A stretch of DNA of 34,743 bases. It comes from Cyanobacteria bacterium SIG28 (lineage in GTDB: Bacteria > Cyanobacteriota > Vampirovibrionia > Gastranaerophilales > Gastranaerophilaceae). Position 1 is the first letter of the stretch. The number at the start of each line of letters is the position of its first letter. The notes below the pieces were generated by a model. The model made no database searches. It was given only the letters and a program-made list of their open reading frames with translations, and had not been told where the DNA came from. A program made the translations under genes and the position numbers. The DNA is taken from the NCBI GenBank assembly GCA_015152525.1, contig SUTU01000019.1, positions 1 to 34,743 of the forward strand, read 5' to 3'. Of this stretch, positions 1-34,743 are shown in pieces.

Positions 1-81
1 GCTGAACTCGTTTCAGCATCTTACCGACTTAGCGTATTTACTACATTCTGGTAAGATCCTGAAATAAATTCAGGATGACAT
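1..81. repeat. Composite palindromic intergenic repeat, copy 1
   Basis: Bases 1-25 and 50-74 are imperfect inverted copies of one unit (about 20 of 25 match). Each arm contains its own small hairpin, of the form CTGAA-loop-TTCAG. The right arm (51-80) recurs at 304-333 and 33910-33939, and the stretch from base 10 to 80 is alignable with 33870-33939. No coding potential is visible. It looks like a dispersed REP-like or MITE-like element; the left edge may be cut by the window. Confidence 0.6.
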
Positions 82-138
82 TTTTACTTTTGGCTTCCGA
101 CCAAACTACTCATTAAAACCCAACTATAATTTAGTATT

Positions 139-158
139 GTTGGGCAAGTATGCCCAAC
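139..158. repeat. Perfect short palindrome GTTGGGCA/TGCCCAAC
   Basis: An 8-bp perfect stem (GTTGGGCA, loop AGTA, TGCCCAAC) lies in the repeat-rich leader. A second perfect palindrome, GGTGCAAT-AA-ATTGCACC, lies at 248-265. A CTTCCGACCAAA-like word recurs near 94, 172 and 347. Neither palindrome is followed by a T-tract in the way a terminator would be. They appear to be part of a mosaic of small intergenic repeats. Confidence 0.5.
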
Positions 159-276
159 TTACAAAATTTTACTTCCGACCAAAACAGACAATAAATGTAA
201 AATAACAGTCGGTTTGAGAAGAAAGAACAGAAATTTTGATAATTTTTGGTGCAATAAATTGCACCCTACCAGTTTG

Positions 277-333
277 CCAGAATGTAGTGAGCACGCCCAA
301 TTGGTAAGATGCTGAAACAAGTTCAGCATGACA
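277..333. repeat. Palindromic intergenic repeat, copy 2
   Basis: Bases 304-333 match 51-80 and 33910-33939 over 30 nt with only a few changes. The outer pair of the hairpin is C-G at 51-80 but G-C here, a compensatory change that keeps the stem. The 12-mer CCAGAATGTAGT at 277-288 is the reverse complement of 40-51 in copy 1, so blocks of the element have been shuffled. Confidence 0.6.
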
Positions 334-396
334 GTTTTACTTTTTGCTTCCGAGCAAAACGGACTTTAAAATACACTAAAACCCGGCAATAACAAC

Positions 397-424
397 AAAA
401 AAGAGTCTTTGCAGACTCTTTTTT
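397..424. terminator. Strong hairpin terminator, bidirectional
   Basis: A perfect 12-bp stem (AAAAAAGAGTCT and AGACTCTTTTTT) closes a 4-nt loop, giving a T-run in both directions. It resembles the terminator at 568-611, and like that one it is followed on the plus strand by CTGGGGCGAAAG. This suggests a duplicated tRNA-end-plus-terminator unit. Confidence 0.75.
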
Positions 425-430
425 AATTGG

Positions 431-565
431 CTGGGGCGAAAGTGTCTTGCTCGGTCGCGTTTAATGGCAATTCCAAGTTTTGCTTCAAAGCACTGCTTTT
501 TGCAAAACTTTCCAGCCTCAGCTCCCTCGCGCGATTCGAACCTCGGTTCTCATCCACCGCGCCCA
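431..565 (-). other. Possible decayed tRNA-like sequence
   Basis: Read on the minus strand, this stretch starts TGGGCG and ends CGCCCCA, which could form an acceptor-like helix. Near its 5' end it contains GAGGTTCGAATC, a T-arm-like word. The last 12 nt (CTTTCGCCCCAG) equal the 3' end of the neighbouring tRNA-Gln. A 9-bp inverted repeat (AAGTTTTGC/GCAAAACTT, about 476-512) lies inside. No anticodon arm can be drawn and the length (about 135 nt) is wrong for a tRNA. It may be a broken duplicate of tRNA-Gln with inserted sequence; an unrelated structured RNA is possible. Confidence 0.25.
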
Positions 566-567
566 AA

Positions 568-611
568 AGAATATAAAAAAAGAGCCATTACTGGCTCTTT
601 TTTTATATTCT
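568..611 (-). terminator. Terminator of tRNA-Gln
   Basis: A perfect 20-bp inverted repeat (568-587 and 592-611) surrounds a 4-nt loop. On the minus strand it reads GAGCCA-GTAA-TGGCTC followed by seven T. The stem reaches into the last two bases of the tRNA. Confidence 0.85.
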
Positions 612-682
612 GGGGCGAAAGGATTCGAACCTCTGAAATGCCTGGACCAAAACCAGGTGCCTTACCACTTGGCGACGCCCCA
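610..682 (-). tRNA. trnQ: tRNA-Gln (anticodon TTG)
   Basis: The minus strand folds as a standard 73-nt tRNA. The acceptor stem TGGGGCG pairs with CGCCCCA, the D-arm is GCCAAGTGGTAAGGC, and the anticodon stem-loop CCTGG-TTTTGGT-CCAGG carries TTG. The T-arm contains GGTTCGAATCC. The discriminator is G, as is usual for tRNA-Gln. No CCA is encoded, unlike the tRNA-Glu at 21968, so CCA must be added after transcription. Confidence 0.95.
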
Positions 683-695
683 TTGCGTTACGATT

Positions 696-726
696 ATTAT
701 AATAAAATATCAAGATTAAATGTCAA
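696..726 (-). promoter_or_regulatory. Promoter of tRNA-Gln
   Basis: On the minus strand a consensus -35 TTGACA (721-726) and a consensus -10 TATAAT (696-701) are separated by 19 bp, slightly long for sigma-70. The -10 lies 13 bp upstream of the tRNA 5' end. Confidence 0.6.
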
Positions 727-761
727 GATTTTTTTTTATAACAAACCCTTACTTTTTAAAA

Positions 762-2864
762 TTACACAATTAAATAGTTATAAACCTTATTAATAACACT
801 CTCAAAAATATTATTACTGCCGAAGAAAACATAAAACTCAGCTTTATTTTCTCCAATCATCTGCAAATCAGGTGTCTCAATAGGTGGACCTGCAGGTGTT
901 GATCTTGCCGGATTTAACGGATTTGAAATTACACCGGTCGAACGCAAAATCGGCACATATAAATTATTCTTATACACCTCATATTGAGTCAAGCCTTTAG
1001 TTACAACACCTATATTATTCTTAGTTTCATCTATCAACAAGCCCCGTTGCATAGGTGCAGTATTTGTTTTAGCCTCAACACCTTTTTCTTGAGGAAGATT
1101 TGAACGTATATCGTAATCAGGCTTAAACTCACGCTTAATTAGTGTATTCATATCCTCGGAGTATACTGTTTCAATTGGCTCAGGAAGCGTAAAACAAACT
1201 TCTAATAAATGGTTTTTTTGAGAATTATTCCAACTAAGTTCAAATCGCAAATAATCAGAATCTTTATCAAGGCTTACAATCACCGAAATAATATCCCATT
1301 TACCCTCATAATCTATCCTTAACGAGCTTCTAAAATTACCTCTCAGAACAGCTTTTGAGCGTAATATCTTAAACGTTGCACCTTCATCGTCTACTTTCGG
1401 CGCAAAATTATAACTATCACCTAAGTCTACAAAGTCAACTATAGAGAACGGAACATCATTAATATATGCCTGACCTTCTTCTATTTTTAGACTGATAAAC
1501 TCATTTTTAATAAAAGTATCGGCAACTTCCAACTCAGATTTTTCCAATGTTGTCATAATAAATTCAACATTGTCAGGATCAATACTCTTCACTTCTGCCA
1601 AGCAAGTTTTAATTTCTTTATAATCCTCTGTTACAGGAATTCTATGAATATCATTCAACAAATCACGTTCAAAACCTCTTCTGGATTTACCGGTATATTC
1701 AACACCGTCAAGCTTATCCGAGGTTTCAAATTCAACAATACCTGAATAAGATTTATCTGAAAGATTTAAAATTTTATCGCCTTGAAACAAACCTTCTGTT
1801 TTAAGTTCTTCGATTATAGTATCTGCAATCTGAAGTATCTTTTTGTAGCGAATAACATTTTCTTTATGAACTTCGTCCGTTGAACAACCACAAATACTGT
1901 CGTGAGCTTGGTTTTGAAGCAACAGTTTATAAGCATATTCCAACAAATTATTATAATCTTTACCCTGAAATCTTGCAAAACGAGAAGCTAAATCCAGTCT
2001 ATGAGAACATTCGACATTGTATCTCTTTAAATCTAATCTGGACGAATAACATCCTTGAAGAGTAAATGTTTTTGAATTATCCCTCAATTCTTGGTTAAAT
2101 TCAAAATTTTCAAACCTGTCAATAACATTTTTGAAATAGTCAAAAGGTGAACCCAGTGTGATTTGATAATCTTCTTTTAAAAGCTCATTGATTGAATTTA
2201 TTTGATCTTGTATATCCTCTGGAATCCCTAAATGATCAGCACCAATTGGTAATAACATGTACTCACCGGATTTTTCAGAGATTAAGTCGAGATTTTTTTT
2301 CAAAATTGAAGCTTTTTCTTCAATCGGACATTTTAAAGAAAATACATCTTGAAAATATCCTCTAACCAAATTAACGGTATCCATACCACACCATTTGAAT
2401 TCTGCCGGAAAATCACCGCAACCTCGCCACACAATACATTTATCTATACCAAATTCTCGCATTATATCAACAACGTTTTCGCTATGTCCAAATGTATCTG
2501 CCAAATACCCTATAAAATCGGTACAACCCCATTCGATTGCAGTTTTCATTCCGATTTCCAGATTTTTTTCAAAACAAGTTCTGTCTGTCAAAAATTCATC
2601 TACCAAACAATAAAAAGGACCTATAAAAAGTTTTTTAGAATAAATTAAGCTTTTTATCAAATTTCTTTTTTCCGGTCTGATTTCCAAGTAATCTTCCAAT
2701 GCCGCAATTTGACCATCAAAATAAAAACAAGGAATTTTATTTTCTTCCAGCATAGTTAAAACACTGTCAAAAACCCTCAAAAGCCTTATTCTAAAGACTT
2801 CAAACTCTCGATACCACTCTCTGTCCCAATGTGAATGCAAATATGCAATAACTTGTTTTTTCAT
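762..2864 (-). CDS. Glycoside hydrolase family 38 alpha-mannosidase
   Basis: The 700-aa protein is predicted to remove terminal alpha-mannose from glycans. The N-terminal motif HSHWDREW (about residues 10-17) supplies the His/Asp zinc ligands of GH38. ADTFGHS (about 122-128) holds the nucleophile, Asp123. HDSICG (about 321) supplies the second zinc His. The C-terminal part is the variable beta-sandwich region. There is no signal peptide, so it is probably cytoplasmic, as in MngB-type enzymes. It is shorter than E. coli MngB (nearly 900 aa), but both the start and the catalytic core are intact. No Shine-Dalgarno is visible; a good sigma-70 promoter ends 7 nt before the ATG, so the mRNA may be leaderless. 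The gene stands alone between tRNA-Gln and a divergent gene. Confidence 0.88.
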   Translation of the reverse strand: MKKQVIAYLHSHWDREWYREFEVFRIRLLRVFDSVLTMLEENKIPCFYFDGQIAALEDYLEIRPEKRNLIKSLIYSKKLFIGPFYCLVDEFLTDRTCFEKNLEIGMKTAIEWGCTDFIGYLADTFGHSENVVDIMREFGIDKCIVWRGCGDFPAEFKWCGMDTVNLVRGYFQDVFSLKCPIEEKASILKKNLDLISEKSGEYMLLPIGADHLGIPEDIQDQINSINELLKEDYQITLGSPFDYFKNVIDRFENFEFNQELRDNSKTFTLQGCYSSRLDLKRYNVECSHRLDLASRFARFQGKDYNNLLEYAYKLLLQNQAHDSICGCSTDEVHKENVIRYKKILQIADTIIEELKTEGLFQGDKILNLSDKSYSGIVEFETSDKLDGVEYTGKSRRGFERDLLNDIHRIPVTEDYKEIKTCLAEVKSIDPDNVEFIMTTLEKSELEVADTFIKNEFISLKIEEGQAYINDVPFSIVDFVDLGDSYNFAPKVDDEGATFKILRSKAVLRGNFRSSLRIDYEGKWDIISVIVSLDKDSDYLRFELSWNNSQKNHLLEVCFTLPEPIETVYSEDMNTLIKREFKPDYDIRSNLPQEKGVEAKTNTAPMQRGLLIDETKNNIGVVTKGLTQYEVYKNNLYVPILRSTGVISNPLNPARSTPAGPPIETPDLQMIGENKAEFYVFFGSNNIFESVINKVYNYLIV

Positions 2865-2871
2865 GTTTTTT

Positions 2872-2900
2872 ATTCTACATCAAATTCAAAACCTAAGCAA
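2872..2900 (-). promoter_or_regulatory. Sigma-70 promoter of the GH38 gene
   Basis: The minus strand carries -35 TTGCTT (2895-2900), a 17-bp spacer and -10 TAGAAT (2872-2877). Only 7 nt separate the -10 from the ATG, which places the predicted transcription start at or next to the start codon. Confidence 0.55.
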
Positions 2901-2960
2901 CTTTATTAAGCAAAAATGCCTTTAAAGTAATATTAATAGATGATTTTTTGCGATACAAGC

Positions 2961-2987
2961 TAAAGTTTGTTTAATTTAAGTCGTCAG
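2961..2987 (+). promoter_or_regulatory. Possible sigma-28-type promoter (weak -10)
   Basis: TAAAGTTT (2961-2968) is a perfect FliA/SigD -35 element. Exactly 11 nt later lies GTCGTCAG, which matches the -10 consensus GCCGATAA at only 4 of 8 positions. The two strong copies at 24858 and 32354 use the same -35 and the same spacing. A 57-nt leader would follow. Confidence 0.35.
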
Positions 2988-3044
2988 CCATGTTGACTTT
3001 AACTAAAAAAGGATTAAAAAGCATAATAAATAGGAGAGTCCGTC

Positions 3045-4382
3045 ATGGGAATGGCAGCATCACAGTCAAGGTATTTAGCCTTAACAGCCAGAAAAACAAA
3101 TACTGAATACGAAGGTCAACAAATTAACCAAGCAAGAACCGCTTTGGCAAACCAAAGTGCAAATTTGTTTAATCGACTTTTGGATTTAGAAGTACCTGTA
3201 GCTCCTAAAACAACTGATTATACAGAAGTTCAATACTCATACACTGATGGTATTAATGAATCCGTTTTGGAAAGTTGGCAGCAATTATCTTCTGCTGATC
3301 CAAGTTACAATTATATAGTTAACCACTATTATTATGCTGATGTTTATACGGGCGCAAGAAAACTGTTAGAAAACCCTCAAGTTACAGAAAAAAAGGATTT
3401 ATTATCAGAACGTATTAATGATAGAGATCCACTACCTGTAGTTACATACGAGCGTGATGCCACAGGCAGAATAACTTCAGTGATAATAGAAGGTGCTAAC
3501 GGCACTGTTCAAAAATCAATATACACACCGATAAGTTCTCAAAGAATGGATACAAAATTAGAAAACTCTTTGAGAGATTTTGAAGAAGCTGTAGGCTTAG
3601 CACAAACAGATGGTGTTTTAAGCACTGATAATGTGTACGGTTGGCAAGATTCAACCGGAACTTGGCACTTTATGCTTCAAGAAGATATCGACAAAACTGA
3701 TCCGGTAGATTATGTTACTCAGTACGCACCGGGTTTTGTAGGTAATTGTGAATTAACAGAACTGGCTAATTTTACTGATGATCAAGCGGCAGCTCTTGCT
3801 CAAATACTAAGGGATTGCCCTGAATCAAACATGAGTCAATACTTGAGTTTCAACGATGAAAGAGAACTATTGTATGACGGTAAAGGCATTTATACTTTCC
3901 AAATGAACGGTCAAACATACTTCACTAATAAAACAGATTTATACAACAGTATGCAGACATACGATGAATATAATAAGCCAATTGAAAACCAAGAAAGATT
4001 AGCTTATTACAATGCAAACTATATAAGAACAAAAATCGAGGAAACAAATAAAGCACTCATAGAAACTGATGAAAACGGTAGATTCAAGTCGGTTAGATTT
4101 GATGATGACAGTGTTATTTATTCATTAAATACAGAAACTGTTACAGATGATGCTGCATATCAAGATGCTATGAATGAATATAATTATAAAGTTCAACAGT
4201 ATGAAAAAACTATTGCAGATATAAATGCAAAAACTTCTATAATTCAAGAAGAAGACAGAACCTTAGAATTACGTTTAAAACAACTTGATACAGAGCAAAA
4301 AGCATTAGCTACAGAAATGGAAGCTGTTCAAAAAGTTATTAAAGATAACGTTGAAAAGACATTCAAAACATTCTCTGATTAA
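3045..4382 (+). CDS. Coiled-coil hypothetical protein of lineage-specific type
   Basis: The 445-aa protein has no function I recognise. It begins MGMAASQSRYLALTARKTN and continues with an Asn/Gln/Ala-rich helical stretch (EGQQINQARTALANQSANLFNRLL), reminiscent of the N-terminal helices of flagellar axial or type III-secreted proteins. I recall similar starts in several gut Melainabacteria proteins but cannot verify this. The middle is acidic and Tyr-rich. The last 70 residues or so form a probable coiled coil rich in Glu, Lys and Gln. There is no signal peptide or membrane segment. The start is fixed by TAGGAG 9 nt before the ATG. The S66 carboxypeptidase gene follows after 31 nt and may be co-transcribed. 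Confidence 0.7.
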   Translation: MGMAASQSRYLALTARKTNTEYEGQQINQARTALANQSANLFNRLLDLEVPVAPKTTDYTEVQYSYTDGINESVLESWQQLSSADPSYNYIVNHYYYADVYTGARKLLENPQVTEKKDLLSERINDRDPLPVVTYERDATGRITSVIIEGANGTVQKSIYTPISSQRMDTKLENSLRDFEEAVGLAQTDGVLSTDNVYGWQDSTGTWHFMLQEDIDKTDPVDYVTQYAPGFVGNCELTELANFTDDQAAALAQILRDCPESNMSQYLSFNDERELLYDGKGIYTFQMNGQTYFTNKTDLYNSMQTYDEYNKPIENQERLAYYNANYIRTKIEETNKALIETDENGRFKSVRFDDDSVIYSLNTETVTDDAAYQDAMNEYNYKVQQYEKTIADINAKTSIIQEEDRTLELRLKQLDTEQKALATEMEAVQKVIKDNVEKTFKTFSD

Positions 4383-4413
4383 TAAGTAATTTTTTTGAGA
4401 GATTAATTTAATC

Positions 4414-5256
4414 ATGTTAGAAAAAGGCGATACAATAGGAATAATAGCGCTGGCAGGTGATTGCGACAGAGAAAAAATTAATAGTGCTGTTGCAAACATT
4501 CAAGCTTTAGGCTATAAGGTTAAAATCTCTAAAAATATATATGAACAGAACAAGTATTTAGCCGGTTCGGATGAAGATAAAACAGAAGAATTACATTCTT
4601 TTTTTCTTGATTCTGAGATTAAACTCATCCTCAATGCTCGTGGTGGATATGGCTCAATACGTTTAATCAATAAAATTGATTATGAAATAATAAAAAATAA
4701 CCCAAAACCTTTTTGCGGTTTTTCAGACATAACTGCACTATTATTGATGTTTTATAAAAAATGCGGGTTAAAAACTTTTCATTCACCAATGGCTTGTAGC
4801 GATTTTGTGGAATTAAATGATTTTACGATTAATAACTTTTTCAATACAATAAACAACCAAGAACAAATAGAAATTCAAGGCTCAAAAATATACAACTCAG
4901 GCTCTGCAGAGGGAATTTTGTGGGGCGGAAACCTCTCTACCGTCGTTTCATTATGCGGTCAAGATTTTATTCCGGATGAAGATTTTATATTCTTTACAGA
5001 AGATTTAAACGAACCTGTTTATAAAATCGATAAAATGTTTACACAGTTATTCAACATTGAAAAGTTTCAGAAAAATTGCAAAGCAATAATTTTGGGTGAT
5101 TTTTTAGATATCGATAATGAAATTTGGCTAAATGATTTGTTTGAAGGTTTCGAAATCCCAACTGTAGGCGGATTTAAAATCACCCACAATAAAGAAAAAA
5201 TAACAATACCTATCGGAAAATTTGCCTCGCTTAATTCTGGTAAGTTAGTTTTTTAA
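4414..5256 (+). CDS. LD-carboxypeptidase, peptidase family S66
   Basis: The 280-aa protein should cleave the L,D-peptide bond before the terminal D-Ala of murein tetrapeptides (LdcA, peptidoglycan recycling) or act as a MccF-like serine peptidase. The nucleophile elbow GFSDITALL (Ser104) is clear. The catalytic Glu is in FFTEDLNEPVYKID (Glu196) and the His in GGFKITHNK (His258), with the family's closing T-I-P-I-G motif just after it. The N-terminal GDTIGIIALAG matches the family start. The length is normal, and the lack of a signal peptide suggests a cytoplasmic enzyme. The SD is weak (GAGAG, distant), consistent with coupling to the gene upstream. Its stop lies 2 bp from the stop of the convergent XRE gene. 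Confidence 0.88.
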   Translation: MLEKGDTIGIIALAGDCDREKINSAVANIQALGYKVKISKNIYEQNKYLAGSDEDKTEELHSFFLDSEIKLILNARGGYGSIRLINKIDYEIIKNNPKPFCGFSDITALLLMFYKKCGLKTFHSPMACSDFVELNDFTINNFFNTINNQEQIEIQGSKIYNSGSAEGILWGGNLSTVVSLCGQDFIPDEDFIFFTEDLNEPVYKIDKMFTQLFNIEKFQKNCKAIILGDFLDIDNEIWLNDLFEGFEIPTVGGFKITHNKEKITIPIGKFASLNSGKLVF

Positions 5257-5258
5257 GA

Positions 5259-5603
5259 TTATTTTTCGTTATTTCTAGCAAAACTTGATTTTATTGCATT
5301 TATAACATTTTCATAAAATATTAATTCTTCATCATTGGCTTCAATAATATTTTGTATTAATTGGTCTTTTATTGGATTGCTTGTATTTTTAATGTCAAAC
5401 CCAAAGTTTTTTAAATCTAAATTGAGCTCATTTACTATCGCAAAAAAAGACTTTAACGACGGAGTATAGCAACCAGCCTCAATTCTAGAAATATGCTGAG
5501 TTGATAATTCAACTCTTTCCGCAAGATCCTCTTGTGTTAGATTAGCTTTTTTTCTGTAGGTTTTAATTTGTTTTGCTAAAAATTTTTTATCATCAAATTT
5601 CAT
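5259..5603 (-). CDS. XRE-family helix-turn-helix regulator
   Basis: The 114-aa protein has a classic HTH_3 domain at about residues 10-65: IKTYRKKANLTQEDLAERV, then STQHISRIEAGCYTPS as recognition helix and turn. A helical tail of about 45 residues may mediate dimerisation. The SD AAGGATG precedes the ATG. It is transcribed divergently from the Stealth gene, and the shared region contains several palindromic half-sites, so it plausibly regulates itself and the glycan genes. No toxin partner is adjacent. Confidence 0.85.
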   Translation of the reverse strand: MKFDDKKFLAKQIKTYRKKANLTQEDLAERVELSTQHISRIEAGCYTPSLKSFFAIVNELNLDLKNFGFDIKNTSNPIKDQLIQNIIEANDEELIFYENVINAIKSSFARNNEK

Positions 5604-5656
5604 AAGTTCACATCCTTATTATTAAAATATGATGTAAACGAATATATTTTAATAGG

Positions 5657-5766
5657 GTATGCGTTTAATTTTTATCAAAATATTAACATTAGCGCATACA
5701 TATTTCTTAACAATTCATTGTCTGCAAATAGTTTTTGTAATATATAATATGCATACGCATATTATA
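5657..5766. promoter_or_regulatory. Divergent promoter region with palindromic operator candidates
   Basis: The word GTATGCG (5657-5663) and its inverse CGCATAC (5693-5699) flank a 29-bp gap. A 24-bp palindrome (arms TATAATATGC 5743-5752 and GCATATTATA 5757-5766, spacer ATAC) contains the same core. Its left arm includes the likely -10 TATAAT (5743-5748), with a possible -35 TTGTCT at 5718 (spacer 19). Occupation of the palindrome would block the Stealth promoter. The adjacent XRE protein is the obvious candidate ligand, by inference. Confidence 0.5.
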
Positions 5767-5775
5767 GGGGGAATA

Positions 5776-6708
5776 ATGGAAATAGATTTAGTTTATTTAT
5801 GGGTTGATGATACTGACTTTGATTGGAAGAAAAAATTTAATAAATATCGTAATGTTCCTGAACAATTTGATGCTGATGCGGTTGATATTTGTAGATTTTA
5901 TAACAATGATGAATTAAAATATTCTTTGCGTTCTGTTGAAAAAAATGCACCATGGATTAATAAAATTTTCATTATAACAGATAATCAAGTTCCGAGTTGG
6001 TTAAATGTAGATAATCCCAAAATTAGAATAGTTGATCATTCAGAAATAATACCAAAAGATAAATTGCCATTATTTAATTCTTGTGCAATAGAGAGTAGAA
6101 TTCCATTTATTAAAGATTTGTCCGAATATTTTTTATATGCTAATGATGATACTTTTATCTGGGATACAATAGATAAAGATTTTTTCTTTGAAAATAATAA
6201 ACTGGTTGTTAGGGTAGAAAAATTTCTAAAAAAAGGGCGCAAATACAATTCTCTGTATGGCATGAGTCTTTTAAATACATACAATATTTTTAGAAAAAAA
6301 TATAAATCAGAGATTTATGCATTTTATCCACATCATAACATTGATATTTATAAAAAATCATTATTCATAAATTGCATTAATGATTTTAAAAATGAATTTG
6401 AGGATTTGTTGCTGCAACGTTTTAGAACATCATCAGATGTTCAAAGATGTATAGTTGCTTTTTATATGTTAATGAAAAACGAAGCTGTATTAAAAATAAT
6501 ATCACGCAATTTCATACAAAAAATTTTTAAAATGAAAACTGATTCAATGATATATAGTCTTAAAGGCAAACATTTGCCAAAACTAATAAGAGCAAACACT
6601 AAATTAATGTGCATTAATGATAACCAAAGAACTACAGTTAAGGATAGGGAAAATATAAAAAAAATTTTAGAAGAAAAATTTAGTGAAAAATCTAGTTTTG
6701 AGAAATAA
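5776..6708 (+). CDS. Stealth-family sugar-phosphate transferase
   Basis: The 310-aa protein belongs to the Stealth family (capsule hexose- or GlcNAc-1-phosphate transferases, related to human GNPTAB). CR1 is DLVYLWVDDTD at residues 4-14. CR2 runs from RFYNNDELKYSLRSVEKNAPW through the ITD-PSWL region to LFNSCAIESRI and LSEYFLYANDDTFI. A CR3-like stretch with FYPHH follows. I place the start at this ATG because AGGGGG precedes it and CR1 follows at once; the open frame extends 39 codons upstream through the promoter palindrome, which is unlikely to be coding. The GT2 gene follows after 14 nt. The pair probably builds a surface polysaccharide. It has unusually low GC even for this window. Confidence 0.87.
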   Translation: MEIDLVYLWVDDTDFDWKKKFNKYRNVPEQFDADAVDICRFYNNDELKYSLRSVEKNAPWINKIFIITDNQVPSWLNVDNPKIRIVDHSEIIPKDKLPLFNSCAIESRIPFIKDLSEYFLYANDDTFIWDTIDKDFFFENNKLVVRVEKFLKKGRKYNSLYGMSLLNTYNIFRKKYKSEIYAFYPHHNIDIYKKSLFINCINDFKNEFEDLLLQRFRTSSDVQRCIVAFYMLMKNEAVLKIISRNFIQKIFKMKTDSMIYSLKGKHLPKLIRANTKLMCINDNQRTTVKDRENIKKILEEKFSEKSSFEK

Positions 6709-6722
6709 GGAGTTCAGTTTTT

Positions 6723-7742
6723 ATGCCAAAAGTTAGTGTAATAATTCCTGCTTATAATGTTGAAAAATATCTGGAAAAAGCTTTGGATAGCGTTTATTCT
6801 CAAACATTAAAAGATATTGAGATAATTTGTATTAACGACGGTTCAACAGACAATACTGATATAATATTAAAAAATTTTGCTAATAAAGATTCTAGAATTA
6901 AATTAATTAATTTAAAAAAGAGTAAGGGACAAGGTTATGCACGTAATATTGGTATTACTGAAGCTCAAGGTGAATATTTAATGTTTCTCGATTCTGACGA
7001 TTGGTTAGCAAAAAATGCATGTAAAAAAGCTTACAAGCACATTGTTAGTTGTAATGCAGATATAGTTTCTTTTGATAATTACGTATATTATGAAAAAGAC
7101 AATAAGTACAAAATCAAAACTTATGAGAATAAGCCTATTTTTACAGCTGGTATTGTATGGAGAAATATTTATAACACTAATTTTATAAAAAATAATAATA
7201 TTCAATTTGCAAATCTACACATAGGAGAAGACAACGTTTTCTTTGTTAAATCTATAATGCTTGCTAAAGAGATGTCTTTTATAAAAGAGCCGCTATATTA
7301 TTATCGCAAAAGAGCTAATTCGACATCAATAACTGACACTAGTCAATACTGTATGGAAACAATTACTGCAAAAGAAGAATGTTATAACATAGCTAAATCA
7401 TATCCGGAAAATATTTATTATTACGAAAGTATGGCATACTCTGTAAATACAATATTATCCGTGTACAAAACTTTTAATAAAAAAATGTCAAAATTATCAA
7501 GAAAAAAAGAATACTATTCTATTACCAAGAAACTACTAACAAAAATATTCAATGAACTTGAATTTTCAGAAGAACTAAACAAAAGAATCAAAAAACATGA
7601 TTGCAGAAAAATAATCAAATGTAATTATGAGCAATATCAAATTTTTAACTTTCTTGAAAAGATTTTTACAATTTATATACAAGCTGGAATATTACATATA
7701 AACATACTTGGTGCAAGGATTAAAATAAAAAGTAAGTTTTAA
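6723..7742 (+). CDS. GT2-family glycosyltransferase
   Basis: The 339-aa GT-A enzyme transfers a sugar from a nucleotide-sugar donor. The N-terminal motif VSVIIPAYNVEKYLEKALDS is diagnostic, followed by IICINDGSTDNT, GQGYARNIGI and the DxD metal motif in FLDSDDW. The later part, with ENKPIFTAGIVWRNIYNTNFI and LHIGEDNVFF, supplies the acceptor-side motif typical of EpsE/WcaA-like enzymes. There is no membrane segment. Its SD AGGAG overlaps the stop codon of the Stealth gene, so translation is coupled. Product and acceptor cannot be told from sequence. Confidence 0.9.
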   Translation: MPKVSVIIPAYNVEKYLEKALDSVYSQTLKDIEIICINDGSTDNTDIILKNFANKDSRIKLINLKKSKGQGYARNIGITEAQGEYLMFLDSDDWLAKNACKKAYKHIVSCNADIVSFDNYVYYEKDNKYKIKTYENKPIFTAGIVWRNIYNTNFIKNNNIQFANLHIGEDNVFFVKSIMLAKEMSFIKEPLYYYRKRANSTSITDTSQYCMETITAKEECYNIAKSYPENIYYYESMAYSVNTILSVYKTFNKKMSKLSRKKEYYSITKKLLTKIFNELEFSEELNKRIKKHDCRKIIKCNYEQYQIFNFLEKIFTIYIQAGILHINILGARIKIKSKF

Positions 7743-7789
7743 CATTATTCGAAATAAGTTTTAAATTTAAATACAAGTGCTGAAGAAGC

Positions 7790-7818
7790 TTGAAAACATC
7801 GAACTTTCATGTTAAACT
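7790..7818 (+). promoter_or_regulatory. Sigma-70 promoter of the SRP RNA
   Basis: -35 TTGAAA (7790-7795), a 17-bp spacer and -10 TAAACT (7813-7818) place the start at about 7824, exactly where the closing helix of the RNA begins. Confidence 0.7.
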
Positions 7819-7823
7819 CTTAG

Positions 7824-8086
7824 TGCCGTACTCCCCGGGGACTTAGCGGATCTCTCGACTCAAACGCTACAACGTGAGGGGCAGAGCCTACTGTGAGGGG
7901 TACAGAAAACTTGCCGAAGCTTTTATGGCTGTTGATAGTTTAGAATATGATGGCGGAAGCTGTCGAACCGTGTCAGGATGGAAACATAGCAGCACTAAGA
8001 CAATCCTTTCGGGTGTTGTATCTCTAAAAAGTAGGTCCTAAAATCAGACTCAATTTTTGTGTATTTCGATAGGTAGTGGTACGGTT
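7824..8086 (+). ncRNA. ffs: Signal recognition particle RNA, large bacterial type
   Basis: This is the RNA scaffold that binds Ffh for co-translational protein targeting. The helix-8 signature is clear: GTCAGG (7972-7977), ATG, tetraloop GAAA (7981-7984), CAT, AGCAGC (7988-7993). It aligns base for base with the usual GTCAGG-TCC-GGAA-GGA-AGCAGC, with the inner pairs replaced in a compensated way. The 5' and 3' ends pair through GCCGTAC (7825-7831) and GTACGGT (8079-8085). The length of about 263 nt and the 5' part containing CTTAGCGG and AACGCTACAACG indicate an Alu domain as in Bacillus scRNA. The ends are estimates. Confidence 0.88.
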
Positions 8087-8102
8087 TTATTAGGGAAAAG
8101 AA

Positions 8103-8660
8103 ATGATTACATTCGGTGCCAACTATATAAGTACAGCTAACATAAAAAAATACTCCCCAAGCAAACAGTACACAGATTGTGCTGCAAATATTGTGCAACT
8201 TATGCCTGAATCCAAGCGAGATTTTAAAGCCATTCGTGAAGTTGCAGGATTATGGAGAAACGCTGATTTTGCAAGAGATATTCGCGACCATTTCGAAGGT
8301 ACAAGAGTTGCACCTCGAAGGGACAGTAACCCAAAATTTTATTACGCACTTACAAAACAAAAAAACGATTTTGAAAACCTCGATAGTTCAAGCGTATTAG
8401 GCATTGCAGAAGTTACTAATAATAGCGAAGGTAATTTTAGAATTGATTATATTCAAGTTGATCCAAAATATGAATATAATGAAGAGAGAAAATCTGCTTC
8501 AAAATATAAAAGTATTGGCAGTGCAATGATGAAAACTTTTGAAAAAATTTTGGATTTTAGAAAAATAACAGTAACCCCTGTTTTTTCAGCTTGCGAATTT
8601 TATGAAAAACTCGGCTACAAAGTTGACATTGCAAACTTAGACATGTATCTAAAAAAATAA
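8103..8660 (+). CDS. GNAT-like acetyltransferase domain protein
   Basis: The 185-aa protein is probably an N-acetyltransferase. The second half shows the GNAT order: VLGIAEVTNN (beta strands), FRIDYIQVDPKY (beta-4), then SIGSAMMKTFEKIL in place of the usual Q/R-x-x-G-x-G/A acetyl-CoA loop, and a C-terminal CEFYEKLGYKVD of the FYEKLGF type. The N-terminal 60 residues (MITFGANYISTANIKKY) match no domain I know and may be lineage-specific. The SD is GGGAAAAG. It starts just 17 nt after the SRP RNA, so read-through from that promoter may supply its transcript. The substrate is unknown. Confidence 0.7.
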   Translation: MITFGANYISTANIKKYSPSKQYTDCAANIVQLMPESKRDFKAIREVAGLWRNADFARDIRDHFEGTRVAPRRDSNPKFYYALTKQKNDFENLDSSSVLGIAEVTNNSEGNFRIDYIQVDPKYEYNEERKSASKYKSIGSAMMKTFEKILDFRKITVTPVFSACEFYEKLGYKVDIANLDMYLKK

Positions 8661-8689
8661 ACTTGATGTTTGTTTTTTCTAAATAATAT

Positions 8690-9589
8690 TTATTCCTGAT
8701 TCTTTATAGCACGTCTTGCAATCAATTCTTCTTTACGTTCAAGTTTGTCATATAATTGAGAATTTATTTCACCACCAATAAGAATTAATATTGACGTATA
8801 ATACATCCACATCATCATTATTGCAAAACCTGCAATAGTTCCGTAAATAAAATTATATGTGTGAAGATTATTAATATAAATTGAAAATCCCCAAGAGCCT
8901 AATAACCAAGAAATACAGAAAAATATCGTGCCCGGAATTGCACTATGACGTCTTAATTTTTCATGACCGGTAAGATCCGGCAAGATATAATAACTTAAAT
9001 AAGCCAAAATAAACAAAGTTAAAAATGCAATCGGCCAGCGAACAAACAACATAACATTAGCCAAGTGTTGAGTCATTCCTATATATGCAACCAAAAATTT
9101 AATAATCACTTTTCCAAATACGATAAGAGTTATGCTTAAAAACAAAACAAGAGTGTTTACTAAAACCATTACAAGCGCCAGCAATCTCGAGTATAAAAAG
9201 CTTCTGGTTTCTTTAACTTTGTAAGCTCTATTCAAACCCTTTGCCACAATTGCAACAGTGTTTGTCGAAAGAAATAAAGTTATACAAAACCCCAAAACCG
9301 CTAACAACCCGCCTTTAGATACAAAAAACACTTCATTTAATACTGTATTAATAATATTCATTGCATCAGACGGAACAACGTTTTGCATAAACGAAAAAAT
9401 TGGGTTCATGAAATAATGTTTACCAATCCAACCGAATAATGCTGTTAAAAACAATATAAACGGGCAAATTCCGATACATAGCATAAAACCCATTTCAGAA
9501 GCCATTCCGAAGAAATCATTCTCCACAACGGATTGAATAATACTTTTTATTGTTTTTACATTGTTTCTAAAATGAGTTTTTATATTCAC
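8690..9589 (-). CDS. YihY/BrkB family inner-membrane protein
   Basis: The 299-aa protein has about six membrane spans and the YihY layout: an N-terminal helix, then FFGMASEMGFMLCIGICPFILFL, NTVAIVAKGLNRAYKVKETRSF, LPDLTGHEKLRRHSAIPGTIFF and the final WMYYTSILILIGGEINSQ. The family (PF03631) was once misnamed RNase BN; its true function is not settled. The start codon lies inside the 3' end of nrnA (23-nt overlap), so the two genes form an operon with coupled translation. Confidence 0.87.
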   Translation of the reverse strand: MNIKTHFRNNVKTIKSIIQSVVENDFFGMASEMGFMLCIGICPFILFLTALFGWIGKHYFMNPIFSFMQNVVPSDAMNIINTVLNEVFFVSKGGLLAVLGFCITLFLSTNTVAIVAKGLNRAYKVKETRSFLYSRLLALVMVLVNTLVLFLSITLIVFGKVIIKFLVAYIGMTQHLANVMLFVRWPIAFLTLFILAYLSYYILPDLTGHEKLRRHSAIPGTIFFCISWLLGSWGFSIYINNLHTYNFIYGTIAGFAIMMMWMYYTSILILIGGEINSQLYDKLERKEELIARRAIKNQE

Positions 9590-10532
9590 TATTAATCTCT
9601 TTCATAAGTTTTTTCACAGACTCTTCAACGGAAGCTTTTATTGTGCAACCTGCCGCAAAAGTATGCCCGCCACCACCAAAAGTTTCACATATTTTTGCGA
9701 CATCTAACTTTTTACTTCTCATAGAAACTTTTGTAACCTTAGGTTCAACTTCTTTTACAACAAAAGAAACCTCTGTCGACTCAATAGCTCTGAGTGTTTC
9801 CGCTATCCCGTCAGTATAATCATCACCGGCAGAAAATTTTTCCAAATCTTTTTTATAAACAGTTGTATAAACAATTTTACTATCTTCACTAAAAATAGCT
9901 TTGTTTACACAAAAATTTTGAAACATTACCAGATTTTTGGTTTTTGTTTCATAACAATTTTTATAAAGTACATTTGGAACAACACCTTTTTCTACTAAAT
10001 CAGCAACTGCTCTAAATGTTGCTGCAGAAGTGTTTTCGAAACGGAAATTCCCCGTATCTGTCATTATTGCCACATATAAACATATTGCAGCTTCTTTTGT
10101 TATTTCCCAATTATTTTTAACAAAATAATTATACAAGACTTCTCCACAAGAACTTGCGTCCGGTTCAATAATCTGATAATCACCGTATTTAGGATTTGTT
10201 TTATGATGATCAATATTTATTGTACATTTTGCTTTTTCAAAAAGAATTTGAGCATCCCTAACTCGCTCAATTGACGCAACATCCAAAGCTATAACCAAAT
10301 CATAAACCAGTGATGGGTCATAATATCTTTGAGCTAATTCAATATTTGGTAAAAATTTGTAATTAAACGGAATATTAGAAACAACGCTCATGTCTGCTTT
10401 AATCTTAAATCGGTTTAAAATCATCGAATACATCGCACACATAGAGCCTAAAGTATCGCCATCAGGATTAACATGGCTTAATAAAAGTATCTTTTTCTTA
10501 CCCTTTATGATATCATCTAAGTTACATTCCAT
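9567..10532 (-). CDS. nrnA: DHH/DHHA1 phosphoesterase, NrnA-type
   Basis: The 321-aa protein is predicted to degrade nano-RNA or short oligonucleotides and, in many homologues, to dephosphorylate pAp. The metal-binding motifs are all present: SHVNPDGDTLGS (Asp24, Asp26), ALDVAS (Asp84), DHH (108-110) and MTDTGNFRF (Asp159). The DHHA1 domain ends with FGGGGHTFAAG (about 286-296), which binds the substrate. The length is normal for NrnA. No strong SD is visible before the ATG. It overlaps the YihY gene downstream and is divergent from the DciA-like gene. Confidence 0.9.
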   Translation of the reverse strand: MECNLDDIIKGKKKILLLSHVNPDGDTLGSMCAMYSMILNRFKIKADMSVVSNIPFNYKFLPNIELAQRYYDPSLVYDLVIALDVASIERVRDAQILFEKAKCTINIDHHKTNPKYGDYQIIEPDASSCGEVLYNYFVKNNWEITKEAAICLYVAIMTDTGNFRFENTSAATFRAVADLVEKGVVPNVLYKNCYETKTKNLVMFQNFCVNKAIFSEDSKIVYTTVYKKDLEKFSAGDDYTDGIAETLRAIESTEVSFVVKEVEPKVTKVSMRSKKLDVAKICETFGGGGHTFAAGCTIKASVEESVKKLMKEINSEYKNSF

Positions 10533-10581
10533 AACAACTATATTATCATAAAAATTACTGATTAGGCATTGGAGTTTAAAA

Positions 10582-10923
10582 GTGGGGAAAATTCTTTACA
10601 CAGATTTTGAAAAAGTTGAAGATATAATTTCTTCAATGATGGATAGTCCTCAATTAAAAAAAGCTATTACCAGAACAAATATTTACAAGTTCTGGGACAG
10701 TATTTTGCCGGAAAAATTTAGAGGCAAATCAAAACCTTTCAGCATGCTACCCGGTGGAATAATGAATGTTGCCTGCAAAAATCCAATTGTTGCCCAAGAG
10801 CTCTCTTTGCATAAAATTATGCTAATAAAAAAATTTGAACCTTACGCTAAAAGTATGAAAATGCGTGTAACTGATTTAAGGTTTGACCCTAAAAAATGGA
10901 ATTCTGTTTCTGACGATGAATAG
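10582..10923 (+). CDS. DUF721/DciA-like protein
   Basis: The 113-aa protein fits DUF721 (DciA), whose members help load the replicative helicase DnaB. The core runs from LKKAITRTNIYKFWDSILPE through GGIMNVACKNPIVAQELSLHKIMLIKKF to MRVTDLRF. This is the expected pattern of a strand, an AQEL helix and the final V-x-D-I/L-R-F. It starts with GTG, supported by GGAG 7 nt upstream; no ATG fits better. It is divergent from nrnA, with 49 bp between the starts. Helicase-loader function is inferred from family. Confidence 0.78.
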   Translation: MGKILYTDFEKVEDIISSMMDSPQLKKAITRTNIYKFWDSILPEKFRGKSKPFSMLPGGIMNVACKNPIVAQELSLHKIMLIKKFEPYAKSMKMRVTDLRFDPKKWNSVSDDE

Positions 10924-10931
10924 CTTTATGT

Positions 10932-12404
10932 TTATTTTTTCAACACACTTAGCGGAATATTAAACCAACTTCCACGATTAGGCGTGAATTTAAGCTTTGG
11001 ATTTAGAAAAATATCACCTGCAACAGTATTATCTTTAAAATTCAAATCATTATCACAAATCACCTCAAAATTATACAATCCCATTAATTTTTCAGTTGAA
11101 GGCAAATCAACATGTTGTTCATCAATATTTGTTTTAACTTTTTTAACAATAAGTTCCGGTAAATCTTTTGCACCGTCAAAATCTTCAGAATGAGTTTTAA
11201 CATATTGATTAACACCGTGAGCAAAAGGACCTAACAAAACAACTTTATTAACACAGTCATTAATTTTATTGATAGAAATTAATGAAATTGAATTTGCATA
11301 ATCGTTTACAGCCGTTGTTCTGGCATTTTTTAAAACATCCTTGCCAAAATAATCTTCATTCATTTCAAACGCTATTTTTCCGTCTGTAGTTGATTCTATC
11401 TCTACAAATTCTTCATCTAAACTTCGCAATTTATCCAAAAGCTCCGTATCTTTTTCACTCACGCACAGACGATTCATTTCAACAATACGAGCATCACCTA
11501 CTGCTTGAAGAAGTTTAAACAAATCAGGTCTGCCAATTTCTGAACAAAAAGTTCCGATATGACTTTTTACATTAACACCTTGACGACCTAGTTTACCAAG
11601 AACTTGAATATCATTTTTTAATTTCTTATTATTATCTTTTTTTAACTCATCCAATCTTGCTTGCGGATCCTCTGCATTAACAGTTTCTTCAACAATATTA
11701 GATATTTTTTCATATGCAGCATAATTCCCTGCAATATAACTGCTACTTTCAGAAGTTTCTATCTCTACAATTCCGTTTTTTACCTTAATATCAACACTTC
11801 CAAACCCACCACCGGTCATAACACCCATAACATAATCGCCCTCATTAAGCATGTTCTTTTTTGCCATCATTTGTGCTAAACCTGCACCGGCACCGCCTAA
11901 ATCTTTTGTTACAACAAATTTAAAATCTTCTTTATTAACCTTTAACCCGGTTTTATCTTCATTTTCTGTTAAAATTCTTTGCTCATATTCACTAAAATCA
12001 ACATTTGTCAAAGCTTTATCGTTTTTATCCCTTAAATTAGGCATAAATGCAATACCATTACTTTTCCCGTCCAGAGCATACGTTGTCCCAGGTACAAAAA
12101 TGGCAACACCACTCAAAAGCTTTTCTTTTTCAGAAAGCGGAAACTCACCACTTTTATCTTTCAACAATATCCTGTCTTGTGTGCGTTTTATTATTTTAGC
12201 AATTTTATCAATAAAATCTTGAGCGTTAACAAAACCTTTAACAGTATCATTTACATAAGAATTCGGACTGTTTTCACGCAAAATTTTCTTACCTTTATCT
12301 GTTACCGCCAAAACCTTTAATGTGCCTTTAGGATTACTTGCACCTATATCCATGAAAATTTTGTGTTGAAACCCTAAACTCCCTTTTGCTTCAGAAACTC
12401 TCAT
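10932..12404 (-). CDS. Divergent ROK/ASKHA-like protein of unknown function
   Basis: The 490-aa protein echoes the sugar-kinase fold but lacks clean motifs. FMDIGASNPKGTLKVLAV is in the place of the phosphate-1 loop (compare DVGGTNVKIALV in the ROK protein at 28842). SGVAIFVPG...GIAFMPNLRD resembles the ROK GFPG...APNIPGW segment. KDLGGAGAG...VMGVMTGGGFGSVDI resembles the ROK ND...VGTGIGSG segment. The catalytic N-D is changed to K-D, and there is no zinc CxCGxxGC motif. It may be a non-catalytic or altered kinase. I choose the ATG at 12404 because GAGG lies 5 nt upstream; a GTG two codons earlier is too close to that SD. Confidence 0.6.
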   Translation of the reverse strand: MRVSEAKGSLGFQHKIFMDIGASNPKGTLKVLAVTDKGKKILRENSPNSYVNDTVKGFVNAQDFIDKIAKIIKRTQDRILLKDKSGEFPLSEKEKLLSGVAIFVPGTTYALDGKSNGIAFMPNLRDKNDKALTNVDFSEYEQRILTENEDKTGLKVNKEDFKFVVTKDLGGAGAGLAQMMAKKNMLNEGDYVMGVMTGGGFGSVDIKVKNGIVEIETSESSSYIAGNYAAYEKISNIVEETVNAEDPQARLDELKKDNNKKLKNDIQVLGKLGRQGVNVKSHIGTFCSEIGRPDLFKLLQAVGDARIVEMNRLCVSEKDTELLDKLRSLDEEFVEIESTTDGKIAFEMNEDYFGKDVLKNARTTAVNDYANSISLISINKINDCVNKVVLLGPFAHGVNQYVKTHSEDFDGAKDLPELIVKKVKTNIDEQHVDLPSTEKLMGLYNFEVICDNDLNFKDNTVAGDIFLNPKLKFTPNRGSWFNIPLSVLKK

Positions 12405-12559
12405 ACACACCTCACTATTGATTGATAAGAATTAGAATGCATACATTATAAATTATTCTTTTTACTTTTGCTACAATTTAAAACACGTTTTTTACTTTTT
12501 TTAATAAAAAAAAATGACACCATGCCAACTTTTTTACAAAACTTAACCTAATAAAAAAA

Positions 12560-12635
12560 CATGGAAACTCATGCTACATGCATGTTTGCATGGTTTAAAC
12601 ATGCTGTAACCATGTAGCCATGAGGCTTTTACATG
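12560..12635. other. Cluster of nine CATG motifs in a non-coding spacer
   Basis: CATG occurs at 12560, 12570, 12577, 12581, 12589, 12600, 12611, 12619 and 12632, plus one at 12521, whereas one per 256 bp would be random in even-composition DNA. Several steps are close to a helical turn (10, 11 and 11 bp). The rest of the 12405-12712 spacer shows an A/T-rich stretch and no convincing gene; short frames of 18 and 32 codons lack Shine-Dalgarno sequences. Confidence 0.5.
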
Positions 12636-12712
12636 TTTCAAAACCCTTAAATCCACTGATGTTCAGGGTTTGCAACTATGTAAACAACTCGTTACAATTG
12701 AGTTTCAATGGG

Positions 12713-12740
12713 TTGTAAATGCTCTCTTAGGCAATATAAT
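12713..12740 (+). promoter_or_regulatory. Sigma-70 promoter of the small Cys protein gene
   Basis: -35 TTGTAA (12713-12718), a 16-bp spacer and consensus -10 TATAAT (12735-12740). An inverted copy of the -35 word, TTACAA, lies at 12692-12697 and could form part of an operator. A leader of about 55 nt precedes the GTG start. Confidence 0.6.
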
Positions 12741-12803
12741 AAGAATGTAGGTTAAATTTTTGATTTTGGGAAAATTCAAACACAAATTATATTGGGAGGA
12801 AAA

Positions 12804-13019
12804 GTGTTTAAGAGTCGTGATATGGGAAGAGCTATTGCTGTAAAGAGATGGACACCAACAGCATTAGAGTGTTATAAAAGAGGTTGTAATTGTGTAGGCT
12901 GTTTTTATAGTGATTTTTTTAGTGCTACTGCGCAAAAATGTCAAATGAAAGCTGCCGTTTTGGAGTTAGTTAGAACTATTGGCACACCAAATGTAGAGTT
13001 ACCTCAAATTCTTGAATAG
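12804..13019 (+). CDS. Small conserved Cys-containing protein
   Basis: The 71-aa protein reads MFKSRDMGRAIAVKRWTP, then a cluster C-x4-C-x2-C (from CYKRGCNCVGC), then KCQMKAAVLELVRTIGTP. The Cys residues could hold a metal or Fe-S cluster, and the basic N-terminus followed by a helix would suit a small nucleic-acid binder, but no function is known to me. I choose the GTG at 12804 because GGGAGGA lies just upstream; a TTG at 12792 would overlap that SD. It has its own good promoter and a strong terminator, so it is a genuine monocistronic gene. Confidence 0.7.
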   Translation: MFKSRDMGRAIAVKRWTPTALECYKRGCNCVGCFYSDFFSATAQKCQMKAAVLELVRTIGTPNVELPQILE

Positions 13020-13043
13020 TTCTTAGTTTTTATGTTTATATAG

Positions 13044-13080
13044 AAAGCAGATTAGTAAAAATAACTAATCTGCTTTTTGT
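13044..13080 (+). terminator. Rho-independent terminator after the small Cys protein
   Basis: A perfect 13-bp stem (AAAGCAGATTAGT 13044-13056 with ACTAATCTGCTTT 13064-13076) has a 7-nt loop and is followed by T. It lies between convergent genes and may also serve the MFS transporter. Confidence 0.85.
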
Positions 13081-13103
13081 TGTTTTGTTATTAATTAATT
13101 TTA

Positions 13104-14669
13104 TTAAGCATCTTTCTTTTTATAATTAAGCTTTTTGAATAAAAAAGTTATAGGTATCGCTAAAAGGATTAGTAACGCATACACCCTGTATGTCGTCATA
13201 TAAGCGCTTAATGCAGACTGTTGAAGCAATTGTTTATATAGCATTACTCTTGCCATTGCCTCTGCCGTAAAACTATCATGACCCATTGACATAAAATTGG
13301 CGGTTAAAGCGTTAAATTTTTCTGCAAAAACAGTATTCAACATAGTCATTTTATCAACTAGATAAGTTTGATGTGTTTGCGAAAATCTGGATACAAAAAC
13401 ACCAACAGACGATGTGCCGATGGCACAACCGACGTTTTTAATAAGGTTTTGTAAGCTTGAAGCGTTTGTCATTTCGTGATTTGCAACATAAGAAAATACT
13501 ATCGTTGTTGTCGGAATAATAACCATTGTCATGCCGGCACCAATAACAATATTAGGTACAATTACATTTCCAATCATGATTGATAAATTTAGGTTTGAAA
13601 ACATCAAACATCCGATTGAAAACACTATTAAACCTATTAGAGCTTGCCTCCTTATATCTATTTTTTTCTCTGTTAAACTCGTAAAAATTACACCGGCAAA
13701 TGCGCCAATACCTTGAGGACCGGCAGCCAAACCGCTTAAAAATGAAGTATAACCCAATAACGCTTGTAAAAATTGTGGCAAAATCGCAATTGAACCATAA
13801 GCTACTGCAAACAAAAGAGTTAATACAATTGTTGCAAAAGTGAAATTCCAATTTTTAAGTATCTTCAAATCCAATAAAGGATCTTTGGTTTTTAATTCTC
13901 GCCAAATCAGTAAAATAAACGCTATTAAACTTGTAATACCCAATTTACATATATATGGCGAATCAAACCAACCATTTTTTTGTCCGTTATCAACCATAAC
14001 TTGGAAAGTTGCAATCCAGATAACAAGCAAAATAAAACCTAAATAATCAAATTTATGCAATCCAACGACTTTCATGTATGGCGGATCTTCAATGTGCATT
14101 AAAACCATAATAAATGCGGCAATACAGAACGGAACACTTATAAAAAATACGTAATTCCAAGAATAATTTGTCGTTAACCAACCGCCGATAATCGGTCCGA
14201 TAATTGGAGCAATAGTAACCCCAAATGAAAAAATACCCATAGCTTTAGCTTGTTCGCTTTTCGGATAACTTTCCAATAATATTGCTTGAGATAAAGGCAA
14301 CAGGCACCCGCCACCTAATCCTTGAAAAATTCTTCCTGCAATCATAACCCCAAAATTTGGCGCAAATCCGCAAACTGCTGCAGAAATCCCAAAAACTGCA
14401 ATACAAGTTAAGAAAAACTTCTTTCTTCCTATCACTCTACAACACCATTCTGTTGCAGGTAATAAAATACTACAAGCGATTAAGAATATTGTTACAATCC
14501 ATAAGCTTTCATCATCTGATATTGAAAAACTCCCTGCAATTGTCTTAAGCGCAACGTTTGCAATTGAAGTATTTAAGACCTCAACAAATGTTGCTAACAT
14601 TACAGCAGTAGTTATAAGAAATAAACTCGCTTTCGGTTTCCAATCTGTTTCCATTGTTGCATTTGACAT
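13104..14669 (-). CDS. DHA2-family MFS drug exporter (EmrB/QacA type)
   Basis: The 521-aa protein should be a 14-span proton-coupled exporter of the DHA2 group. TM1 contains FVEVLNTSIANVALKTIAGS, the usual D/E-x-x-x-x-N-x-A-L-P-x-I motif. Motif A-like RVIGRKKFF follows TM2, and GRIFQGLGGGCLLPLSQAI is the TM4 signature. GVTIAPIIGPIIGGWL is motif C of antiporters. No EmrA membrane-fusion partner is adjacent. I choose the ATG at 14669 because GGTGGAGAG precedes it; the open frame reaches 14768 through non-conserved sequence. The promoter region holds inverted repeats, which suggests a repressor site. Confidence 0.88.
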   Translation of the reverse strand: MSNATMETDWKPKASLFLITTAVMLATFVEVLNTSIANVALKTIAGSFSISDDESLWIVTIFLIACSILLPATEWCCRVIGRKKFFLTCIAVFGISAAVCGFAPNFGVMIAGRIFQGLGGGCLLPLSQAILLESYPKSEQAKAMGIFSFGVTIAPIIGPIIGGWLTTNYSWNYVFFISVPFCIAAFIMVLMHIEDPPYMKVVGLHKFDYLGFILLVIWIATFQVMVDNGQKNGWFDSPYICKLGITSLIAFILLIWRELKTKDPLLDLKILKNWNFTFATIVLTLLFAVAYGSIAILPQFLQALLGYTSFLSGLAAGPQGIGAFAGVIFTSLTEKKIDIRRQALIGLIVFSIGCLMFSNLNLSIMIGNVIVPNIVIGAGMTMVIIPTTTIVFSYVANHEMTNASSLQNLIKNVGCAIGTSSVGVFVSRFSQTHQTYLVDKMTMLNTVFAEKFNALTANFMSMGHDSFTAEAMARVMLYKQLLQQSALSAYMTTYRVYALLILLAIPITFLFKKLNYKKKDA

Positions 14670-14732
14670 AAATTCTCTCTCCACCTGTATTTTTTTAGCA
14701 TAGTACAAAAATAAATTTCGATGTAAGTAAAG

Positions 14733-14798
14733 ATTTGTAAAAGTTTTAGAAGATGCGAAAAAAGTCAAAAAATGACAAATTTTCGAGCTTTTACAAAT
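14733..14798 (-). promoter_or_regulatory. Nested inverted repeats upstream of the MFS exporter
   Basis: A perfect 11-bp inverted repeat, ATTTGTAAAAG (14733-14743) and CTTTTACAAAT (14788-14798), encloses CGAAAA/TTTTCG (14756-14761, 14780-14785) and GTCA/TGAC (14764-14767, 14773-14776). The whole lies 64-130 bp before the start codon. A repressor or activator site is plausible; no regulator gene is adjacent. Confidence 0.4.
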
Positions 14799-14930
14799 TC
14801 GACATAAGGTGTGTAAGAATTAAGCTAGGTGCGGGATATCACGTAACCTAACTTGAAACCGTTCCCAAGAGTTTGCAAACAAAACGTAAGTTTTTATCGC
14901 AAAATCTTGGCGCTAACATTTAGCCAAATA

Positions 14931-14958
14931 AAAAAAGCTGACAAAATGCCAGCTTTTT
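14931..14958 (-). terminator. Terminator of gatA
   Basis: A 9-bp stem (AAAAAGCTG/CAGCTTTTT) with a possible inner extension lies 20 bp after the gatA stop. On the minus strand the hairpin ends in a T-run. Confidence 0.7.
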
Positions 14959-14978
14959 AAAGATTAGTATTAAATTAA

Positions 14979-16442
14979 CTATATATTAGCTAATTGTTTA
15001 TAATAATCGTGTTGTTGTTCAAATTTGTAAGCTATATTGAACAATTTTGCTTCAGATAATTGTGGCGACATAAGTTGTAAACCAATTGGCATACCATCTT
15101 TGTCAAAACCTGCAGGGATACTCATAGCAGGAATACCGGCCAAGTTTGCAGATATAGTCGCAATATCTGTTAAATACATCGCTAACGGGTCATCAGCCTT
15201 AGCGCCCAAATCGAAAGCTGTATTAGGGCAAGTTGGCGAGATTAAAGCATCGACTTTTTCAAACGCTTTAATAAAATCATCTGTAACAACCCTACGCATT
15301 TGTTGAGCTTTTTTGTAATATGCATCATAATATCCGGAAGATAATGCATAAGTACCAAGCATTATTCTTCTCTTAACTTCCGGACCAAAACCTTCAGCTC
15401 TTGATTTACAATACATTTCAAGAAGATTTTCAGCGTTATCAGTTCTATGTCCATATCTTACGCCGTCAAAACGTGCTAAATTCGAACTACATTCTGCTGT
15501 AGCCAAGATATAATAAATCCCGATTGAATGTTTAAGATTTGGTAGAGAAATTTCAACGATTTCCGCACCCAAAGCCTTGTAAGTATCAATAGCAGACTGT
15601 AAAGCTTTTTGAACATCCGGTGCCAAGCCTTCGCCCATAAGTTCTTTAACCACACCGATTTTCATACCTTTGATATCGTTGTTCAAATTTGTACGATAAT
15701 TTTGAACAGGCAGATTTAATGAAGTAGAGTCGTGCGGATCATAACCTTCAATAACTTCAAGAAGTGCTGCAGAATCTTCAACAGTTCTTGAGAAAGGACC
15801 GATTTGATCAAGAGATGACGCAAATGCAATCAGACCATATCTTGAAACTTTACCGTATGTAGGTTTCATACCAACAATACCGCAAAAACTTGCAGGCAAA
15901 CGGATACTTCCGCCGGTATCAGAACCAAGCGCAAGAGCTGATTCGCAAGATGCAACAGCTGCAGCAGAACCACCGGAAGAACCGCCAGGAACTTTATTAA
16001 GATTCCAAGGATTATGAACTTTTTTGAAAGCAGAGTTTTCATTAGAAGAACCCATCGCAAATTCGTCCAAATTAGCTTTTCCAACAATTGGCACAAGATT
16101 ATCTAATAATTTTTGTGTAACTGTAGCGTTATATGGTGAAACAAAATTCTCAAGAATTTTACTTGAAGCAGTTGTTTTTGAACCAATTAAGTTCATATTA
16201 TCTTTCAGCGCTAAAGGCACACCGGCTAAAAGTGGTAATTCTTCACCTTTTGCTATTTTTTCATCAACTTTTTTTGCTGTTTCGATAGCAGTTTCTCTAG
16301 TTAAAGAATTAAATGAACCTAATTTTTCATCAACTTCATCAATTCTTTTTAAAGCAGCTTCCGTAAGTTCAACTGCTGAAATTTCTTTATTTTTAATTGC
16401 ATTGTGTTGTTCAATTGCACTTTTTTTCAATAAATCTAGCAT
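14979..16442 (-). CDS. gatA: Glutamyl-tRNA(Gln) amidotransferase subunit A
   Basis: The 487-aa amidase releases ammonia from Gln so that GatB can convert Glu-tRNA(Gln) to Gln-tRNA(Gln). The Ser-cisSer-Lys triad is intact: Lys80 in LALKDNM, Ser155 in GGSSGGSAAA and Ser179 in GSDTGGSIRLP. The length is standard. The SD is AAGGAG. gatB and gatC are not adjacent, so the genes are dispersed. The presence of gatA implies the indirect route for charging tRNA-Gln, the tRNA encoded at 610-682. Confidence 0.96.
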   Translation of the reverse strand: MLDLLKKSAIEQHNAIKNKEISAVELTEAALKRIDEVDEKLGSFNSLTRETAIETAKKVDEKIAKGEELPLLAGVPLALKDNMNLIGSKTTASSKILENFVSPYNATVTQKLLDNLVPIVGKANLDEFAMGSSNENSAFKKVHNPWNLNKVPGGSSGGSAAAVASCESALALGSDTGGSIRLPASFCGIVGMKPTYGKVSRYGLIAFASSLDQIGPFSRTVEDSAALLEVIEGYDPHDSTSLNLPVQNYRTNLNNDIKGMKIGVVKELMGEGLAPDVQKALQSAIDTYKALGAEIVEISLPNLKHSIGIYYILATAECSSNLARFDGVRYGHRTDNAENLLEMYCKSRAEGFGPEVKRRIMLGTYALSSGYYDAYYKKAQQMRRVVTDDFIKAFEKVDALISPTCPNTAFDLGAKADDPLAMYLTDIATISANLAGIPAMSIPAGFDKDGMPIGLQLMSPQLSEAKLFNIAYKFEQQHDYYKQLANI

Positions 16443-16536
16443 AACTTCTCCTTAATCCTATTTGAATTAATTATACAATAAAAAGATTAATATTAAATTA
16501 TCTTTGTTTAAAAATTTAATTATTATACAATTAAAT

Positions 16537-18825
16537 TTATTCCAAATAATTCCATTCTTCAGGATTTGTTTTATAAGATTTGTATATAGCATTGTTATTA
16601 ATTTTAAGCTGGTTATTTGAATCTTTAATAATAATTCCGCCTATTAAATTTTTATTTTTCTTATTTTCTTCTTCAATATATTTTTGTAATGTTTCAGCTT
16701 TAATTTTATTATCATCTTCTTGAAATCCTGGATCTTTTGTATCATATATTCCTAAAATACCATTAGAATACATTACAATAAAATCCGGTTGAAATGAACT
16801 CGTATCTAATTTTTGTATACCAAAATTATCACGCATATGTTCATCACCATTTTTCCACCACCACAAAACATCTGGTGATTCTTCTAAATATTTAATAAAA
16901 GCTCTTTCAGGCTTACTTCTGTTTATCTCTAAATAACAAGGTGTACTTATACTTTTTAAAACATCCACCTTTTCAAATATTTCAGGATTATAGCTTTTAC
17001 TCTCAGGAATTTCCCATTCTAAATCCCAATTTATTAAATTTTGAGCTTTTGTTTTTAATTCTTCTGTTTTGACAGGTTTATATTTCTCAGTAGCCATTGA
17101 GAGTAATTTCGAAAAAACATTAATGTTATTAAGGATAGCAGATTGAATATAAACGATTTCATTTTCCAAATCTCTTGTACATAAATATTCTCTAAAAAAT
17201 TTGTATAAAGATTCTTTTACTGGTGATAAAGATCTTTTATAAGCAAATCCACTTAAATTTTCTTTTATCAATTTATTAACTAGAAATAATTTATCATCTT
17301 CTGACAATGATGTATCCAATGTTTCAGTTGCTTTAATTTCCTTTAATTCATCAATTAATCTTGATTCTATCACTTTATTTAAAATAATTCTATCACCATC
17401 TACCAAATGGTCAAGATTAATCTTTTTAGAAATAAGCGTCAGATTCTGTTCCTTATAGAAAGCTGCTTTTTGATTAGAGTTTAAACTAAAATATTCACAA
17501 AAAACATTTTCTAGAATCGGATAGAATTTTAGGGCATTTGTTATATCCCCGTAATCCAATCTTTGTCTATAATAAGATTTTAATTTTAATAACGAATAAT
17601 TTTTATTATTTCTTCTAGAGTGTAAATTTTTAAGTATTTTAGGATTAAAGTCTTCTTTTTTTACTCTTATACTTTCACTATTTGAATACACATAACCCTT
17701 ATTTAAGATTTCATTTTCATAATGTCTTGCTTCAGGCATTCTCAAAATTCTACCAACAGTTTGGATCTCAAAGATAATACTTTGAGTTTCTCTAAACTTC
17801 ACTAATATCTGTGCTCGAGGGCAATCCCAACCAGTATCAATTGCCTGTTTAAAAATTAGAAAATCTACATTACTATCATTAGGAATTATATATGGACCTT
17901 CTGTATTTTGTTTTTCCTCTGATAACCATATTGCTAAATTACCGGCAGTTGCAGAAATACCTTTTTCTTGCAAAAAATTTTCAACAAACTCTCTTTTGAT
18001 ATTTCCTTCATCACTATTTGGCAACTGAATTAAAACCAAAGGATTAATATTAATTCCAATATCTTTATATGCTTTTTTTAGTTCTAATCTCTTTTTATAA
18101 GCACATTCCATTATTAACTCTTGAGAATCAATCTCATTGGTACTTATATCATCAATGTCTTGATTGATAACAATTTCCTTTTTTATCAAACCTTCATATA
18201 TTGGGTCATTTGGATTAACAGGTACTAATTTATCATAGCGATTTAACGCTGGTGTAGCACTCATCTCCAATGTTATTACTGGTTTTATAATTTCATCTCT
18301 TAATTCTATTGCTCTTGCAGTTGTTGTACTTTGATGACTTTCATCAATTATTAAAACAATTTTTCGACCTTTTTCTCTGGTATTTTCAAGTATTTCAGAA
18401 AAGTTATATGCCTCTTTATCTTTCATTAAAATATTTTTCCATTCACCATTAGAGCTATCTTTTTGGTTAATCTTATCCCAATTAACAACTACAACTTCAT
18501 TTTTACCAATACAGCTTCTGGAACCAAAAAATTCTTGTTCTAATAAATATACACTTGGCGCACCGTCAAAATATTTTAATAGCGATTTATAACTTTGTTT
18601 GTGTAATTCACCTTTTCCTATACTAACCCATACAAAACAAAAATCATCATTTGAGAAATCAATGTCTAACGCCAATTTTTGAATCACATTAGACATCGTA
18701 AAAGTTTTACCTGAACCTGTAGGCGATTGAAATACAATCGTTCCTGTACGGTTTTCATCTAAAATCTCTCTAATTTCTTTAAGTATTTTATCAATTGCTT
18801 TTTCTTGGAAAAATTTTAATTCCAT
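16537..18825 (-). CDS. res: Type III restriction enzyme Res subunit
   Basis: The 762-aa protein is the ATP-dependent translocase and nuclease partner of Mod. Walker A is SPTGSGKT (about 34-41), the DEAD-type motif II is DESH (161-164), SAT is in LEMSATPAL, and motif VI is IQTVGRILRMPE. The C-terminal PD-(D/E)xK nuclease shows QPDFIVMY followed by GIYDTKDP (Asp695, Lys697). No frameshift or stop is seen, so it should be active. The SD AGAGGA lies inside the last codons of mod and only one base separates the two genes, so they are translationally coupled. Confidence 0.93.
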   Translation of the reverse strand: MELKFFQEKAIDKILKEIREILDENRTGTIVFQSPTGSGKTFTMSNVIQKLALDIDFSNDDFCFVWVSIGKGELHKQSYKSLLKYFDGAPSVYLLEQEFFGSRSCIGKNEVVVVNWDKINQKDSSNGEWKNILMKDKEAYNFSEILENTREKGRKIVLIIDESHQSTTTARAIELRDEIIKPVITLEMSATPALNRYDKLVPVNPNDPIYEGLIKKEIVINQDIDDISTNEIDSQELIMECAYKKRLELKKAYKDIGININPLVLIQLPNSDEGNIKREFVENFLQEKGISATAGNLAIWLSEEKQNTEGPYIIPNDSNVDFLIFKQAIDTGWDCPRAQILVKFRETQSIIFEIQTVGRILRMPEARHYENEILNKGYVYSNSESIRVKKEDFNPKILKNLHSRRNNKNYSLLKLKSYYRQRLDYGDITNALKFYPILENVFCEYFSLNSNQKAAFYKEQNLTLISKKINLDHLVDGDRIILNKVIESRLIDELKEIKATETLDTSLSEDDKLFLVNKLIKENLSGFAYKRSLSPVKESLYKFFREYLCTRDLENEIVYIQSAILNNINVFSKLLSMATEKYKPVKTEELKTKAQNLINWDLEWEIPESKSYNPEIFEKVDVLKSISTPCYLEINRSKPERAFIKYLEESPDVLWWWKNGDEHMRDNFGIQKLDTSSFQPDFIVMYSNGILGIYDTKDPGFQEDDNKIKAETLQKYIEEENKKNKNLIGGIIIKDSNNQLKINNNAIYKSYKTNPEEWNYLE

Positions 18826-18826
18826 A

Positions 18827-20569
18827 TTATCCTCTTATATTTTCTTTGATTATTTTTTTATAGACATCTAATATCTTTTGAGGGATAGTTTCTAATTTAT
18901 AGTTGTCAACTTCTTCAAGAAATTCTTTGTTAAAACTATTTTCCAACGAAAAAATATATATAATTTTTTCTTCTTTTATTTCCTTTAAAGTTTTTAAAAA
19001 TTGTTCAAAACTTTCATTCAAAAAATTATAATAAACACATAAATATTTATCTTTTTTATTTGATACAAAAATTTTATAATCTTCTTGTTCTTCTTTTAAA
19101 TTATAGATATTTTCTTTTAGACATAACATCTCAGTACATTTATAAGTTAAGTTTATTTTTAATTGTTCTATATTTTCTGAATTTTTTATAAAATCTGTTT
19201 TAAAATATTGTAGATTACCACCTAAACCTTTAATAAATTCGCCATTACCATTTTTATTATATCCATTTATCACTTTTTCAATTCTTGGATAACATACCTC
19301 TGTACAAATTTGGTTTTCATTGTTTGTACACAAAATAAACCTTCTATTACCTCTATCTTCATTATTCAAGCTCAATAATGCATGTGCTGTTGTTCCGGAA
19401 CCAGCCATAAAGTCGAGAATAATAGCGTTATTCTTAGTTGTTAAATATATCAAATCTTTTATTAGCGGAACAGGTTTGGGATTATTAAAAACTTTTCGTC
19501 CAAACATTTTCTTTAATTCATTAGTTGAAGTTGAAGAACTGTATTCCGGTTTATAAAATAAAGTTTTTGGTTTTTTAGTTGGTAAATCACCAATTTGTGG
19601 ACGCTGTTTTTTGTAAATGTTATATTTTCCAGTTTTGCTTTTTGTCAAAATTAAATTATGGTTTTCTTGCATAATTTTTGTCTTACCCCAACTCCATGAA
19701 ACTTCAACCCCCGATTCATTAATTGGAAATATTAAAATATCACTTTTTTTCCTTGGTTGATCATTTTCAGTTACATACACTTGCTGCTTCTCTTCATCAA
19801 TAAAAACTGGAAACCAGCCCTTGGGCCGTCTTTCTCGTGGGGCATCTTGTCCAGTTCTTCTCAATGTATCTGCTTTTTTATACAGGCCAAATTCATCTTC
19901 TTCCCAATCATCTAGCTCATCTTCATCTATTTCAAAAAGATTAATTTTGCATTCTTCTTTATTTTTTGCATATAACAAAGTATATTCATGCGTATCCGCA
20001 AATCCAAAATTATCTTGATTGCCTTTTAAATTCATTATCGTTGGCAAATCAGCAATATAATTTTTTTCACCAAAAATTTTATCTAAAAGAATTTTTAAAT
20101 TAGAATGCTCTATATCATTAATTGATATCACTATAATACCATCTAATGACAATAATTCTTTTGCTAAATTCAAACGCTTTTCCATAAAATTTAGCCATTT
20201 TGAGTGGCGATAACCGTCTTCTTTATCAACATAAGTATCATTATATTTAAAATCTTTATTACCTGTATTATAAGGTGGATCAATATAGATAACGTCTATC
20301 TTACCCTTGTGAGTGTAGTTTAATACAGATAATGCATGGAAATTATCACCTTCAATTAAGATATTACAATCAGAATCATCAGTTTTAATCTCTTTATCAA
20401 AAACTCTCTGTAATATGGGCAAATTATTTTCACAATCTAAAACTACTTTTTCAGGTTCTTTTTCAGAATCCCAAACTAAACCGTACTTTTTTAATGCTAA
20501 TTCTTTATCTTGCTTTTTTAATAACTCAATCAAGTCCTCTCTTGAGAGATTATCATAACATCTAGCCAT
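18827..20569 (-). CDS. mod: Type III DNA-methyltransferase Mod subunit
   Basis: The 580-aa beta-class N6-adenine methyltransferase sets the recognition sequence of the type III system. Motif IV DPPYNTG is at 97-103 and motif I DFMAGSGTT at 386-394, with FNNPKPVPLIKDLI (motif X) just before it. This beta order (IV before I) is typical of Mod. The region between (about 180-340), rich in acidic and basic runs such as DEDELDDWEEDE, is the target-recognition part. I see no tandem simple repeat that would allow phase variation. Res follows after one base. Likely horizontally acquired as a pair. Confidence 0.93.
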   Translation of the reverse strand: MARCYDNLSREDLIELLKKQDKELALKKYGLVWDSEKEPEKVVLDCENNLPILQRVFDKEIKTDDSDCNILIEGDNFHALSVLNYTHKGKIDVIYIDPPYNTGNKDFKYNDTYVDKEDGYRHSKWLNFMEKRLNLAKELLSLDGIIVISINDIEHSNLKILLDKIFGEKNYIADLPTIMNLKGNQDNFGFADTHEYTLLYAKNKEECKINLFEIDEDELDDWEEDEFGLYKKADTLRRTGQDAPRERRPKGWFPVFIDEEKQQVYVTENDQPRKKSDILIFPINESGVEVSWSWGKTKIMQENHNLILTKSKTGKYNIYKKQRPQIGDLPTKKPKTLFYKPEYSSSTSTNELKKMFGRKVFNNPKPVPLIKDLIYLTTKNNAIILDFMAGSGTTAHALLSLNNEDRGNRRFILCTNNENQICTEVCYPRIEKVINGYNKNGNGEFIKGLGGNLQYFKTDFIKNSENIEQLKINLTYKCTEMLCLKENIYNLKEEQEDYKIFVSNKKDKYLCVYYNFLNESFEQFLKTLKEIKEEKIIYIFSLENSFNKEFLEEVDNYKLETIPQKILDVYKKIIKENIRG

Positions 20570-20578
20570 AAACTACCT

Positions 20579-20618
20579 CATTTAAGATAATTTTAGCAAA
20601 GCTAAGCATTTAAGATAA
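20579..20618 (-). promoter_or_regulatory. Direct repeats before the type III R-M operon
   Basis: The 12-mer CATTTAAGATAA occurs at 20579-20590 and again at 20607-20618, 28 bp apart. Between them lies the small inverted repeat TTAGC-AAA-GCTAA. The first copy begins 10 bp before the mod start codon. The rest of 20619-20729 shows no gene. Confidence 0.4.
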
Positions 20619-20729
20619 CTATTAATCGAAGATTTTCATCTATTTACTTCATATAAAAACAAATAAATCATATTTTTGATGTAGTTAACTCTCTTTTGGT
20701 ATTAGATTTTATTCTGCATTAAACTATTC

Positions 20730-21596
20730 TCACTTTAAAAACATCAATACCAACGCCAAAACAATGAAATACAACACAAACAAATATTTAATACTCTTAT
20801 CTTTTTCCAAAAAATGAATCGGATCGTCTGCAATATTTTGAGTATAGATTAACAACAAAAGCCTATATATGATTAAAGTAAAAGGGATTACTGTCAAATA
20901 CAAATATTGGCTTCCGGCTCTTTGAACAGTTTCAGGATCTAGAACGTATGTAAAATAAAATGCGATTGATAAAATTGCATTAATAACAATAAACTGATTA
21001 GCAACTTCAATATTATACTCTTTGAGCGACTGGCGAGCATTTTCTTTTGCAACACTTAACTCCAATTTCCTTTTCGTAAACGTGAAAAATAACGAAGTGA
21101 AAAAAGTTAATAAAATAACCAGAGGAGAAGGCACTACAGATATTGCAAAACATCCGGCAACTATTCTTAAAATAAAACCTATAGCGATACAAGTTGCATC
21201 AATAATGGCAATATTTTTCAAATAGAGCGAGTAAAAAACATTCAAAACGAAATAAAATACTATCATTAATAAAGTCGGTAAATTCAATAATGCCGATAAA
21301 AACAAGCTTATTGAAAACAAAATTAACAGAATTGTTATAGCCAAAGGCTTTGAAATCCTACCGCTTGCAATAGCTCTGTTTTTCTTAATCGGATGCAACA
21401 AATCCTTCTTGATATCGATTAAGTCGTTCATTACATAAACAGCAGAAGATACGGCACAAAATGCTAAAAATATCAACAAAACCTTGACCCATAAAAAAGG
21501 GTTAGTAAAACTCATCGAAAATAATAACGGTATCACCACTATCAAATTTTTAACATAATGATTTATTTTCAAAGTTTTTAATATATCTCTAAACAT
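20730..21596 (-). CDS. UbiA-family prenyltransferase, decaprenyl-phosphate phosphoribosyltransferase-like
   Basis: The 288-aa integral membrane protein has about eight to nine spans. Near the N-terminus, HYVKNLIVVIPLLFS resembles the W-x-KN-x-x-V-x-x-P-L-x-F signature of the DPPR synthase subgroup (Rv3806c-like). The first metal motif is NDLIDIKKDLLHPIKKNRAIASG. The second, weaker acidic region is KNIAIIDATCIAIGF. DPPR-like enzymes transfer phosphoribose to polyprenyl phosphate, providing sugar donors for envelope glycans. That would fit with the GT-C protein at 29916, although the two are not linked. The substrate is inferred. Confidence 0.8.
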   Translation of the reverse strand: MFRDILKTLKINHYVKNLIVVIPLLFSMSFTNPFLWVKVLLIFLAFCAVSSAVYVMNDLIDIKKDLLHPIKKNRAIASGRISKPLAITILLILFSISLFLSALLNLPTLLMIVFYFVLNVFYSLYLKNIAIIDATCIAIGFILRIVAGCFAISVVPSPLVILLTFFTSLFFTFTKRKLELSVAKENARQSLKEYNIEVANQFIVINAILSIAFYFTYVLDPETVQRAGSQYLYLTVIPFTLIIYRLLLLIYTQNIADDPIHFLEKDKSIKYLFVLYFIVLALVLMFLK

Positions 21597-21803
21597 CCTA
21601 ATTCCACCGTATTATTTTGTTGTGAATAACATAAACATTTCTAGTAAGATGTAAGAACAAATTACTTTTTAAATAAAAAGAGTTATACTCTAACACTTTT
21701 TATAATTATACATGTCATATTAAAACACATTTGTCAACTTTTGTTCTATCCTATAACGTGTTGAAAAAACTATATAAGAGCTATCCTATTATTAGGAGAT
21801 TTT

Positions 21804-21875
21804 ATGAAAACAAATTTAAGCGTAAGACTCAGTTTGAGAATAAAAGAATTAAGAATTGTCAAAGGCTATAAATAA
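21804..21875 (+). pseudogene. 23-codon XRE-like stub
   Basis: Twenty-three codons (MKTNLSVRLSLRIKELRIVKGYK) precede TAA and resemble only the first helix of an XRE HTH domain (compare LRIKELRIKKGYTQ in typical members). The SD TTAGGAG fits the start. No continuation of the domain is seen in any frame downstream. The 9-bp word CTATCCTAT is repeated at 21746 and 21781, and AGAGT-TAT-ACTCT lies near 21680. It could be a truncated regulator whose promoter survives, or a real short peptide. The remaining spacer 21597-21800 holds nothing else I can name. Confidence 0.45.
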
Positions 21876-21934
21876 TACAAAATAACCGATTTTTTAGTAA
21901 ATATTCGACAATTGACAATTATTTTATAAGCAAA

Positions 21935-21964
21935 AAAAAAAGAACCCTTAGGTTCTCTTTTTTT
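21935..21964 (-). terminator. Terminator of tRNA-Glu
   Basis: On the minus strand a stem AGAACC-TAAG-GGTTCT (21941-21956) is followed by nine or more T. It starts a few bases after the tRNA 3' end. Confidence 0.82.
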
Positions 21965-21967
21965 ATA

Positions 21968-22043
21968 TGGTACCCCCAAGCGAATTCGAATCGCTGTCTA
22001 CACCGTGAAAGGGTGTTGTCCTAGGCCTCTAGACGATGGGGGC
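21968..22043 (-). tRNA. trnE: tRNA-Glu (anticodon TTC)
   Basis: The minus strand gives 76 nt including an encoded CCA. The acceptor GCCCCCA pairs with TGGGGGT, the anticodon loop is CTTTCAC in the stem ACACC/GGTGT, and the T-arm contains GATTCGAATTC. In this organism tRNA-Glu and GatA together also serve Gln incorporation. Confidence 0.95.
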
Positions 22044-22058
22044 TCGTTGACAATATCT

Positions 22059-22086
22059 ATACTATCAAATCAATTTTTATTGTCAA
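22059..22086 (-). promoter_or_regulatory. Promoter of tRNA-Glu
   Basis: Consensus -35 TTGACA (22081-22086), a 16-bp spacer and -10 TAGTAT (22059-22064) lie on the minus strand. An 8-bp inverted repeat, TTGACAAT (22047-22054) and ATTGTCAA (22079-22086), brackets the core promoter. Confidence 0.6.
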
Positions 22087-22151
22087 GCGGTTTTTATATT
22101 TATTTATAGAAGATTCTAAAAACAAAATTTTAGCACCTTCCATTTTTTACA

Positions 22152-24722
22152 TTATTTTACCGTCGATTCAACATAAATATTATTAAAATATTTATTCATT
22201 ACTCTCACAATATCTGATGCTGTTACTTCATCAACCATTTTTACATAATCATCCAAGAAATCATACCCAAAACCAATCGCTTCAAACGAACCTATTGTCG
22301 ACGCTTTCTCCGAATTTGTTTCCATTGCTATTACAAATCCGCCTTTTAACCTCTCTTTTGCATCCTCTAACTCTGTATCAGATACAAATTCCATTTTCAA
22401 ACGTTCAATCTCTGCCATTATTTTTTCCCTTGAATAATCTAATGTTTCAGGGTTTGTTCCGATATATGTTATAAACTCACCACCCAAAATTTTAGGCGAA
22501 TACATTGAACCCAATTGGTAAGCCAAGCCATCTTGTTCCCTCAAGTTTCTGTACATTCTTGAGCTCATACCGCTTCCTAAAATTGTATTAATAACCTTCA
22601 GCGTTACAAAATCCTTCTTGTCATTAACACCGCCGGTTTGCCAACCAATAAACAACCAAGCTGTTTTTAAATCCTTTATCGTCTGCGATACGATTTGAGG
22701 TGCAGAAAGATTCGTTACTTGATATTGATTAAAACTAAAGCCATCAGTTTTTTTATTTTTAAATATTGAACCAAACTTGGATACAAGTTTATCAGCTTCC
22801 ACGTTGCCGTTTACTGAAATTATTACATTTTTTGAGTCAAAAATTCTATCATAGTATTTTAAAACATCATCCTTTGTAATAGTCGGAATAGTCTTTTCTA
22901 AAATCTTATTTGTGTTTGAATAAACACTATTTTTGAATATCAATGTTTCATAATTTTCATACGCAACCTGCATTGGCACATCACGCTGTTGACGAATTTT
23001 ATTCAAAATTTCGGTACGTTTTTTTTCCAGCTCATAATCATCAAAAATCGCATTATTAATTATTTCATCAAGAATTTCAAATGTTAAATCAACCCTAGCG
23101 GTTGTGGTTTGGACATTAATTTTAAAGAAATCCTCACCGGCAACCGGCACAATCTGAATACCGTTTTCATCCATAATTTGTGCAAGTTCTTGAGAAGAAT
23201 ACTTTTTGGTTCCTTTTAACATAGTACCGGCTGTCAAATTTGCCTCGCCTGCTATTTTCTCAAGAAATCTTCCACCTTTAGCAAGTATACTCATTGCTAT
23301 AATATCATTATTTTCATGATTATTTACAAGCAAAGCTGTTTTGTTATCGATAATATATTTTGAAATTCCGCCATTTTCTGAAACCTTTTGAGCAGAATGT
23401 TTTTCGTCTTCTTGTTTCGAAACATTTTCCATAGATTTAGGTAAGGCTAATGATATTGCGGATTTATTTATTCCCAAATACTTTTGAGCAACAGTTTGAA
23501 CATCTTTAGCCGAAATCTTTTTAATATTAGTTACATAGTTTTTATACAGATCAGAATTTCCGGAAACAGACATTATATATCCCAACTCGGTCGAAATGTC
23601 AGAAGTTGATTCTCTGGAGTAATAGGTTTCCTGCTCTATTTTCTTGATTGCCGTATTAAGTTCCTCTTCAGTAACACCGTATTTTTGAATATAAGTTATT
23701 TCATCAAAAATAGCTTTCTCAAGCTTTTTAGCATTTGTAGGTACAAAGTTAGAAGAAATATACAAAATACCGTCATCCTTAAAGCTTCCGTTAGATGCAG
23801 AAATTGAATACGCAAAGCCTTTTTGCTCTTTTATGTTTCTATATAGCTTTGAGGACTTTCCGCCACCCAAAATTTGTGCCAAAACATCCAAAGCATAGGT
23901 ATCGTTATTATTTATATCAACACCTCTAAATCCTATCATCATATAACCGGTTTCGGTGTCTATGTATTCAGTTTTACGTTTTTGAGCAACTATCGGACGT
24001 TCTTTTTTAAACGATTTTTTTATAGGCTTTTTGTATTGAGAATTGAAATATTTTTCGACTAAACCCAACGCCTTAGAGGTATCAACATCACCTACAACAA
24101 GCGTTATCATATTAGAAGGTGTGTAATAATCATTAAAAAACTCCAGTATCTCCTCTCTTCTTATTGTAGAAATAATATCTGCAGAACCAATAACCTTTCT
24201 TTTGTAAGGATGAGAAGTATACATCATATCATTCAAGTTTTCATAAACTTTTTTAGACGGTGTATTATTATCCTTAGAGATTTCTTCTAAAACAACTTTA
24301 CGCTCTTTCTCAAGCTCTTTTCTGGGAATTTGCGGATTAGTAAGCATATCTGCATGAAGTTCTATAGCTGTTTCAAAAAACTCAGAAGGAATTGTTATAT
24401 AATAATGCGTAAAATCCTTACTTGTAGCTGCATTTACAATTGCACCTTTAGATTCCAGTATTCTGTCAAATTCGCCAACAGGATGTTTTTTTGTTCCTTT
24501 AAAAAATAAATGTTCCAAAAAGTGCGCAACGCCGTTATTTGTTTCATTTTCATTAATCGAACCCGTTTTAACCCAAGTATCTATTGTTACAATCGGGTTA
24601 TTACGAATTTCTTCCACAATAACAGTTTGACCGTTTGAAAGTTTATGTGTCGTAAAGTCCGTTGCCCATGTTGAAAGTGAAAAACTAAGAACAACAATTA
24701 TTAAAAAAATATTTCTAAACAT
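22152..24722 (-). CDS. Exported two-domain M16 zinc peptidase
   Basis: The 856-aa protein is a pitrilysin-type metallopeptidase. A signal peptide (MFRNIFLIIVVLSFSLSTWA) ends at about residue 20, so it is exported. The first M16 domain has the inverted zinc motif HFLEH (67-71) and the third ligand in ERKVVLEEI (Glu147). The second domain (from about residue 430) has the fold but no HxxEH, as usual for the non-catalytic half of fused pairs. I choose the ATG at 24722 because the signal peptide begins there and AAGGG lies upstream; the frame extends 17 codons further without support. Peptide substrates are unknown. Confidence 0.9.
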   Translation of the reverse strand: MFRNIFLIIVVLSFSLSTWATDFTTHKLSNGQTVIVEEIRNNPIVTIDTWVKTGSINENETNNGVAHFLEHLFFKGTKKHPVGEFDRILESKGAIVNAATSKDFTHYYITIPSEFFETAIELHADMLTNPQIPRKELEKERKVVLEEISKDNNTPSKKVYENLNDMMYTSHPYKRKVIGSADIISTIRREEILEFFNDYYTPSNMITLVVGDVDTSKALGLVEKYFNSQYKKPIKKSFKKERPIVAQKRKTEYIDTETGYMMIGFRGVDINNNDTYALDVLAQILGGGKSSKLYRNIKEQKGFAYSISASNGSFKDDGILYISSNFVPTNAKKLEKAIFDEITYIQKYGVTEEELNTAIKKIEQETYYSRESTSDISTELGYIMSVSGNSDLYKNYVTNIKKISAKDVQTVAQKYLGINKSAISLALPKSMENVSKQEDEKHSAQKVSENGGISKYIIDNKTALLVNNHENNDIIAMSILAKGGRFLEKIAGEANLTAGTMLKGTKKYSSQELAQIMDENGIQIVPVAGEDFFKINVQTTTARVDLTFEILDEIINNAIFDDYELEKKRTEILNKIRQQRDVPMQVAYENYETLIFKNSVYSNTNKILEKTIPTITKDDVLKYYDRIFDSKNVIISVNGNVEADKLVSKFGSIFKNKKTDGFSFNQYQVTNLSAPQIVSQTIKDLKTAWLFIGWQTGGVNDKKDFVTLKVINTILGSGMSSRMYRNLREQDGLAYQLGSMYSPKILGGEFITYIGTNPETLDYSREKIMAEIERLKMEFVSDTELEDAKERLKGGFVIAMETNSEKASTIGSFEAIGFGYDFLDDYVKMVDEVTASDIVRVMNKYFNNIYVESTVK

Positions 24723-24857
24723 AATACAAAATCCCTTCTCAATATATTTACATAATAATATACTATTTAACATTTTTCCAGTTAGTAAATTTTATAAATT
24801 TTAGTAAAAATATTATTAATTTTGTGTAAAGAATTGTAAAAATTTCGTGTAAAATTC

Positions 24858-24884
24858 TAAAGTTTCTAAAAAAAATGCCGATAA
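24858..24884 (+). promoter_or_regulatory. Sigma-28 (FliA/SigD) type promoter, consensus
   Basis: TAAAGTTT (24858-24865), exactly 11 nt, then GCCGATAA (24877-24884): both elements equal the textbook sigma-28 consensus. The start codon used by the gene lies 29 nt downstream. An in-frame ATG at 24875 overlaps the -10 box and so cannot be translated from this promoter. Confidence 0.8.
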
Positions 24885-24913
24885 CATTAATATACAAACA
24901 GGGACGATGGAAA

Positions 24914-25357
24914 ATGGCAGACACAAATTTTAATTTTAATCATGTTGTTCAAAACTCTGCAAAGTATCTTGAAAAAGATTACACTGCAGCAGGCCACGCT
25001 GCTGAACAAATGGAGCAAGCAGAAAAAGTGCGTGTTGAACAAGCTATAAAATTTGAATCTGCGGGTTTTTTAGGAATAACTTTAGGTCAAAAATTAACTG
25101 AAGCAGGCATTGGCAAACGTGTTGCTCAGCAACTTGTTGATACAGCAACAGGTGCTGTTGGTAGAGTAGTAAGTCCTCTATCTGAATATTTGGACAAATA
25201 CGAAAACGTATTTAACGGCACAATTCAAGCAGAATTTAACGGCGATGCTTACCAACTATACTCAGCAAGCAACGCAATGGCAGAAGAAGCATTAAATACA
25301 CCAAATATTGTAGGACTCGGACCAAGCAGAGCGCCAAAATTTGTTATGGATATGTAA
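24914..25357 (+). CDS. Hypothetical protein under a sigma-28-type promoter
   Basis: The 147-aa protein begins MADTNFNFNHVVQNSAKYLE and is mostly helical, with an Ala/Glu/Gln-rich stretch (AAGHAAEQMEQAEKVRVEQA). A Gly-containing middle follows (GITLGQKLTEAGIGKRVAQQ). It has no signal peptide, membrane span or Cys. No family is recognised. The start is chosen because it follows the promoter and has GGGA 9 nt upstream. Small helical proteins under FliA-type control are often export substrates or chaperones of a flagellar-type system; that role is inference only. It converges on rplT across a strong terminator. Confidence 0.65.
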   Translation: MADTNFNFNHVVQNSAKYLEKDYTAAGHAAEQMEQAEKVRVEQAIKFESAGFLGITLGQKLTEAGIGKRVAQQLVDTATGAVGRVVSPLSEYLDKYENVFNGTIQAEFNGDAYQLYSASNAMAEEALNTPNIVGLGPSRAPKFVMDM

Positions 25358-25380
25358 AAATTCTCCTTTTTTTCGTATAA

Positions 25381-25415
25381 AAACGGCGGTCGAAATTTCA
25401 TTTCGACCGCCGTTT
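25381..25415. terminator. Strong terminator between convergent genes
   Basis: A perfect 16-bp stem, AAACGGCGGTCGAAAT (25381-25396) with ATTTCGACCGCCGTTT (25400-25415), has a 3-nt loop. On the minus strand it is followed by five T, so it mainly ends the rpmI-rplT transcript; it may also stop the plus-strand gene. Confidence 0.9.
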
Positions 25416-25435
25416 AAACTTAGACATTTTATAAA

Positions 25436-25786
25436 TTATAAAGCTGCTTTTGCTGCTTCTACAACAACTGCAAATGCTTCTTTATCATTTACTGCAAGAT
25501 CAGCAAGCATTTTTCTGTTAACTTGGATATTAGCTTTTTTGCAAGCATTTACGAATCTTGAATAGCTCATACCTTGTTCTCTAACAGCTGCATTAATTCT
25601 TACAATCCATAAACGACGCATATTGCGTTTTGTTGCACGTCTATCTCTGTAAGCGTATTTAAGAGCCTTCATTACAGCAATATTAGCTACTTTGAAGATT
25701 CTGCTTCTTGCACCTTTGAAGCCTTTTGCAAGCTTTAATATTTTTTTGTGTCTGTTACGACATACATTACCACGTTTAATTCTCAT
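25436..25786 (-). CDS. rplT: 50S ribosomal protein L20
   Basis: The 116-aa protein is a clear L20: [20 protein letters not shown] at the N-terminus, [27 protein letters not shown] in the long helix, then [20 protein letters not shown]. It binds 23S rRNA early in assembly. It lies 12 bp after rpmI in the usual order. infC, often the first gene of this operon, is absent here. Confidence 0.98.
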
Positions 25787-25798
25787 TGTTCAACACTC

Positions 25799-26008
25799 CT
25801 ATCTTGAATACTTCTTGTAAGGTAACTCTTTAGAAACTAGCTTTTCGTGAGTTTCAGAGATAACTAAATCACCGAAAATCTTACGTTTTCTAGATTCTGA
25901 TTTGTGTTGAAGCAAGTGGCCAATTCCAGCATGTCTTCTTGTGATTTTACCTGTGCCAGTAACTTTGTATCTTTTAGCTGCTGCACGGTGGGTTTTCATT
26001 TTTGGCAT
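25799..26008 (-). CDS. rpmI: 50S ribosomal protein L35
   Basis: The 69-aa protein starts [20 protein letters not shown] and carries [22 protein letters not shown], standard L35. The ATG at 26008 is preceded by AAGGAG; the longer frame to 26068 runs through the leader hairpin. It is the first gene of the rpmI-rplT operon. Confidence 0.97.
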
Positions 26009-26127
26009 TTTGTTTCTCCTTTCGGTGGGTGTAAATAATTTGGATTGAAAAATTAGTTTACAAACCAATTACCACCCATTTCTACTACAATTCCGAGCAA
26101 GGCATACCACAGCACTATACTTCGGCT
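26009..26127 (-). promoter_or_regulatory. Structured leader of rpmI-rplT, candidate L20 autoregulatory element
   Basis: The transcript predicted from the promoter has a leader of about 119 nt. A hairpin pairs 26026-26034 with 26069-26078 (TGGGTGTAA against TTACCACCCA, one bulge) and can extend through TAATTTGG/CCAATTA. Its base lies about 5 nt from the SD. L20 represses its operon through leader structures in several phyla; whether this leader is such a site is inferred. Confidence 0.45.
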
Positions 26128-26134
26128 AATATTG

Positions 26135-26163
26135 AGTTTAAAGCAAAAACTTTTCAACGTCAA
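26135..26163 (-). promoter_or_regulatory. Sigma-70 promoter of rpmI-rplT
   Basis: -35 TTGACG (26158-26163), a 17-bp spacer and -10 TAAACT (26135-26140) lie on the minus strand. The -10 is identical to that of the SRP RNA promoter. Confidence 0.7.
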
Positions 26164-26265
26164 GCTTTTAGAACGAGGGCATTTTACAAAACTTATACTA
26201 AAGGTAGACAAATTTTATAATTTTGGATAATTAAAAATTCAGATAACAAATAATATTATAATAAT

Positions 26266-26601
26266 ATGGAAATTAGATACAATGATAAAATTTGCATATA
26301 CACGCCCTTAATGTCGAAATTGTCTGATTTTGAATGCAAAAAACTGTTCAAAAAAATGGAAGATGATTCCCGTAAAATAGCACTGGATTTGAATTACACC
26401 AACGACATTACTGTTGATTTTATCGAACATATTAAGGATTTGTGTACAAAAAAAGAAGTCGGAATTTTTAACATATCTTCAGACGTATTTACCCTGTTTA
26501 ATTTTATGAAAATAGACAAATCCGCAAGACTATTCGTTAGCGAACTGGATTTTGAAGAAGACTGCAGACAGTTATTAAACAGAAGTTTTTCAATAGTTTA
26601 A
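26266..26601 (+). CDS. STAS-like small protein
   Basis: The 111-aa protein has the alternation of a STAS domain: IRYNDKICIYTPL (strands), KIALDLNYTNDITVDFIEHIKDL (the central LDL strand and following helix), EVGIFNISSDVFTLFNFMKIDKSARLF (strand, helix). The phosphorylatable Ser/Thr of anti-sigma antagonists is not clearly conserved; Thr49 in NDITVDF is the nearest. No anti-sigma partner is adjacent. No SD is visible, and TATAAT lies only 3 bp before the ATG. Assignment is by pattern and modest. Confidence 0.5.
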   Translation: MEIRYNDKICIYTPLMSKLSDFECKKLFKKMEDDSRKIALDLNYTNDITVDFIEHIKDLCTKKEVGIFNISSDVFTLFNFMKIDKSARLFVSELDFEEDCRQLLNRSFSIV

Positions 26602-26605
26602 ATTT

Positions 26606-27379
26606 TTATTTTATATCTAAACTCTGTAAAATCATCAGTTCTGACAAATTCTGAACTATGTATTCTGAAAAGTTGCTTAAATCAGTTTTTTCAATCTGTC
26701 CGGTTGCAACAAGTATAGTTTTTTCAATACCGGCATTTTTTGCACAAATAAAATCAGTCGGTGCATCACCAATCATTATCGTTGTATCAGAATTTGCACC
26801 TAACTTTTTTAAAGCTATTTTAGCTGGTTCACCACTTTCTTTCGTTGATTTTGATGATTCCCTGCCAACAATTACATCAAATAAATTTTCCCAACCAAAG
26901 TTTTTAACAACAAGCTTTGTTGTTTCTACGGAATCGGCTGTTACTACAGCAGTTTTAACACCATATTTCCGAACTTCTCTTATAAAATTTATAGCTTCAT
27001 CAATCGGTTTTGTATATTCTAAAATATTTCTATTAAAATTAGCACTTACTTTATCAAAAATTTTTTCAAGTTCATTTTCTGTAATATTTATTCCAAACTT
27101 CTCTAAATCAGATTTAAAAATCGAAATAATTTTTATTCTGGAATACAAAGCCGTAATACCGTCTTTAAGCATTTTTTTGTTTAAAACATCGTACCCGAGA
27201 GATAAACACAAATCCGAAAACAGTTCTTGGTTTGAATTTGTATAATTTAAAACTTCCTGAACTCTCATTTCAGTCATTTTTCCCCAAAATTGATTTAAGT
27301 CAATAAAGGTGCCGTCTTTATCAAAAAGAATGGTTTGAATATTATTAAGTTCCCATTTTGAAGCTTTAAGATTAATCAT
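26606..27379 (-). CDS. HAD-superfamily phosphatase, phosphoglycolate phosphatase-like
   Basis: The 257-aa protein has the HAD motifs in order: I, LFDKDGTFID (Asp20, Asp22); II, VVTADSVE; III, the Lys in the ESSKSTKESGEPAK region; IV, IGDAPTDFICAKNAG. An alpha-helical cap lies between I and II as in Gph-type enzymes. It probably hydrolyses a small phosphate ester; the substrate is unknown. Its start overlaps the end of ldpA by 8 nt, so the two genes are co-translated, and any functional link to LdpA would be of interest. Confidence 0.83.
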   Translation of the reverse strand: MINLKASKWELNNIQTILFDKDGTFIDLNQFWGKMTEMRVQEVLNYTNSNQELFSDLCLSLGYDVLNKKMLKDGITALYSRIKIISIFKSDLEKFGINITENELEKIFDKVSANFNRNILEYTKPIDEAINFIREVRKYGVKTAVVTADSVETTKLVVKNFGWENLFDVIVGRESSKSTKESGEPAKIALKKLGANSDTTIMIGDAPTDFICAKNAGIEKTILVATGQIEKTDLSNFSEYIVQNLSELMILQSLDIK

Positions 27380-28343
27380 TTTTCATACTATCCAAAGAAG
27401 TTCCCACTAATTTTTTTGCAATTTCTACAGCTTCAGATAATGTTTTTTTATCTTCAATTAAATTTTCTATTTTAAGATATTTTTTCACAATTTTTCTGGC
27501 ATAAGAGCCTATAGCTATACAATGAGGTTGAACCCCGCATTTTTTAGCCAATTCTGTAGATTTAGTATTTGTTCCGCCTGACATCATAATATAGGCAGGC
27601 AAATTAGCGTTCTGAAATAATTGAGCAGTTGCAACAGCTTGCAAGGTTGTGCCTAATTCATCATCATTTCCGCTCATTGCAATTCCGTCAGCTTGAATAA
27701 TTGTCGTATACGGTTTTCTGGTATTAAGCATACGCTTAACCCGTTCAACCAACTTTTTATCACCTAATTCTGAACGATCAATTGATATACATAACATCCC
27801 GCCAAAAATTTCATTTATCTGTTGCCACTTTTCATCAACATCATCCTCATCAGATGAAATTGCATGAAATTCAATACAATCCACACCTTTTGCAATAAGT
27901 TTAGGCAAAACTTCTTTATAATCCAATAATTGCGACTTCATGTTTATAGCTTGTTGAGGACAATTTTTAGCGCAAATTCCACAACCTAAACAACGTTCCT
28001 TTTTTACTTCATATTGTTCTGAGTAAACAATGGCTTCATGCGGACAAGTAGCTTTGCAAATACCGCAATTGGCACATAAAGACGAATTGATAGTTGCTTT
28101 TGTTATATGAGGATCGCCGTCAATTCCGACGCTTACACATAAGTATCTGTCTTTGTTAATTCCTGCATTTTTTAAACCTCTTTTTGCAGCATCCACAACC
28201 TCAGATTTAGCGCTTAAATCGAAGAAATTACAACCTGCAAGTGAATATATTGTAACAAGTTTTTCAACTTCATCGGCATCTTCATTTCCTGCACCGCAAA
28301 CCAACTTAAAAACTTTTTTTTCTTCCAATAAATCTTTTAACAT
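27372..28343 (-). CDS. ldpA: LdpA-like iron-sulfur protein
   Basis: The 323-aa protein carries two 4Fe-4S motifs, C-x2-C-x2-C-x3-C at 90-100 and 118-128. N-terminal VFKLVCGAGNED...TIYSLAGCNFFDLSAKSEVVDAAKRG and C-terminal QADGIAMSGNDDELGTT with MMSGGTNTKSTEL and AIGSYARKIV match what I recall of cyanobacterial LdpA. In Synechococcus, LdpA adjusts circadian period to light by sensing redox state. Here no photosynthesis or kai gene is seen, so the ancestral role is probably redox sensing or an enzymatic activity. The ATG at 28343 is preceded by GAGGTGG. Overlaps the HAD gene by 8 nt. Confidence 0.82.
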   Translation of the reverse strand: MLKDLLEEKKVFKLVCGAGNEDADEVEKLVTIYSLAGCNFFDLSAKSEVVDAAKRGLKNAGINKDRYLCVSVGIDGDPHITKATINSSLCANCGICKATCPHEAIVYSEQYEVKKERCLGCGICAKNCPQQAINMKSQLLDYKEVLPKLIAKGVDCIEFHAISSDEDDVDEKWQQINEIFGGMLCISIDRSELGDKKLVERVKRMLNTRKPYTTIIQADGIAMSGNDDELGTTLQAVATAQLFQNANLPAYIMMSGGTNTKSTELAKKCGVQPHCIAIGSYARKIVKKYLKIENLIEDKKTLSEAVEIAKKLVGTSLDSMKND

Positions 28344-28518
28344 TAACCACCTCAACACGCTCTAATTATAACGCAAAATTTACATAATTGTCTGTAAAAA
28401 ATATTTATGTTAGTATGTCTTGTAAGAAGAGTTTCTGACATTTTCAAATAAAATCTAACTATTTGACTTTAAGAAAATTACAACTAAGAAATATATATAC
28501 ATAGATAAAGGTACTTTA

Positions 28519-28764
28519 ATGAAACTAATCAATAGACTGAAAGTTTTTGAACAAAAATACGTTTTTTTGAGATGGGCTACAGGAGCTGAATACGGAAAAA
28601 TAGCTTATGTTGGTGATGATTTTGTTGAATTCAACATTATTGATGTAGATACTATGGAATATAGAGAAACTGTTGTTATAAATTCCCAATTAATACTCGA
28701 AGCTGTATTTGGCGGTTCTGATATCTCCAGAATTATTGCCGAAATTTCATCTATGCTTGGTTAA
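28519..28764 (+). CDS. Small conserved hypothetical protein
   Basis: The 81-aa protein MKLINRLKVFEQKYVFLRWAT... continues with GKIAYVGDDFVEFNIIDVDTMEYRETVVINSQLILEAVFGGSDISRIIAEISSML. The pattern of short strands around V-G-D-D-F-V-E-F resembles a small beta-barrel (Sm-like or SH3-like) with a helix at the end, but this is a guess from periodicity. SD AAAGG lies 7 nt before the ATG. The spacer 28344-28518, shared with divergent ldpA, shows no clear promoter. Confidence 0.65.
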   Translation: MKLINRLKVFEQKYVFLRWATGAEYGKIAYVGDDFVEFNIIDVDTMEYRETVVINSQLILEAVFGGSDISRIIAEISSMLG

Positions 28765-28841
28765 TTTTATTTATACTGTGGCACATCTTTTATCCTTGTG
28801 ATAAGATAAAACCGTATTATGTTAAATAGGAAGGAGAAAAG

Positions 28842-29789
28842 ATGAGTCAAAGAATCGGTATTGATGTTGGCGGTACTAACGTTAAAATTGCACTTGTAAG
28901 CGATGAAGGTAAAATTATTTATTCAAATTCTATACCTACACGTGCAGAAATGGGCTATGAATACACAGTTAATAGTATGAAAGATGCTATTAGAGAACTT
29001 TTGAAAGAAACAAAACTTCAAGCTTCTGACATAGAAGGTATGGGCTTTGGTTTCCCAGGGCAAATTGATTGCCAAAAAGGTATTGTAAGATTAGCGCCAA
29101 ATATTCCGGGTTGGGTTAATGTACCTATTGCAGAAATTATGGAAAAAGAATTCGGAATTCCAACAAGAGTTGATAATGATGTTAGAACTGCGGCATTAGG
29201 TGAATTAAACTACGGTGCCGGTATTGGCTGTCAAAACCTTGTTTGTATTACAGTCGGAACAGGAATTGGTTCAGGCTTGGTAATTAATGGTAAACTTGTT
29301 AGAGGCGCTTCTAACGCTGCCGGTGAATTAGGTCATATCAAACTTAATATGGAAGGCGGTCCGCTTTGTGGTTGTGGTGATAGAGGCTGCTTGGAAGCTT
29401 ATGCTTCCGGACCTTCAATTGTTGCTTTGGCGGAAGAATATATTAAAGGTGGCAAATCTACAAGATATAGAGAGCTTGCAAACCCTGAAATTACTCCTTA
29501 TATAGTTTCTGTTGCAGCTCAAGAAGGTGATCCTGTTGCAAAACAAATATTCAGAATTATGGGTGAATATATCGGAATGGGCTTAACATCAGTTGTTAAC
29601 TTGCTTAACCCTGAAAAAATAATCATTGGTGGCGGTGTTGCAGCTGCAGGTGATATATTATTTGACCCAATAAAAGAAACTATTCAAAAACGTGCTATGA
29701 CTATCCAAAAAGAGGCTGTAGAAATTGTTCCGGCTCAACTTGGAAATAATGCAGGCGTAATCGGTGCAAGCTTATTAATTAATTCATAA
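28842..29789 (+). CDS. ROK-family glucokinase
   Basis: The 315-aa sugar kinase should phosphorylate glucose or a related hexose at entry to glycolysis. The phosphate loop is IDVGGTNVKIALV (7-19), the catalytic Asp113 is in VDNDVRTAALGE, and the second ATP motif is TVGTGIGSG. Substrate and zinc residues lie in GELGH (His165) and CGCGDRGCLEAY (Cys176, Cys178, Cys183). The SD AGGAAGGAG is strong. TTATC-CTTGT-GATAA at 28790-28804 upstream might be an operator. Followed by a good terminator. Confidence 0.93.
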   Translation: MSQRIGIDVGGTNVKIALVSDEGKIIYSNSIPTRAEMGYEYTVNSMKDAIRELLKETKLQASDIEGMGFGFPGQIDCQKGIVRLAPNIPGWVNVPIAEIMEKEFGIPTRVDNDVRTAALGELNYGAGIGCQNLVCITVGTGIGSGLVINGKLVRGASNAAGELGHIKLNMEGGPLCGCGDRGCLEAYASGPSIVALAEEYIKGGKSTRYRELANPEITPYIVSVAAQEGDPVAKQIFRIMGEYIGMGLTSVVNLLNPEKIIIGGGVAAAGDILFDPIKETIQKRAMTIQKEAVEIVPAQLGNNAGVIGASLLINS

Positions 29790-29821
29790 AACTTGTATTC
29801 AATAGAAGCAAAATATCTAAT

Positions 29822-29861
29822 AAAACTCTAAAGTCAATCTGTTATTTGATTTTAGAGTTTT
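29822..29861 (+). terminator. Terminator of the ROK kinase gene
   Basis: A 16-bp stem with one G-U pair (AAAACTCTAAAGTCAA with TTGATTTTAGAGTTTT) has an 8-nt loop and ends in T. Confidence 0.85.
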
Positions 29862-29915
29862 ATATTTATATTTATTCATGATATATTATGTAAAAGATTA
29901 TAGAGAGTATGGTTT

Positions 29916-31610
29916 ATGAAAGTTGAACTTATTTTAAGAAACACAGCATTTTCTACGCTGGTAACATTATTTTCGATGTTTGCATTATCTGTTATCGGGT
30001 TTATTTTCCATATTCCCGTTAATATAATTTATCCAATTATAAGTTTTGCACTAGGAATATTAGTTCTGTTTTTTAATTTTAGAAAATCAGAAAATTTTAA
30101 ACAAGAATTTTTAATATCATTATTTACATATTGTTCGATTTTTATAATATCCACATTGCTTGGTGCAAAGTTTTATGATTCATCTTGGGATGGAAGAGAA
30201 TACCATTGTGCAGCAATTATTTTATTAAAAAAAGGTTGGAATCCAATATATGACGAAATTTATAATTTTGCTTCAAATATTTATAGCACTAAAGCTTATG
30301 GATTACATTGGGTTGAAAATTATCCAAAATTTGTAGAAATAATACAAGCCAATATTTTTACAATATTTAAGAATATTGAAGTTTCAAAAATGACAAATTT
30401 CGTTTTTGCATTCATCTTGTTGCTATATTCTTACTATGTTTTATCCAAATCGTATTTTAAAGAAATAAATCATTTTTCAAAATTTTTTATTTCTTTAGTT
30501 CTAATTTTAAATCCGGTTTATATCGCACAGTTTTCAACCTTTTATATTGATAGTTATGTTTATATCTGCTTTATGCTGATACTATTTTCTATTATTGATA
30601 TAGAAACTAATGAAAAATTTGATTATATTCCGTGGACAATTTTTGTTATTAACGCAATTTCTATTGTCAATGTAAAGTTGGGCGGTTTATTATATTTGTT
30701 AGTTACTACATTAATCTATTTTGTTTATTTGAAAATGTTAAAACAAAAACAAAAGATTTTATTTCTTACAAAATCTGTAATTATTGTTTTAGTTGCTTTA
30801 ATTATATCCGGAATTAATCCTTATTTTACAAATATTAGTCAAGACAGACATCCTCTTTATCCTTTAGCCGGTGAAAATAAAAAAGACATTATGACACCAA
30901 ATTCACCTAAAGAATTTGTCGGTTCTAATTATCTTAAAAATTTATTTGTATCAACATTTTCGAGAGTGGACAACTTAGTATACGAATCAGAAGGAAAAAC
31001 CAGATTAAAAACTCCATTTACAGTTCATCGAAGTGAAATAAGACACCTAATGGCATCAGATACTAGAATTTGCGGATTTGGTGTTATTTGGAGCGGGATT
31101 GTTATCCTAAGCCTTATATTAGCCTGCTTTATTAGGTATAATAATTCTGCAGAAAAGAATTTATTTCTTCTAATTTTTGCAATATTAATATCACTTACAC
31201 TAACAAATCCTTATTCTTGGTGGGCAAGATATGCTACACATTTATGGACTATTCCTATATTTATATGTATTCCAATTTTGGTAAAAAACAAATTAATTAA
31301 AACTCAACAAATTGTTGCTTTTATTATTTTAGTTTTAATGCTTGCAAATTCTATTATTCAAATTACTCAATCATTAAAGCAAGAAAGACATTTTAGAAAG
31401 TATACAAACAACTATATTAACGCACTTAAATCTGAAAACAAGCCAATTAAAATCTTTGGTATATTTGATTATTCTCTGTGTGAAAAATTAAAAAACAAAA
31501 ATGTAAAATTTGAATTTGTGTCAGAAAATTATTATGAACAAAACAAATCAGATTTTACCAAAATCCCAATAGCAATAAATTTTATGTACTGGGATAGATT
31601 GGAAAAATAA
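29916..31610 (+). CDS. GT-C-type membrane glycosyltransferase
   Basis: The 564-aa protein has about a dozen hydrophobic segments. The first large loop has the acidic motif YDSSWDGREYHCAAIILLKKGWNP, in the place of the catalytic Asp of ArnT/PMT-like GT-C enzymes that use polyprenyl-linked sugars. A later loop holds PYFTNISQDRHPLYPLAGENK, and the C-terminus is a soluble tail of about 80 residues. It probably adds a sugar to a lipid or surface glycan on the outer face of the membrane. The UbiA-type protein at 20730 could make its donor, by inference. Very AT-rich, and no clear SD before the ATG. Confidence 0.72.
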   Translation: MKVELILRNTAFSTLVTLFSMFALSVIGFIFHIPVNIIYPIISFALGILVLFFNFRKSENFKQEFLISLFTYCSIFIISTLLGAKFYDSSWDGREYHCAAIILLKKGWNPIYDEIYNFASNIYSTKAYGLHWVENYPKFVEIIQANIFTIFKNIEVSKMTNFVFAFILLLYSYYVLSKSYFKEINHFSKFFISLVLILNPVYIAQFSTFYIDSYVYICFMLILFSIIDIETNEKFDYIPWTIFVINAISIVNVKLGGLLYLLVTTLIYFVYLKMLKQKQKILFLTKSVIIVLVALIISGINPYFTNISQDRHPLYPLAGENKKDIMTPNSPKEFVGSNYLKNLFVSTFSRVDNLVYESEGKTRLKTPFTVHRSEIRHLMASDTRICGFGVIWSGIVILSLILACFIRYNNSAEKNLFLLIFAILISLTLTNPYSWWARYATHLWTIPIFICIPILVKNKLIKTQQIVAFIILVLMLANSIIQITQSLKQERHFRKYTNNYINALKSENKPIKIFGIFDYSLCEKLKNKNVKFEFVSENYYEQNKSDFTKIPIAINFMYWDRLEK

Positions 31611-31678
31611 GATAATTTTTTCAAAAATTACACTTTTTGCAAATTTTTATATCAATTAAATGTTATATAGACACACTC

Positions 31679-31769
31679 CTACTCTTATAATAAGATGATT
31701 ATAAGGGTAGTACCACACCACCCACCTTCACACGTATTTTACTAAGAAATCGGAGGTAGAAGGGAGGTG
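31679..31769 (+). promoter_or_regulatory. Two-hairpin leader masking a Shine-Dalgarno sequence
   Basis: Hairpin 1 is a 13-bp stem with one G-U pair (31679-31691 and 31698-31710). Hairpin 2 pairs CACCCACCTTC (31719-31729) with GAAGGGAGGTG (31759-31769): 9 of 11 positions pair, with a central two-base mismatch. The second arm contains the SD of the 25-aa peptide, so this fold would block its translation. The loop holds another GGAGG without a start codon. The stretch 31611-31678 shows no clear promoter. Confidence 0.6.
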
Positions 31770-31776
31770 ATAAGCT

Positions 31777-31854
31777 ATGGGAACTCGACAAATAATAAAA
31801 GCCACTATTATTGCAGTAATAGCAGCTCTTAGAATTGTTCTTTTGTTCTTATAG
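31777..31854 (+). CDS. 25-aa hydrophobic membrane peptide
   Basis: The reading frame encodes a 25-aa peptide: MGTRQIIKAT, a single hydrophobic span (IIAVIAAL), one Arg, then IVLLFL. The SD GGGAGGTGAT is close to the ideal anti-SD complement, 8 nt before the ATG. Charge pattern, size, masked SD and a following hairpin are the marks of type I toxin or membrane-stress peptides, but no antisense RNA is proven, and a leader peptide or regulatory micro-protein is equally possible. No known family matches to my knowledge. Confidence 0.6.
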   Translation: MGTRQIIKATIIAVIAALRIVLLFL

Positions 31855-31864
31855 GGTACTAAGT

Positions 31865-31899
31865 CAAGCCTCAAGTAACTAGCACTTGCTTGGGGCTTG
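31865..31899 (+). terminator. Hairpin after the 25-aa peptide
   Basis: CAAGCCTCAAG (31865-31875) pairs with CTTGGGGCTTG (31889-31899) with one G-U pair. A competing small hairpin GGGG-CTTG-CCCC (31892-31903) overlaps it. No long T-run follows, so it may act as an RNA-stability or switching element rather than a simple terminator. Confidence 0.5.
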
Positions 31900-31951
31900 C
31901 CCCTATGTTTACATTATTTACGATTAACTCCTTTTTGTCAATACTAGCGTG

Positions 31952-32233
31952 TTACATGTAAAACTCTTCTGTATCAGGTTTTATAGTATTCCAATCGGTT
32001 GATAAAGAAGCATAGAAAGTTAAGACTTTAAGAGCTTTTGAAATATCTCCGTTGAGAACTGTTTGTAGCAATCCTGCGATACGGTTTGCGATATACTTAT
32101 TCAAAGTTTCCATATTTTTTTGTGTAAGTTTATTCTTTGAGTGCATTTCTTCAACAGGTCCACTCCGAAAAGCAAACTGCGTAATACCTTTTGATAGCAT
32201 ATCAATTGTTTCAAAATTTAATTTTGTATTCAT
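31952..32233 (-). CDS. Hypothetical protein of a type common on mobile elements
   Basis: The 93-aa protein MNTKLNFETIDMLSKGITQ continues with FAFRSGPVEEMHSKNKLTQKNMETLNKYIANRIAGLLQTVL and ends in a TDW...EEFYM tail. I recall near relatives with TQFAFRNGPxExMH and LNKYMVNRxAGLL in gut Firmicutes, often in phage or conjugative-element contexts, with no assigned function; this needs a search to confirm. The start is set by GGGAGG 6 nt before the ATG. Its presence marks this end of the window as accessory DNA. Confidence 0.6.
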   Translation of the reverse strand: MNTKLNFETIDMLSKGITQFAFRSGPVEEMHSKNKLTQKNMETLNKYIANRIAGLLQTVLNGDISKALKVLTFYASLSTDWNTIKPDTEEFYM

Positions 32234-32353
32234 AAAACCTCCCTCTGTTTTTGAATTGAAGTTATTTTTCAAATGAAATTGAAAGTAAATTCTTTTCTCT
32301 TAAATAGTAATTGTAAAATTTTTCTTTAAATGTAACAATTTATCCAAAATTAT

Positions 32354-32380
32354 TAAAGTTTTTTCAAAAAATGCCGATAT
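32354..32380 (+). promoter_or_regulatory. Sigma-28 (FliA/SigD) type promoter, consensus
   Basis: TAAAGTTT (32354-32361), exactly 11 nt, then GCCGATAT (32373-32380). It is a full match to the sigma-28 consensus, and GCCGATAT is the form typical of SigD. The start codon of the EF-hand gene is 37 nt downstream. Confidence 0.8.
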
Positions 32381-32417
32381 ATATAATGATAAATTGCGAC
32401 TAAAAATAGAGTAGAAA

Positions 32418-33692
32418 ATGGTAGATATAAACTTAAGTTCTTTTCAAAAACACATAGATGTATTTAAGAATCTTATAAAAACCTCTGGAGAGACAAGCAT
32501 TGATTCTCAAACTTTTCAAGAAAAAGTAACAAAAGATAGAAGTATTTTTGAAATGCTTGATCAAAACTGGGATGGTAAAATTTCTGAAGATGAAATAAAT
32601 ACTGTTTTAGAATCTGATTCAAATAATGATGGAATCGTAACGGGAAAAGAATTAGCTTGCATGAATCAAATGAAATTTTTTGCAAAAAGAACTGTTGATA
32701 AATGGTTTACATTAGATGTAAATCGAGATGGGCATTGGAGTAATGTTGAAGAAAAATTAGGCGATCATAGAATGTGGGGTGATGCATCAACTTACACTGG
32801 TTTAGATGCAGCAATGTCAAATGAACAGCTTGCACAATTATATGAAATAAAAGAAACTATTAATGATCCAAATAATGAACAATTAGAACAATGGCTTAAT
32901 GGTTGGTTGGAAGATTTAAAGCAAACAGCAAAAGACCAATATGGTGTTGAATTAAATGATAAACAAATAATTGTTTTGAAAAAAGAATATATAAAACAAC
33001 TTAACACATGGTTATTTAAAAATGGTGATAATGCATCTGGTGATGCACCATTATACAATTCTTTAAATTGCACAGCATATACAAGACTTATTACAACGGA
33101 ACAAACTGTATCGTGTTGTGGTGGAGATATTGTTCCTCCACCAGCATCTCCTGTTAAAAATGCCTGCTCACCTGTGTTCTCAAGTTTGGAATATGATGGT
33201 GCTTCTAATAATGCTGAAGAAGTTAAAAATAGATTAGCTTGGGCTATGTTTAAAACTCCTCCAGCTGAATTATTGTCTACAGACGAAGATGCAATGACGG
33301 TTTGGGATAATATGACTGATGAGCAATACTCAGAATATCATCAACAATATTTAACTATGAGAAATATGACAGCAAATGATTTTAGAGAGTTATTAAAACC
33401 TGAAAATGAACAACAAAGAGTTGATTTTGAAAAGAATTCATCAATGACAGTTCAACAAATTGTAGATTACATTGACATTGTGGAACAACAAATCGGAGTT
33501 GGAAATTTTGATAATGAAGACTGGTCTGTAAATGCAGAGCAATATAGTAAAATTATACTTGGCGTTAACGGTACCGTTGGCGATGAAGATAAATTACAAG
33601 GAAAAACAAGAGCTGATATCCCTGAAAATCGGCAAAATCTATTAAGGTTTTTAGAAGAAAAGGGCTGGTTATACGAACAATTTAAACCTTGA
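32418..33692 (+). CDS. EF-hand protein under a sigma-28-type promoter
   Basis: The 424-aa protein has three canonical calcium-binding loops: DQNWDGKISEDE (48-59), DSNNDGIVTGKE (67-78) and DVNRDGHWSNVE (100-111). Asp/Asn at positions 1, 3 and 5 and Glu at 12 are all present. The rest (about 115-424) is unrecognised, mostly polar and helical, with a Cys pair and Pro-rich patch (SCCGGDIVPPPAS) near the middle. There is no signal peptide or membrane span. With the promoter, this suggests a calcium-responsive or calcium-stabilised product of a flagellar-type regulon, possibly exported by a type III route; that is inference. The SD is weak (GAGTAG). Confidence 0.75.
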   Translation: MVDINLSSFQKHIDVFKNLIKTSGETSIDSQTFQEKVTKDRSIFEMLDQNWDGKISEDEINTVLESDSNNDGIVTGKELACMNQMKFFAKRTVDKWFTLDVNRDGHWSNVEEKLGDHRMWGDASTYTGLDAAMSNEQLAQLYEIKETINDPNNEQLEQWLNGWLEDLKQTAKDQYGVELNDKQIIVLKKEYIKQLNTWLFKNGDNASGDAPLYNSLNCTAYTRLITTEQTVSCCGGDIVPPPASPVKNACSPVFSSLEYDGASNNAEEVKNRLAWAMFKTPPAELLSTDEDAMTVWDNMTDEQYSEYHQQYLTMRNMTANDFRELLKPENEQQRVDFEKNSSMTVQQIVDYIDIVEQQIGVGNFDNEDWSVNAEQYSKIILGVNGTVGDEDKLQGKTRADIPENRQNLLRFLEEKGWLYEQFKP

Positions 33693-33812
33693 TTTTATAT
33701 ATAATTTTTTAACAAGTTTGCATCTCAATTCCTTATAGAATGTAATTTTCGAACCGTTGAAAGGGTTATAAATACTTAATTCCACAAACAAAAAGACCGA
33801 CGTACCTGTCGT

Positions 33813-33939
33813 CCTGAACAAGCCGAGCAGAGGATGAAAGCGTAAGCGTATCCGTTTAATGCGAGGCGCGTTTCAGGACCTTATCGGCTAATAGTAAATC
33901 TACCAACTTGTAAGATGCTGAAATAAATTCAGCATGACA
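33813..33939. repeat. Composite palindromic intergenic repeat, copy 3
   Basis: Bases 33870-33939 align with 10-80 of the window, and 33910-33939 with 51-80 and 304-333. The outer arms CCTGAAC (33813-33819) and GTTTCAGG (33870-33877) form a larger inverted repeat around a GC-richer insert (33820-33869). No gene is present. Confidence 0.6.
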
Positions 33940-34349
33940 AAAGGGATAAATCTTTTAAAATATAATTTGTCGAGTGGTTTATTTAGCTCAAACCCTACCC
34001 GTACAAAATAAAAAACCGAATAACAGATGTCATTTGGTTCTACTATTTGTGAGTTTTAATTTTAACTTTATATGAAAAGTGTTTTTGGTTACTTTTTAGT
34101 GGTAAATAATTTAGGTTAGTAGTTATACTTATAAGCCAATATATTCTTTTCTTTTTTGCCTACTTTTTTCTTAACTAAAAAGAAAAAAGTAGGGTGGACC
34201 TTAACGTACAGAATCACACCGATAATTCTGCAAAGCCTTGTGTAGTTTTGAATTTAAGCCTTCATTTACCCCTACATTTTTTGCAGGATATAATTTTAAA
34301 ATTTACCCCCGAAAAAATGCATACTCCCAAATCAAGTCATAGCTTGAAA
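33940..34349. other. Non-coding AT-rich spacer with a 14-bp perfect stem-loop
   Basis: The only clear element is CCTACTTTTTTCTT (34159-34172) with AAGAAAAAAGTAGG (34180-34193), a perfect 14-bp stem with a 7-nt loop. It is far from any upstream gene, so it may be a repeat or element end rather than a terminator. A 68-codon frame at 34194 has no SD and no recognisable composition. Nothing else is seen in the spacer. Confidence 0.5.
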
Positions 34350-34411
34350 GTTGAAAAAGTGGTAATTTTTCTAATTTGTAGATTTTCAACGGTGTCATAA
34401 TATGCTATAAT
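34350..34411 (+). promoter_or_regulatory. Promoter and operator candidate of the HigB-like gene
   Basis: -10 TATAAT (34406-34411) lies 6 bp before the ATG, with a weak -35 TTTTCA at 34383 (17-bp spacer). GTTGAAAA (34350-34357) and TTTTCAAC (34383-34390) form a perfect 8-bp inverted repeat overlapping the -35, as expected for toxin-antitoxin autoregulation. Confidence 0.5.
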
Positions 34412-34417
34412 TAGCCT

Positions 34418-34743
34418 ATGACTCAAAGGAATTCAGCATTGGAAGTATATTTTTACAAAACAAGCTCTGGTAATGAGCCTGTTAAAGAGTGGTTAAAATC
34501 TTTACCAAGAGAAGATATGCGTACAATTGGCTTTGATATCAAAACTGTGCAGTATGGATACCCAATAGGAATGCCATTAACAAGAGTTTTACACGGAACT
34601 GGTGGATTAGAGGAAGTGCGTTGTAATATTTCTAATGGTATTGCAAGAGTAATTTTCTATGTTGAAAACGATACAATGGTGCTATTACATGGCTTCATTA
34701 AAAAATCACAAGAAACACCTAAAAAAGAATTAGATGTTGCAAT
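34418..34743 (+). CDS. HigB/RelE-like toxin, Gp49 family (3' end outside window)
   Basis: The visible 108 codons read LEVYFYKTSSGNEPVKEWLKS...YGYPIGMPLTRVL...GLEEVRCNISNGIARVIFYV...MVLLHGFIKKSQETPKKEL. This is the phage-derived Gp49-like family (PF05973) of mRNA-cleaving toxins, with the basic C-terminal F-x-K-K-x-x-x-T-P motif. The family's XRE antitoxin gene is normally directly downstream, outside the window. Two starts are possible: the ATG, which would be nearly leaderless, or TTG at 34439 with AAGGA 8 nt upstream. Lies beside repeats, consistent with mobility. Confidence 0.85.
   Translation, partial: MTQRNSALEVYFYKTSSGNEPVKEWLKSLPREDMRTIGFDIKTVQYGYPIGMPLTRVLHGTGGLEEVRCNISNGIARVIFYVENDTMVLLHGFIKKSQETPKKELDVA

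Follow-up and report, generated by a model that had tools for sequence, protein, structure and literature searches.

A predicted sigma-28 promoter with an HLR1-type half-site precedes an EF-hand protein gene and belongs to a candidate dispersed regulon in a Gastranaerophilales bacterium

In Campylobacter jejuni a set of non-flagellar proteins, the Feds, is made under sigma-28 alongside flagellin, and their secretion is reported (PMC5223770). In cyanobacteria the response regulator RpaB binds a site termed HLR1, and activates from a position of about -66 to -45 relative to the start of transcription (PMC13421787). Both rpaA and rpaB are reported as retained in the group considered here (PMC5877343), and complete flagellar sets are reported for some members of the order Gastranaerophilales (PMC4040986; PMC5877343). 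In vitro, calcium induces the folding of a Vibrio protein that has the NopE proteins, which are type III-secreted, among its relatives (PMC6506597). These systems are compared below with a locus in a 34,743-nucleotide stretch of DNA from Cyanobacteria bacterium SIG28, referred to as the window, in which a predicted sigma-28 promoter stands ahead of a gene for an EF-hand protein, P0001.

The promoter occupies positions 32354-32380 of the forward strand and reads TAAAGTTT-TTTCAAAAAAT-GCCGATAT, with the -35 box at 32354-32361, a spacer of 11 and the -10 box at 32373-32380; it fits the pattern TAAAGTTT-N11-GCCGATAA, the final base being T instead of A. The 424-aa reading frame at 32418 lies 38 bp away. 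The original prediction of a consensus sigma-28 promoter here, and of two perfect sites in the window, is confirmed by exact letters at 32354-32380 and 24858-24884; 100 dinucleotide shuffles give a mean of 0.00 exact sites where the window holds two. Scored with a matrix built from 17 other sites of the same genome, themselves scoring 30 to 69, the 32354 site reaches 49.4, compared with 12.3 for the 95th percentile of the best score per 3-kb background stretch. Chance was considered as the origin of this site and of the regulon promoters and is rejected on the shuffle and reversed-pattern controls. Judged by its letters, 32354-32380 reads as a genuine sigma-28 (FliA) promoter that would drive the 424-aa EF-hand gene.

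The site is one of many in the genome, which was searched over 1.89 Mb in 26 contigs. Exact TAAAGTTT-N11-GCCGATA occurs nine times and WAAAGTT-N12-GCCGWTA 14 times, the reversed-pattern control for the latter giving none, and nearly all genes behind the 14 sites encode orphan proteins. A FliA-type sigma factor is encoded at C15:39191 (232.4 bits against a cut-off of 189.6), and a search for type III export genes, suggested earlier as a check, found flagellar FlhA and FlhB on contig C26, both above curated cut-offs. The 14 exact sites, their mostly orphan products and the presence of FliA, FlhA and FlhB support the earlier suggestion of a dispersed regulon, and at the level of sequence the idea of a sigma-28 regulon appears right. 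Counting against the regulon account, a recognisable sigma-28-like site was found in the scans used at only one of the eight flagellin-domain genes of this genome. Across the class, nearly every genome examined has FliA; it is absent from sampled members of two families (f8 and f13). Two side observations concern the flagellar gene set: one flagellin-domain protein (L036, G000:C16:11447) has a reading frame of 2085 aa, and free-standing proteins at G000:C5:21029-22051 (L062) and G000:C17:92752-93411 match FlhA over its C-terminal, cytoplasmic part only.

A second element, which the original prediction did not mention, is common to most of these promoters. Fourteen aligned sites were picked on the sigma-28 core alone and the element then emerged: WWTGTAAM, at seven or more of eight matches, is found at exactly -25 in 10 of the 14 and at exactly -35 in eight, with the opening base of the -35 box as reference point and with offsets discovered by inspecting these same sites, while other offsets average 0.22 and do not exceed 2. 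Both half-sites occur together in seven sites, where shuffles give 0.0026. Independent genomes repeat the geometry: of 25 loci measured, retrieved with a pattern that permits 27-33 bp, 24 have the first TGTAA at 32-33 bp. The 18-bp tandem, WWTGTAAM-N2-WWTGTAAM, is the reverse complement of HLR1, KTTACAWW-N2-KTTACAWW. If transcription starts 7 bp past the -10 box, the predicted position of the tandem is about -68 to -51. Exact HLR1 occurs 42 times in the genome and once in the control. Could the element be a mere A/T-rich UP element whose likeness to the motif is compositional? In its favour are the A+T-rich genome and an A tract that likewise stands before the -35 box, but the tandem has conserved G and C positions and a period of exactly 10 bp, shuffles produce almost none, and the excess of full motifs over the control is large, so that we strongly disfavour this reading and give it next to no weight.

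At the 32354 promoter the proximal half-site, AATGTAAC at 32329-32336 on the forward strand, matches WWTGTAAM at 8/8 and lies at -25 from the -35 box, and the distal half, with 4/8, is degenerate (32319-32326), in contrast to the tandem TGTGTAAA-GA-ATTGTAAA upstream of the second promoter (24823-24840, forward strand), whose halves score 7/8 and 8/8. Because the distal half is poor, RpaB control of the 32354 gene is less secure than that of the group. A sigma-28-type core stands behind 13 of the 42 exact HLR1 sites and is lacking behind 29 (L131, L135, L136, L121 and L130 are examples). Some 10 of these 29 show a second class of promoter about 20 bp on, consisting of (C)AATTTT or GAAATT, about 15 bp and ACTTTATA, which probably belongs to another sigma factor. 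Three of the eight flagellin genes also have exact HLR1 ahead of them (G000:C14:62977, C6:52559 and C16:12475), with no recognisable sigma-28 core. A literature search of limited scope found no account of a sigma-28/HLR1 composite; the composite is the new part, its ingredients, a sigma-28 regulon and the RpaB site, each being known.

A candidate reader of the tandem is encoded in the genome. Three regulators with OmpR-type DNA-binding domains are present (C7:69639, C8:12324 and C9:98673), and only the response regulator C7:69639 passes the RpaB equivalog cut-off, with 354.2 bits against 330; the two others score 207 and 210. The presence of three such domains leaves room for an OmpR-family regulator other than RpaB, as does the report that RpaA and RpaB share some target promoters in cyanobacteria (PMC13421787), although the equivalog scores single out C7:69639 and the motif is the one published for RpaB; we regard a different regulator as rather unlikely. 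Because of the motif, its position and the presence of an RpaB orthologue, we infer activation of RpaB type: the orthologue likely binds these promoters, and a regulator of this kind would probably occupy the tandem and activate sigma-28 RNA polymerase from upstream.

The composite pattern is present in all genomes of the genus examined, with three to 31 copies each and about none in the control. It is rare in most other genera of the family, reaches a few to a dozen copies per genome in family f6 of the same order, and was not found in the other sampled families of the class. Among the genomes searched, relatives of the EF-hand protein occur in 15 others of the genus and in one of a neighbouring genus, a count that includes some fragments and EF-hand-only matches; several carriers are named Candidatus Gastranaerophilales, some of them from gut samples. 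Conservation of the promoter ahead of orthologues, on which the original prediction was staked, holds in part. Seven of 12 aligned members retain a sigma-28 site, directly upstream of the gene in G000, G007, G010 (one mismatch) and G044 (a spacer of 12), as well as in G045 and G055 (two mismatches, yet higher than any shuffle); in G034 the site heads an operon of two genes. The remaining five have a sigma-70-like promoter or no recognisable one, which counts against the account.

P0001 is encoded at 32418-33692 on the forward strand, and the claim that it is a 424-aa protein with three intact EF-hand loops is borne out by translation of the reading frame and by the loops themselves, all of which conform to the canonical 12-residue pattern DxDxDGxxxxxE. 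Loop 1 (DQNWDGKISEDE, residues 48-59, 32559-32594) has D48, D52 and E59 invariant across the 12 aligned members, loop 2 (DSNNDGIVTGKE, residues 67-78) lies at 32616-32651, and loop 3 (DVNRDGHWSNVE, residues 100-111, 32715-32750), with D100, G105, N109 and E111 invariant, is the EF loop kept in all 12. P0001 falls below the Pfam curated cut-off for EF-hand_5 (22.3 against 25.9 bits) and just under those of other EF-hand models, and EF-hand_1 matches every aligned member (best E 4.3e-9) on an E-value basis rather than by curated cut-off. An AlphaFold2 model (pLDDT 87, pTM 0.80) contains an EF-hand pair fold, residues 4-71 aligning to such pairs with Z up to 5.7. Model and structure comparison thus support an EF-hand domain in P0001.

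The rest of the protein is a conserved, confidently modelled C-terminal domain of 313 residues (32751-33689, forward strand) with an invariant CCGG at 233-236; modelled alone it reaches pLDDT 86 and pTM 0.85. Foldseek, given the full model or the domain alone, returned no known fold for it; the domain alone has no match at E < 0.001 in the PDB or a viral library, and the best VIA match has Z 3.1, which is not proof of a new fold. PDB sequence relatives of P0001 cover essentially the EF-hand region only. Three other assignments were considered and rejected. Weak EF-like strand-helix units in the C-terminal part align to a calcium-dependent kinase with no more than Z 3, which is insufficient; membership of XopAW (NCBIfam NF041410) fails at 27.8 bits against a cut-off of 120; and MIIA autocleavage is set aside by the absence of a GDPH motif from the sequence.

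The second promoter, TAAAGTTT-N11-GCCGATAA at 24858-24884 on the forward strand, precedes a 147-aa orphan protein, P0002 (MADTNFNF...; 24914-25357, forward strand), whose true start is taken as the ATG at 24914 because the mechanical start of the reading frame, 24875, falls within the -10 box. Orthologues of P0002 adjoining rplT retain both composite promoter and gene. In five relatives (L145, L154, L157, L159 and L161) an orthologue of the EF-hand gene, a fragment in L159, lies a few genes from the P0002 orthologue beside rplT, and the latter retains the sigma-28 site and upstream tandem, with one core mismatch in L161. The two proteins had been called unrelated, and in sequence they are, but by synteny their genes are ancestral neighbours, which accounts for two sigma-28 sites within one window. 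About 0.26 sites per window would be expected, and since the genome has 14 the occurrence of two in 35 kb is only mildly unusual. At the far end of the window, 34418-34741 holds a Gp49-like (DUF891) gene, of a family that includes HigB-type toxins, which runs off the end.

By a simple hydropathy measure, one of 21 regulon products examined has an obvious Sec signal, one other has a hydrophobic N-terminal segment, and 19 have neither. The set includes an EF-hand protein with a weak LysM match and another product that pairs an EF-like loop with a weak SLT match, both matches below curated cut-offs. Nine paralogues share a conserved start, MGMxxSQAR, a variable middle and a conserved coiled coil at the end, an architecture that resembles that of flagellar axial proteins; seven of the nine carry the composite promoter, and the member in the window, at 3045-4382 on the forward strand, has no recognisable one. 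Searching the PDB with the sequences of three further regulon members returned no informative match. EF-hands were also considered as a general mark of the regulon, and this was rejected, since of seven EF-hand genes found by the pair model only two have sigma-28 sites; a third regulon protein (C19) has one EF-like loop as judged by eye. Many proteins (L066, L067 and L117) have in common a short motif near the N terminus that closes with F-x-G (NPTFKG, KPSFQG, KISFNG, NVSFSG) and may serve this lineage for sorting or export.

The simplest common denominator of these products would be export by way of the flagellar apparatus. The product with a Sec signal and the one with a hydrophobic N-terminal segment count against that reading, as does a clearly cytoplasmic member, an HD-GYP protein, which shows that cytoplasmic signalling proteins belong to the regulon. 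P0001 could accordingly be a cytoplasmic calcium sensor or buffer, made with flagella from a real sigma-28 promoter and never exported, the more so as no export signal is provable in it and its N-terminal EF pair resembles calmodulin-like domains. We consider this unlikely, though deserving of serious attention, as the regulon consists mostly of orphans without known enzymatic domains, the MGMxxSQAR paralogues look like axial proteins, and two products have peptidoglycan-domain matches, albeit weak. It is very improbable that P0001 is an effector aimed at a host and injected by a second type III system of non-flagellar kind. Such a system might be signalled by a second, diverged full-length FlhA/SctV-like gene (L061, G000:C15:97431-99407) with a FliH/SctL-like neighbour, but this gene scores better as FlhA than as SctV and falls under both curated cut-offs, and its assignment to the needle type is equivocal; the XopAW score that might favour an effector is far below cut-off and confined to the EF-hand region.

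The explanation we favour, and think probable with considerable room for doubt, combines these elements, its promoter steps being well supported by the site and motif counts. FliA would transcribe the EF-hand gene from 32354-32380 as part of a dispersed, genus-wide regulon whose promoters couple a sigma-28 core to a tandem of TGTAA units that is of HLR1 type, has its centre near -60 and is read by an RpaB-type regulator. Mostly orphan products without Sec signals would be made when the flagellum is made, and their most likely role, as with the Feds, would be export through the flagellar type III apparatus. Inside the cell the EF-hands of P0001 would be loose and lack calcium, and beyond the membrane they would bind it and fold.

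More broadly, a regulator that served photosynthesis of old may have come to control proteins linked to the flagellum and possibly exported. We advance only tentatively the wider reading that, in a sister lineage without photosynthesis, a composite of fixed geometry wires RpaB, the master light-response regulator of cyanobacteria, to the sigma factor of the flagellum, and that RpaB there serves an expanding set of exported, partly calcium-dependent orphans. Such wiring would suggest a concrete role for RpaB in cyanobacterial relatives that never see light, and would link EF-hand calcium binding to the flagellar programme. In each genome of a gut lineage that is common but poorly cultured, the sequence signature marks a few dozen orphan genes as likely linked to the flagellum.

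Comparison with described systems delimits these proposals. For the Feds, sigma-28 control is part of the published description, where here the promoter is read from the DNA; no homology is established, Fed secretion is reported while export of the regulon products is our inference, and the published passage on the Feds describes no second upstream regulator motif. With XopAW only the EF-hand region of P0001 is alignable (residues 38-115), the rest being uncovered. NopE1/2 and VIC_001052 combine a calcium-binding EF-hand-like motif with type III secretion and calcium-induced folding (PMC6506597), whereas P0001, a protein predicted from its gene, has canonical EF-hands and lacks GDPH. The cyanobacterial RpaB/HLR1 regulon shares with the one described here an identical 18-bp tandem motif, an RpaB orthologue and a similar predicted distance from the start, but there the targets are photosynthesis genes, whereas here the motif is coupled to sigma-28 cores in a non-photosynthetic, flagellated lineage.
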